Assembly: GCA_002049455.2 (NCBI GenBank)
Contig: KV919048.1
Coordinates: 38,213 to 102,212 of the forward strand
Source of the DNA: Porphyra umbilicalis
Lineage: Eukaryota; Rhodophyta; Bangiophyceae; Bangiales; Bangiaceae
DNA: 64,000 nt
Reading direction: 5' to 3'
Made by a program: the position numbers and the translations under genes
The notes under the pieces: model-generated
Databases searched by the model: none
What the model was told of the DNA's origin: nothing
The model's input: the letters and a program-made list of their open reading frames with translations, nothing else
Part shown: one piece after another, positions 1 to 64,000 of the stretch
Layout: every line of letters starts with the position of its first letter
Numbering within the stretch: the stretch's first letter is position 1

Positions 1-1567
1 CCCTGAAGGCCAGGGTATTGCACGCACGTGCCTGGAATCTGTCACTTGCACAGTGTGATGTGCGATGACACCAATCACTCGACTCCTCCGAGACCGCCCG
101 TGCATGCAACACGCCACTGGAGTCACGAACGCTGCAGCTGTGCCCCCGCCGCGACTCCACCTCGCCGGATCCGGAGTCGGTCGTGAGGACGGCCGGCTCC
201 AACCGAGGCCCATGCAATTGGCATGCTCCGGAACATATGACTTATCCTTCCAGCAGACCAATTGGATCCAAATTGTTGCGCGGTGTGGCTAAACCACGTG
301 CGACTGGTAGCCAATCACATGGCCTTTTGGTTTCACACCGGGTTTTCTGAATACGAAACGGCCGAGCCTGCCCAGGATCACACGGTGTCTCTCGAGCGGG
401 CCATCTCGACTGAAAGGACTCCCGGGCTGAACTCACGCCGAGTTAATACACTGTGGATCGGCTCTTAGAGCTCCTCTGGCTCTCCATTGGCAGAGGCCCT
501 CAATCCGGACCATCCATTGGCTGGAATCTGTGCTGTCAGATTAATGCCAAACACGAAAGCACTCTGGGCTAAAAGTGCCGTCGAATTCAACGTGGCTGCT
601 CTGAAGTGCGCCCTTTTTGTGGCTCGGCCGATTCTCAGACGCAAGATGCGTGCAGCAAGCACTCGGAGCGGTCGCACGACTGTCGGGGTGGCGGACCCCC
701 GCCCGTATGCGCCCACCCCACATGTATGCGGCTACCCTGCCCCCCCGCCCCCGGGCCTACGGATGCCTATGTATCAACGAGGTATGCGCACCTTTTTGGC
801 CTCCATCTGAGTGCGTTTCTCGTCGGTTGTCCGAGTGCCTCCACCCCCCCGCGGGTTCGTCACCGGTGCACCGTTGCGTCGCGCCCTCCCTTGCAGCCCA
901 CGTCTAGACGTCTCAAGCCTTCCCGTGCCATTGCACCCTTCTCCCTTCCGCCCCCGCTTCTTCTCCCCCCATTCCGCCGCCCCTTGCCTTCGCCATGCCC
1001 CCATCGCTTTGGTTGTGCTCGCTGCATCTTTCCTTTTGCTCCATTACTGCATTGTACCTCGTTGCTGTACCCTCCCACAGCAGAATTGACGACCTCCTCC
1101 GCCATGCGTCAACAGCCACCCCCCATTGGCATCTGCCTCGTCGCCGTGTCGGCGTGTCGGACAAGCATGCGCCAGTGTCAGTCCTTGAGAGGAGAGTGCG
1201 AGGTATGTGCAGCGGTTGTTACTTGTCTCAACTACCCCTCGTTCTCGTGCCACTTGCACTGCGGCCATTGTCTCTCTGCCTCGCTGTTGTGTGTGTACCT
1301 CTGAGGTCACCGTATGAGTTGGCACACGTCGGACCATCGGTATGGTGCGAGTTGGTGCACGGCGGGGCGCGCTGAGTGTTTGCGGCGCGGTGTGATCGGT
1401 TTCATACACGCCCGAGGTGCTTTCAGCGCCTGACATCCCGTGTTCAGGCAACATACGCTCTTTCGGTCCTGCTTTTCGACTTCTGTTTTTCTCTTTTCCC
1501 TGCCCTCTGCATCCCTCTCTCTGTGTGTCACTACTCGCTCCAGTGCGTGTCGCAAGCGAAATCTTGT
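1..1567. other. Intergenic stretch, no gene recognised
   Basis: No open frame here shows a recognisable domain, and the frames that are open overlap each other on both strands with pyrimidine-rich low-complexity translations. The part from about 720 to 1520 is strongly C/T-rich on the plus strand. It could be a UTR or promoter of a gene outside the window, but nothing in the sequence settles that. Confidence 0.5.
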
Positions 1568-4243
1568 TTACTCTCTTCGAGCCCACTTCTCCCTCCTCAC
1601 GTGCGCGTCGATCGTGTCAGTGGCCACCTCATGCAAATCATCAGCCCACTTCTTTCTATCCTTTCTCTCCTTCTCCTCCTTGGCCACGCACACAGGAACG
1701 TCCTCCCGGTTCGGCCGCAGCCGCTTGTCGCCCACCTTGGTGGCCTTTTGCGCTCCAAGCACGACTGGCTTGCGTGCGGGCCCGTACTGCGTCAGGTCCG
1801 ACTCGCACGCCTCCCGCTCGAGCGCCATGGAGCGCATAAACGCCGCTGCTGATGCCAGTTTCGACCCCAGCGAGTACTTACGGGCGCTCTGCCCGTAGCG
1901 CCTGTGCCAGGCCTCTATGGCTTGTTCTCCATATAGGCCAATGCTCCCGTAGAGGTGCATAAAGTCGGCGGCGTGGCAGAGCAACGTGTGGAGTTTGGGG
2001 GAAATGCTCATCCAGGGAAATGAGCGTTTCAGATGAGTAACCAGGGCGGTGGCGTCCGCCCGGAACTGCTTGACCTCCTCGGCCGTGGCAGTAGCTGCCC
2101 GGTTCAGGAGCTTTCGCACTCTGTTCCAGAGCAGCCATGCGCGCTTGTACGCCGTGTGGTACTCCTCCGAGAGCTCTAGCAATAGCAGCCGGCAGATGGC
2201 GTCGCTCCTGTCACCTATGCGGTGACAGTCGCGGCCTATGAATCCCCCGCCGTGGTAGGTGACAGGCGTCACCCCCACCTCCTCCCGTAGCAGCGCCGCC
2301 AGGTGGTGCGTAAACCGCAACCCCGCCGCCGAGCCCTTGCACTTAATTACGCACTCGGTGGCAAGGACGAGGAATCGACCGTTCACCCCAAGCGTAATGT
2401 GCAACAGAATTACCACGATCTGCTTCGGATCAACCGTCAAAAGAGGCGGCAGCTCTACGGACAGATGCGCTTATTGGCGCTCCGACGGAGTGCCGCTGCT
2501 ACCGCTGCCATCATTGCCGCTGCCGCTGTGCCCCACCCGTGCGCCGCTGGCAAACTGCGTCGACGAGCGCAACGTCCTTGGGCCCGCCACATCCTGGAGT
2601 GTCATGTACTTGGCTTCCAGTGCGGAGTGCTTGCGGCTCGGCGACCACGTGCTGAGGCAATTCAGGCACGGCATGGTCGCGCTCGGGCCCTTGTGCCCTA
2701 GCACCGTGCAGAGGGCAGCATAGTCTCCTGTGAGGAACAAGCGCACGGCCCGCTTCGCCCCGTCCACCAGCAGGCCTCCCGCGAGTAGCGCGGTGATCTG
2801 CGGCGCCAGTGTCTTCAGCATCGAGTCCAGGTCGTCGTACTGGTCCTTTTCGCAAGGATACACCGCGGAGAGGATGGAATTGTTGGGGTTGTTGGGGCGC
2901 GCTTGATTGATGATTCCGACCACTATCTTGACGGAGGCAGGTTTGCCTCCCTTGTCGAGGCCAACAGTCACGTGGACGTTGTTCATGTTGGGCGGGGGGC
3001 GACCGGACTGCACGCCCGGTTCGCTCGCGTCCGCTTCCATTAATATGATGGTCTTCGTCACGGGCCGGTAGTTTTCGTCGTACACTTGACGCTCCACGAA
3101 GCGGCCAGACTCGCAGAGCGCAGACACTCGCTCCTGCAACGCCAGCGAGAGGCTTGCGATGTGGGCGCCAGCGCTGTCTACCTTGATCTGATTTGCAGGC
3201 ATCGCCGCGAGGCGCTTGCGGGCCTGGCGCAGCTTGGCGACACTGGCCATGCCAACACGGCTGCCCCCGAAGACACGCCTAATGAGCGCAAATCCTGGAT
3301 GACTCAGCCCAGCCACCTCCAGTAGCCCCACCTACTCCTCAGCAGAGGGCACGCCGCTGAGGCTGCCCGACGGCACACGCGATGGCCCGCCGGTGCGCAT
3401 TCCAGGATCGGCAGCTGCCACTGGTACCGAGGTGTTGGAGGGACAAGTCACTAGCAATTCCTTGCGGGCGGCAGCCCGGCGTTTGTTTGCCTGACTTTTC
3501 TTGACGGACGCCTTGCAGGGCGACACTCGCCGCGTGTAAATGGCTGCTGCGCCATTGCTGCGGGTCAGCCGCAGCACGTCGGGCGAGCCACGCAGCAGAA
3601 CAGCACTGGCAATCCTTCCAAAAATCTCCTTGTCCTCAGCGTTGTCGAATCGTCCAGCCTGCAAGGCTTCAAGAAGCATCTTGCAGGTTGCAGCAGCAGG
3701 GCGGGGGGAGGAGAGGCTGGGGGTACCAGCTGCCTGCTCAACGGGTGTGCTTGGAGGGCGACGAGCCGGCAGATCAGGCGGCTGGGAGGCCAGCTCACAC
3801 GCTCCCACCGTCGCGGCCAAAGCACCACCGACCAAAAGGTTAACGCGTCTTAAGGTCCCAACACATGCTGTTGAAGCAGGTGGAGCCATTGCCGCGAGGG
3901 TGCGCGACACAGGCGGGGGAGGAGGGCGTAAGGTGGGCGTGTGGGGTGGTTTAGATCCACAGGAGGTCCCCCCGTTCGGGAGAGGCGTGGGTACCGAAGC
4001 TGGGGCGCCCACAGGGAGCAGGGGGGAGTAAGGAGAAGCAGAGGGCGTGGAACTGCTTGCCTCGCGGCGCGCCGTTCTCCTTCTATTGGAAAAACACGTG
4101 TCACAAAGACCGTGAGGGGTGCCGCTGCCGTCCCTGCCCAGCTCCTCGGCGCCTTGCTTGCAGGGCACGACCGGAAGATTCGCCACGACAGCAGGGAATG
4201 AACCGCGAGGGTACGACTGGGCCCAACCTCGCCACTTGTCCAT
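1568..4243 (-). pseudogene. DDE-type transposase-like gene with two in-frame stops
   Basis: One minus-strand reading frame runs from an ATG at 4243 to a stop at 1568 and is broken only by a TAG at 3334-3332 and a TAA at 2473-2471. Similar-looking sequence continues in the same frame across both stops. The N-terminal part has a Cys-containing stretch (CKQGAEELGRDGSGTPHGLC, then another Cys nearby). The middle has a segment near 2690-2740 with GDYAALCTVLGHKG followed by a CxxC pair, and the C-terminal part has EQAIEAWHRRYGQ near 1911-1950. That order, an acidic strand with an inserted CxxC finger and then a conserved Glu helix, is typical of RNase-H-fold transposases, loosely recalling RAG1/Transib or Tnp2 types. 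I cannot assign the superfamily. Two small introns could remove the stops, but I saw no convincing splice sites, so decay is preferred. Confidence 0.55.
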
Positions 4244-4629
4244 TCCCTTCGTTTTTTGAGGAGGAGACGTGAACAGTCGACGCACAGGTATGCCCACACC
4301 GTGCCGTGGAAAGCGAGAACAATGTCTGCTGCTGTTGCCCTGCGTTAAAAATGGAAAAGAGATAGGAAACAGCGGGGAGGACGCACGCGTATCGAAAGGA
4401 GCACTGCTGGTAATAGAGGAGAAGGTTGAGCGTCGAGTCCCTCCTAGTGCCCGGGCCGTAGCGCCCCCCCGCCCCCCCCCCCCCCCCCACACGCTCGCGT
4501 CCCCCTTGCACGGACAAGTGCAACGACCATACGTGGACAAGATTTACCTCCGCTCTTCATCATTGGCCACCATCTTGAGCCCCACCACAGGAAGACGACA
4601 ACGGCGCAGCGATTGCCCGAGCGCCTGTA

Positions 4630-4743
4630 GAAAATCGACTGCTGGCGACGATGCAGAGGCGAGACATGACCCGCTGATTGCCTATGGAAAACCGACTGCA
4701 GGCGACGGTGCACGGGCAAGACGTGATCCGCGGATCAAGTTAA
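4630..4743. repeat. 57-bp tandem dimer
   Basis: Two head-to-tail units, 4630-4686 and 4687-4743, both start GAAAA(T/C)CGACTGC and keep the same order of short blocks, with scattered substitutions. Only two units are present. Confidence 0.65.
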
Positions 4744-4773
4744 TGCCCACGGCTCATCCTGGATTGTCAGCCA

Positions 4774-4914
4774 CCTCTGTTAGAGAGGCCTTAGATGCGA
4801 AAATTGGGACGCGTCCCACCCTTCTCACAGGGGCCGTAGAGGCAGAATCGGCGACGCGTCGGCGGAATCGGCGACGCGTCCGCAATTCGTCGTTTGCGGC
4901 CTCTGTGAGAGGGG
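4774..4914. repeat. Imperfect inverted repeat (MITE-like hairpin)
   Basis: The left arm begins CCTCTGTTAGAGAGGCC and runs to GGACGCGTCC. The right arm is its imperfect reverse complement, ending GGCCTCTGTGAGAGG. Between them is a small tandem with the block GAATCGGCGACGCGTC twice. It may be a small foldback element, but no target duplication was identified. Confidence 0.45.
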
Positions 4915-5044
4915 AATTTTCTCTCGACCACTCACGTTTTTGCACGTCGCAGCTTGTCTTTTCAAACACCCGATGTAAAGCTCAAAGCCGTAAGAGCTGG
5001 CTTAACTCGGCGTGAACTGGGGACTGCGCCATCGGCTGGAAACG

Positions 5045-5190
5045 CCCATCCAAAGCCCATCCAAAGCTCAGCGGTATCCCATCCAAAACTCTGTTGGATG
5101 GGCTTGGATGAGCAGGAGAAGCCCATCCGTCAACAACGAAGGAGTGGCGAGACAGCATCCAAGGCCCATCTAAAACCCGTTTGGATGGGG
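5045..5190. repeat. Cluster of CCATCCAAA motifs in both orientations
   Basis: The heptamer CCATCCA or its complement TGGATGG occurs many times in about 140 bp, starting as a direct repeat (GCCCATCCAAAGCCCATCC) and then in opposed orientation, so the segment can fold on itself. Function unknown. Confidence 0.5.
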
Positions 5191-5665
5191 ATTCTGCCGG
5201 CCGTGACGATGCCGCCGACACCGGTGGGCGTCCACCGGTGCACAATAATCGAAGGCCGCTGCCAGTCATTGATATGGCTGCCGCTTCTCAGATACTTATT
5301 CTTCGTTAAATCTCTTCCTTTGGTCAGCTGTCATCGTCCCCGCTCCTTATCCGTGCGGCATCACGAGATCTCGACCTAGGGTTCACGAGGCTAAAAACAT
5401 AGCCTCCCTGGCCTTGCATTCTTCCCGATTTGGTCAGTGATAAATCGGGTGCTGTCGAGAATCGGGCACATCGGATGCCCCTGATCGATACGAATGCGGA
5501 AGTGGGCACCAACGGGTGGGATGTGTTGCGCTTCGTGCTCCGTTTTTTTCTTCTGAGGACCCGAGGGCCACCCTCTGATACTTCTATAAAGTTTGGGGTC
5601 GATTGATGTACATGCGCCAAAACCAGAGCCGTTTTGCCATAGGACTAATAAGATGAGATAGACTT

Positions 5666-5968
5666 TAGTGTCTATTCTACCGAGTGCATCATTTGATGCC
5701 CTGGGCATCATTTGATGCACTTTTGTGTCACCATTTTCCTCGTGCTTCCCAGCCTCGCACGCTCCTTTTGACAACAGAAACGGACTCAGAGAGGTCTTGT
5801 CACACTTGAGGGAACTCGGAGCCATTGTGCTACGGATACAAACGGGGGGTGCTCCAGATGCCGAAAAAAGGGGTGTCGAACCGTCGTTGTCTGGCCCTAT
5901 GAGAGGGTGCATCATTTGATGCACCACCTGGCATCATTTGATGCCATTTTACGGTTGATTAGACACTA
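5666..5968. mobile_element. MITE-like element with GCATCATTTGATGC palindromes at both ends
   Basis: The 303-bp segment begins TAGTGTCTA and ends TAGACACTA. Inside each end lies a pair of copies of the palindrome GCATCATTTGATGC (5684-5720 and 5906-5945). The terminal 35 bp or so are imperfect inverted repeats of each other. There is no coding capacity. Size and symmetry fit a non-autonomous DNA transposon. The superfamily is not assigned, because the target duplication is not clear. Confidence 0.6.
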
Positions 5969-6082
5969 GCTAGCGAGGATGCACGCCCAAGCAGGACGCA
6001 TCACGGGAGAATGACGACGAAAAACGACCAGAAAAAAAAAGGACGAGACCCCAAAAATGAAGCACACCCTACCGCGCCCGCG

Positions 6083-8629
6083 TCACCGGACCTTGCCACC
6101 CTCGGGCACGCCGTCAGACGACACCCGTACCCCCTCCCCGCCCCCTTGCCTCGGCATCACCCGCAGCGCGTGCGTCTTGTCAAACAGGATGTCCCCCTGT
6201 TTGCCGACGCGCAGGCGCTTGGCCGCCGCCTGGAATGTTGCCCGGTCGAGTGGCACCGCCGGCAGCGCCACCGTCGCGCCGGCAGGCGCGACCGCGTCAC
6301 CCACCGCCGGCGCCACCCCCCCCCCGCCGGCCGCGTCCGCAAAAGCGAGCACGCGCGTCACCTTTTTCTTGTCCGCCGCAAGGATCATGGCGCGCGACTG
6401 GACGCCCGCGAGCGTCGCGGGCGCCATGTTGCACGCAACGACCACGCGGCGGTCGCGGAGCTCCTCGACGGTGTAGGCGTCGCGGAGGCCCGCCACCAGC
6501 GGCCGCGTCGTCGGCGTACCGTCCGCGTCCGCCTCACCAACGTCGACCGTCGCCACGTACAGGCGGTCCGACTCGGGGTGGGGCGCCACCGACGCGACGC
6601 GGCCGACGCGGAGGTCCATGACAAACGCGTCGCTGGCGGCGGTGGCGGCGGTGGCGGCGGCGGCGGCCGCGTCGCCGGCCGCCGCCGCGGGCGCGCCCGC
6701 AAAGCGGCCACGGAACGCCTCCGCGTCGGCCGCCGAGATGAGAGAGAAGAGGGGTGTCGGCTTGGCCGCCGTCGCGTGACCCGCCGGCAGCAGCGGCGGG
6801 GAAAAGGTCGTCGGCAGCGCCACCGCCGCGTCGGTCCGGTCGACGCCGAGCCGCGCGAGCGCGGCGGCCGACCAGGCCTGCCCGAGAAACGGTTCGAGGA
6901 GCGACGCGAGGAGGACAACGACGCTGGCAGAGTAAGCGAGCGCCGACCCCGCCGCCGCCGCGTCCGTCTTGACCGTGTGCCATGGTTTGGCGGCTTGGAG
7001 GAATTGGTTGCCGAGGCGGGAGACAGCCATGGCGCACTTGAGGGCGGCCTTGATGGACAAGCCGTCAAAGGCTTCGAGGTAGGCCGTCAGCTCCGCGTTG
7101 ATGGCGGCGGTCGACTCGACGACCGCCGCGTCCGTCGTGTCGAGCGCCGGCACGACCGCGTCAAAAGTGGAGGCCAAGAACGTGGCCGTCCGGTGCATAA
7201 AGTTGCCTAAGTTGTTGAGCAGCTCATCATTGTTCTTGGCCCGCAAGTCAGACCAGGTGAACGTCGCGTCGGCCGTCTCGGGCCGGTTGACGAGGAGGTA
7301 GTAGCGCCACACGGCTCGATCAATGCCCGTTTCGCGAGCGCCGGTGCCAAAGACGCCGACGCCGCGGGACTTGGAGAACTTGCCAGCCTCGTACTGCAGG
7401 TACTCGGTCGTCGACAGGTGCCGTACCATTGTCCACGGGCGGCGGCTGCCCAGCTGGGCCGCGGGGAACACCACCGTGTGGAAGGGCACGTTGTCCTTGC
7501 CCATAAACTGGATCAGTTCCACCTTGGGCCTGGCGCCCGTCGGGAGTGCGGCGCCCTCCCCGCGAGCACCCGCGGCCGCCTTGGACGCGGCCGCCCCCGC
7601 TTCGTCTGCCGCCGACGACGACGCGACCGTGGGCGTCACCCCCTCCGACGCGGGCGTCGGTGGCAGCGGCGGCCGGTCGCTCGCCTCCCACCACTCCCGC
7701 CAGTGGTCCGGCGCGTACTCGGCGGTGATGCTCAGGTAACCGATAGGCGCGTCAAACCACACGTAAAACACCTTGTCGGTGAAGCCGTCGAGGGGCACGG
7801 GCACCCCCCAGTCGAGGTCCCGCGTAATGCACCGCGGCTGCAGGCCGTCGCGGAGCCACGTTTTGGTCATGGACACGGCGTTGGCCGACCAAAAGCCGCC
7901 CCCCGCCTGGGTGTCCTTGGACCACCGGTCGACCGCGTCGGCCAACGCGGGCAGGTCGAGAAAGAGGTGGCGGCTGGCCCGCGTCTCGGGCGTCTGCCCA
8001 CACGTCGCGCAGCATGGGCGCAGCAGCTCCGCCGGGTTGAGCAACGCGGAGCAGGCATCACACTGGTCCCCGCGGGCGTCCTCGTAGCCACACATGGGGC
8101 ACGTGCCGACAACATACCGGTCCGCGAGCGGCCGCTGACACGTCGCCGCGCAGTAGAGCTGGTGCACGTCGTCGGGGAAGACCAGCCCCGCCTCGTGGAG
8201 CGCCCAAAACATCTCGTGCACGATGGCCGTCTGTGAGGGGGTGGACGTGCGGCCAAAGTGGTCGAAGCGGATGTCAAACCAGTCGTAGACGCCCGCGTGG
8301 AGGGCGGTGAAGCGGTCGCAGATGGTGCGGGGAGTGACTCCCTCCTGTTGCGCCTTGTTTTCCGTCGCTGTCCCGTACTCATCCGTGCCGCACACGTAGA
8401 TGACGTTGACGCCCCGCTGGCGCAGGTACCGCGCGTAGACGTCGGCGGAGAGGACGGCGCCGACGAGGTTGCCCAGGTGCGGCACGTTGTTGCAGTAGGG
8501 TAGCGCAGACGTCACCAGGACGTTACGCTGCCCGGCAATGGGGCGGCGGGGGGTGGGGCGAGCAGCCGCAGCGTCAGCCGCGCCGCCGTTGACGCTCAGG
8601 CCCGCCAGCTGATCGCTGGCGGCCTCCAT
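6083..8629 (-). CDS. Methionyl-tRNA synthetase, cytosolic type, with C-terminal EMAPII-like tRNA-binding domain
   Basis: Charges tRNA-Met with methionine for cytosolic translation. The 848-residue frame is uninterrupted. The class I signature HLGN is at residues 51-54 after PYCNNVP, and the KMSKS loop is present as KFSKSRGVGVFG at 417-421 onward, the eukaryotic cytosolic form. Between them is a zinc-binding knuckle region with several CxxC pairs (CPMCGYEDARGDQCDAC). An Ala/Pro-rich insertion of about 50 residues precedes the FMGKDNVPFHT motif. After the anticodon-binding helices and a poly-Ala linker, an OB-fold related to EMAPII/Arc1p starts near residue 670 (FVMDLRVGRV...HPESDRLYV) and runs almost to the C-terminus. 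The start is the first ATG in frame (8629). The gene appears intronless and lies on the same strand as the next two host genes. Confidence 0.95.
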   Translation of the reverse strand: MEAASDQLAGLSVNGGAADAAAARPTPRRPIAGQRNVLVTSALPYCNNVPHLGNLVGAVLSADVYARYLRQRGVNVIYVCGTDEYGTATENKAQQEGVTPRTICDRFTALHAGVYDWFDIRFDHFGRTSTPSQTAIVHEMFWALHEAGLVFPDDVHQLYCAATCQRPLADRYVVGTCPMCGYEDARGDQCDACSALLNPAELLRPCCATCGQTPETRASRHLFLDLPALADAVDRWSKDTQAGGGFWSANAVSMTKTWLRDGLQPRCITRDLDWGVPVPLDGFTDKVFYVWFDAPIGYLSITAEYAPDHWREWWEASDRPPLPPTPASEGVTPTVASSSAADEAGAAASKAAAGARGEGAALPTGARPKVELIQFMGKDNVPFHTVVFPAAQLGSRRPWTMVRHLSTTEYLQYEAGKFSKSRGVGVFGTGARETGIDRAVWRYYLLVNRPETADATFTWSDLRAKNNDELLNNLGNFMHRTATFLASTFDAVVPALDTTDAAVVESTAAINAELTAYLEAFDGLSIKAALKCAMAVSRLGNQFLQAAKPWHTVKTDAAAAGSALAYSASVVVLLASLLEPFLGQAWSAAALARLGVDRTDAAVALPTTFSPPLLPAGHATAAKPTPLFSLISAADAEAFRGRFAGAPAAAAGDAAAAAATAATAASDAFVMDLRVGRVASVAPHPESDRLYVATVDVGEADADGTPTTRPLVAGLRDAYTVEELRDRRVVVACNMAPATLAGVQSRAMILAADKKKVTRVLAFADAAGGGGVAPAVGDAVAPAGATVALPAVPLDRATFQAAAKRLRVGKQGDILFDKTHALRVMPRQGGGEGVRVSSDGVPEGGKVR

Positions 8630-9041
8630 GGTTGGCAAACCCCAGGGCTAGCGGCAGCCGACACGAGTTGGAGACGCGGGATGCAGGGGCGGCGCGGTAG
8701 TAGCAAGACGCCGTTGAAACCGGCAGGTCAATGGCAGTGGTAATCGTCAGCGAGGCAAACAGTGGCACGCGCGGAGGCAGTCTGGGGAGTTCGGGTCGAC
8801 GTCGTGACGTCGCTGGACGTCGACGTCCTCGACTAGCCCACGGAAAAACTGTCGGGTGGCAATAACATCATCAGAAGTACATACAATTGATCCGACTTGT
8901 CTACCGAAAACCTTTTTATGCCACCGCAGGGAGAGACGACGCACATGTGCCGTAGGACAATTTACCAGAGTGGCCCTGGGCCGACCAGGCGCCCGCACAG
9001 TCTCTGTGACCTCCGTCAAACAACCCATCTTCCCCCGTCTC
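8630..9041. other. Intergenic region between MetRS and the WD40 gene
   Basis: This is the expected 3' UTR of the WD40 gene and the promoter of the MetRS gene, both on the minus strand. No further gene or RNA was recognised. A long minus-strand open frame crosses it but shows no domain. Confidence 0.5.
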
Positions 9042-10548
9042 TCAAAGCCCCTCAAACTGTAGCTCCGCCACCGTCTTGTCCCAACTCGCGGAGAAGATGC
9101 TCCCCCCCCCCCCCACGCGACGCCCCGCACAAAGTCTGCGTGGTGGAAGGAGCGCCCGCCCAGACTCCCGTCGCCGAGCTGCAACACGGTCACCGCCGGA
9201 CAGTCTGAGCCGCACGCAACCACCCCCCCGCCGACCGCCGCCGTCGGCGCAATCGCCCGCACCGGCCGCCAAAACGCGTCGGTCACCCACACCGCCCCGC
9301 GGCTCGCCGCCCGCACGTCCCACAGCGCCACGTCGCACCGGTCGGTGGCGACGAGGACGCCCGTGCCGTCGGGCGCGTAGGCCGCCGCCGTAACCGCGTC
9401 GCCGGTGAGGGGCAAGACCATGGCGGGCAGCCGCGAAGCAGACGCGGGGGTGGCCGGCCCCCCGCCGCGCCCGCCATCGCCATCGCCGCCGCCAGCGCCG
9501 CCGGCGCCGAGGCCGCCGCCACCGCCAGTGCCGCCGCCGCCGACACCCCCAACGCCGCTGTCGCCGCCGCCGCCGGCAGCGTCGGAAGCGCCAAACCGGT
9601 CGTCCCACACCGCCGCCCGCCCGTCTTGGGAGGCGGTCAAGAGGCCCCCGCCGCGCGACGCGACCAGCGACGACGGTGGCGGGAAGTCCACCGCCGTCAC
9701 CGCGCACGAGTGGCCAATGATACGCGACGGGGCAGCGGCGGGGGAGGCCACATCCCAGACGAGCGCCACCCCGTCTGAGCCGCCAGACGCGACGCGCTGG
9801 ACAGTGCCAGCGTCGCCACCGGCGGCCGAGGCAGGGGAGGAGGCGCCACCTGATGCGGACGCTGGGCTGGCGTCGCCGCCGGGCGACGTCAGGGGGGAGG
9901 AGGAGAGGGCAGCGACGCAGATGGAGGAGCCCCCGTCGTGGCCGCCTGGGAGGGGGAGGATGCCACCTGAGTGGACCACGCGCACGACGCCGTCATCGCC
10001 GCCGGCGATAAACTGGCCTTCGGCTAGGGTGGCCAAGGAAGAAAGGCCAACCTCTACCTGTGAGGGAGACATGGACCAAGCAGAGGAGCAGTAAAGCAAC
10101 CAGACATCGATAAGGGAAACCAGAAGGCGCGTGATACAGACATCAGCCCGGGAAGGACACCACACATGAAACGGAGGGTCAGATGCGCACTCCTGAGTGC
10201 ATCGACAAACAGAGCGTGACTCTTCCTGCATGCATCTTGAACGCAGCCCCCCTCCGTCTCTGATGTACTTGATTTCTTGCACAACCACTTGCTTTTCGCA
10301 GGACACACCCGCACCACCGTCCTCCGCCGACCTCGCACACCACCAGCGCCAGTGGAACGTACCTCTAATTGCGCTTCGGTCTGCCCGCCACGGATCAGCC
10401 CAATGACCCGCCCATCCCACACCGCCCCCGTCAGCGAGGAAGTGGCTGCCACGGCATTCCCGTCGCCCGCGTAGATGACAGCGTCGACATGCCGGTCCAG
10501 CCGCCACACCGTGCCGACGGTGGCGGCAGGTGCGGCGGCGTACGTCAT
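9042..10548 (-). CDS. WD40-repeat protein, methylosome MEP50/WDR77-like
   Basis: Exon 1 is 10548-10363, 62 codons ending in phase 0. A GTACGT donor opens a 305-nt intron closed by CTCACAG, and exon 2 starts at 10057. The joined protein has about seven WD blades, including GAVWDGRVIGL, VASGGSDGVALVWD, LLTASQDGRAAVWD and DVALWDVRAA. Blade 6 ends HHADFVRGVAW and the last blade reads IFSASWDKTVAELQFEGL before the stop. The order TSSLTGAVW near the N-terminus, an acidic DDG blade, and HxDFVRxxxW near the C-terminus resembles WDR77/MEP50, the partner of the arginine methyltransferase PRMT5. A frameshift sits exactly in a 13-base G run (plus 9102-9114), so the last 20 or so residues are in another frame. 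A length error there is likely. The start ATG precedes TYAAAP; upstream frames are noise. Confidence 0.65.
10058..10362 (-). other. Spliceosomal intron of the WD40 gene
   Basis: The donor AG|GTACGTTCC and the acceptor CCTCACAG|GTAG join two WD40-coding frames in phase. Without splicing, neither side gives a complete propeller. Confidence 0.75.
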
Positions 10549-11036
10549 TGCAGCGAGTGCAGAGGGGGCGGGTGGCGGGCACACGCAAATGCGACACGTG
10601 GACGCACAGACGTTACAGACCAAAGGAGTAGGAGGGAGGGGATATGCCTAGCCCAGAGAGAGAAGGCAGCATAGGCGAGAATGGCGTCGAGACCAACACA
10701 GTAAAGGATCACGCCGTCGGCGACCCGCGAGCCGCACACCCGCTGGTGCTTCGCGTAGCCAATGCATGACAGAGAAGTGGGTACAGTATCAATTACATTT
10801 GCAAATCCCTCTCGGCTGTTGGCTATGTCCTCCGTGCCGAGGGCCCAAGGGCGGTGCGTCAGCGCGGTCTGCGCTGCAAAACAGCTTTCCATGCAGTTGG
10901 GCTGCCATGCCGCTCTGAGACAAGACCGGCCAAAGCAGGGCCAACACGTCGATGGCCGCATGTTGTCCCCTGTCAGCGGCAGGCGTACAAAAAAAAGGAA
11001 GAGACAAGAGGAAACAACCACACCAGACGCCCCCAC
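10549..11036. other. Intergenic region between the WD40 gene and the protease gene
   Basis: No gene recognised. It should hold the promoter of the WD40 gene and the 3' UTR of the protease gene, both minus strand. Open frames on either strand give low-complexity translations. Confidence 0.5.
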
Positions 11037-13727
11037 TCAATCCCTCCCCGCTGCGACCGGGTCCCTCGCTGGCCGGCCGGCGCCAGTCTTGAAGCCCTCG
11101 GAAAGGGACTTCCCCTCGGCCGCCTCCGCCTTGCCACTAGCAGCGGCCACGGCGGCGGCGGCCACAGCAGCGGCCGCCTCCAAGCTGCCGCCAGATGGCG
11201 GCACCGCCACCGCCACCCGCGGCGCATCTGCCGGCGTGCCAGATGGTGGCGCAGCGGCGACCACAACTGTCGGCGTGCCAGATGGTGGCGCAGCGGCGAC
11301 CACAACTGCCGCCGCAGGTGCGTCCGCAGCCGGCTGCAATGGCCGCCCCGGCACGCCCTTGACTGGCGCCGCGGACGCGGCGGGTGTTGCGTCGCGCCGT
11401 GTCGACCCCGTCGCCATCCGGGTAGACGCCGGCAGGCCCGCCGGCACGGGGGCGCCGCGGGGCGGCCCCGACCCCGACGACACCCCGGCGGCGCCGCCCG
11501 TCGCGGGCACCCGCACGGGCGCCACTGGCGGCGCCTTGCGCAGCGTGCCCGTCGCGGCCAGCCGCACTTCCTCCCCCGTCAGGGTCTCGTGCTCCAATAG
11601 CGACCCCGCGAGCGCGTGGAGCTCTGCAACCTTTTCCCCCAGCAGCGCCTCGGCGCGTGCGTACGACGCGTCGAGGAGCGCCTTGGTTTCGGCATTGATC
11701 ACCGCCCGCGTGGCAGACGACTCCTCGGCCTTGTCATACGCCGCCTTGCCGAGCTTGTCACTCATCCCGTAGCGGGTAACCATCGCCTCGGCCAGCCGGG
11801 TGGCCTGCTCAAAGTCCGACGACGCACCGGACGTGACGTGGTCTTCCCCAAAGACCAGCGCCTCGGCCGCGCGACCGGCCATCATCACATCCAAGCGGGC
11901 GAGCATCTGCCGCCGGGAGAGAGACGTAGTGTCCCGCTCCGGCAGCTGCATGACCATGCCGAGGGCGCGTCCGCGGGGGACGACCGTCGCCTTATGGACC
12001 GGGTCCGCGCCAGGGGTGTACGTGGCTACGAGCGCGTGGCCGCCCTCGTGGTAAGCCGTCAGCCGCCGGTTTTCGGGGCTGATCTCTGCGCTCCGCCGCT
12101 CCGCGCCCATGAGGATCTTGTCCTTGGCAAACTCAAAGTGCCGGTGCGCGACCTCCTTGCACCCGTTCAGGGCCGCTTGCAACGCGGCAATGTTGGCCAA
12201 GTTGGCCAACTCCGCGCCCGTAAAGCCGGGCGTGCCCCGCGCGAGGACATCCAGCTTGACGTCTGGCCCGAGGGGCATGTGGGAGGTATGAAGCTGGAGG
12301 ATCTCCCCACGGCCACGCACGTCAGGCGGCTGCACGACAACGTTGCGGTCAAAGCGACCGGGCCGCACGAGCGCCTTGTCGAGAGATTCGGGGAAGTTGG
12401 TCGCCCCAATAACAATGATACCGTCCGTCGGAGTAAAGCCGTCGAGCTCCACCAGGAGCTGATTCAGCGTCATCTTCATGTACTGCTGGTCCTTGGGGTT
12501 CCGCTTCCCGCCAATCGCGTCAATCTCGTCAATGAAGACGATGCACGGGGAGGAGCGTTTAGCGGCGGCAAAGAGCTCGCGCACACGACGCGCGCCGACG
12601 CCCACAAACATCTCCTCAAACTCCGAGCCGGACGCGTAGAAGAAGGGCACCCCCGCTTCGCCAGCAATCGCACGTGCCAGGAGCGTCTTACCCGTTCCAG
12701 GCGGGCCAGTCAGCAGTACGCCCTTAGGCAACCGCCCGCCCAGTCGAGTAAAGGTCTTCGGCGACCGCAGGTACTCAACCATCTCCTCCAGCTCTGCCTT
12801 GGCCTCGTCGCAGCCCTTCACATCCGAAAAGCGCTTGGACGCGGCACCATCTTTGGTCGACTCGGGCTGCACGTTGGTGTTGACGCCGACACCCCGCCCG
12901 ACGCCGCGGTCCTCCATAAAAGCGCCCACGCCGGCGAGGAGCAAAAAAGTCGTACCGAGCGACCGAAACGTGCGCCACGCTTGGGTGGCCATGGACGGCT
13001 CTGCCAGTCGCACATTGACGGGCTCCCCCGCCGCTGACGCCGCCGCCACGGCTGGATTGACGGTCGCCGCGCCGCCTGCGCCGCCCGCGCCGCCCACACC
13101 GCCCGCGCCGCCCACACCGCCCACGCCGCCCGCACCCATGATATTGGTGCTCCACGAGGACATGGAGGGCGCCGCCGCCGAGGCCATCCCAAACCCACCG
13201 ACGCGCCCACTAGCAAACCCGCTGGTCTCGGGCGCGACCCCGCCGAAGGACGACGCTGCTGCTCTCTCTGCCTCGTAGCCGGCCGACGTCGTGCTGACGG
13301 CCGGCGCCTCCACCGCCACCGCCGACGCCGGCATCTCACCTGCCGCGCGCTGCAGCACCTGGGGAAGGCGGGTGCGGTCAAAGCGGCCAGTGGCCACCAG
13401 GGCCTTGATGTACTCTTTGGCGACGGGCTCACCAACCGCGTGACGACCGCGGTCTACGCGGCGGAGGACCGCTTCGGGGGAGACTGCGTTCAGCTCCCGC
13501 AAGTAGGCTGCCTGCGCCACTGCATCAGAGGAACGCGCATCCGCTTCACGCTCCAGCCGCGCCAGCCGCCTTGATGCCGTTGAAGCCACTGTCGACGAGG
13601 TGTACGGCCGCCCTGTCTGACGGACCGTACTCCGAACCAGCAGGCCCAGACTGCAGATGACAGAAGAGCCGAGGGCCAACCGACCACGAGACAAACAATG
13701 AAAAGAGAACGAGCAGGGAAAGGCCAT
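11037..13727 (-). CDS. Mitochondrial i-AAA protease, YME1/FtsH family
   Basis: ATP-driven membrane metalloprotease of the mitochondrial inner membrane with its active site facing the intermembrane space. The 896-residue frame starts at the ATG at 13727, with an Arg/Ser-rich, acid-poor presequence that fits mitochondrial import. A helical region [13 protein letters not shown]...[19 protein letters not shown] is typical of YME1/FTSH4/FTSH11 N-termini, and a short hydrophobic segment ([18 protein letters not shown]) can span the membrane. The AAA module has Walker A GPPGTGKT at 341-348, Walker [14 protein letters not shown] and the SRH with RPGRFDR. The zinc site is HEGGH at 560-564 with its downstream Asp region. 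After the peptidase domain comes an unusual Ala/Pro/Val-rich tail of about 150 residues holding a 13-residue tandem repeat. A possible upstream exon would use a GTAAGTGG donor at 13874; this is uncertain. Confidence 0.93.
11232..11309. repeat. 39-bp tandem repeat coding the protease tail
   Basis: Two adjacent, almost identical 39-bp units (11232-11270 and 11271-11309) encode two copies of a 13-residue Ala/Val/Pro block ([12 protein letters not shown]). They lie in the low-complexity C-terminal tail, so copy-number change keeps the frame. Confidence 0.85.
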
Positions 13728-14148
13728 GTCAGTAAAACCTCTGCTCTGCCCCGGGCTCACGAAGCTGGACACGCTGTCTACAGTACAGATGAGTGATATG
13801 GGGGAGCTTGCGTCTGACGAAGCTCACAGCAAGGAGCCTCCGAAACGTCAATAAGAAGAGGCCAGACCACTTACGGGTGATGTTGCCGCAAGCGCGCACA
13901 AGCGAGGAGCTCCGCACGAGCTGCGGCCATGGTGACCAGGCCGGGCGCGCTAAGGCAAGCCACCAACAAAAAGAGAAACGATCAAGGGTCCGCTTCGCCA
14001 CGCCCGAGGTGTCAGGAAAGCATAAAAGATGAGCACACCGCAGTCCAGAGACTGGAAGGAGCACCGTCCCCCTCTGCCCGTACCTACCTTGGGTGTGGTG
14101 ACCCGAGGTATGGCAAACGTCGCGGCAGTGTGCTGCTGACGAAGGATA
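13728..14148. other. Region upstream of the protease gene
   Basis: It should contain the protease promoter and possibly a short first exon. A minus-strand ATG in CCATGGCCGCAG near 13930 is followed by a good GTAAGTGG donor at 13874, but the matching acceptor is ambiguous. No other gene recognised. Confidence 0.4.
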
Positions 14149-14170
14149 CAGTGCAACCCCTCACTTGACC
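14149..14170 (+). repeat. Left terminal inverted repeat of the pogo element
   Basis: These 22 bp are exactly complementary in reverse to 16848-16869 and are preceded by TA. Confidence 0.93.
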
Positions 14171-14314
14171 TGGGGTAGGACATGAGAGTGGCCCTCCGCG
14201 TCCGATCCATCATCTTTCAATGACACGCCTTGAGGTGCGTTTCCACGGACAGGCTGTGTCGAACGAGCCTCAATTTTACCAACTAAGTTCTCGCAAGTTC
14301 CGACCAATTGACGA

Positions 14315-14337
14315 CCGAGCGAATCAATTTCGCTCGG
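14315..14337. repeat. Perfect 9-bp hairpin inside the pogo element
   Basis: The stem CCGAGCGAA pairs with TTCGCTCGG around a five-base loop, in the noncoding part between the left end and the transposase stop. It may be a subterminal transposase site or a transcript 3' structure. Confidence 0.6.
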
Positions 14338-14709
14338 CTTGGTTGCTCATGGCTTGTCTCTGTCGGACGCGGCACAGATCCGTCTTGGTCGTGGTCACCT
14401 GTCGAGCCGACTGCCGCTTTGACTTGGCGAACTCAGAGCCACAAGCAGCGACAACCCACTGAACGTGCAATGAGAGAAGCCGCGCGGGTGCGGACCAGTT
14501 GTGGGGGATGGGGGACAACCAATGCGTGTGCTCGGGCCACGCGTGGTCCAGTGCGTGATGTTGCGCACCGCGTCACCTGTCTAAATCATGCTGTGCGCCG
14601 GAAAACTCCTCCCCCAGCTTGCGTCGGTATGCAAGCTGGCTGCCGCTCAGGCGAGGTCGGCTCAGGCTCCGGTTGGCATCAGATAAGCGAGATAGAGAAG
14701 ATAATTTTA

Positions 14710-16488
14710 TCACCACGTCTCGGTCTCCTCACCCACTGCAGCAAAGATAGAATCTGGGCTGGTCTCCTCATCCAACCACTGCACAATAACGTCGAGTGCA
14801 TCTGGGTGAGTCCCCGACACAAAATGATTCGCACTGGGAGCTTCGCCCGCTGCACTGCCGTCCGGCTCGAGACTGCGCGCCTGGCCGAGCATCGTCACAA
14901 TCTCCCGGGCATCGTCGACCCGCGGCGCCGCCGGTTCGGGCACGCCCGCCGCCACCGCCTCCAGGCGGGCCCGAATCTTGTCGTGCACGTCCACCGGAGT
15001 GCAGCTGGCCCGTAGCCAGCAACGCATGATGGACGCGGGAGTCACTGCGTCAAACGCCGCCTTGACGAATTGCATTGCGTCGAGCACATGCGGGCTCCGA
15101 CCATCCGCCACGCCCAAGGCTCCCGGCTTCGCCCGTGTCTCGCGCGCCTTGCGTGCGGCACGCTCGTCCGACGTTTCGTCAAAGTGCTTGTCAAACGTCG
15201 TGAGCATGCCGAGCATCATCTCGCGTCTGTACGTGGTCTTCGTTGCGTTAATCACGCCTTGATCACAGGGTTGAAAACGCGCCGTCGTGTTCGGCGGCAA
15301 CCAATCAATGTCGAAGCGGGCATTTTTTGCCGACGCATCGTGACCCGACGCATTGTCCATCACCAGGAAGCCCCGCTTGTTCGTGAACGTAGCCCATTCG
15401 TCGCTTAGGTCGGTCAACCACTTGGCGTAGACCGTGGAGTCCATCCACCCTTTTCGTTGGGAATAATACCGTACCGGTAGGTCGGAGTTCCCGCGGAAGC
15501 AGACCGGCTGAGCCGCCTTGCCAATGACAGCAATTGACTTGAAGGTTCCTGTCGCATTGACCGTGATGATGAGCGTGATTCGCGCCTTGGCCCGTTGTAG
15601 CTCCGTCCCGCGCGCCTCCTTGGCGTCACACTCGAGAACGTAGGAGTTGGATGGAGCGAGTTGATAAAACAATGCAGCCTCGTCCATGTTCAGTATACTC
15701 TCAGGATCCATACCAACCATCTTCTCCCGCAATACAGCCATCCTCTTCTCTCCCTCCACCAAGTCAATCCCTCCCCCCGACCCATGCAAATGCACACTCC
15801 GTATCGCGTGGCGCTTAACCCATCGGTCCACAAACCCGTTGGAAGCCGCAAAGTGCTTCCCCGGGTAGTGTCGACGAGCGAGCTCGCTCGCCTTGACTTG
15901 CAGAGCATGTCGAGAGATAGGCATCTTTTTGCGGCCCATCGATCGAATACGCATAAACCACTCAAAAAGCAGTTGGTCAACGAGCGGAAAGCGGCACACT
16001 TGGATGCAGCGGGCTCCCAGAGGCACACCGCGGGCGGCGGCCGCCCAGGAGTTGACACGCCCCTGCCACACGCCGTATATCGCCCGCTTGGTGACACCGT
16101 AGCGTGCAGCCAGCGCCTCCCGCGGCACCTTGTCAGCGCACTGCGTGATGATCAACAGCTTCTCCCCCAACAAGAGGGAGCCACGGATCTTGCGCTCCTT
16201 GCTGGATGGAAGTGTACTCGTTGATGGCGCTGCCACAACCGGCGCAGCCGGAGTCGCGGTCACCGCGAGAGGGGGGGGGGTGGTTGCTCCCGTGGCCGCG
16301 GCGTCTCGCACCGTGTTATGCACGACGCCCAGAGCGGTCGCTGCGGCAGAGTTCAGAGCCTCGATGGCTTCTGAGCTCGCGCCTACGACAGCGGAGGCAT
16401 TGGGAGCCAAAGCCGCCGCCGTGAGCAGAGACGCAATGAAAGAGAGAGGCTGGGATTGGGGGGTGGGGGCGGGAGAAGCACCCTCCAT
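14710..16488 (-). CDS. pogo/Tigger transposase (CENP-B-like)
   Basis: Cuts and joins the transposon ends. The start chosen is the ATG at 16488 (MEGASPAPTPQ), giving 592 residues; the frame stays open to 16620, but the extra part is low complexity. An N-terminal psq/CENPB-N helix-turn-helix (LLLGEKLLIITQCADKVP...YGVTKRAIYGVW) is followed by a Tc5-type helix-turn-helix ending NGFVDRWVKRHAI. The DDE/D domain shows D269 in ILNMDEAALFY, D378 in FLVMDNASGH and D409 in QPCDQGVI. Exactly 30 residues lie between the last two, the DD30D spacing known for pogo. No frameshift or stop is present. A short acidic tail after the catalytic core is family-typical. Confidence 0.93.
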   Translation of the reverse strand: MEGASPAPTPQSQPLSFIASLLTAAALAPNASAVVGASSEAIEALNSAAATALGVVHNTVRDAAATGATTPPPLAVTATPAAPVVAAPSTSTLPSSKERKIRGSLLLGEKLLIITQCADKVPREALAARYGVTKRAIYGVWQGRVNSWAAAARGVPLGARCIQVCRFPLVDQLLFEWFMRIRSMGRKKMPISRHALQVKASELARRHYPGKHFAASNGFVDRWVKRHAIRSVHLHGSGGGIDLVEGEKRMAVLREKMVGMDPESILNMDEAALFYQLAPSNSYVLECDAKEARGTELQRAKARITLIITVNATGTFKSIAVIGKAAQPVCFRGNSDLPVRYYSQRKGWMDSTVYAKWLTDLSDEWATFTNKRGFLVMDNASGHDASAKNARFDIDWLPPNTTARFQPCDQGVINATKTTYRREMMLGMLTTFDKHFDETSDERAARKARETRAKPGALGVADGRSPHVLDAMQFVKAAFDAVTPASIMRCWLRASCTPVDVHDKIRARLEAVAAGVPEPAAPRVDDAREIVTMLGQARSLEPDGSAAGEAPSANHFVSGTHPDALDVIVQWLDEETSPDSIFAAVGEETETW

Positions 16489-16847
16489 CTTACAATGGAG
16501 GGGCAAAGGAGATGTCTGGGGATGGCGGAGGAAAAGAACTGTCGGTGCGGGGAAAGACGGTCGACGGCGACCGCTGTTGGCCGCTTGGTGAGGTGACTGT
16601 GGAGGTGGCCAGCTGCGCATGTTGACGTGAGAGGAAAAGTCGGTTGTGCGTGGGGCAGTACCCCAGAAATGAGAGTCAAAAATACAATATGTCCTGCTTT
16701 CAAGTACATATGGCCCCCATAAAAGCTGATTCTATGATGCAAACGCACATGCATGGAAGGCGACAAATAAATCCAAAATAGTTTATCTATGGGGGCTACT
16801 GAGGTGGACCCTCCCCTCAGTTGTGCCGATCGGAACAACTGCGGGAC

Positions 16848-16869
16848 GGTCAAGTGAGGGGTTGCACTG
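16848..16869 (-). repeat. Right terminal inverted repeat of the pogo element
   Basis: A perfect 22-bp match to the inverted left end, followed by TA. Confidence 0.93.
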
Positions 16870-17287
16870 TACGGGACGACGCAGGTCGTCGTGCGGTGCT
16901 GCGCTGGCCGTCTTCCACTACCAAGTCCCTCCTACTGAGGCCGGCAGAGGTGTCAAGTTCCCGTTTAACTACTTGACAGTGCTTGTATACTTAACGTACG
17001 GTTGGATTTTTTCTCCTATCCAGGACGCTAATGCCGGGTCTATTCTGGCGCGTGGGGTTGCGGTGGTGCGTGCTCCGAGACACCTCGGGTGGCCACAACC
17101 CGCCTGTGCAGGTATGTGGGGTTACCGCAAGTCGATGGTGGCAGGCTCCTTGCCCTCTCCCCTCCCCAGAGGGCGCCCCGCCGCTTGGCTGCTTGACTGA
17201 CTGGCTGCTCATCCCCCACCACCCCCGGGCCTCCTCTCCCAGCTCTGTTCGCAACACCGGCTGCACCGGCATCTCCGTCAGGAGACC
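16870..17287. other. Region between the pogo element and the gag remnant
   Basis: No gene recognised. It probably includes the leader of the Copia-like element, but no LTR end, TG start or primer-binding site could be identified with confidence. Confidence 0.4.
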
Positions 17288-18855
17288 ATGGCCGACTCGG
17301 ACGCATCGTGGGGCTACGTCGCGCCGCTGGACGACGAATACCCCTCGTGGTCCATCCAGTTTCAAGCGTTCCTGGTGTTTCACGACCTGTGGGACGTCGT
17401 GCAGAACGGGGTCGACGCGGCTCCCGAGCTAGCGGCCGAGAACGCGGCGGCCGACGGCGCGGTGGCCGCCACGGCCGCAGCCGCGGCACATGCGGAGCTC
17501 GTTCGGCGGGACCGACGGGCGCACGCGGCCATCCTGCTCGGGGTCAAGCAGCGCCACCGGGGCACGGTGTCGGCGGCCAAGACGGCGCGGGCGGCGTGGC
17601 TCGCCCTCGAGGCGGTGGGGCTGAGGACGGCCCGCGCGCGGCGGCAGCGTCTGAACCGTGAGCTCGGCTTCCTCGAGCGCGGGGCGGCCGAGTCAGCCCT
17701 ATCCTATGCGCGCCGCGCAAAGGCCCTGGCAGAGGACCTGGTCGCCGTCGGCGAGCTGGAGAAGGTCGCCAACATGATGGCCATATTCCAAGCGTTGGAC
17801 GGCGTCGCGGTCGACCACGAGGGCCTCGCCGAAGCCCTCCATTTTGACTTGGATTCCTTGACGTGGGACCGCTTCCTGGCTGCCGTCGAGCGTGCAGAGA
17901 CGATGAACGAGATGCGAGCGGCTCGGCGGGGGGGGGAGGGGCTCCTCGGGAGGGGGGCAGCAGCGGCGGCCGCCGGTCGCCGCGTGGCGCTAAGAGCATT
18001 GTTAACAATGAGATGCTATCCCCATATTCAAGCCACGTTGCACAACGTGTCCCATTAAGCACCTGAAGTCCGATGTAACACCACTTTTTAGACGAAGAAG
18101 CCCTTTTTTTTGTTCGGGCCATGGAAATCGAACTACCTACTTGATTCTAGCTTCCGCTGACCAAGAATAGCTTTGCGGCTATCGCTTTTCTATTTCGAGT
18201 CGGAATAGCTTTTAGGATAGCCGAGGCTATCTCACGGGGGCCTCTGATTGGCCCATGTGATGGATCAACGACCCGTTTCACAGCAAATAGTAGCACGTGG
18301 CTGCAACGTGTGCGCCACGTCTGCAAGATTGACTGCCAGTTTCTTCTGGGCAGAGGTGGTGGGAACGTCCGCAAGAGCTGTCGTGCATGGCAATGGTCCT
18401 ACAGTGACGTCCTTCTAGGCGTGGTCGTCATCAAGTGCTGCACATTTTGACCTGTTTCTTTGTCCGTCTGCCGACGAGCGTTCTCTGCGCCTTCGTTATG
18501 GTTGATACGGCTGCTCACCACAGTTGTCATCTGCCGCTGCAGTGAATCAAGTCCTGGCAGAAAATATCGTCTTGATCGGGCCCAGACAAGGCCTGGTGTA
18601 AGGAAACCTGCGGGTACTTAGGCTCATGACAGCACAGCAGCCAACCGCTGACGTACATGTGGCTGTCTAAGGACGCGGACTTGGTTCTAGAATGGAATAG
18701 CCGATAGCGATAGCCTGAGTTGTTGGCAATGCTCTAAGGCGGTTATGTGTTGGGCGTGCAACAAGCAGGGCCACCGCCGCCGGGACTGCTGGTCGGTGCA
18801 CCCTGAGAAGCGGCGCGACGGTGGCGGGCGTGCCATGACGGAGTTGATCATGTGA
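17288..18855 (+). pseudogene. Ty1/Copia-type gag remnant, interrupted by a MITE
   Basis: The first 235 or so codons encode a gag/UBN2-like protein (SWSIQFQAFLVFHDLWDVV near the start, then RAAWLALEAVG and a long helical part). The frame is cut at 17991 by an inserted element that ends at 18734. Past it, a retroviral-type zinc knuckle with the exact C-x2-C-x4-H-x4-C spacing (CWACNKQGHRRRDC) is encoded at 18748-18789, and the frame closes at 18855. Removing the insert and one target copy keeps the register, yet the knuckle is in a different frame from the 5' part. A further indel is therefore needed, most simply in the G runs near 17925-17960. No protease, integrase or reverse transcriptase of this element follows, so it is a dead fragment. 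Confidence 0.75.
17994..18734. mobile_element. Harbinger-like MITE inside gag
   Basis: The 741-bp insert has ends GAGCATTG(TT)AACAA and, inverted, GAGCATTG(CC)AACAA, so 13 of the first 15 bases match. Both sides carry TAA (17991-17993 and 18735-18737), a 3-bp TWA-type target duplication as used by PIF/Harbinger elements. The insert is richer in A/T than its surroundings, has no coding capacity, and has subterminal AATAGC(C/T) motifs in opposed orientation. Confidence 0.75.
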
Positions 18856-19527
18856 GCGGCCGGCCGGGTGCGTGCCGACGTTGGGGGAGGGGGGTGACAA
18901 CAAGGTACCCGTGCCGCCCTCTGTCGTGACGGTGGTGAACCGAGCTGTTGGGGGCATCTCTTGGGTTAGCGGCGCGCGCTCTGGTTGAGGCCTTCGCGGG
19001 GATGGTAGATGCCATAGCACACTCCTGGACAGATGGCAGGGAGGCCCATCGGTGCAGTATTCATGTACTTGTCGTCGGCCACCATGGGTCGTCAACAGCA
19101 CACAGCTGTTCCAATACATCTGTAGGCTTTCTGTGTCTTCTTCGTTCATTTCTCGTTTCGATATTGCTGTTGCTGTGATGAAGCGGGACGGAGGGGGGGG
19201 GTGCAGTTCAACGGCGCCGAGCGTCCCGTCCTCTGTGCCGCCACTTCGTTTTTTTTCCGTCGCACGTGCGTGCCGTCGGGTTCGACACCACGGGGATCCC
19301 ACGCCCCCAGCGCGACGCGGCGCGGCTCACGGTCTACACACTGCCCCATTCGCTCCGGCGCGGGGCGACGCTTCGGAACCCAACACCTCTCCCGGAACTG
19401 GACAGAAAGCACAGCGGTCAAGGGTGTGAGCCAACGTCACAGACAGGAACGCTGGGCACCGGCTCTTCCAACCTACATCTGTACTACAATATAATAAATC
19501 ATACTCGCGGCCTCTTACACATGTGTA
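18856..19527. other. Region between the gag remnant and tRNA-Val
   Basis: No gene recognised. Overlapping open frames exist on both strands without domains. It may be decayed Copia sequence. Confidence 0.4.
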
Positions 19528-19548
19528 GCAGTCGTAGCTCAGTTGGTT

Positions 19549-19562
19549 TCGAGAGCCCAGCA
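19549..19562 (+). other. Ectopic tRNA intron 1, D-loop, 14 nt
   Basis: Excision restores GCTCAGTTGGTTAGAGC, the standard D-arm. In the precursor TTGG pairs with CCAG, leaving three-base bulges TTT and CAA. A cut after the second base of each bulge gives exactly this intron. Confidence 0.8.
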
Positions 19563-19601
19563 AGAGCGCGCGCCTCACACGCGCGAGGTCGTGGGTTCAA
19601 G

Positions 19602-19612
19602 TTCCGTGAAAG
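19602..19612 (+). other. Ectopic tRNA intron 2, T-loop, 11 nt
   Basis: In the precursor TTCA pairs with TGAA (4 bp), flanked by two three-base AGT bulges, inside the T-stem GTGGG/CCCAC. A cut after AG in both bulges removes TTCCGTGAAAG and restores the seven-base T-loop TTCAAGT. Confidence 0.88.
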
Positions 19613-19628
19613 TCCCACCGACTGTATG

Positions 19629-19633
19629 TTTTT
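19629..19633 (+). terminator. RNA polymerase III terminator
   Basis: A run of five T starts two bases after the discriminator base of tRNA-Val, as expected for a Pol III transcript end. Confidence 0.8.
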
Positions 19634-20705
19634 GTAATTCGCTTGGGAACCCGCGGGCGCGCACTGGGGGGGGAGAGCAAGGGGGGGGGGGGGGGGGGGG
19701 GTGGATATGGGCCGACCGCGACCGCCACCCGGCCACTCTCACCAGGGTTGAGGTTCGTGAGGCGTTGCCCCCGGAAATGCCAGGGGGCAGGAGAAATGGC
19801 GACCAGCTTGCGACACAGTGGGACGGGGCCTCTTCCTTAAAATTTTCTGGAGCCCGGATTGAAATAGGTGAGGGATCATCCGAACGATTTGGCCAGGTTG
19901 ATCTCAGGTTCACGTCAGGATGGGATGGGAGACATCCTCGAAAATATCCCTGGTTGAGCTTGAGACAAGCATGGGATCGTTCGAATGAGTAGTCCCTTGG
20001 AAGATTCCAAACTTGGGATGACGCGATTGCCAGGTCATTCTCCGGATGGACTTGCGGATGAAGCACGGAAGCGCTCATTTGCCGCATATTGGATGGACGA
20101 GCGAATCATCCACAGGCCTGATTGCGCGAAGGTAAGAAAACAGGCCTTGGGATGGCCGCCGAGATGGACTGCGGGATAAACGTGCGGCAGGCTGCAGGAT
20201 AAAACGCCAGATATTTTCCGGAATATTTCCGCTATAGGCCCAAGAATGAGCCTCTGTCGTGCTCTCGGAGAAATCCTGTGCGACGGTAAGTGTGCGAACA
20301 AAAGAGACAGTCTCGCCGACTGTTAAAAGGAAAGAAAATAAAGCGTACTGTCGGATACCCTCGGACACAATCCCCGAGCATGCTCACGTAGGGGCGTAAA
20401 CGTGAACATCTGAAGTGATCGTCGAAGTGTCTTCGAAGACATATAGGCACCTGAGAGCTAGGCAAGTACAAAAATATTGCAACTGGAATGTTCCTCAACA
20501 AAAGCCGGGAACAGTATCTCTTGCGTGCTGGTGGTGGCAGCACCTTACAGCGGGAGATGGCCACGGCAGAGCGGCGAGCACACCTCGCCGGCGATGTCCC
20601 AAGTCGCCTTTCCCAGTTTCGAGGTCTGCTAAGGCCAGTGCGCTTGCCTGCGCCTGCGACTGTCTCCAGGTACCTCCTCACCACTCAGTCACTCGCCAGG
20701 GCACC
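19634..20705. other. Intergenic region upstream of the Tnp2-like gene
   Basis: It holds a 21-base G run (19681-19701) and a pair of short opposed motifs, GATCATCCGAACGATT near 19875 and GATCGTTCGAATGA near 19976. No gene was recognised. It may include the 5' end of the transposon that carries the next gene, but no terminal repeat was found. Confidence 0.4.
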
Positions 20706-23582
20706 ATGCCTAGCCATAAGCGACGAAAGCGTCTACCGGCCTACTTCAACTTTAGTGATGCGCTTCTACCTCACGTCGCTCCCATAAGTTTAGAACGTGG
20801 TGCGGGAGCGGTTACTGGGCAGAGTGGTGCTGCAGTCAGTCGTTCGCGCCAGACTCTTACAGCCGAACAATACAGGACAGATCCGACGAGTGCCCCAGGC
20901 CTTCACACCCCCGTTGGCGTCCCCTTATCGGGTGGCAGCGACTCGGACTCTGAGGGCGGTGATGATTCAGACACATCGGCTTTTTCGGACGGCGTGGCTG
21001 ATTGGAGCGGAGCTGAAGACGTGGACTTTTCTTCTGACGAGGAGGAGCCCGCGGGCGGCTTCTCCTCGCGTCGCGAGTTTGTCTGCTTCGGGTATCTCTT
21101 TGGTCGCTCCCGCGTTTCTAAAAGACAGTACGACGTCATGCGTGAAGCAGAGAACGCTTTCGAGCCCGTGGAACCGTGGCCTTCACGCTTCCGCCTCCAC
21201 AAGATCCGAAAGGAGATGATGCGTTTCGCTGCACCCGTTAAAGAGGTGAGAACCTCTCGCTACGTACCTATTGGGAAAGGCAAAGAGCCCCGCAGGTTAC
21301 CAGATTGCAGCGTCTTCTACACTCCCTTTTCCGACCACATTAAAAGAGACTTCGCTGACGGTGCCACCGCATCATTTTTCCACCAGTCTGGGGACGCGCG
21401 ACTTGGAACGCTCGAGCGCCCAACGGAGTTCTTTCAAACAGTTGTCGCACGAGACCCATCACACTTTAACGCTAGGAATGGCTTCCGGCTAGGTGGCACT
21501 CTGTATACGATCGGTTGTGTGGCGACTGTCGACTGCACAGCATCGCAGCAGATCACTGCAACGCTGCAGAGCACTGGCATCGCGGAGCTTGGTCAAATCA
21601 CTATCAGCCCGGGCTCGTATGCTCCACCAGACGCGCTTCGAGTTGGTGACTTCATGGCATCTTTCACGGTGAGCGAGAACTCTGTGATTCCTCCTCATCT
21701 GCGGGAATGCTTCTCGGAGGGCGGTTTATTCACTCTCCGATTTGTGCGGGCAGGAAGTGTGTACATTGCAACTCCAGTGGAGCCTGATGGCGAAGAGCCC
21801 AGCGCGTGGTTCCTGCTGCCAGGGTCAGAGCCTCTCAAGCTGCTACAAGCGGCAGAAAAGCCGTCACTGTCTGTACCGCAAAAGGATCCGTACGCCGTGT
21901 ATGTATCGTTGTATGGTGACGAGTACGCGGTCCACAAGCGCCGACGAGGAAACGTCATGGGCCTGTACGGTGCGTACGCTTCCATTACTCTGGAGAACAG
22001 GAGGCACTCCGTGCGGCCTTTGGCATACCTTCCTCCCGGAGCAGACGCCGGCCCAGTCGTTAAGGCCATTGTTGAAGACTTGATATCTCTCGCAAAAGAA
22101 GGTGTCGTTGTGTATGACGCTGTCACCAAGAAAGATGTTCTTGTACACGTTTTTCCGTGCATGGGAGTGTTTGACTTTCCAATGGCTGCAAAGTACTCTA
22201 GCTCTATTGGAGCGAGTGGTACCGAGCACTGCACTAGCTGTGACATTGTCCAGCCAAAGACGAGGACAGAGCGACGGGATCGGGCCAAGAGCAGTGTGGA
22301 TACGTTCGACGTCAGAGACGTCCGCTTCGCTCGCATACAGGAGCGCACGTCCGCCATCATTTCGAGAGTCAAAGGAACACCGAACCTTTCTACAGCGGCT
22401 ATGAAGTGCGCCCTCCTGCTGAATGGCGTGACAGTTGGTACTGGTGACGACTTCTTGCGGTTGACGGAAGGGAGAGGGCCTGGGTCTTTTGATGTACATG
22501 AGCATGTCATCGCAGCGCCTTCCCATCTCATATACTACGGCATGGCGTCACAGCTTCTTGAGGAGGCTTATGGCGCGCTCTCAGTTGAACAGCGGGACCT
22601 CCTGGTGCGGCAGGTGCGAGCGTGTGCCGCACATGTACCCACGTACACTGTTTTGACCACTTTCGAGCCCGAGAAGATGGGGGGAACGACACTCTCAATG
22701 TCAGACTACGCCGTCCTACTTACTGTGACTCCGACAGTGCTGGAATCCATACTGAGGGGCGGCACTACAGTGCCGCACCAAGCGGCACTTCTCCGGGCAC
22801 TGTTGTCGCTACGAGGATTTGCGTCGACTCTGTTCTACCACCCTAGCATAGCCTCTGACGGAGAGCATGCCGTTAAGACAAAGCCAAATGTGCAGGATCT
22901 GCAGCGCCTAGGAGAGCAGGTGATGCAAGATATTAGATCTCTCTCAGTGTTTGGGAAAAGCTGGGAGAAGCCGACCGTTCATCGTTTCCTCGAGCTCATC
23001 TATCGGTCTCTTCCCCTCATACAGCTTGGGCCATCCATGTGCGAGCTCATATTTGAGAAGTTCCATCAGGTATCAAAGCACGCAGTTCTGCGTAGCAATG
23101 GCCACAACTCCGCGGACTACTCGATGAACTATTGGCGAGACGCAGAGCTCATCTCGCGTGCCGTGTCACAGCCCGAAAAGCACGGCCTATGCAGGTCGTG
23201 GTTCCTCAATCAAAAGGGATCGTTGATGAAGGCAGTAAGTCAGCATCGCCTGGCTGCCGGTGTGCTTGCTGCAGCAGAGCAAACAATTTTATGGAGAGCA
23301 GGCCGTCAGATTCATGGACAGGCTCCTGAGTCAATGTGGATGGATGTCCGGGCTGGGGTGGACCTCCGTTTCTGGAAGACAGCGAGGAACCAGAAGAAGA
23401 GGTTCACTGTGCGCTCGGGAAGTACAGTGTACGTGCGGCCAACAGAAGAGAACATTGGTGCTTGTGACCAACAGGGGCGCTTCCTTCACGTACGCTCCAT
23501 TGGGTCTATTGATGACAAGCTGCACTTCTGCTGTGCGGCTTGGTCCTTCAAAAACACAAACACCACAGAACCAAACGGCTAA
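20706..23582 (+). CDS. Tnp2/CACTA-like transposase-related protein
   Basis: The start is the ATG at 20706 in a CACCATGCC context, giving 958 residues without a break. A basic start (PSHKRRKRLP) is followed by a long Ser/Asp/Glu-rich stretch (about residues 75-120). A central part has FPCMGVFDFPMAAKYSSSIG followed by GTEHCTSCDI near residue 507. That matches the layout of Tnp2-type transposases, where a catalytic strand is followed by a CxxC finger. A later helix, CELIFEKFHQ near residue 783, could supply the final acidic residue. The C-terminal 150 residues are unrecognised. Codon use is less GC-rich than in the flanking host genes. No terminal inverted repeats were identified, so an intact element is not shown; a domesticated copy is an alternative. 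Confidence 0.6.
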   Translation: MPSHKRRKRLPAYFNFSDALLPHVAPISLERGAGAVTGQSGAAVSRSRQTLTAEQYRTDPTSAPGLHTPVGVPLSGGSDSDSEGGDDSDTSAFSDGVADWSGAEDVDFSSDEEEPAGGFSSRREFVCFGYLFGRSRVSKRQYDVMREAENAFEPVEPWPSRFRLHKIRKEMMRFAAPVKEVRTSRYVPIGKGKEPRRLPDCSVFYTPFSDHIKRDFADGATASFFHQSGDARLGTLERPTEFFQTVVARDPSHFNARNGFRLGGTLYTIGCVATVDCTASQQITATLQSTGIAELGQITISPGSYAPPDALRVGDFMASFTVSENSVIPPHLRECFSEGGLFTLRFVRAGSVYIATPVEPDGEEPSAWFLLPGSEPLKLLQAAEKPSLSVPQKDPYAVYVSLYGDEYAVHKRRRGNVMGLYGAYASITLENRRHSVRPLAYLPPGADAGPVVKAIVEDLISLAKEGVVVYDAVTKKDVLVHVFPCMGVFDFPMAAKYSSSIGASGTEHCTSCDIVQPKTRTERRDRAKSSVDTFDVRDVRFARIQERTSAIISRVKGTPNLSTAAMKCALLLNGVTVGTGDDFLRLTEGRGPGSFDVHEHVIAAPSHLIYYGMASQLLEEAYGALSVEQRDLLVRQVRACAAHVPTYTVLTTFEPEKMGGTTLSMSDYAVLLTVTPTVLESILRGGTTVPHQAALLRALLSLRGFASTLFYHPSIASDGEHAVKTKPNVQDLQRLGEQVMQDIRSLSVFGKSWEKPTVHRFLELIYRSLPLIQLGPSMCELIFEKFHQVSKHAVLRSNGHNSADYSMNYWRDAELISRAVSQPEKHGLCRSWFLNQKGSLMKAVSQHRLAAGVLAAAEQTILWRAGRQIHGQAPESMWMDVRAGVDLRFWKTARNQKKRFTVRSGSTVYVRPTEENIGACDQQGRFLHVRSIGSIDDKLHFCCAAWSFKNTNTTEPNG

Positions 23583-24049
23583 CCATCCGAGGTGTTGAAT
23601 GCCACGCCAGAGGTTTTGGAGCTCATTCCTGCGGAGGCAGTCACGGAGCTGGCATGTGTCTTGCCCATTGGAACTCGCCGGCTCCTCTTTTCCAAGCGCT
23701 CCGGCTTCCTCTTCAAGTGCGGCTAGCGACGAGGGATTTGCAGGCAGACAACACCAGCGCTGGTACGATGTTTGCCCTGTTGTCTAGATTGGATCTTCTA
23801 GCAGTAGTAGTTGCACACTATTCTTGTGTGATTGTCGCAAGGAGGCCAACGATATCATATGCTTGAACACACAACACCCCTTTGCGAGGGGCAGAAAAGT
23901 AGAGGTGCTAAAGAGTTCCGCAAAATGAGCTTCCAAGAGAGCTATTGATCAACATGCAAGGAAAGAAGCGGCTCCATGGAAAAAAAGCAGGTAGACAAGA
24001 AAAACAATAGCTTCAAAAGCAATTCTGTTCCACCTCATGCGCCATACCG
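23583..24049. other. Convergent 3' region
   Basis: Lies between the stop of the plus-strand Tnp2-like gene and the stop of the minus-strand JmjC gene. No gene recognised; composition is more A/T-rich than the neighbours. Confidence 0.5.
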
Positions 24050-27000
24050 TCACTGCTCTTGCCCTGCACCTGGCAAAAGGAGCTTCAACCTCGAGAGCAG
24101 AGCATGGGCCGCCCGCCCGGATAGGCGGTACACCATCAATGGACTGTGTTGGTCCCTTTCGTCAGCGGTGGGAGTCTCCGTGAGGTTCCAATGGCCGGAC
24201 CAGTACTGGTCGGACGCGCAACGCCAACAGCAGAGGGGCGCAAGGGCTATGCTGCTTGGCTCGTACGTCTCAATGCATCGAGGGCACACAACAACGGTTA
24301 GCCAGGCTGCAGCGCCGCAGCAGAAGCACAGCGCGCCGTCTCCAGTTGTGTCCGTGTGGTTGCCATCGGGATGGTCTTCAGAGTCCGTCTGTGCGGCCCG
24401 AGACGCAACGAACTCCTTAACGGGAACTGACGCTTCCGACAGGCTCACGGCCTCCAAGCTGGATCCAAACCAGCTGTGTGACACAGGTGAGGCTCGCCAC
24501 GAAAGTACTTCCGCGACGTGCTCAGATAGGTAGGTGACCAGCACGCGCAAGTCTTTCGCAAATGCGTCAGGATCGCATGCCTTCAAGACAGCGGGGCTTC
24601 CCCACCACCACCGACCGTCCACAAGCAGCTGGCACGAGAGCACAATCAGCTTCTCAAGCGGGAACGGAACTTGACACTGGTTCCTTCGCGCCTCCGCCGC
24701 GTGGGCTATCCCAAACTCGAACCACGCCAGGCATGCGTAGTTGACAGCTGAGGCTCGGTTCACTCCTCGATTGTACCCGCCATGCAGTCCCCCTGGTCCT
24801 GTGACAACCATGTCCCCAACGCGCATTTCGTGGAAGTAGACGCGGATGCCGTTCTTGAGGAAGAGTGTTGCAGGAAAACTGATGGCTTTCTGCTCGAGGA
24901 CCTTCCAGACATTCATGCCGGCTGCCTTCAGGACGCAAGGATCCATAAAGGCCAGCAACAGCCTCTCAACTGCGTCGTGTTCACTCTCGGGAACAAACCA
25001 CCACACCTTATTGGCACCACTCTCCAGGAAGGAGACGGAGAGCAAGTTGCTGTCCTCCTTGTGCCAGTTGAAGACGGACCCAACAGTTCCCAGGTAGCAC
25101 AGATTGGTGTTGATACCCACGTAAGTCGATAAGCTGCGAGCCATGCCTCCCGTGTTGAGGACTCTAGGACTTTCGAGACGGTCACCGGCCGCTGGTGACT
25201 GCCCTTGACCTGTCCAGGCGGGGTCCCCCCGGCTCCTTCCGAGGCCGTCGAGGTCCTCTGGGGCCACATCAGTTGCGTAATACACCTCAATGGGATTGGA
25301 CGTCGATCGGGGCATCATCCATGGTACCCTCCCTTCCGAGTCGCGCACTTTCCGTCTCGTGGCACTCTGGTCGTTTATCGTCGCCAGGAAGCGTGGTGGT
25401 GTCAATTCGGAATACGCTTGCTGATGGGCTCTCGCGCTGGCGCGGGATTGCCTATTCAGCTGTCCGAATGACATCCACTTACCACCAACTTGTGGCAGGA
25501 TCTGAGCGAGATCCATGGCGGGGCACTTCGGGGCCACATGGCGGCCCATAAATTGCGAACTAACGCAAGTGGGTCGCTGAGGGTAGCTCTGCACTCCGAC
25601 CCAAACTTTTGTTCGATTCGGGATTGAACTTGGGCGGGGTTGAATGCTTGGAGAAATCCGGAACACGTGAGCACCGCAGTTTTTGATCGATGGCATATTT
25701 GTGCGAATTAAGTACGGCAGACCGTAAGTGGGAATGGAATTTACATCCGTGACAGACACTTGCATCGCTGGTGGCGCCGGGGACTTGGATCGTCCGGGAC
25801 GCTCCCGAGGCCTCTTGGAACCGCCAGTTCGGCGTCCGTCACCTGCATCACGCTCACCTCGGCCATCGCACCACTGTTGCTCGTCACCGGCCTCCTTGCC
25901 CTTGACGGACGCTTGCTCCTGTTCACACCCCTGGCGACCACCATCACCACCCCGTTGGCCGGAACTATCAACCTCCCGGTGCAGCATCCCACCAGTGGCG
26001 GTCGCCGCGGGCTGCAGACCGGTCCGATGCCCACAGTTGCTGCCTCTATGCCCACCACGAACGAACTGCGTGTCGACGACGTCGGCATTGGCGGTCGCCG
26101 CCGGCTGCCGACCGGCCCGACGCCTACCGTTGCCGCCTCCATGCGCGCCCCCACCGACGTGAACGTCCTTCAGCTTTGCATTGTCGGTCGTATTCGGCAG
26201 GAGACCGGCGTGACGCGCACCATCGCCGCCCAAGTGCACTGCCGTGCCAAGAGGCTCGTCGTTGATGTCGGCATTGTCGGTCGACGCAGGCAGGCGACCG
26301 GCTTGTCGCGCACCCTTGACGCCCAAGTTCACAGCCGCGCCACCTCGCTGGTCGTCGAGCACGGGTTTGTCGGCCGCCGCCAGCCGCGCGCATCCTTGAC
26401 GCCCACGACCACCACCTCTCTGCTCGGGGTCGCGTACGTGATGCTCTTTGTCACCATGTGAATGTGGCGCCAGAGAAGCAAGTGCCAGAGTAAAGTAGGG
26501 GTACTCTTCGCTAGTTGAGTCGGTAATCTGGCGACGGCATCGGCGCGCCCAGCTACGAGAGCGCTCGAAGTGAAGTTGTGTCTTCCGGCCAACCACCTCA
26601 GCGGTTGGCTCACAGGTTGGGCGTCCATTCCGGCGCCAGCGGCCTCGGCTACTGTTGACCATGACGGTCTTTGCGGCCTTCGCGGTTGTGGTTACCGCCG
26701 TCCCTGGAGGAGGCAAGCGTGCAATAATGCGCACTGCCTCTTCCGTATCGACACCTGAAGACTCCTCGGCCTTTTCGCAGGCGTCCTTGTGGGCGTCCCC
26801 ATGCGCCAGCACCACCGACTCGTCCGAGCGGCCTTCGCCATCGGACCTAACAGCATCACACACGTCGCCGTCGGGGAACACCTTGCCCGCCGTGACGCTG
26901 AGCTCCCCAGTGCTTTTGGATTTTGCTTCCTGGCAAACAAGATCAGGAAAGGGTCTGAATGACCGCAAGCGTTGGCGAAGGGCGGCGGCGGCTCGACCGC

Positions 27001-30000
27001 CCCGTACGTACGAGCCGTCCGTCCACGTATACCCCGTCGCGGCGCCGCTTCCGGTGGTGCTTGATGAGTTTTCGGTCCTAGTGCTCATCGTTGTGTCACT
27101 GGCAGCGTAACGGTCATAGCCGATGCTGTCGCTGTGGCTGTCTTCCTCGCTGTCGCTGGCCACGCCGCCGTCGTCGATGTTGGTGCTCGTCGAGGCGTCA
27201 ACGCTCATGCTGGTTGTCGTCGTCCCGCTGTCACTGATCTCCACCACGTAGCTATTGTCGGCATCCACCATATACGTGGCCGCTTTATCGCCCCATCTGC
27301 CACTCACAGATGCTTGATTCTGGTCATTGTCATCAGCACTGCCGCGCACGTCGTCGAAGTCATGATCTTGCCGTCGATTGTGCTCGTCCACCAGCTCTTG
27401 TGGATCTGGCACATACCACTCTCCACGACGCTGAGAGTCGACGTGCTCGTCTACATCACACGGATGACCTCCGTCATGCGGCCCTAAACGTCTCCACGAG
27501 CACGTGACTTGCATCACTACATCTGCGACAGAGGTCGCATCTTTGAATGCAGCAGCTTCGACCATGGCGTTCCCCGAGGCGCGGACGCACCTGAATCCCT
27601 TGCTGAGCACAGGCGCTCCGCGAGCGATTCGACTTGAAGAGCGTGGAGGACATGCCGGCGGGACGGGGGAGCGGCGTGGGAGAAGCATGCGGACCCGGGC
27701 AATTGACCGCGGACTCGCCGTCGAAGCGTTGATGGGGACGCGCTGTTGTACGTCCTTGGAAAGGTGTTGGCTGCCAGGCCTGCGCTGCACCGCAACGCCG
27801 TTGCGGCTGCCGCTGCATCCGCAAGAGCCGTCGATGACACCAACGGCGGAAATGTGAGCGGTCACGCCGCCACTGTACCCTGCTCGCCAACAGACGCCGG
27901 CGTCCTTGAAACCGTCAGCTGCCTGCCGCGGTTGGAGCAGAGTGTGACGGGCGGTGCGGGGGGGCACGTTGCGCGATGCCGTTGGTGAGCAATGAGGGAT
28001 GCAGGACCACTTGTCCCCAGGTAGCGAGTCGGCCGTCGATCGTAGCAGAGGGATCGCGTTCCTGGCCTCCGTGCACCAAGTCGCGCAACCGATTCCAGCA
28101 GAGCGCGGCGTGCCCTCGCGCCCTTGCCGACACCCAGCTGCTGCCTTCGCGCTGCGTCCACTTTCTGGCGACGCTCTCATCGAGGGCACGCCTTGTTTGC
28201 CGCTGCCTCTGTCTTGTGGGATGTGGCCGCCAGATGGCGGCGAGCCAGAGCCGCTGCCGCCATCACCAGCACGGTTGTTTCCGGGGTGGTCCCCACCATC
28301 CGGTCCTGGAGGTGCTGGTGGGGTACCGCCCGAGGCGCCGTCGTCGTCAGACGTAGATCGTTGTCGTAATAGTTTGTCCCCGCAGAGCAATGTTGCCGCG
28401 ACTGCGTTCTCGGCTGCATCATCCAACCGCCGTTGCGCTGCCACCAAGTCGCGGACTGCTTGTCGCGCGTCAAGTAGGGTTGCCGATAACGTCCACAGCT
28501 TGTCGGTCGAACGCAAGCGGGCCGCTTCGGTCGGATGCGCCGAAATATAAAAGGCAAGGTAGGAAATGATGTTCTCCCCCCCACGGAAGGCGCTCGTGGG
28601 GTATGGAAGACGGCGCTCCACGATGGGGAGCAGCTCGCGAAGAACGCGCTCGACCGCCAGCGTGTTCTTGCGAGCCCCCCTACCCTTCATGTGCACATAG
28701 GCAAACGTTGTTGCCAGGATGCGATAGATGCCATTGATATAGGCCTCGTCGTACGACGCTTCCTCGTCCTGCTGCGACACAATGACCACCATCTCAGCCG
28801 TGGCGGTCGACTTGGGATTCGCCACCGCCAATCCCATCGCATGCCGGATGCGCGGCAAGATGGCGTTGAGGCCGTGAATGATCACAGCCGACCATGATGA
28901 CCCTGGGATGAAGGGAAGAATGGTCGTGCCAGCAAAGAAGACGGAGTGCCGGCGCATGGCCTCGACGCCCCGGTTGGCGCTTTCAAAGTCCCTTCTCGCC
29001 GCGCGGGGCGCGTAATCTGCCACGGTCGATGCCATTACCCGCAGCCCACCGTCAGTCGGCAACGCTCCCCGTAAACGTGTCAGCAACCAATGGAAAACTC
29101 CGTCGACCAACCTCCTCGACAGACGCGCGCCATCATCTAGCGATGCAATATCCTGTCCGTCCAAAGGCAGCGCCTTGAAGTGCCCGAGTGTTCGACGAGG
29201 AAACCACAAGATGTTGGCGCCTCCGTCAGGACGAGCGGGGGAGCGCGTTCGCTGCCGGGACCGTGCTGGAGATGAGGAGCGGCTGCGTCTCGATGCCCCC
29301 CCGGCAGTGGGGTAGTCCCGTGTGCGGCGAGAAAACCGAGGTACCTGCCGGTCGGGAGATCCCAGACGCCGCGGAGAGGGCGACCGCGGCCGTCGGAGCT
29401 CAGAGGGCGACCGCGGCCGTCGGAGCTCAGAGGGCGACCGCGGCCGTCGGAGCTCAATCCGCCACGCTTGGGGACGGGCAGGACCTTTGCCTTTGCCGAA
29501 GAAATTGGACTCCGAAGGTTGGGGGGGGGGGGGTGACTCGGCACGATGCAGCGGCGGCCCGTGCTTAGCGGGACCACATGCTGACGAGGCAAAATCGTCG
29601 CGTGGAGGGGAGCCGATAGTGACAGGCGCCGTCGCCACCTGCGAGTCGTCGTGGCCCCGGCATCCGTGGGCCTTGAGCCCCGTGACCACAAATTTTCCCG
29701 CCCTCTTGACAGCGTCCACGTCGCCTCCGGCAAGGCTGCTTACAGCAGCGGCAAGGACGCCGTCCAATAGTGACGAGCTGCCGCATGAGCGTCGGCAAGC
29801 CAGAAGCCTGTCACGGACATCAGCAGGGGGAGATGGCACGTGGACAGAAAACTCAAGAGCCGCTAGCACCATTTCAACCTGCGCCGGTGACGGTCCATGC
29901 GCCGTCGTTGCCATGCGTGTGGCATAAAGCGCCGCGGCAAGCACGGCCGCTGGAGAGAGGGGCACGGGGGAAGAGGCTACCACGCGGGATACTGGCCCTC

Positions 30001-30049
30001 CACCAGGCGCGTTCGCGCCGCCGCGACCAGACCCGCGCTTGCGCCCCAT
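24050..30049 (-). CDS. Very large JmjC-domain protein, copy 1
   Basis: The frame from the ATG at 30049 is open for 1999 codons. The N-terminal 250 residues are basic and Ser/Arg/Pro-rich, with a 9-residue repeat (ELRRPRSPS) three times. A globular region at about 285-460 (DGQDIASLDDG to YVHMKGRGARKN) vaguely recalls a Ulp1/C48 fold without its catalytic Cys. A long charged, low-complexity middle follows. Near the C-terminus is a clear JmjC oxygenase core: LCYLGTVGSVFNWHKED, FLESGANKVWWFVPESEHDA and GPGGLHGGYNRGVN. Fe(II) ligands would be H1663, E1665 and H1756. A Cys-rich finger follows (LCFCCGAAAW...CPRC...CCWRC...H), similar to the C5HC2 finger of KDM5/JARID proteins. The likely role is a nuclear 2-oxoglutarate-dependent demethylase or related oxygenase. 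Introns inside the low-complexity middle cannot be excluded. Confidence 0.75.
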   Translation of the reverse strand: MGRKRGSGRGGANAPGGGPVSRVVASSPVPLSPAAVLAAALYATRMATTAHGPSPAQVEMVLAALEFSVHVPSPPADVRDRLLACRRSCGSSSLLDGVLAAAVSSLAGGDVDAVKRAGKFVVTGLKAHGCRGHDDSQVATAPVTIGSPPRDDFASSACGPAKHGPPLHRAESPPPPQPSESNFFGKGKGPARPQAWRIELRRPRSPSELRRPRSPSELRRPRSPSPRRLGSPDRQVPRFSRRTRDYPTAGGASRRSRSSSPARSRQRTRSPARPDGGANILWFPRRTLGHFKALPLDGQDIASLDDGARLSRRLVDGVFHWLLTRLRGALPTDGGLRVMASTVADYAPRAARRDFESANRGVEAMRRHSVFFAGTTILPFIPGSSWSAVIIHGLNAILPRIRHAMGLAVANPKSTATAEMVVIVSQQDEEASYDEAYINGIYRILATTFAYVHMKGRGARKNTLAVERVLRELLPIVERRLPYPTSAFRGGENIISYLAFYISAHPTEAARLRSTDKLWTLSATLLDARQAVRDLVAAQRRLDDAAENAVAATLLCGDKLLRQRSTSDDDGASGGTPPAPPGPDGGDHPGNNRAGDGGSGSGSPPSGGHIPQDRGSGKQGVPSMRASPESGRSAKAAAGCRQGREGTPRSAGIGCATWCTEARNAIPLLRSTADSLPGDKWSCIPHCSPTASRNVPPRTARHTLLQPRQAADGFKDAGVCWRAGYSGGVTAHISAVGVIDGSCGCSGSRNGVAVQRRPGSQHLSKDVQQRVPINASTASPRSIARVRMLLPRRSPVPPACPPRSSSRIARGAPVLSKGFRCVRASGNAMVEAAAFKDATSVADVVMQVTCSWRRLGPHDGGHPCDVDEHVDSQRRGEWYVPDPQELVDEHNRRQDHDFDDVRGSADDNDQNQASVSGRWGDKAATYMVDADNSYVVEISDSGTTTTSMSVDASTSTNIDDGGVASDSEEDSHSDSIGYDRYAASDTTMSTRTENSSSTTGSGAATGYTWTDGSYVRGGRAAAALRQRLRSFRPFPDLVCQEAKSKSTGELSVTAGKVFPDGDVCDAVRSDGEGRSDESVVLAHGDAHKDACEKAEESSGVDTEEAVRIIARLPPPGTAVTTTAKAAKTVMVNSSRGRWRRNGRPTCEPTAEVVGRKTQLHFERSRSWARRCRRQITDSTSEEYPYFTLALASLAPHSHGDKEHHVRDPEQRGGGRGRQGCARLAAADKPVLDDQRGGAAVNLGVKGARQAGRLPASTDNADINDEPLGTAVHLGGDGARHAGLLPNTTDNAKLKDVHVGGGAHGGGNGRRRAGRQPAATANADVVDTQFVRGGHRGSNCGHRTGLQPAATATGGMLHREVDSSGQRGGDGGRQGCEQEQASVKGKEAGDEQQWCDGRGERDAGDGRRTGGSKRPRERPGRSKSPAPPAMQVSVTDVNSIPTYGLPYLIRTNMPSIKNCGAHVFRISPSIQPRPSSIPNRTKVWVGVQSYPQRPTCVSSQFMGRHVAPKCPAMDLAQILPQVGGKWMSFGQLNRQSRASARAHQQAYSELTPPRFLATINDQSATRRKVRDSEGRVPWMMPRSTSNPIEVYYATDVAPEDLDGLGRSRGDPAWTGQGQSPAAGDRLESPRVLNTGGMARSLSTYVGINTNLCYLGTVGSVFNWHKEDSNLLSVSFLESGANKVWWFVPESEHDAVERLLLAFMDPCVLKAAGMNVWKVLEQKAISFPATLFLKNGIRVYFHEMRVGDMVVTGPGGLHGGYNRGVNRASAVNYACLAWFEFGIAHAAEARRNQCQVPFPLEKLIVLSCQLLVDGRWWWGSPAVLKACDPDAFAKDLRVLVTYLSEHVAEVLSWRASPVSHSWFGSSLEAVSLSEASVPVKEFVASRAAQTDSEDHPDGNHTDTTGDGALCFCCGAAAWLTVVVCPRCIETYEPSSIALAPLCCWRCASDQYWSGHWNLTETPTADERDQHSPLMVYRLSGRAAHALLSRLKLLLPGAGQEQ
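29375..29455. repeat. 27-bp tandem repeat, three units, in the JmjC gene
   Basis: Three identical 27-bp units (29375-29401, 29402-29428, 29429-29455) encode ELRRPRSPS three times. The paralogue on 36.6-38.9 kb has a single such block, so the expansion is specific to copy 1. Confidence 0.9.
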
Positions 30050-30756
30050 CGCTCTGAAGGGAGCGCAATGACACGGGCGTCGCCCGTGAGAGCTGACCAC
30101 TGCGTTCTAATCCAGCCGACGGAGTGTTCAGGGACCCTTCAGATAAAGGGCGCTTGGGCGCCACAAACGGCGTCCCCCACCCTGGCCGCCTAATCGGGGT
30201 GGCTCTCTGCGTCTCTCAGTCGCGTGGAGCGCGTGCCCTGACCACTGCAAATAAAGGAGAGAGGCCACGTGCAAGTGACCGGCAGCGTGCAAAACGCGGA
30301 TACGCCACTCGTCGCCCCGGCTCCAGCGGCGCTGCCAAGAATGGGCCCCAATTTTCGTGCCCCAGTACCTGTAGCACTCGCGCGGCGGGCTGCTGCGAAG
30401 TCGAGCCAGTAAGGACGTGGGGCGCGCTGGCCGCGTGCAATGACCGCGCCGGCGGCTGGTAGTTCCACAGCCAGCCGCGCTCCAAATAAAAGTCCTCCGA
30501 TTGAAGTGGCCCCCCGCGTGGCGCAGCCGGGATGGCGGACCGACCAGGACCGCCGTGCTACCGACCAGGCCGCTTCCTGTGGCAGGTCTGCTGGGTGCAA
30601 CACGGGTGGACAGCGCCAGCGACACAATATGCCGTTGCCCCGCTGAATGCTCACCGAGGGGATCCAGCAACGTCGTTCCGCCCCCCAAAGCGCACGAGAA
30701 GGAGCTACCCCCGCTGCAGTACCACACGAGGAGCCACGGTCGCGAAACCCGGTGCA
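30050..30756. other. Upstream region of JmjC copy 1
   Basis: Colinear and clearly similar to 38948-39600 upstream of copy 2, sharing for example TCCTCCGATT, GGCCCCCCGCG and GGCCGACCAGG blocks in the same order. It should hold the minus-strand promoter. No independent gene recognised. Confidence 0.6.
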
Positions 30757-33663
30757 CGTAAAGAGCAGGGGCGACGGCCGGAAGCACTGCAGTCGGCCTC
30801 GCCGCATGGCGGTGACCCCTCCGAGTTGAGGGGTCCGCTGCGGGCGGCGGCGGCGCGCCAAGGCCCTTTCGCCCCGCTACAGCGCCGAGCTCGGAACCCC
30901 TCCCGGGGAACCGGCTGCGGGCGAAGAGCAGGGGCGACAGCCGGACACGCCACAGTCGGCCTCGCCGCCGAGCGGTGACCCCTCCGAGTAAGGGGGTCCG
31001 CTGCGGGCGGCGGCGGCGCGCCAAGGCCCTTTCGCCCCGCTGCAGCGCCGAGCTCGGAACCCCTCCCGGGGAACCGGCTGCGGGCGAAGAGCAGGGGCGA
31101 AGGCCGGACACGCCACAGTCGGCCTCACCGCCGAGCGGTGACCCCTTCGAGTTGGGGGGTCCGCTGCGGGCGGCGGCGGCGCGCCAAAGCCCTTTCGCCC
31201 CGCTGCAGCGCCGAGCTCGGAACCCCTCCCGGGGAACCGGCTGCGGGCGAAGAGCAGGGGCGATAGCCGGACACGCCACAGTCGGCCTCGCCGCAGAGCG
31301 ATGACCCCACCGAGTTGGGGGGTCCGCAGCGGGCGGCGGCGGCGCGCCAAAGCCCTTTCGCCCCGCTGCAGCGCCGAGCTCGGAACCCCTCCCGGGGAAC
31401 CGGCTGCGGGCGAAGAGCAGGGGCGAAGGCTGGACACGCCACAGTCGGCCTCACCGCCGAGCGGTGACCCCTCCGAGTAAGGGGGTCCGCTGCGGGCGGC
31501 GGCGGCGCGCCAAAGCCCTTTCGCCCCGCTGCAGCGCCGAGCTCGGAACCCCTCCCGGGGAACCGGCTGCGGGCGAAGAGCAGGGGCGAAGGCCGGACAC
31601 GCCGCAGTCGGCCTCGCCGCCGAGCGGTGACCCCTCCGAGTTGGGGGGTCCGCTGCGGGCGGCGGCGGCGCGCCAAGGCCCTTTCGCCCCGCTGCAGCGC
31701 CGAGCTCGGAACCCCTCCTGGGGAACCGGCTGCGGGCGAAGAGCAGGGGCGACAGCCGGACACGCCACAGTCGGCCTCGCCGCCGAGCGGTGACCCCTCC
31801 GAGTTGGGGGGTCCGCTGCGGGCGGCGGCGGCGCGCCAAAGCCCTTTCGCCCCGCTGCAGCGCCGAGCTCGGAACCCCTCCCGGGGAACCGGCTGCGGGC
31901 GAAGTACAGGGGCGATAGCCGGACACGCCACAGTCGGCCTCGCCGCCGAGCGATGACCCCACCGAGTTGGGGGGTCCGCTGCGGGCGGCGGCGGCGCGCC
32001 AAGGCCCTTTCGCCCCGCTGCAGCGCCGATCTCGGAACCCCTCCTGGGGAACCGGCTGCGGGCGAAGAGCAGGGGCGACAGCCGGACACGCCACAGTCGG
32101 CCTCGCCGCCGAGCGGTGACCCCTCCGAGTTGGGGGGTCCGCTGCGGGCGGCGGCGGCGCGCCAAAGCCCTTTCGCCCCGCTGCAGCGCCGAGCTCGGAA
32201 CCCCTCCCGGGGAACCGGCTGCGGGCGAAGAGCAGGGGCGAAGGCTGGACACGCCACAGTCGGCCTCACCGCCGAGCGGTGACCCCTCCGAGTAAGGGGG
32301 TCCGCTGCGGGCGGCGGCGGCGCGCCAAAGCCCTTTCGCCCCGCTGCAGCGCCGAGCTCGGAACCCCTCCCGGGGAACCGGCTGCGGGCGAAGAGCAGGG
32401 GCGAAGGCCGGACACGCCGCAGTCGGCCTCGCCGCCGAGCGGTGACCCCTCCGAGTTGGGGGGTCCGCTGCGGGCGGCGGCGGCGCGCCAAGGCCCTTTC
32501 GCCCCGCTGCAGCGCCGAGCTCGGAACCCCTCCCGGGGAACCGGCTGCGGGCGAAGAGCAGGGGCGAAGGCCGGACACGCCACAGTCGGCCTCACCGCCG
32601 AGCGGTGACCCCTCCGAGTAAGGGGGTCCGCTGCGGGCGGCGGCGGCGCGCCAAGGCCCTTTCGCCCCGCTGCAGCGCCGAGCTCGGAACCCCTCCCGGG
32701 GAACCGGCTGCGGGCGAAGAGCAGGGGCGACAGCCGGCCACGCCACAGTCGGCCTCGCCGCCGAGCGGTGACCCCTCCGAGTAAGGGGGTCCGCTGCGGG
32801 CGGCGGCGGCGCGCCAAAGCCCTTTCGCCCCGCTGCAGCGCCGAGCTCGGAACCCCTCCCGGGGAACCGGCTGCGGGCGAAGTACAGGGGCGATAGCCGG
32901 ACACGCCACAGTCGGCCTCGCCGCCGAGCGGTGACCCCTCCGAGTTGGGGGGTCCGCTGCGGGCGGCGGCGGCGCGCCAAAGCCCTTTCGCCCCGCTGCA
33001 GCGCCGAGCTCGGAACCCCTCCCGGGGAACCGGCTGCGGGCGAAGAGCAGGGGCGACAGCCGGACACGCTACAGTCGGCCTCGCCGCCGAGCGGTGACCC
33101 CTCCGAGTAAGGGGGTCCGCTGCGGGCGGCGGCGGCGCGCCAAAGCCCTTTCGCCCCGCTGCAGCGCCGAGCTCGGAACCCCTCCCGGGGAACCGGCTGC
33201 GGGCGAAGAGCAGGGGCGATAGCCGGACACGCCACAGTCGGCCTCGCCGCCGAGCGGTGACCCCTCCGAGTTGGGGGGTCCGCTGCGGGCGGCGGCGGCG
33301 CGCCAAAGCCCTTTCGCCCCGCTGCAGCGCCGAGCTCGGAACCCCTCCCGGGGAACCGGCTGCGGGCGAAGAGCAGGGGCGAAGGCCGGACGCTCCACAG
33401 TCGGCCTCGCCGCCGAGCGGTGACCCCTCCGAGTTGGGGGGTCCGCTGCGGGCGGCGGCGGCGCGCCAAGGCCCTTTCGCCCCGCTGCAGCGCCGAGCTC
33501 GGAACCCCTCCCGGGGAACCGGCTGCGGGCGAAGAGCAGGGGCGAACGCCGGACACGCAACAGTCGGCCTCGCCGCCGAGCGGTGTCCTATCCGAGTCTG
33601 AGAGTCCGCTACGGGCGGCGGCGGCGCGCCAAGGCCTTGACGCCCCGCTGCAGCGCCGATAAC
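30757..33663. repeat. 163-bp GC-rich minisatellite, about 17-18 units
   Basis: Unit starts (GTGACCCCTCCGAGT or a variant) fall at 30812, 30975, 31464, 31627, 31953, 32279, 33257, 33420 and 33583. All spacings are exact multiples of 163 bp. Units are nearly identical and differ mainly in a few diagnostic bases (GAGTTGG versus GAGTAAGG, GCGACAG versus GCGAAGG). Each contains CGGAACCCCTCCCGGGGAACC, a short palindrome. Because 163 is 3n+1, the frames rotate and long open frames arise on both strands; these are not genes. The array is 5' of the minus-strand JmjC gene. Confidence 0.95.
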
Positions 33664-34350
33664 AGCACCGCCAGCGGCCGCAACGCGCAACGGCCTGACC
33701 GCCCCGCTGCAGTGCAGAGCTGGGAACCCCGCGCGGGGAACCCGCTGCGTGCAAAAGAGCGAGGGCGACGGCCGCGCGCACCGCAGTTACCCCCGCCGCC
33801 GAGCGACGGCCACCCGAGTCGGGCGGTCAGCTGCGGGCGGCGTCAGCGCGCCAGCGCCTGTCCGCCCCGCTGCAGGGTCGAGCAGGGAGCCCGGATCGGC
33901 ACTCCCGCTGCGTGCCAAGAGCAGGGGCACGGACTGGGCGCACCACAGTCACCCCCACCGCCGAGCGTCAACCGCCCGCGAGGGGCGGTCCGCTGCGAGC
34001 GGCCGCAGCGCGCAAGGGCCTGCCCGCCCCGCTGCAGTGCAGAGCTGGGAACCCCGATCGGGGAACCCGCTGCGTGCAAAAGAGCGAGGGCGACGGCCGC
34101 GCGCACCGCAGTCACCCCCGCCGCCGAGCGACGGCCACCCGAGTCGGGCGGTCAGCTGCGGGCCGCGTCGGCGCGCAAGGGCCTGCCCGCCTCGCTGCAG
34201 TGCCGAGCTGGGAGCCCCAAGCGGGGATCCCGCTGCGTGCAAAGAGCGTGGGCGGCTGCAGGGCCCGATGTGTGTGGAAATGAGCACGGGGGTCCTCGAG
34301 GGCACCCGGCTGCAGTGACGGGCGTTCAGGCGGGCAGGTGCGTCTGGGGG
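33664..34350. repeat. Diverged minisatellite units adjoining the main array
   Basis: About four related units of roughly 155-165 bp share blocks such as CCCCGCTGCAG, GGAACCCG and CGCCGAGCG with the main array but differ at many positions. They are an older or separately evolving edge of the array. Confidence 0.75.
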
Positions 34351-34986
34351 AGGAAACGCGCACGCGGGAAGAGGACGGCGTCAGCACGCTGGGCGCTCCG
34401 TCGGTGCCGCGCCCGTTCACCCCACCGCGTGCCACAGACCTCCAGATGTAGGGGTCAGCGAGGGTGCGGCCGAGGTGTGCGGCGAACGCCGCCTCAACCG
34501 GCTGCGACCACTGCAGTCGTCGGCCGCAGGATCTGACCGGATACCAGGAGATCCAGTTGGACGTGCATTGCAGCCGGACTGACAGCTGCTGCTGGAGGGT
34601 GGAATAAGTACAATTCTGCGAGCAAACCGATGACCACTTGTCCTCAGTACTTCTTTCTCTTACATTTGAGTTCCAGTGGCACCCGCGTCTTTCCCCCTCC
34701 GCGGCTCGTAACAGGCATCCGAAAGGTACACGAAATAGAAGCTCCACAGTTGTCTTGTGGGGGCCATCATAGTCTAGGAATTCAGTACACGTCACTCAGC
34801 TCCCTCGATGATGTAGGAAGTACAAGATCTCGATCAACCCGTCTGATCTCGGTAATCCGGCAGCCAATCTCTCATTCGTTCTCGTTCCTCCCTCGCTGTG
34901 GGGTGTCTCTGCGAGCATGTCACTGCTAGAGCATGCCAGTCATCGACATGCGGTGCGTCACACCGATCGGCGATCGGTAGACCATC
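34351..34986. repeat. 636-bp direct repeat, copy 1
   Basis: Starts AGGAAACGCGC and ends GGTAGACCATC. Nearly identical to 40156-40791, which has exactly the same length. In both units it lies immediately beyond the minisatellite. It contains a minus-strand open frame, kept in both copies, with TEFLDYDG, WYPVRSCGRRLQ and ADPYIWRSV. That frame has no ATG and might be an exon or chance. Confidence 0.9.
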
Positions 34987-37900
34987 GACACCCTCTTGCT
35001 CTTTGTTCTGCTGGCCCGTAAGTGGAAACGGTAGTTACATCAGTCACAGGGACTTGCATGGCTGGTGGAGTCAAAGACTGGGATCGTGCGAGACGCGCCC
35101 GCGGCCGCTTTGCGCCGCGATGCTTGCGTCCACCGCCCACGTCGCGCCCACCGTCACCATCCCTCTTCCCTGCATCTCCTCCCAGGTAGTGTTCAGTCCC
35201 CGCATTGCCAGACGCCGACGGCGTACCACCGGCCTCACAAGCACCATCACGATCCGCGTGCTCGGCGCCACGGACCTGCTGGTCATCCTCCGCGTCACTT
35301 TCTGGCAAAGGCTTACCCCCCTGCGGATCTCGCCTGCAATCACGACCCCGTCCCCTGCCATAGCCGACGTGCTCGTCGTCCACCCCGCCGGCGCCCTGTC
35401 CGCTTAGGTCGGGAGCTTGCGGACCATCTCCAATATCGGCGTCGGCGTAGTCGTCACTGCTTACCTCCCGGCCCTGTGGCCGCCGACGGCGCACCTGATG
35501 GCCAACACGCGCCTCATGGGCGTCAACGTCGTTACGAAGCTCCGCGTCGCGCGCCGATTTGGCTCGGCGTCGGTGGACGTCGTCGTGCCGGCGGACTTTG
35601 TGAGTGGCAGGCTTAGCCATCCTGACCGTCGATGCTGTAGCTAAGATAGGTCCCGACGGCGGGTGCACGCGGGAGAGAAGATCTGTTGCCTCATTTGTGT
35701 TGACGCCTGACGACTCGAATGTGACTGCGTTGGAGATGCTCGTAGCACCTTCCGCCGAGGCCACCGACGCCTCATCGGCGCTGCCATTGCCTGGGCGACT
35801 GTGATTGCTGCTGAAGTCTTCAGTGGCATTGCCCGGGGCGCTGTCGTCACTGACCGTGTTGTTGTTTCTGCTTTCTGCTCCGGCCTGCGCAGCGAACGTT
35901 TCTAGAGCATGTCGAGGGAGAGGGTCGAGTAGTGGGGTGGGCTGTAGCGCTCGCAGCCGTGTGCGAAGGCCAGCGGCGGCCTGGCCCCCTCGGACGTACG
36001 TGCCTCCCTCCCAGCGGTACCCCGTGGCAATACGGCTGCCACCGCCACTAGACGACGAATCTGTGCTGGCGGGAGTGACGGTACCACTGCCGATGCAAAG
36101 TAAAAAGCGTCTTGTGCTGCTGTTGCATCCGCTGTCGCTATCGCGATTGCTGGTCGTTCTGTCCGTTAGGTTGGTACTGCTGCTAGCCGTGGTGCCATTG
36201 TCAGTGCTGGTGGTCATGAACGCGTCAACCCCCGTGCTGCATGTGGTACTGCCGCTGGCTTCAAGCATTTTTCTGGTGCTGCCCGGCCCGGCGCCGCAGT
36301 CCTCGCAGTGGTCTGGTGCTCGAAGACGCTCATCGACAAGCACTTGCGGACCTGGGCGGTGCCACTCACCCCTGTACTTGGCCTCGTCTTGGTCTTCATC
36401 CGCATGTGAAAAATAGCTACCATGGTGCTCTGCTTCATTACCTCTGTGCAGCCTCACGAGCGGGTTACAGTGGAGGGTCTTCCGAGCTGCCTGGCTGCCG
36501 AACAGGGCGTTGGCGACGGTCGACTCGCTAGCAGCCACTAAAGTTGGGGCCAGCGGCTCTTTGTTCTTTCTGCCCGAGTATGCGGCAGTCCCCATGATCG
36601 TCAAACCCTAATATCTTGCGCTGGCCGAAGCGCACCTCTCCACGGGCGAAGAATTACTGGGAAAGGTCAAGGTAACAGCAGATGAGCCTGCCGTCGGAGC
36701 GTCTGAGGGGAAACCCCTCGCAGCGCCGCGAAAGAACGCAAATCCGGCGCGGAGGGAAGACCTACCGCTCATCGCCTCGTGAGTGAAAGCGTGAGCATGA
36801 GGTGGTGTGGTACACGTGCGGCGAGGGAGCAGCAAACGGAAATCGCCAGAAGAGCGTGCTGCCGCTTTAGAGTCATGAGCGGCCGCGCGCACCCGGTGGT
36901 CCAACCGTGGCAATGCCATTGCGGCCGACATACCACTGAGAGCACTTCTACTGTTAAAGCACGTAAGACCACCGCTGTCACGCCCGCCGGGGACCGTCAA
37001 GGAGCCACCGACTGCAATCACTCTCGCTCGCCGTTGTGAGGTGTCACCAACCCTTTTCTTGCCGACGTTGCGGGCGCCCGCCTTGAGCGACGCACCGGCA
37101 CCGCCACCTCCTTGACCGCCACTGTCGCGCCCCGGCTCGTCGCCGCGGTCTGACCTCGGCGTGGCGGCGCTACTGCCGCTGTCCCGCAAAGGGCCGCTGC
37201 CGGCGTCATTGCCGCCGTCCGGCTTTGGCGGTGGTGGCGGGGTCCCCCCCGAGGCGTCGTCGTCGCCTGAGGTAGAGTCCTCACCGTGTAGGTTGGCCCC
37301 ACAAAGTAACACGGCGGCGACATTGTTCTCCACTGCGTCGTCACGTCGCCGTTGCGCTGTTACCAAGTCGCGCACCGCTTGCCGCGCTTCAGCCAAGGGG
37401 GCCGACTGCGTCCAAAGCTTGTCTGTCGACCGCAGGCGCGCCGCGCCGGTCGGGTGCGCCGACATGTAGAACGCCAAGTACGAAATGATGTTCTCGCCCG
37501 CCCGGAAGGACTTTGTGGGGTAGGGCAGACGGCGCACGACAACGGGAAGAACTCTGCGGAAAACGCGCTCAACGGCGAGCGTGTTCTTGCGGGCGCCCCT
37601 TCCCTTCATGTGCACATAGGCAAATGTGGTTGCCAGAATGCGATAGATTCCGTTGATGTAGGCAACGTCGTACGACGCGTTCTCGTCCTGCTGCGACAAA
37701 ATGACTACCATCTCAGCCGCTGTTGCTGCCTTGGCGGGGGCGGCCTGCAATCCCATCGCGTGCCGCACGTGTGGCACGATGGCGTTAAGCCCGTGGATGA
37801 TGGCGGCCGACCACGATGAGCCCGACATGAAGGGCAAGACGGTCGTGCAGGCGAAGAAGACGGAGTTGCGCCGCATGGCCTCCACTCCACGGTTGGCGCT

Positions 37901-38947
37901 GTCAAAGTCGCCTCTGGCTGCGCGGGGCGCCTCGTCTGCGACAGTGGAGCATAGCAACCTCAGCCCCCCGTCTGTCGGAAGCACTCCCCGCAAGCGAGTC
38001 AACAGCCAATGGCAAACACCGTCCACTAGCGCCCTCGACAGGTGCGAGCCGTCATCCAACGACGCTAGGTCTTGCTCATGGAGGGGCAGCGACTTGAAGG
38101 GACCGAACGTCACACGAGGGAACCATACAATGTTTCCGCCGCCGTCCATGCGAGCCGGAGAACGGGTTCGCTGCCGGCACCGGTCTGGGGAAGTCGAGCG
38201 ACTGCGTCCTAATGCCCCCCCTGCCGTCGGGTAGCAGCGAGAGCGCCACGTGAAAGAAGGAGCAGGTCTGTTGGAAGACGCCAGCCGGCGCGGCGCAGGT
38301 GACCGTGGCCGCCGAAGGTCGTTCCGCCCCGGTTGGTGCTGAGCAGGCCCTTTGCCCTTGCCCACGACAGACGGCGCCGAAGGGTGGGGTAGGCGACGTG
38401 ACTCGGCAGCTTGACGAGGTCGGTTGTGCTCACCGTGCACCTCTGTAGCCATAGGCACGTCCACACTAGGAGATGTGGGGGGCAGTAGCTGTGCCCGTGG
38501 TGAGGGCGCAGCGAGCGCGTCTGGTGCCGTGGTCGCGGTCGTGTCGTCGTGGCCGCGACAGCCATGGGCCTTCAGACCGGTGACAACAAACTTGCCCGCC
38601 CTCTTTACAGCGTCAATGTCGCCTCCAGCAAGACTACTGACAGCGGCTGAAAGGACGCCGTCCAATAAAGCAGAGCTACCGCAAGAGCGTCGGCACGCCA
38701 GCAAACGGTGACGGACATCAGCCGGGGGAGGTGTGACGTGAACTGCAAACTCCAGGGCGGCCAGCACCATTTCCACCTGCGCTAGCGTGGGGCCGTGAGC
38801 CGTGGGTACCGTGCGCGTCGCATGAAGAGCGCCTGCAAATACCTCCGCAGGGGACAGGGGCACGGGTGATGAGGCCATCACGCGTGGTCCTGCGCCTCCA
38901 ACAGGCGCGTTAGCGCCACCACGGCCGGATCCGCGCTTGCGACCCAT
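34958..38947 (-). pseudogene. JmjC-gene paralogue, copy 2, truncated before the JmjC domain
   Basis: The frame from the ATG at 38947 matches copy 1 from residue 1 (MGRKRGSGRGGANAP) through the same N-terminal globular region and the charged middle, up to PPAMQVPVTDV. Similarity stops at about 35018, where the preceding repeat unit begins, so the JmjC core and finger are absent. One in-frame TAG (36610-36608) interrupts the frame between the two halves, and reading continues in the same frame after it. Copy 2 therefore cannot make the oxygenase. The N-terminal half alone (about 780 residues) could still be produced. Alternatively a small intron hides the stop. Differences from copy 1 are many, so the duplication is not recent. 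Confidence 0.75.
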
Positions 38948-39600
38948 CGTGCGGACGAGCGCGCGACGCCACGGGCGTCCTCCGTGCGGGATGACCACTG
39001 CGTCCCAATACAGCCGACAGAGTGATCAGGTGACCTACAGATATAGGGCTCTGGGGCGCCACCAACGGCACCCCCTCCCCCCCCTGGCCGCTGAATTGGT
39101 GTGGCTCGCGATGTCTGTCAGATCGAGTGGAGCGCTTGGGCTCTCCGCTGTACAGCAGGGCGGCAACGTACGATACACAGACTGCGTGTAAGACACGTGC
39201 CCGTCGCAAGTCGCCTCGCCGCCAGCGGCGCTCTCGAGATTAGGTCACCGAAACGAATGCCCCTGTTTCGGTAGCCTTCGCGCCGCGGACGGCTGCAAAT
39301 CCGATCCAGGTGCCACGCGGGGCTCGCTGGCGACGTGCAATGACAGCGGCGGCGGGGGCTGGTCGTTCCACAACCAGCGGCAACCCAGAATGTTGTCCTC
39401 CGATTTGCGTGGCCCCCCGCGCGCTGGGATGGAGGGCCGACCAGGGCCTCTGTGGCACCTCGTATGCCACCCCGTGCGGCGCGCCGGCTGCGTGCAAAAC
39501 GCGTGACCGTCACTACTGGCACCAGAGGCCGTCGCGCCACTTGACGTGCACCAAGCGGATCACGCAATCCCGTCCCGTCCGCCGCAGCGCGAGACAGCCT
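38948..39600. other. Upstream region of JmjC copy 2
   Basis: Diverged counterpart of 30050-30756, with the same order of short conserved blocks. It would hold the minus-strand promoter. No other gene recognised. Confidence 0.55.
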
Positions 39601-40155
39601 GCCCGACCCAATGCAGTGCCGAGCGCGGAACCCCGATCGGGGCACCGGCTGCGGTCAGAGCAGGAGCGATGGCCACTCACGCAGCAAACAGTCTCGCCGC
39701 CGAGCCGTAACCCCCCGAGTTGTTAGAGCCCGCGGCGGGCGGCGAAAGCGCGCGTGGGCGCGCCCGCCCCGCTGCAGTGTCGAGCGCGGAACCCCTATCG
39801 GGAAACCGGCTGCGAGCACAGAGCAGGGGCGACGGCCGCTCACGCTGCAGGCTGCCCCGCCGCCGAGCGGTGACCCCCCGAGTCGGGGAGCCCGCTGCGG
39901 GCGGCGGAAGCGCGCGTGGGCGCGCCCGCCCCGCTGCAGTGTCGAGCGCGGATCCCCTATCGGGAAACCGGCTGCGAGCACAGAGCAGGGGCGACGGCCG
40001 CTCACGCTGCAGGCCGCCTCGCCGCCGAGCGATGACCCCCCGAGTCGGGGAGCCCGCTGCGGGCGGCGGAAGCGCGCGTGGGCGCGCCCGCCCCGCTGCA
40101 GTGTCGAGCGCGGTACCCCTATCGGGGAACCGGCTGCGAGCACAGAGCAGGGGCT
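39601..40155. repeat. 162-bp minisatellite, about 3.5 units
   Basis: Units beginning (G/A)TGACCCCCCGAGTCGG at 39870 and 40032 are 162 bp apart and share the block order of the 163-bp array at 30.8-33.7 kb. It is the short counterpart of that array in the second duplication unit. Confidence 0.9.
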
Positions 40156-40791
40156 AGGAAACGCGCACACGGGAAGAGGACGGCGTCAGCACGCTGGGCG
40201 CTCCGTCGGTGCCGCGCCCGTTCACCCCATCGCGTGAAACAGACCTCCAAATGTAGGGGTCAGCGAGGTTGCGGCCGAGGTGCGCGGCGAACGCCGCCTC
40301 AACCGGCCGCGACGACTGCAGTCGTCGGCCGCAGGATCTGACCGGATACCAGGAGACCCTGTCGGACGTGCAATGCAGCCAGACTGACAGCTGCTGCTGG
40401 AGGGTGAAATAAGTACAATTCTGCGAGCAAACCGATGACCACTTGTCCTCAGTACTTCTTTCTCTTACATTTGAGTTCAAGTGGCACCCGCGTCTTTCCC
40501 CCTCCGCGGCTCGGAACAGGCATCCGAGAGGTACACGAAATAGAAGCTCCACAGTTGTCGTGTGGTGGCCATCATAGTCTAGGAATTCAGTACACGTCAC
40601 TCAGCTCCCTCGATGATGTAGGAAGTACAAGATCTCGATCAACCCGTCTGATCTCGCTTATCCGGCAGACATTCTCTCATTCGTTCTCGTTCCTCCCTAG
40701 CTGTGGGGTGTCTCTGCAGGCATGCCTCTGCTGCAGCATGCCGGCCATCGACATGCGGTGCGTCACACCGATCGGCGATCGGTAGACCATC
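40156..40791. repeat. 636-bp direct repeat, copy 2
   Basis: Same length and boundaries as 34351-34986, with scattered substitutions. It ends 62 bp before the ATG of the next gene, so its distal end may act as that gene's promoter. Confidence 0.9.
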
Positions 40792-40853
40792 AACCCCCCT
40801 GTGCTCATCGTTCTTCTTGCTCTGTGCGAGAATTCGCACTCACTGCGTCCAGT

Positions 40854-41897
40854 ATGGCAAGCGATGACAGTGGAGCCAGTTTGGTGACGCCTACATCTAC
40901 TCCCGACAGGGACGGTACGGCACGCGCTTTTCATGCGTCAATGTGGAACGATTACGGGGTACGTTGCGGGCCGGAGCGAGACAGTCACGGGGGAAAGTGG
41001 GGCGCTTGAGATGAAGACGAACGATGTGAAACGTCTTTTACTTCCACGCGGCTTCTAACGCTCCTCGTGGTTACCTGGTTGACCATCGTCCATGTGGCTT
41101 GAGCACAGGACGCAGTATGCTCCATCTTCATGAAGTACGGGCAGGCACAGCTGCGCAAGATCAGTAGGATGGGCGCCACCCCTGCCAATGCATCCGACTC
41201 TGCCAGTACTGCACCCAATGGGGGCGCCTGCGAACTCCACTGCATCTCCTGGATGGTGCCCACTGGGCACTTGCACGGTCCTAACAAGGACGGGAATCGC
41301 TACCTACGCATGCTGATGCAGAGGACCGTGGAGAAGGCGGCTTCTCAGATCAACTACGAAGCAGCCAATCTGTCCAGTAAGCGACGCGAAGTCACCACGT
41401 CCCTTCTAAAGTCTCTTCGGTACAAGGTGAACCGCCGCCGAAACTCTGCCCGACTGCTTGGTTACAGAACTCTGGGTGTCTACATGGACTCGGAAGTGGA
41501 GCGTGCCTCGATCGAGCGCGTTGTGTCGACGCCAGCATCCACTGCTGGGGGAGGGGCAGACGATGGCTTCTCCGACCCTCTCGCACAGGACAGTACCATC
41601 GGCTACCAGTTGATCCTCAAGGAGGGCGACACAAGGACGGAGCGTCGTTCGGACCTTTCTCGGACAGCGGCTGGGATCATTGCCGAGCTGCTCCTGATGG
41701 AGCCAAGCGAGGTGTGGACCTCAGTACGGACGGCGGGTGCGCTGTGCCTGAAGGGCTACATCGAAGCGAATGATTATCCCAAGTACCTGCGACCCGAAAG
41801 CGCAGAAGCACGCAAGGCCATAGTTCAGTCCATGCACGATGAACTGAAGGACCTTGAAGTGCGGGACGTTGACTTGTCTGACGAAGAGGCCGACTGA
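40854..41897 (+). CDS. Two-exon gene of unknown function
   Basis: Exon 1 (40854-40958, 35 codons) starts MASDDSGASLVTP and ends MWNDYG. A GTACGT donor opens a 150-nt intron ending GAGCACAG, and exon 2 (41109-41897) continues DAVCSIFMKYGQAQLRK in frame. The 297-residue protein is hydrophilic. It has a Lys/Arg-rich helical part (SSKRREVTTSLLKSLRYKVNRRR) and an acidic end (DVDLSDEEAD). A few Cys/His residues (ACELHCISW...GHLHG) might bind metal but show no known finger spacing. I do not recognise the family. Size, charge and acidic tail suggest a nuclear or transposon-derived protein, which is only a guess. Confidence 0.6.
40959..41108 (+). other. Spliceosomal intron of the two-exon gene
   Basis: Donor GGG|GTACGT and acceptor TTGAGCACAG|GAC, 150 nt, joining two open frames in phase 0. 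The GTACGT donor is the same as in the WD40 gene. Confidence 0.65.
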
Positions 41898-43438
41898 ACG
41901 TGCCTATTGATGTGCCGACTGGCGTGCAGCAGTTATTGGCGACCACCCTCTGGGGAGGCGGTCTCTTTTGATTGTTGATTGTTCCTATAGTGTGCGTTTG
42001 TTTTCTTTTCACTGCTTTCCGCGCTGAGAGGTAAAACCATTGTTCCACGTCTCCGCGTTTTCTTTCCTTCGTAAATGTTGGAGGTGCATCTGGTACGATG
42101 CGCTCCAAGAAAAAACAAAGAATAGATCCCAAGGCCATCTCTCCGATGATCTTCGCGAGCGCACCCCAGAAGATTTCCGAGGAAACCGCACGGCTCGTGT
42201 ATGGAAAAAACCGAGCAAAACATAGCAAGGCTTTCCAGTGTGTCACTCGCGGTACGACCCCACGGCACTGCTGAAAGGCATGCTCGATGTTTTGACATGA
42301 GCACATGGCAATAGGTCGTACGGCTTATAAATCAGAGAATATGCCGCACGCAGTCGTGTAGGTTGGCCGCAGAAATTACCTGCAGAGTGATTCTACAGCA
42401 AATACGGGAGGAGGACCGAACAACATTACATAGAGAAGCCATCGCGGGCCATTGGCATCCCAGAAATCAGGCTGTCCGCCGTATCGTCTCTGGAGAAGAC
42501 CGCACGTACCAGGCAGTAAATAATCCCCAAAAATCAATATGCGTAACAGTCTGGGAGCCATCTGCTACATGTGCGCAGGAGCTGTTTCCGTGTGTGTGCT
42601 CGATTCCTGTCACAAAATGGCCGCAGAAAGCATGCCGCACAACATGCGGGGAAACACGATGGTATGTTTTCCAGATACTTTCCTTGAGGATCGCGCCAAT
42701 GATAGTATCTCGTGTTTTCCTCGGAATCGTTCTTCTCTCTCGTCAGGATGATCCCTGGGATAGCTCATGGAACCGTATTTCATGGGCGCCGGGACAATCC
42801 GGCGGACGTGTACCAGATCAAATGAAAGAAGTTCTTCAGCACATCTTCTGGGCTATCCGTCTACATTTTCGAAAGATACTTCCTTAATATTTGGAGATCT
42901 TTTTCTGTCGTACTGCTCTAAATTTCATATTCCGGCCCACAGTGGAAGAGATGGCACGCATGTGGGCGGGAAGGCGGCGGCGACGACCGCCGAACCGACA
43001 CACGCCGTCACGACGGCGATAGCGGCGGCCGCCGCCACGCGGCGTGCGGCCGGGCAGGAGTGCAGCATGGCATATAGCAGCACTCCTCCCACCTGCACGG
43101 GGGCGGTCGGGTGCGCACATGCCGGTGGTGCAGCAGGGGCAATTGAGAAGGCGAGCTCCGCAGGCAAAGACCGACTGAGGCGGTGACAGCGAGTCCAGGA
43201 TCCGCTTGTTCCACTTGCGGCATGACATATATTTTCTTCAAATTAAAAGCGAACACGTGGCCCACCGACGATCATTATCAGAGCGTGCTGGCATGATTTC
43301 GATAATTTTGCGATAATTATGACGATCATTATCGCATGGTAATTATTGGCCCACATCTCTGCACTGAAAGCATGCTGTCATGCTGTGTGGGTTTAACTAA
43401 CCAGTAGTCACCTCTGGAAGAGGTGAGGAGCGAAGCAC
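41898..43438. other. A/T-richer intergenic region
   Basis: No gene recognised. Near 43270-43350 the block GACGATCATTATC occurs twice in direct orientation among other ATAATTAT motifs. The composition change suggests one or more noncoding mobile remnants. Open frames here show no domains. Confidence 0.45.
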
Positions 43439-43516
43439 CCTATTCACACCCCACGAGATGAACCTGGTGAACAGTCTACGATTACCCGCTCGAGGCGGCT
43501 CGGAGACGAGTGGCTG
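43439..43516. repeat. 78-bp flanking repeat, first copy (probable retrotransposon target)
   Basis: Begins CCTATTCACACCCCACGAG and ends GAGTGGCTG. The same 78 bp recur at 51685-51762 and 59890-59967 with one substitution here (GG for GA near the end). It precedes retrotransposon copy 1. Confidence 0.88.
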
Positions 43517-43592
43517 TGCCGGGCGAGACGGTGACGTGGCGGAGGGGTGCGTTGGGGGTCCGGGCACCCCCCCCCGCGGCGGCGCGGCGGCG

Positions 43593-46500
43593 ATGGACGC
43601 GGCGGCGGCCGGGGGGGCCGCCGCCGTCGCCGCGACGACGCGCGCGATCGCGGCGTTGCTCGACGCCGTCGCCGTGAACGCCACGGCGGCGTCGAAGCGA
43701 ACGCTGCTGCTGCTGACAGTTGCGCATCTGACAGAGGATCGATTGGCTGGGGATGGTCCAATTTACGATTCTCGCCTTTCATTGGCTGGCGCGGCGCCGC
43801 TAATCGCTATTAGCGGCTTAGCCGGCGCCGCTATCCCCCCCACCCCCGCGTGCTCCCCCACCCCCGCCGCTGACCGCCCCGCCCCCCCGCCCCGTCGCCC
43901 CCGGCTCCCCCCGCTCCTGCTGCTGGTGCCCCCCCCCCCCCGTCGACGGGGAACCCTTCCCGCTGCCGCCCGGCCGCCGCGGCCGCAAGGCCCGTCGCGC
44001 GGCGCGCCGCCATGCCGCCGCCGCGACGGTGGCTCCTCGCCTGCTCGCCGCTGCTCCCGCCGCCGCCGGCGCCGACGCCGGCCTGTCTCCCCCTCGCGGT
44101 TTCCGCACTCCCCCCCCGTGGTTGCGGCGGCGGCTGCTGCCGCCGCCGCCCCCGCCGCGGTCGCCCGCGACGCCGCGCCTCCCGCCGGCGCCGCCAACGT
44201 CGGTGCCGGCGGCCCCCCCCCCCCCCCCCTACCGGCCGCCCCTGCGGCGGCCGCCCAAGACGCGGTCGCCGCGCCTGCGGCGGATCCCCGCGCTGCCCCC
44301 CGCCCGCGTCCCGCGACATGGGCCAACGCGGTAGTCGGCGGGCGTGGGGCTGCCTCTGCGGCCGTGACCGGCGGCCGGCGGCCGCCGCCGCGCGGCGGCC
44401 AGACCAAGGACGCTGTGGCGGTGGCCGCCGCTGCCCCGGCGGCGACAAACAAGGCCAAGGACGGCGACGCTGCCGCGGCGGCGGCTGCTCGGCTCGCCCG
44501 CGCGACCGCCGCGGGCGCCGCGCTGCGCCGCCTCGCCGCCGGGTCGCCCCCGCCGATGACGCTGCGGACGGTCTACGTCCGCGGCGTCGCCCGCGAGTCG
44601 CGCACCTGGCGGCTGCGTGAGCTGCTGTCGGGAGCCACGGGGCTGCCCAAGCGGGCGGTCGTCGACGTGGACCGCGCCGGCGACCTCGCAGAGGTGCGCC
44701 TGCTGGCGCAGCACGCCGACGCGTTTGAGGCGGAGGTGGCGCTGTCGCCCGCCGCCGCCACGCTAACGCTCGTGCGAGGGGTCGACCCCCTCTCGCCGTC
44801 GCTGCTGGGCGCCCCGCACCGACGCGGGCTGTCGGCGGAGGCGGCGTGCGAGGTGGCGCGCGCGTTTTACGTGGCGCGCCGCCGCGCCAAGCTCGCGTCG
44901 CTAGACGAGCGGGTGGGCATGCCGCCCGCCCACCGGGACGCCCTCCGCCCGCTGCTGCACCGGGAGCTCGCCCCGTACGTGCAGCAGCTGGGTGCTGGTG
45001 GTGGCATGGTGGGCGGCCGCGTGGCGCTCCCGGCGGCGGCGGCCGCCGGTGCCGTTGCACAGCGCGGTGGTGCCGCCCGCCGCGGGGCGGACGGCGCTCG
45101 CCTGGTTCCGCCGCAGGGGGTGGCGACCGCGGAGGCGGTCGACGCCGACCGGCCGGGCGCCGAAAATTTCCAGCCGGCGGCTTCGACCCCCGCGTCGGTT
45201 TCTGCCGTACAGTCGGAAATTTCGGTATTGCCGCCCACCCCCCCACATTTTCGGCCGCCGCCGAACATGACGCGGCGGCCGCGGAAATTTCTCGCACCGA
45301 AGGGGACGGGGTCGATCCCGCATCCGGGATCGGGATGCGGATGGTCGCCACGACGGCGACCGACCCCCCCCCGAATCGGGTCGCGCCTCGCCCCGGCGAG
45401 CAGAAAATTTTGCTGTGTCCGCCTCGCCCGGCGGCCGCAGCTTGCCCCCCACCAGCCCCCGCATTACTGCGGACCCCTCGACGCCCCTGGCGCGCGTGGC
45501 CCGCAGTTCGCTCGCGGCCGACCGCCATATGGCTGCGGCGGGCGGGGTGATGGATGCGGACGTGTCGGCGGACACGGCTGCCTCGCTCCCCCCGTTGGCC
45601 GACGCGGTCGCCGCGGCTGTCCGGCGCGTGCCGGGCGGCGCCGTGGGCGCTTTGTCGCTAGCAGCGGCGCTGTTCCGCGTCGCCGACGGCGCCGTGGCGG
45701 AGGCCGCCGACGGGGCCGCCCCATCGCGTCGCCTCGATCCGGCCGCCGCGGAGGCGCGCGCTGATGCGGCGGAGGCGCGCGGCGTGCGCGTCGCCGCGTC
45801 GGCCGCCGCCACGGCGGACACGGACTTGGCGGTGTCGTCGCCGGCCCTGCCCCGCCCCCCGACGTCGCCGTCGACCGAGGGGCGACTCGACGCCGAGTCG
45901 GACGTCGCCCTGAGGACCGCGCGTGGGTTGCGGCGGGCGACCGCGCGCATCGTGGCCGCCCACGACGCGCCGGTTGCCGTCGCGCGCCGCCTGCGGGCCG
46001 CCGCCCTCGCGGGCATCGCCCGTCGTGCACGGGGCGCCGCCGCGCGCGCTGTCGCCGCTGCTGCCGGCACCGACGCCGCTGCCGCCGCGTTGGTGCGCCT
46101 CCCCCCCGACGTGGGGAGCGCCGACTGTGGCTTGGGGGGGGGGGCAGCTTTGAGCGCGCCTGGCGCTGGTGCGCGCGCTCCCCCACCGACGCCCGCCGCT
46201 AAGCGGCGCGTGCGGGCGCCGCCCGACTCCGCGTCGGGGCACCGCCTCGCCTGTGCGGTCGGCGCGCCGCCTGTCGGCATTACCGGACGGACGCGCGGTG
46301 CCTGGCTGCGCGCTGCCGCTGTGGCGCCGCCGCACATGGCCGGCGCTGCTGCGGGGCCGGTCCTCGCTGCGTCGCCGGCGGCGGCGCACGCTGCTGCCAG
46401 CGTGCCGCGTACCCTGCGCGTGTCCAGCGAGTCGGATGTGGGGGAGGGGGTTCCCGCGGCGCCCCAACCTGACGGTTGGCGTGCCGCGAGCGCCCTCTGC

Positions 46501-46632
46501 TCCACGTCCAACGCGCACGCGCGTGCGTCTGTGGCCGTGTCGCCACCAGACGAGCACGGGGCTCGCGCCGCCGCGCCGGCGGTCGCGCCGCCTGCTGCCT
46601 CCCCCCCCGTTAGCGACGCCGCCGCCAAATGA
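43593..46632 (+). pseudogene. Retrotransposon ORF1, copy 1 (RRM-like RNA-binding protein)
   Basis: Nucleic-acid-binding ORF1 protein of the element. Starts at MDAAAAGGAAAV, just inside the element. An Ala/Pro/Arg-rich part of about 300 residues leads to a compact RRM-like fold (TLRTVYVRGVARES...LLSGATGLPKRAVVDVD...EVRLLAQHADAFEAEV) near 44550-44760, followed by a helical region (SAEAACEVARAFYVARRRAKLASLDERVGMP). The frame shifts at least twice between 45230 and 45420. The C-terminal part, with many Ala-rich helices, then runs to a stop at 46632. That stop TGA overlaps the ATG of ORF2 (ATGA). Breaks lie beside C runs and are absent or elsewhere in copy 2. Confidence 0.7.
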
Positions 46633-49600
46633 GTTCATCTGATGGTGACTCGCTGGCCCTCCCGGGGGTGGGTCGGCTGCCGCGCCCGGTCGGGCGGCGC
46701 GGCCTGGCGAGACGGCGGGGCGCAGCCCCCCCCCGCAATCACAGGACTGGCCGTTCCCGGCGTATGTTCTCAGACAGTTTGACTACTTCCCCCGACGACA
46801 GTGACTGTCCCTCTACCCCCCGTGCCGCGTCCCCCGTGCTGTCCGGCGCGGGCGACCGCGCCTTTGCTCCCCCCCCCCCGCCCGCTCTACTTCCTCTGGC
46901 GCTTCAGTCTTCCCCCCCCCCCCTGCACCCCCCTGCTCGTTCGTGTTCCCCCTTCCCGCGCTGGCCTCGTCGGCTGGTGGGACTGCCGCGGCCGATGGGC
47001 ACCGCTGCCCGGTCGCGAGCTGCGGCGCGACCGCCGCGGGCAACCCGCTGTGGCTCGGCGTCCGCGCTCACCTGCGCGACGCCCACAAGGCCGCTGACGT
47101 GCCGGCGTCGTTGCTGTCGGCCAACCGGCTGCGCGGCTGCCGCCACTGCGGCGCCTTGCTTCCTTCCGGTAGGTCGACGACCGCGCGCCTGGCGCTGGCG
47201 GAGCACGAGGCGGGGTGTGCTCCGCGCCCGGGCGCGCCTGCCGCCGCGCTGGCGGACCGCGTGGTTGCACGCTCGCTGGCGGTTGGTGGCGCCGCGGCCG
47301 CGTCGGCCGTTGCCACGCCGCCGCCCTCTCCTGCTGTGGACGGCGCGTCTGGTGTGGCCGGTGTTGCGGCCCCGCCCCTGGGCGTCTGCCCTCTGGTCAG
47401 CTGTGGCGCGGCCGTGGGGGCGGGCGACGCGCTGGTCGAGCATCTGCGCACGGCGCACACGGCAGTGGACGTGCCGCCCGCCCGCCTTGAGGCAGCGCAG
47501 CTGGGGGGCTGCCGGCACTGCCACCGCCTGTTTTCGGTGGTGCGGACGGCGTCCGGGCATCGCCCCCTGCGCTCGCATGAGCCCAACTGCCCATCGCACC
47601 CGCTGCTGCAGGGGGGGGTGGTCGTGCGGCGGCTGTGGCGGCAGCCACCGCGGCGGGTGCGTCGCCGGCGACGGCGGCCGACCTGGCCAGCTGGGCGACG
47701 CGCACGTGCTGCGTGGTGGGTGGGTGCACCACCACGTTCCGCGGCGCCGTGACGCCGCGCACGCTGCCGGCGCACCTGGCGCGGTCGCACAAGCTGGCGG
47801 CGGTGCCGGCGGAGTGGATCCGCGCGCTGCGGTTGGCCGGGTGCCGCTACTGCGGTCGCCCGTACCGCACCGTGGTGGACTGGCAGCGGCGGACGTCGCT
47901 GTCACGACACGAGGTGCGGTGCGACGCGCGGCCCGCAGTGGCAACGGAGGAGGACGAGGACCCGCCGCCGCCGCCTGACGGCGAAACGGGGGGTGCCCTC
48001 GCCACCGTCCACGACGGTACCCGCTCGGTGGCGGTCGCCGCGGCCGGAAACCAGACGGGCGGGGGCGCACCCCCCCCCCCCCCCCCTCCGCCCCCCCCCC
48101 CTCGACGCTTTTTTCGGGGGAGCCCAGCGAGTGGGCGCGGCGGCGCGGGGCGTTTCTGCTGCTGCAGGCCCCAACCCCCGACTCGTGGCCGGCGCTGGTG
48201 GCATCCGGCGCGCGCACCGCCGACCACGTTGCCGCCTCTCTGCTGCCCGCGTGGCGGCAGCTGGGCGCCGACGCGCTCGCCTGGGTGCGGCGCGAGCCGG
48301 GCAACGCCACTGCGTGGCTGTGGCTGATGACCCTCCCCTCCCTCCTCTTCCACGTCCCCGCGCGCACGCGGGGCAGGGGGGAGGGTCCAGCGCCGCTGAG
48401 TCACGCCGCGCGCGTGTCCGCGCTGCTCGACGGGGACTTTGCGGCCGCGTTGCGCGACCGCAATGTCGGTGTGTGGCGCGAGCCGCCCGAGTCTGCGGGC
48501 ACGGTCACCACGCCTGCGGCCGTAGCGCCACCCGCGTCGTCCCCCTCACACCCGCCCACCCCCCCCCCCCCCCCCCGCCCGACACGACGGCTGCACCCCT
48601 TCCCCCTCCGCGGGTTGGGCCGGGCGTCCCCGTCCGCCCGACGAGCGCCCGGCTGCGCGTGACACGCGTGCAGCGGCGGGCGCTCCGCCAAGTGTGGCGC
48701 GGCCGCCTAAGCGCCGCGGCGCGCACCCTGCAAGGGGCGCCGGTGGCGCCCCACACGGGCGCCGTCTGGCAGGCCGCGCGGCGGCTCTTCCCGCGCGCCA
48801 CGCCGGGGCTGGCGACGACCGAGTCGGTCGAGGCCGACTTTGGCCCTGAGCTGGATGCCGCCGCCGCGCACGGCGTGGCCGCGGGCGCCCTGCGGGGCTT
48901 GTCGGCGGCGACGGTGGTGGAAACCATCCGGTCTGCCGCGCGCGGCTCCGCCCCGGGCCGTCCGGCCTCCGGATGGAGCACCTGTGGGCGCTGGCGGAGG
49001 ACGGGCGCGACGCGCTGGTGGGGGTGGTGCGGCTGTTGGCCACCGACGCCGCGACGACGGTGGTGCCGGCGGTGGCGAGCCACGCGCTGGCGGGCGCGGA
49101 GCTGCTGCTGCTCGTGAAGCCGGGGGCGCCCGACGCTGCCGGGGTGCCCAGGCTCCGCCCAATTGGGATGCCGGAGACAATCCGCAAGCTGGTCGCCGGG
49201 TCGCTGGCGCGCGACCTGCGCGCGTCGGCGGCCGCCCTGATGGCTCCGCTGCAGCTGGGCATCGGCGTTCCCAACGCGTGCGAGCGCCTCTTGCACGCGT
49301 TGGAGGCCCAGCTGGAGGCGGCGCCGGAGGAGGGGGTGCTGCTGCTGGACTACAAGAACGCGTTCAACCTCATCTCCCGCGCGGCGGCGCGCGCTTTCAT
49401 CGACCGCGCGTTCCCTTCCTTGACGCCGCACGTGACGGCGACTTACGGCGGCGCTCCGCCGGCGGTGTACGGATGGGCGGCGGCGCGGCGCGGCGGCGAC
49501 GGTGCTTGCGACGACGACGGCCGCGACGGCCGGGGCGGGGCGGGCGACGGCGGCGACGGTGGGCGGGGCGACGAGGACCCCCCCGGCCCAGTCGACGATG

Positions 49601-51556
49601 ACGACGACGCCCACCCGCCCCAGTGGGTGCCCCCCCCCCCGACCGGCGGGTGCTCACCGTCGAGCGGGGGACACAGCAGGGGGACCCGCTGGGGCCCTTT
49701 CTGCACGCCGCCGCTCTGATGCTCGTGCTTTTGCGTCTGTCGCGCCTCCACCCCGCGCACGTCATCGACGCATTTCACGATGACGTGCGCGCGGTGGGGC
49801 CCGTGGCTGGGCTCGGTGCGGTGATGGCGTCGGCGGCGCGGGTGGGGGCGCTCGTCGACGCGGAGCTGTCGCCCACGAAGTGCGTGGCGTGGTCGCCGGG
49901 CGCACCCGCGGCGCCGCCCGACCTGACCGCTCAGTGGCGGTCGGAGGGGGTACAGCAATTTCTATCCCTGTCGGCAACCGCGATTTCGTGGCGGCGCGCG
50001 TCCGGCCATGGCGGCCGAGCACGCGGCGGGGGTGGCGGCGATTGTCGCCCTGCCGGAGGAGGAGCTTCAGACTAAGCTGCTCCTCCTCCGCCTGTGCGCC
50101 GGGCCGCGCGTGACGTACGCGCTGCGGTCTCTCCCCCCCGACGCGGGCACCACGTTGGCCGCCGCCGTCGACGCGGACGTCCAGCGGACGGTGCTCTCCC
50201 TCTTGTGCGACGCGACGGACGGCGCTGAGGTGCGCGCGGCGTTGCTCGCGCGCGCCGCGCTGCCCGTCCGCATGGGGGGGCTGGGCGTCGGCGATCGTTC
50301 GCGCGTGGCGGCGGCGGCCGTCGTGGCGTCCTGGGCGGACGCCGCCGTGCACTGCCACCGGGCGGCGGCGCCGGCGTTGGCCGACCTGGCTGATGCCCTG
50401 CGCGACACCGACCCGGTTGGTCGTGCGGCGCCTGCCGGCGCCGAACTTGACACCCGGGCGTGGCCGGGCGCCCCTCGGGCGGGCGTCGCGGCTGCTGCTG
50501 GTCCGCTGGCGCTCTACCGGCGGCCGACGCGACGCCGTCGGGGCGTCGCCCCCCTATCCTCCCTGGCCTTCTGGCGGCCGTCACGGCCCTGAACGCCGCG
50601 TGCGGCGCGGCGCCCGCACCCCCCTCAACCGCCCCCGACCTCCTTGCCCCCCCTGCCGACGCCCATATCGCGGCGACCGGCCTACTCCGCGTCGCGGGGG
50701 GGACTCGGCTGAGTTGGGCGCGGCTGCTCGGGGGGGGCGGGCCCCGTCCCAGCGGGACCTGGCGGGGCCCGTGCACCTTGCCGCGCTGGAGCGGCTGCGG
50801 GCTCCCTGCCAGATAACGCCGACCTCGCGCGGCTCGCCGCCTGCCACGGGGCGGGCGCGGGCCTGTGGCTGTCGGCGTTGCCGGCACCCGGCCGCCCTGC
50901 CGGCGCCATGGGCGGGCGGGCCATGCGGATGGCACCCGCCTCTGGCTTGGGTACCCCCTGTCGCGCGGACAGCGGTGGCGCGCCGGTGCGCGTGCGGCGC
51001 GGCGGTGGACGCGTACGGCATCCACTTCCTGGCGGCGTGCAGCGCCCCCTCGTGCATCTCGAATGCCACGTTTCGCCACCACGCGCTGGTGGCGCGGACG
51101 GCGGACGCGCTGCGCGCGCACCCGCAGTGGCGGGACGTCGAGGTGGAGGCGTCGTCCGCGCTGTTCAGCGCTGGCACTGCGACGCTTCGCCCGGACGTGC
51201 GGGCGGTGCGCGTGCAGACCGGGGGGGTGGTATGGGGCGACGTCGCCGTCGCGTCGGTCTTCACCGACAAGGTCGTCGCGGACGTCATCGCCCGGCCTTC
51301 CTTGGCTGTGGCGGCGGTGGGGCGCGAGGCGCGCAAGGTGCGCAAGTACGCGCCGCGCCTCCCCGCCGCCGACCCGCCCGCTGTCTTCACCCCACTGGTG
51401 TGGGAGGTGTTTGGCCGCGTGGGCCCCGCGTCCGCGGACTTTTTGCGAGCGGCCGTCGGTGGTCCGGGGCGCTCGCGCGCGCTCGCGTCGCTGCTTACGG
51501 ACGCGTCGGCTATCATTTGGCGCTATAACGCGCGCATGCTGTGTGAGGGTTTTTGA
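46629..51556 (+). pseudogene. Retrotransposon ORF2, copy 1 (zinc fingers, reverse transcriptase, endonuclease)
   Basis: Makes cDNA at a nicked target. After MSSSDGDSLALPG, six Cys/His modules follow in alternation, for example CPVASCGATAAG...HLRDAH, GCRHCGALLP...HEAGC, CPLVSCG...HLRTAH, GCRHCHRLF...HEPNC, CCVVGGCTTTF...HLARSH and GCRYCGRPY...HEVRC. The RT domain has motif A LLLDYKNAFNLISR (Asp at 49348), motif B GTQQGDPLGPFL, and motif C AFHDDV (Asp pair at 49779-49784). The C-terminal endonuclease has CACGAAVDAYGIHFLAAC...RHHALVARTADAL, then LRPDVRAV (51194) and VVWGDVAV (51239), a PD-D type centre, and ends IIWRYNARMLCEGF. At least seven frame changes are needed, mostly at C or G runs (for example 48071-48110 and 49630-49640). 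The copy is either dead or mis-sequenced. Confidence 0.8.
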
Positions 51557-51684
51557 GGTGTGATGCGAGGGGGCGGGCCACTTTGGACGCCCCAACTGCT
51601 TTGGCCCGAGTTTCCGGTTGAGTGGGGCCTCGGCCTCATTTCGTAGTTAGCGGACATTAGGTCCGGGACTGATGAGACGCAAAG

Positions 51685-51762
51685 CCTATTCACACCCCAC
51701 GAGATGAACCTGGTGAACAGTCTACGATTACCCGCTCGAGGCGGCTCGAAGACGAGTGGCTG
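51685..51762. repeat. 78-bp flanking repeat, second copy
   Basis: Identical in length to the first and third copies. It sits exactly between the 3' end of retrotransposon copy 1 and the 5' end of copy 2. Confidence 0.88.
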
Positions 51763-51838
51763 TGCCGGGCGAGACGGTGACGTGGCGGAGGGGTGCGTTG
51801 GGGGTCCGGGCACCCCCCCCCGCGGCGGCGCGGCGGCG

Positions 51839-54800
51839 ATGGACGCGGCGGCGGCCGGGGGGGCCGCCGCCGTCGCCGCGACGACGCGCGCGATCGCGGC
51901 GTTGCTCGACGCCGTCGCCGTGAACGCGACGGCGGCGTCGAAGCGAACGCTGCTGCTGCTGACAGTTGCGCATCTGACAGAGGATCGATTGGCTGGGGAT
52001 GGTCCAATTTACGATTCTCGCTTTTCATTGGCTGGCGCGGCGCCGCTAATCGCTATTAGCGGCTTAGCCGGCGCCGCTATCCCCCCCACCCCCGCGTGCT
52101 CCCCCACCCCCGCCGCTGACCGCCCCGCCCCCCCGCCCCTTCGCCCCCGGCTCCCCCCGCTCCTGCTGCTGGTGCCCCCCCCCCCCCGTCGACGGGGAAC
52201 CTTCCCGCTGCCGCCCGGCCGCCGCGGCCGCAAGGCCCGCCGCGCGGCGCGCCGCCATGCCGCCGCCGCGACGGTGGCTGCTCACCTGCTCGCCGCTGCT
52301 CCCGCCGCGCCGGCGCCGACGCCGGCCTCTCCCCCCTCGCGGTTTTGCGCTCCCCCCCCCGGTGGCGGCTGCGGCTGCTGCCGCCGCCGCCCCCGCCGCC
52401 GTCGACCAAGTCGCCGGGCCCCCCGCCGGCGCCGCCAACGTCGGTGCCCGCGGGTCCCCCCCCCCCCGCTACCGGCCGCCCCGGCGGCGGCTGCCCAGGA
52501 CGCCGTCGCCGCGCCTGCGACGGTTCCGCGCGCTGCCCCCCGCCCGCGCCCCGCGACATGGGCCGACGCGGTGGTCGGCGGGCGTGGGGCTGCCCCTGCG
52601 GCCGTGACCGGCGGCCGGCGGCCGCCGCCGCGCGGCGGCCAGACCAAGGACGCTGTGGCGGTGGCCGCCGCTGCCCCGGCGGCGACAAACAAGGCCAAGG
52701 ACGGCGACGCTGCCGCGGCGGCGGCTGCTCGGCTCGCCCGCGCGACCGCCGCGGGCGCCGCGCTGCGCCGCCTCGCCGCCGGGTCGCCCCCGCCGGTGAC
52801 GCTGCGGACGGTCTACGTCCGCGGCGTCGCCCGCGAGTCGCGCACCTGGCGGCTGCGTGAGCTGCTGTCGGGAGCCACGGGGCTGCCCAAGCGGGCGGTC
52901 GTCGACGTGGACCGCGCCGGCGACCTCGCAGAGGTGCGCCTGCTGGCGCAGCACGCCGACGCGTTTGAGGCGGCGGTGGCGCTGTCGCCCGCCGCCGCCA
53001 CGCTAACGCTCGTGCGGGGGTCGACCCCCTCTCGCCGTCGCTGCTGGGCGCCCCGCGCCGACGCGGGCTGTCGGCGGAGGCGGCGTGCGAGGTGGCGCGC
53101 GCGTTTTACGTGGCGCGCCGCCGCGCCAAGCTCGCGTCGCTAGACGAGCGGGTGGGCATGCCGCCCGCCCACCGGGACGCCCTCCGCCCGCTGCTGCACC
53201 GGGAGCTCGCCCCGTACGTGCAGCAGCTGGGTGCTGGTGGTGGCGGTGGGCGGCCGCGTGGCGCTCCCGCGGCGGCGGCCGCCGGTGCCGTTGCACAGCG
53301 CGGTGGTGCCGCCCGCCGCGGGGCGGACGGCGCTCGCCTGGTTCCGCCCCAGGGGGTGGCGGACCGCGGAGGCGGTCGACGCCGACCGGCCGGGCGCCGA
53401 AAATTTCCAGCCGGCGGCTTCGACCCCCGCGTCGGTTTCTGCCGTACAGTCGGAAATTTCGGTATTGCCGCCCACCCCCCCCACGTTTTCGGCCGCCGCC
53501 GAAGATGACGCGGCGGCCGAGGAAAATTCTCGCGCCGACGGGGACGGGGTCGATCCCGCATCCGGGATCGGGATGCGGGTGGTCGCCACGACGGCGACCG
53601 ACCCCCCCCCCGGATCGGATCGCGCCTCGCCCCGGCGGGCAGAAATTTTGCTGTGTCCGCCTCGCCCGGCGGCCGCAGCACGCCCCCCACCAGCCCCCGC
53701 ATTGCGGCGGACCCCCCGACGCCCCTGGCGCGCGGGGACCGCAGTTCGCTCGCGGCCGCCCGCCATATGGCTGCGGCGGGCGGGGTGTGGATGCGGACGT
53801 GTCGGCGGGCACGGCTGCCTCGCTCCCCCGTTGGCCGACGCGGTCGCCGCGGCTGTCCGGCGCGTGCCGGGCGGCGCCGTGGGCGCTTTGCGCTGGCGGC
53901 GGCGCTGTTCCGCGTCGCCGACGGCGCCGTGGCGGAGGCCGCTGACGCGGCCGCCCCATCGCGTCGCCTCGATCCGGCCGCCGCGGAGGCGCGCGCTGAT
54001 GCGGCGGAGGCGCGCGGCGTGCGCGTCGCCGCGTCGGCCGCCGCCACGGCGACACGGACTTGGCGGTGTCGTCGCCGGCTCTGCCCGCCCCCCGACGTCG
54101 CCGTCGCCCAAGGGGCGACTCGACGCCGAGTCGGACGTCGCCCTGCGGACCGCGCGTGGGTTGCGGCGGGCGACCGCGCGCATCGTGGCCGCCCACGACG
54201 CGCCGGTTGCCGTCGCGCGCCGCCTGCGGGCCGCCGCCCTCGCGGGCATCGCCCGTCGTGCGCGGGGCGCCGCCGCGCGCGCTGTCGCCGCTGCTGCCGG
54301 CGCCGACGCCGCTGCCGCCGCGTTGGTGCGCCTCCCCCCGACGTGGGGAGCGACGCCTGTGGCTTGGGGGGGGGGCGGCTCTGAGCGCGCCTGGCGCTGG
54401 TGCGCGCGCTCCCCCACCGACGCCCGCCGCTAAGCGGCGCGTGCGGGCGCCGCCCGACTCCGCGTCGGGGCATCGCCTCGCCTGTGCGGGCGGCGCGCCG
54501 CCTGTCGGCATTGCCGGACGGACGCGCGGTGCCTGGCTGCGCGCTGCCGCTGTGGCGCCGCCGCACGTGGCCGGCGTTGCTGCGGGCCGGTCATCGCTGC
54601 GTCGCCGGCGGCGGCGCACGCTGCTGCCAGCGTGCCGCGTACCCTGCGCGTGTCCAGCGAGTCGGATGTGGGGAGGGGGTTCCCGCGGCGCCCCAACCTG
54701 ACGGTTGGCGTGCCGCGAGCGCCCTCTGCTCCACGTCCAACGCGCACGCGCGTGCGTCTGTGGCCGTGTCGCCACCAGACGAGCACGGGGCTCGCGCCGC

Positions 54801-54861
54801 CGCGCCGGCGGTCGCGCCGCCTGCTGCCTCCCCCCCCGTTAGCGACGCCGCCGCCAAATGA
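51839..54861 (+). pseudogene. Retrotransposon ORF1, copy 2
   Basis: Same protein as ORF1 of copy 1: start MDAAAAGGAAAV, the RRM-like core TLRTVYVRGVARES at about 52800, and an ATGA overlap with ORF2 at 54858-54861. Here the region around 53450-53640, broken in copy 1, is open (VLPPTPPTFSAAAED...DGVDPASGIGMR). Breaks occur instead near 52240-52360, 53020, 53860 and 54050-54360. A composite of the two copies would be open over most of its length, which shows that the breaks are not ancestral. The C-terminal part is Ala/Arg-rich and unrecognised. Confidence 0.68.
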
Positions 54862-57800
54862 GTTCATCTGGCGGTGACTCGCTGGCCCTCCCGGGGGTGG
54901 GTCGGCTGCCGCGCCCGGTCGGGCGGCGCGGCCTGGCGAGGCGGCGGGGCGCAGCCCCCCCCCGCAATCAAAGGACTGGCCGTTCCCGGCGTATGTACTC
55001 AGACGGTTTGACTACTTCCCCCGACGACAGTGACTGTCCCCTACCCCCGTGCCCGTCCCCCGTGCTGTCCGGCGCGGGCGACCGCGCCTTTGCCCCCCCC
55101 CCCCCGCCCGCTCTACTTCCTCTGGCGCTTCTGTCCTCCCCCCCCCCCCTGCACCCCACCTGCTCGTTCGTGTTCCCCCCCCCCCGCGGCCTCGTCGGCT
55201 GGTGCGGCTGACGCGGCCGATGGCACGCTGCCCGGTCGCGAGCTGCGGCGCGACCGCCGCGGGCAACCCGCTGTGGCTCGGCGTCCGCGCTCACCTGCGC
55301 GACGCCCACAAGGCTGCCGACGTGCCGGCGTCGGTGCTGTCGGCCAACCGGCTCGCGGCTGCCGCCACTGCGGCGCCTTGCTTCCTTCCGGTCGGTCGAC
55401 GACCGCGCGCCTGGCGCTGGCGGAGCACGAGGCGGGGTGTGCTGCGCGCCCGGGCGCGCCTGCCGCCGCGCCGGCGGCCCGCGCGGTTGCGAGCTCGCTG
55501 GCGGTGGGTGGCGCCGCGGCCGCGTCGGCCGTTGCCGCGCCGGCGCCCTCTCCTGCCGTGGACGGCGGGTCTGGTGCGGGTGTTGGTGCGGCCCCTCCCC
55601 TGGGGTCTGCCCCTGCTCAGCTGTGGTGCGGCCGTGGGGGCGGCGCCGCGTTCGTCGAGCACCTGCGCTCGGCGCACACGGCGGTGGACGTGCCGCCCGA
55701 GCGCCTTGCGGAGGCGCAGCTGGGGGGCTGCCGGCACTGCCACCGCCTGTTTTCGGTGGTGCGGACGGCGTCCGGGCATCGCCCCCTGCGCTCGCACGAG
55801 CCCAACTGCCCTCGCACCCGCTGCTGCAGGGGGGGGGTGGTCGTGCGGCGGCTGTGGCGGCAGCCACCGCGGCGGGTGCGGCGCCGGCGACGGCGGCCGA
55901 CCTGGCCAACTGGGCGACGCGCACGTGCTGCGTGGTGGGTGGGTGCACCACCACGTTCCGCGGCGCCGTGACGCCGCGCACGCTGCCGGCGCACCTGGCG
56001 CGGTCACACAAGCTGGCGGCGGTGCCGGCGGAGTGGGTCCGCGCGCTGCGGTTGGCCGGGTGCCGCTACTGCGGTCGCCCGTACCGCACCGTGGTGGACT
56101 GGCAGCGGCGGACGTCGCTGTCACGCACGAGGTGCGGTGCGACGCGCGGCCCGCGTGGCAACGGAGGAGGACGAGGACCCGCCGCCGCCGCCGGACGGCG
56201 AAGCGGGGGGTGCCCTGCCAACGTCAACGACGGCACCCGCTCGGCGGCGGTCGCCGCGGCCGGAAACCGGACGGGCGGGCGCACCCCCCCCCCCCCCCCT
56301 CCCCCCCCCCCCCTCAACGCTATTCTCGGAGGAGCCAAGCGAGTGGGCGCGGCGGCGCGGGGCGTTTCTGCTGCTGCAGGCCCAACCCCCGACTCGTGGC
56401 CGGCGCTGGTGGCGTCCGGCGCGCGCACCGCCGACCACGTTGCCGCCTCTCTGCTGCCCGCGTGGCGGCAGCTGGGCGCCGACGCGCTCTCCTGGGTGCG
56501 GCGCGAGCCGGGCAACGCCACCGCGTGGCTGTGGCTGATGACCCTCCCTCCCTCCTCTTCCACGTCCCCGCGCGCACGCGGGGCAGGGGGGAGGGTCCTG
56601 CGCCGCTTACCCACCGGCGCGCGTGTCCGCGCTCCTCGACGGGGACTTTGTGGCCGCGTTGCGCGACCGCAATGTCGGTGTGTGGCGCGAGCCGCCCGAG
56701 TCTGCGGGCACGGCCACCACGCCTGCGGCCGGGCGCCACCCGCGTCGCCTCCCTCACACCCGCCCACCCCCCCCCCCCCCCCCGCCCGACGCGTCGGCTG
56801 CACCCCTTCCCCCCCGCGGGTTGGGCCGGGCGTCCCCGTCCGCCCAACGAGCGCCCGGCTGCGCGTGACACGCGTGCAGCGGCGGGCGCTCGCCAAGTGT
56901 GGCGCGGCCGCCTAAGCGCCGCGGCGCGCACCCTGCAAGGGGCGCCGGTGGCGCCCCACACGGGCGCCGTCTGGCAGGCGGCGCGGCGGCTTTTCCCGCG
57001 CGCCACGCCGGGGCTGGCGACGACCGAGTCGGTCGAGGCCGACTTTGGCCCTGAGCTGGACGCCGCCGCCGCGCACGGCGTGGCCGCGGGTGCCCTGCTG
57101 GGCTTGTCGGCGGCGACGGTGGTGGGACCATCCGGTCGGCCGCGCGCGGCTCCGCCCCGGGCCCGTCCGGCCTCCGGATGGAGCACCTGTGGGCGCTGGC
57201 GGAGGACGGCGCGACGCGCTGGTGGGGTGGTGCGGCTGTTGGCCACCGCCGCCGCGACGACGGTGGTGCCGCGGTGGCGAGCCACGCGCTGGCGGGCGCG
57301 GAGCTGCTGCTGCTCGTAAGCCGGGGGCGCCCGACGCGGACGGGGTGCCCCGGCTCCGCCCGATCGGGATGCCGGAGACGCTGCGGAAGCTCGTTGCGGG
57401 GTCGCTGGCGCGCGACCTGCGCGCGTCGCGGCCGCGCTGATGGCGCCGCTGCAGCTGGGCATCGGCGTTCCCAACGCGTGCGAGCGCCTCTTGCACGCGT
57501 TGGAGGCCCAGCTGGAGGCAGCGCCGGAGGAGGGGGTGCTGCTGCTGGACTACAAGAACGCGTTCAACCTCGTCTCCCGCGCGGCGGCGCGGGCGTTCAT
57601 CGACCGTGCGTTCCCCTCCTTGACGCCGCACGTGGCGGCGACGTACGGCGGCGCTCCGCCGGCTGTGTACGGGTGGGCGGCGGCGCCACGCGGTGGCGAC
57701 GGAGCCGGCGACGGCGACGGCCGCGACGGCCGGGGCGGGGCGGGCGACGGCGGCGACGGTGGGGGGGGCGACGAGGACCCCCCCGGCCTTGTCGACGATG

Positions 57801-59828
57801 ACGACGACGCCCACCCGCCCCAGGGGTGCCCCCCCCCCCCGCCCGACGGGTGCTTACCGTCGAGCGGGGAACGCAGCAGGGGGACCCACTGGGGCCCTTT
57901 CTGCACGCCGCGGCCCTGATGCTCGTGCTTTTGCGCCTTGCGCGCCTCCACCCCGCGCACGTCATCGACGCTTTTCACGATGACGTGCGCGCGGTGGGGC
58001 CCGTGGCTGGGCTCGGCGCGGTGATGTCGTCCGCGGCGCGGGTGGGGGCGCTCGTCGACGCGGAGCTGTCGCCCACCAAGTGCGTGGCGTGGTCGCCGGG
58101 CGCATCAGCGGTGCCGCCCGACCTGACCGCCCAGTGGAGGTCGGAGGGGGTGGAGCAATTTTCCATCCCTGTCGGCCGCCACGATTTCGTGGCGGCGCGC
58201 GTCGCGGCCATGGCGGCCGAGCACGCGGCGGGGGTGGCGGCGATTGTCGCCCTGCCGGAGGAGGAGCTGCAGACCAAGCTGCTCCTCCTCCGCCTGTGCG
58301 CCGGGCCGCGCGTGACGTACGCGCTGCGGTCTCTCCCCCCCGACGCGGGCGCCACGTTGGCCGCCGCCGTCGACGCGGACGTGCAGCGGACGGTGCTATC
58401 CCTCCTGTGCGACGCGCAGGACGGCGCTGAGGTGCGCGCGGCGTTGCTCGCGCGCGCCGCGCTGCCCGTCCGTATGGGGGGGCTGGGCGTCGGTGATCGC
58501 TCGCGCGTGGCGGGGGCGGCCGCGGTGGCGTCCTGGGCGGACGCCGCCAGCAATTGCGACCCGGCTGCGGCGCCGGCGTTGGCCCACCTGGCTGGTGCCC
58601 TACGGGACACCGACCCGGTTGGTCCTGCGGCGCCCGCCGGCGCCCAGGTTGACACCCGGGCGTGGCCGGGCGCCCCTCGGGCGGGCGTCGCGGCTGCTGC
58701 TGCTGCCGCTGGCGCTCTGCCAGTGGCCGACGCGACGCCGTCGGGGCGTCGCCCCCCATCCTCCCGGGCCTTTTGGCGGCTGTCGCTGCCCTGAACGCCG
58801 CGTGCGGCGCGGCGCCCGCACCCCCCCCAACCGCCCCCGACCTCCTTGCCCCCCCTGCCGACGCCCATATCGCGGCGACCGGCCTACTCCGCGTCGCGGG
58901 GGGGACTCGGCTGAGTTGGGCGCGGCTGCTCGGGGGGGCGCGGGCCCCGTCCCAGCGGGACCTGGCGGGGCCCGTGCACCCTGCCGCGCTGGAGCGGCTG
59001 CGGGCCTCCCTGCCGGATAACGCCGACCTCGCGCGGCTGTCTGCCTGCCACGGGGCGGGCGCGGGCCTGTGGCTGTCTGCGCTGCCGGCGCCCGGCCGCC
59101 CTGCTGGCGCCATCGGCGGGCGGGCCATGCGGATGGCCACCCGCCTCTGGCTTGGCGTGCCCCCGGTCGCGCGGACGGCGGTGGCGCGCCGGTGCGCGTG
59201 CGGCGCTGCGGTGGACCCGTACGGCGTCCACTTCCTGGCGGCGTGCGGCGCCCCCTCGTGCATCTCCAACTCCACCTTCCGCCACAACACGCTTGTGGCG
59301 CGGACGGCGGACGCGCTGCGCGCGCACCCGCAGTGGCGGGACGTCGAGGTGGAGGCGTCGTCCGCGCTGTTCAGCGCTGGCACTGCGACGCTTCGCCCGG
59401 ACGTGCGGGCGGTGCGCGTGCGGACTGGGGGGGTGGTCTGGGGCGACGTCGCCGTCGCGTCGGTCTTCACCGACAAGGTGGTCGCTGACGTTGTCGCCCG
59501 GCCCTCCGTGGCTGTGGCGGCGGTGGGGCGCGAGGCGCGCAAGGTGCGCAAGTACGCGCCGCGCCTCCCCGCCGCTGACCCGCCCGCTGTCTTTACCCCA
59601 CTGGTGTGGGAGGTGTTTGGCCGCGTGGGCCCGGCGTCCGCGGACTTTTTGCGCTCCGCCGTTGGTGGTCCGGGGCGCTCGCGCGCGCTCGCGTCGCTGC
59701 TTACGGACGCGTCCGCTATCATTTGGCGCTATAACGCGCGCATGCTTTGTGAGGGTTTTTCGAGGTGTGACGCGAGGGGGCGGGCCACTTTGGACGCCCC
59801 AACTGCTTTGGCCCGAGTTTCCGGTTGA
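54858..59828 (+). pseudogene. Retrotransposon ORF2, copy 2 (zinc fingers, reverse transcriptase, endonuclease)
   Basis: Same domain order as copy 1. RT motif A LLLDYKNAFNLVSR has its Asp at 57548, motif B is GTQQGDPLGPFL, and motif C AFHDDV has its Asp pair at 57979-57984. From 57826 to 58770 the RT thumb region is in one open frame, longer than in copy 1. The C-terminal endonuclease is fully open in one frame (from about 58810): CACGAAVDPYGVHFLAAC, RHNTLVARTADAL, LRPDVRAV, VVWGDVAV, FTDKVVADVV. Copy 2 has one extra base after GAGGGTTTTT, so its end runs past the CEGF stop of copy 1 to 59828. N-terminal zinc-finger frames are broken near 55330-55400, 55840 and 56120. Confidence 0.8.
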
Positions 59829-59889
59829 GTGGGGCCTCGGCCTCATTTCGTAGTTAGCGGACATTAGGTCCGGGCCTGATGAGCAGCAC

Positions 59890-59967
59890 CCTATTCACAC
59901 CCCACGAGATGAACCTGGTGAACAGTCTACGATTACCCGCTCGAGGCGGCTCGAAGACGAGTGGCTG
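59890..59967. repeat. 78-bp flanking repeat, third copy
   Basis: Follows the 3' end of copy 2 and then stops abruptly at GTGGCTG. The next bases (CGTCCCACGG) do not match the element. This shows that the 78 bp belong to the target, or to a target duplication, and not only to the 5' end of the element. Confidence 0.85.
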
Positions 59968-60239
59968 CGTCCCACGGCTGGCGCGGGGCTGGCAGCAGCC
60001 ATCTGGCCGACGTTACTCGTCGCCAGGTCACCGCTTGCCGACGCAGCAGCTGCGTCGTGCGCCCCGTCTGCCACCACACCCAGCGCCTCTACCCGCACCG
60101 TTGGCGCCGCCACTGGCACGGCCGTGGGGGCCGTCCCGCCTCTGCGACCGGCGCGTCGGCGACGACAGGTCGGCGCCAGGCTCCCACGACGTGGGTGAAC
60201 ACCGCGTCCACCCGTAGCCGGCCTCGTAGGTACCCGCGT
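59968..60239. other. Segment between the retrotransposon array and the Fanzor gene
   Basis: No gene recognised. It may contain the rest of the retrotransposon's target sequence and the 3' end of the Fanzor locus. Confidence 0.4.
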
Positions 60240-63200
60240 CGATCGCAGCCGCGTGCCGCGTCGCCTGGACTGGGTCTTCCTGGGGTGGCGCGCGTGACAC
60301 GGTGTACCCCCGGATGTGGGGGTAGATGCTCCGACCCTGCATGCTCTTGATGGCAATCTTGGACATGTTGCGCGCCGCGTTGGTGTCTCGCCCGACGTAC
60401 GTCGCGGGACACGCGACGTTGGTGCACAGCTTGACCCCCCACAGCGCCAGCGGGTCGGTCCCAAACGCCCACTTGCCGTGAGCCGCAATCGCCTGCAGCA
60501 CCTTTGTCCGCACCGCCTCTGCGTGCTCCTTGGCGCGCTGGGCAGCCGCACCGTCGCGTGGGCCCGACCGATTGCCGGTCGTCACACCCCGTCGCGCGCG
60601 CCGGCCGCCGCGGAGGGGCGAGGCGCGCTTGGCCGCCGACGCCGACGCGCGATGTGCGTAGCTGCTTGCCGCCTTGAGGGGCGTCAGGTCGACCGGCGAG
60701 TCGGGCGACACGTACGTGTTGCACAAGCCGTGCCGCACTCTGCACACGTCTGGCTCGTATTGTGCTCGTCCACGTACACGAGGTGCACGTGTTTGGCCAT
60801 GCGCCGCACGAGGTCGACGCTGCCGGCGCGGGGCCTGCACCGCCCAATGGCCAGCACCGCCTTGGTGCCGTCCACCGTGCGCCGCAGGAGCCCACCCGTC
60901 AGCGGCGGCCAACCGCCGCGTACCGGTTGCGCTGGATGAGGGCGTGTAGCCGCGCCTTGCGGACCGACGTCGCGGCCGCCCCGTACGCCGCCTGATAGGC
61001 GTCTGTGTAGGTGCGGGCGATGCGCGCAGTGGCCGCCACCACCCACGCGCCCCACGAAGCGACTTTGAGGGAGCACCCGGCCGTCAGTGACTCGCGCGAC
61101 ACGTCGGGTTGGTCGCCGCCCACGCCGCCGCCGCTGCCGCCTCGGCGCGCCTGGTCATACCGGCGCCCGTCGCCTCGCGGTACGCGCCCTTGGAGACGAC
61201 CAGCGTCGCCCCGCCGGCGGGGCGCGCGCGCGCGGTCTCGTGGTCGTGGCCGCACGCCGAGGGCGGCACACAGCACCCGAAGCGGTCTGCCGACGGCAGC
61301 GGCGTGCCAGGCACACCAGGCTGCGGGGGCTCTGTCGGCGCACCGGCGGCGGCCGCAGCCGCCGCGCGCTTTGCGTTGCGCGTGCCGCCGCCGCCTGTTT
61401 CGCGGTGCGCGCCGCGCTGTGCCAGACGCGCGCAGCGTGTCGGTGGCCCCCGACCGACAGGGCGTGCCACGCCGTCTCTGCGTTCGCTGCCGCCTCAGCC
61501 TTGGCGCCTGCGTTGGCGGCCGCGTCGGTCGACGCCTTGAACAGGGCCGCCTCGCCCATCCACACACACACGTGGTTGGGGAGGCGCCACGGTTGGACGC
61601 CGCCGTCGTTGACCGCGGCGTGTGCGAGCGCGCGCAGGCGCGTCAGCAGCGGCCGCCGGCCGTCGGGGCCGCTCGTCCCCCGCTTGCGGGCGACCTCTTT
61701 CCGCTGCGCGGGCGTCAGCCACTCGTCGCCGTATGTGGCTGCGTGTACCGCGGCCGCTTGGGCGGGTCGGGGGGGGGGGGGGGGGCAGCGCAGCAGCCGG
61801 CTGCGTCGGTGCGTCCTCCAAAGGCGGCACAGACGCCTGTGCCGCCGGTGTGGCCGCCGGCGGGCCCCCCACCAGAGCTGTACGACTCTGCTTTGGGGGA
61901 GATCCCTCCGCCCCGGTCGACGCGCCGAGCGCGCCACGGCCGCGCTTTTTGGTCGTCCCGCACACCGCGTCACCGCCGCCGACGGGTAGGCCCGCCGCGG
62001 TGGTCTTGGCCGCACGAACAATCTGGGCCACCGTTGCACGCAGCGTGTCGACGGTCGGCAGTAACCGACCGCTGCGCCGCACGTGGCACTCTGCAGCTGC
62101 GGTCGCGGCCATAGCCGCCCGCGCGAGCGCGTCGGCTGCAATCCCGCAGCGCCCGGTACGCCCGGTACGCGTGCAGGTGCGGTGCCGGTGAGAGCGCAAA
62201 CGGCACTGCGCCGGGGCAGTAGGCAGCGACGATGGACGCGACGCCCGGGTCCCACCCGACAAAGACGAGCGCCTTGACAGCGTCGGGCGCAAACGCCATG
62301 CGGTCGAGCTGCGTCCGCACGCTCGCCGTCTCGGTCGGACCCCCCCCCCCGCGCCGTCACTGGCCGCCCTGCGGTGCGCCCGCCGAGCGGCCGCCGTCGA
62401 CGCGGCAGTGGCGGGGTGTCGTATCGTAAAGTGCACGCCGACGCCGTCCGACACGATGGAGGGGCCAACGAGCGTCGAGGCGCCGATGATGCCCGCGCGG
62501 CGGAGCAGCGCCTGCACGACCAAACCGTCGGCCGTCTCTGGTGGGATGGACCCCCGTGGGCCGCCAGACGCTTGCGGAGCAGCGCGCCGCTGACACGCGC
62601 GTACGCGGTGCACGTAGCGACTCGGCCAGGTGACGTGTCGGCCGCCTCGATGCCGGCGCCGACGCACAGGGCCTGGGCATAGTGCAGCAACGGGTAAACG
62701 TGTAGCGGCCGCTGTCGCAGGGCCAACGTGTCTAGGTGCAGCAGCGAGCGCCGCCGACCGCCGCCATCCGTGTACACGAGGACGGTGTCGCAGGCCAGCG
62801 CCGCGGCGGCCGTCATGGCAGCCCCATGCGCCGCAGACACTTTGCCCGCCGGCCACTTGAACGACGGCGGGCGCGTGCCGTCGGCGGCTTGCAGGCCGGC
62901 AACGAGGGCCGCGATCAGTGCCGCGCAGCGCTGTCGCTCGAGACCGCCGGGGGCCTGCGGGTAGACCGCGAGGACGATGCACTTTGCAATGGCCTTGACC
63001 GCCGACGTGACGTGCGTCACATAGTGGTTTTCAAAGGACGTTGCGACGGTCGCCCAGCCGCCCGTGTCGGCCGGACTCGGCAGCAGCGTGCTGCACGGCA
63101 GCTGCTCAGACTCGGTTACGGCCGCCGCCACTGCCGCCGACGCGGCAACAAAGGCGGTGTAATCGCCGTCGCCGGTTGCCGCCTTGACAACTGCACGCGG

Positions 63201-63350
63201 CTTGGCGTGCGCGCGCCGCCCCGAGCAAGAGACACACGCCCGCCGGGGGGCGCCGTCAAACGCGTAGACACCGCGACACGAGACGGTCGAGGCGACCTGC
63301 TTCCACGCAAGCCCGTGGCTGCCCGTCAGCGACGCCGGCACGGCCGCCAT
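60240..63350 (-). pseudogene. Fanzor (eukaryotic TnpB-like RuvC nuclease), frame-disrupted
   Basis: Fanzors are RNA-guided DNA nucleases of eukaryotic transposons, related to TnpB and Cas12. Reading the minus strand from the ATG at 63350, the N-terminal part has FENHYVTHVTSAVKAIAKCIVLAVYPQ. RuvC-I is VFVGWDPGVAS (Asp codon 62251-62249). RuvC-II is VYVDEHNTSQTC (Glu codon 60767-60765), and RuvC-III is YVGRDTNAARNMS (Asp codon 60387-60385). A zinc ribbon has CAECG and then CTNVACPATYVG between II and III, as in the family. The segments lie in different frames, with at least five shifts, some at homopolymers (C run 62341-62350, G run near 61771-61785). All three catalytic acids are kept. Either it is recently dead, or short introns or sequence errors break it. 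No terminal repeats of a host transposon were found. Confidence 0.75.
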
Positions 63351-64000
63351 AAACTCGTCGAGCGTGCGTCAGCCGCCGCGATCACCACCAGGGGCTTTTG
63401 AATCTGTCACATTTTATAGAATTAGAATATACTCCACTTGCCCTAACATGCACTCAGATATGAGTTTTCGATGAAGTCATGTATCTGAATTCGGATCTGA
63501 CCTCGTTGGTCGGAGTAAGGATCAGCATTATATTCGGATATGTTATCGCTCCGATTTTGATTTTACTCTGTGTACCTAGAGTGAGTATATTCCTTCCGGG
63601 GACGTTTCTGCATATATAGGGATCGGCGCATGTATTGCTGATCCCCGAATTTTGTCCTGGGGGACAGAGACAGAGACTGACTCTGAATAAGAGCACTCTA
63701 TTGGTTTAAAACGGCAGTAAAAAGGCATCGAAGCCAATAGAAATCCTGCATTCGGTACCAGGACCTTGCATCCAGCAGAACTCACTGTTTGTTGCCGCTT
63801 GATCCGATTTTCTTGGCACGGAGCAAGCTGCCCACGCGAGATCTTGAGATTTTCTACTGTCTCCTTGCCAAAAGTGCAGAAAAATAGAGGAGCTGATGTT
63901 GATTTCCAGGCTGTATGGGCACATGTAAGCAATCAGGAGCACCAAGTCAGTCCCAGGGGCGCATCTGATTGGTGGAGAGAGTCGGTCCGTAAGTCAGTCT
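63351..64000. other. A/T-rich end of the window, no gene recognised
   Basis: From about 63410 the composition turns A/T-rich. Short minus-strand frames lack domains. It may belong to a noncoding mobile element or to the flank of the Fanzor-bearing element. Confidence 0.45.

Follow-up and report, generated by a model that had tools for sequence, protein, structure and literature searches.

A nuclear tRNA-Val(CAC) gene of Porphyra umbilicalis with two putative ectopic introns

Results

The tRNA-Val(CAC) gene

Within the window, a 64,000-nucleotide stretch of DNA from the red seaweed Porphyra umbilicalis, we identified what is very probably a functional tRNA-Val(CAC) gene in the nucleus of a bangiophyte, carrying two ectopic introns that a tRNA endonuclease and a ligase would excise at relaxed bulge-helix-bulge (BHB) motifs. 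Two ectopic introns and none at position 37/38 is the best reading of this gene that the data support (Table 1). As the original prediction had it, removal of 14 nt and 11 nt yields a 74-nt tRNA-Val(CAC), seen by inspection of the sequence and returned by ARAGORN after the removal; in the uncut window ARAGORN reported no tRNA. The predicted anticodon loop (unbroken, 7 nt), discriminator A and T-run (five T) are all present, and the further description of the tRNA as perfectly canonical is overstated, pair 1:72 being G-U. The Rfam tRNA model gave the uncut gene 27.6 bits against a cut-off of 29, in a match that skips the D insert and ends within the T arm. A covariance model built from 15 other nuclear tRNAs of the genome, with the window copy excluded and 98.4% of the cells of the 15-row alignment paired, found the gene as its sole match in the window at 74.8 bits (E 8.6e-18), a score that is not an independent test since three of the 15 rows are Val(CAC) paralogues.

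Table 1. Features of the tRNA-Val(CAC) gene and its surroundings, in positions of the window.
Feature	Position	Strand	Remarks
tRNA-Val(CAC) gene with two putative ectopic introns	19528-19626	+	99 nt; 74 nt once the inserts are removed
TATA-like stretch TATAATAAAT	19490-19499	+	bases -38 to -29; might serve as a Pol III promoter element, a role suggested by Cyanidioschyzon merolae
Exon 1, positions 1-20a, with the A box (19535-19546) inside	19528-19548	+	from the alignment of related genes
D-loop intron, 14 nt, between 20a/21	19549-19562	+	same D arm without the insert in Val(AAC) genes L027 and L029-L032
Exon 2, positions 21-59, with anticodon CAC (19576-19578)	19563-19601	+	
T-loop intron, 11 nt, between 59/60	19602-19612	+	site empty in four Val(CAC) paralogues
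Exon 3, positions 60-73, with discriminator A (19626)	19613-19626	+	
Five-T run, probable Pol III terminator	19629-19633	+	

Both inserts can pair with the exon just before them: CCAG of the D intron (19557-19560) is complementary to TTGG (19543-19546), and TGAA of the T intron (19607-19610) to TTCA (19596-19599). The T insert has three equivalent placements, a shift by one base either way giving the same tRNA, and its placement at 59/60 was chosen by rule. A canonical 37/38 intron was rejected for this gene, as the anticodon loop is uninterrupted and the inserts sit in the D- and T-loops. Group I and group II introns have a ribozyme core of hundreds of bases; a self-splicing intron of either kind was likewise rejected, the inserts measuring just 14 and 11 nt and no Rfam family reaching the cut-off in the window.

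Pieces of transposons flank the tRNA gene in the window (14713-18055 and 20415-23579): a DDE transposase of Tc5-like type, a gag of copia type and a Transposase_21 match that is weak and does not reach its cut-off. A long open frame on the minus strand (24053-30100) encodes a JmjC domain.

Paralogues and empty sites

The genome assembly searched (83.8 Mb in 665 contigs) includes the plastid as contig C665, on which a DnaK is 100% identical to the chloroplast Hsp70 of P. umbilicalis over 96% of the query; among other named hits an entry of a Porphyra cluster (DNAK_PORUM) stands at 98% and Bangia and Pyropia species at no more than 96%, and two unnamed hits have 99% and 98%. BLAST of the assembly with the window gene returned four more Val(CAC) genes of full length, together with three copies that are degenerate. 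The five full-length genes lie on contigs C288 (the window), C349, C47, C34 and C236. An insert is found at the same point of the D-loop in all five, with lengths of 14, 15, 16, 17 and 22 nt and differing letters; the T-loop insert occurs in the window copy and is absent from the other four. Once the exons are joined, the C288, C349 and C47 genes are identical in all 74 letters, which excludes chance for the window gene. The C34 gene has two exon differences from these three and the C236 gene also has two, one of which gives a U-U mismatch at pair 1:72. Compared pairwise, the five D introns are about as similar to each other as shuffled introns are, with higher identity in some pairs (C288 and C349, 11 of 16 letters identical vs 7.1 when shuffled). 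The flanks of the five genes, compared over about 1.1-1.5 kb per side, share one 34-base match between two copies, and no further similarity was found at E 1e-3. A T-run lies within 10 nt in four of the five full copies. An intact second Val(CAC) gene, the case named against the original prediction, was looked for in a non-exhaustive genome search with the exon-joined sequence, and an intronless copy was not found; one may possibly exist elsewhere in the genome, as the assembly may be incomplete.

The three degenerate Val(CAC)-like copies (L006, L007 and L008, all on C4) resemble each other, share their flanks and have an insert similar to that of C34; close to the gene end comes a CCA that may have been copied. 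They were excluded from all intron counts.

Paralogues with an empty site were found for the T site of Val(CAC), Gln(CTG) and Thr(CGT), the D site of Glu(CTC) and both sites of Asn(GTT). The two Asn(GTT) genes, the only ones found, are reciprocal, that on C432 having a D intron and that on C365 a T intron. With the introns taken out, the two match in 74 of 74 letters; a third gene was not found with the exon-joined query. Gln(CTG) on C80 has the D intron and an empty T site, and its paralogue on C64 has both introns, as in the window gene. The T intron of Thr(CGT) is present in three genes and absent in one (C14), the D intron of Glu(CTC) is present in two and absent in three, and the D arm of the window gene recurs, with the insert absent, in five Val(AAC) genes. 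Such pairs with and without an intron fix the joints, within equivalent placements, without appeal to structure.

Ectopic introns across the genome

Our searches revealed 21 nuclear tRNA genes with ectopic introns in the D-loop (20/21) or the T-loop (59/60), namely five Val(CAC), two Asn(GTT), one Arg(TCG), two Gln(CTG), one Ala(CGC), two Glu(CTC), three Thr(CGT), one Cys(GCA), one Lys(TTT), one Val(TAC) and two Glu(TTC). The inserts thus recur at two sites in 11 isoacceptor groups. A 22nd gene examined, Thr(TGT), has a 37/38 intron only. Together the 22 genes hold 12 D introns (10-33 nt), 11 T introns (11-30 nt) and six 37/38 introns, with two introns in 7 of the 22. The expectation that the genome would contain more such genes was borne out, and the claim that two ectopic introns in one short nuclear tRNA are notable stands as to the fact, although the case is less singular than supposed, such introns being widespread in the genome.

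After intron removal ARAGORN reported the correct tRNA in all 22 genes (21 of them ectopic). Run without its intron option on the uncut loci, it gave no tRNA in 17, a wrong or unnamed one in 3 and, for Cys and Glu C448a, the right isotype with the intron unrecognised.

In the genome search with the Rfam tRNA model (RF00005), 63 of 1261 candidates were scored and 56 matched. The plastid contig accounts for 25 matches, and the other 31 were read as 14 intronless genes, 9 interrupted ones and 8 that are neither; these eight (L044, L045, L048, L049, L050, L052, L053 and L054) look truncated, organelle-like or repeated and were excluded from the intron counts. Further loci were sought with short sequence patterns followed by scoring with the 15-tRNA covariance model. 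The first pattern hit 58 places (12 read anew, 11 already known tRNAs, 35 unread), mostly a dispersed repeat, and its backward control 8. The second hit 27 places (21 read anew, 5 known, 1 unread), fewer than the 61 of its own backward control, so that only the model scores count. The set of 22 genes is no census, and no percentage of intron-bearing genes can be derived from it. The patterns and the model favour 20/21, 37/38 and 59/60, and introns at other sites may exist; the restriction to two sites is partly an effect of the search, since the model was built from genes with inserts there and the patterns were short.

In the tRNA-Cys gene on C409 (L046:370-459) the T-loop intron resembles a tandem copy of the T arm of that gene (GGTTCAAACACCC, then GGTTCAACACCC), which hints at local duplication as a source of introns. 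The dispersed repeat at L090, L091, L093-L096, L098, L099 and probably further places of the first pattern has a flank of approximately CAGTCACACCGGTCAT and an A-box-like GTGGCGTAGTTGGTT, with a B-box-like stretch too in the L096 copy, and is possibly a tRNA-derived SINE. A second tRNA-like repeat family (L100, L103, L104, L112 and L114) has a similar upstream stretch, degenerate stems and 23-32 bits with the tRNA model. A repeated tRNA-like element on several contigs (L044, L048, L050, L052 and L053), with similar letters round the anticodon and the T arm, is perhaps organelle-derived or a repeat.

Pairing at the splice sites

Cleavage of a BHB motif falls after the second base of the bulge. 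The motif itself consists of two 3-nt bulges separated by a 4-bp helix, as set out in a passage of one review (PMC3978253). In counts that are not fully independent, the introns of paralogues being related, the intron end pairs with the exon at 40 of 48 positions at the D site (83%, 12 introns) and at 38 of 44 at the T site (86%, 11 introns). Shuffled introns gave means of 24.1 and 18.3 pairs, respectively, with 0 of 20000 shuffles reaching the observed number at either site, and six shifted registers gave 35-52% at D and 32-52% at T. The pairing that had been claimed at the cut sites is thus far above both controls. These figures supersede those of a smaller earlier set (P 0.00085 for 7 D introns, and 0 of 20000 shuffles for 7 T introns). 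All four pairs form in 6 of the 12 D introns and 5 of the 11 T introns, both window introns among these, and the D introns of Arg C249 and Ala C395 have only two of four each. Where several placements fit, a rule based on the mature tRNA decided the intron boundaries; the boundary of Arg(TCG) C249 was chosen to leave the usual GGATA D-loop, GGATA being the consensus, and an alternative boundary there gives 0 of 4 pairs.

The original description of the window motifs, two three-base bulges with a 4-bp helix between them, holds for the helix pairs and only loosely for the bulges. In the predicted fold the T intron, at 11 nt, has a 7-nt hairpin loop where a strict BHB would have its inner helix, and the 5' cut lies within that loop and not in a bulge; at the D intron the outer side is an internal loop. 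As folded, both predicted motifs are relaxed BHBs.

Transcription, decoding and splicing machinery

The T intron of the window gene splits the B box after 8 of its 11 letters (19594-19601, then 19613-19615). For C. merolae, an upstream TATA-like sequence has been proposed as a stand-in for internal boxes, according to one passage of a review (PMC3978253). Upstream of the 21 ectopic-intron genes of P. umbilicalis, a set that comprises such genes only, the A+T content from -50 to 0 is 60, 75, 64, 44 and 54% per 10-base step (20 genes in the first step), and a strict TATA motif is present in 6 of the 21. By analogy, and as a suggestion only, a TATA-like element upstream might substitute for split internal boxes here as well. 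Downstream, counted from where ARAGORN ends the gene, a run of at least four T starts within 29 nt in 19 of the 21 genes and within 10 nt in 16; Val(CAC) on C34 and Gln on C80 have no T-run within 40 nt.

Every GUG decoder that turned up, five Val(CAC) genes and a single Val(TAC) gene, has an ectopic intron, as have both Asn genes found. Val(CAC) is given as the major valine tRNA gene of P. umbilicalis in a study that used tRNAscan-SE at default settings (PMC10496412), so that the gene type is not marginal; the same source lists the genome at 87.7 Mb and 65.8% G+C. As far as the gene content indicates, the alga would be unable to translate its messages without ectopic splicing, unless copies are missing from the assembly or the searches.

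The search for tRNA endonuclease subunits that had been suggested with the original prediction yielded a Sen34-like gene (C104, 66.6 bits), a Sen2-like gene (C7, 37 bits) and a Sen54-like gene (C25, 49.3 bits), with best PDB matches to Sen34, Sen2 and Sen54, respectively. A gene of the ligase RtcB is present on C294. Sen15 (PF09631) had no match at E<=1 in the genome, in a search whose controls comprised no eukaryote and in which one archaeon matched weakly. Passages of two reviews (PMC3978253, PMC4090602) state that Sen2, Sen34 and Sen54 were found in C. merolae and Sen15 was not, and that the missing Sen15 may go with freedom of splice sites there.

Discussion

We infer the following mechanism with high confidence. 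Pol III would make a Val(CAC) precursor, and in it each intron would pair through its 3' part with the exon before it, CCAG of the D arm with UUGG and UGAA of the T arm with UUCA, giving a relaxed BHB. The tRNA endonuclease, with Sen2 and Sen34 as the catalytic pair together with Sen54 and perhaps without Sen15, would cut after the second base of each bulge, and a ligase, probably RtcB, would join the exons. Judged from the genome sequence, splicing would go with a relaxed site choice of this endonuclease, local structure and not a ruler picking the sites.

The window copy might instead be a dead tRNA gene whose two loops have taken up random short insertions, as the restriction of the T insert to one of five Val(CAC) copies and the transposon pieces on both sides could suggest. 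This account is very unlikely, given that the D insert is present in all five full copies and an intact copy was not found in the non-exhaustive genome search, that the exon letters equal those of the C349 and C47 copies with the stems intact, and that 11 isoacceptor groups have inserts at one or both of the two sites, which pair with the exon in the splicing register. Membership in a tRNA-derived repeat (SINE) deserves next to no credence: dispersed tRNA-like repeats do exist in the genome and on C4 the degenerate Val(CAC)-like copies, three in number and each with an insert, share flanks, but the five full copies share almost no flank, four of them have a T-run within 10 nt and their acceptor stems are complete save one pair in C236. 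Pseudogene and SINE were accordingly both rejected, on the intact stems, the exons identical to two paralogues and the unshared flanks. It is also extremely improbable that the inserts are kept in the mature tRNA as enlarged D- and T-loops, since paralogues with and without an insert have the same exon sequence, the lengths vary from 10 to 33 nt and an 18-nt T-loop should upset the contact between D-loop and T-loop, an established element of tRNA structure.

The account that contradicts part of our explanation accepts the introns as real and ascribes their removal to an ordinary, unremarkable endonuclease of four subunits, whose Sen15 was overlooked. The Sen15 Pfam search, with no eukaryote among its controls and a weak signal in one archaeon, leaves room for it, and a eukaryotic endonuclease can cut archaeal-type BHB substrates according to a passage of one review (PMC4090602). 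Yet that method did pick up the domains of Sen2, Sen34 and Sen54, and the review passages report Sen15 as not found in C. merolae either; we consider the four-subunit enzyme possible, at well under even chances. Our own wider proposal on the three-subunit enzyme is tentative and stands only somewhat below even: an ancestral red-algal loss of Sen15 and a structure-reading endonuclease of three subunits would have let introns enter 20/21 and 59/60 repeatedly, all GUG and Asn decoding in Porphyra would need ectopic splicing, and TATA-driven transcription would make the split B box tolerable.

In the literature surveyed, ectopic introns in a full nuclear genome for which Sen15 was not found were described from one extremophile red alga with a small genome, and the trait could therefore be attributed to strong genome reduction. 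That a seaweed with an 84-Mb genome shows this combination too suggests a trait of long standing in red algae, and a link between endonuclease subunits and intron placement becomes testable across red algae. Moreover, paralogues with and without an intron in one genome offer natural pairs for tRNA intron gain and loss. ARAGORN, run without its intron option, reported no tRNA in 17 of 22 uncut loci, a warning that such genes may be overlooked or wrongly named by tRNA finders. A report of ectopic tRNA introns in Porphyra was not found in a literature search that missed most subscription journals, so a prior mention is possible.

Ectopic introns were rightly said to be known from red algae, being published for C. 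merolae and also for a cryptophyte nucleomorph. The latter, the nucleomorph of Guillardia theta, is of red-algal descent. This relict algal nucleus resembles Porphyra, as far as a review passage describes it, in having introns in the D and T arms and several in some genes (3-24 nt, 9 genes; Kawach et al. 2005, via PMC4090602), and their excision was confirmed by sequencing of RT-PCR products (PMC4090602). It differs in being a tiny relict genome with introns of 3-24 nt, whereas those of Porphyra measure 10-33 nt and lie in a full nuclear genome. In the Thermoproteales, introns with non-canonical BHB motifs are described as multiple, at various sites and cut by structure; the likeness comes from partial descriptions and not from sequences, and these archaea belong to another domain with another enzyme form. 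Canonical eukaryotic 37/38 introns share the endonuclease family and number six in the 22 genes examined, but the window gene has none there and bears its inserts in the D- and T-loops.

The closest system is that of the hot-spring red alga C. merolae, the only eukaryote with multiple-intron tRNAs in the table of a 2014 review, as excerpted (PMC4033280). Its atypical nuclear tRNA introns were described by Soma et al. (2007, 2013; via passages of PMC3978253, PMC9602550 and PMC4090602). They lie in the D, anticodon and T arms, with introns in more than 62% of nuclear tRNA genes and several in at least 12, by the figures quoted in PMC9602550. In the permuted genes of C. merolae the junctions lie at 20/21, 37/38, 50/51 and 59/60, and the introns listed for them at 14/15, 37/38 and 55/56 (PMC3978253); in Porphyra, no swapped tRNA halves were found with exon-joined Val(CAC), Asn and Val(TAC) queries. 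On these partial descriptions, both algae have introns in the D and T arms, several per gene (up to three in C. merolae, 11-69 bp), relaxed BHB motifs, Sen2, Sen34 and Sen54, and an upstream TATA-like stretch with a downstream T-run. Sen15 is reported as not found in C. merolae, and in Porphyra it had no match in a search whose controls comprised no eukaryote. Furthermore, the Porphyra sites 20/21 and 59/60 occur among the permuted-gene junctions of C. merolae. Unlike C. merolae with its 16.5 Mb, Porphyra has an 84-Mb genome and several paralogues per tRNA, with and without an intron. Thus the Porphyra introns are of a known kind, in the combination of C. merolae, here in a seaweed.
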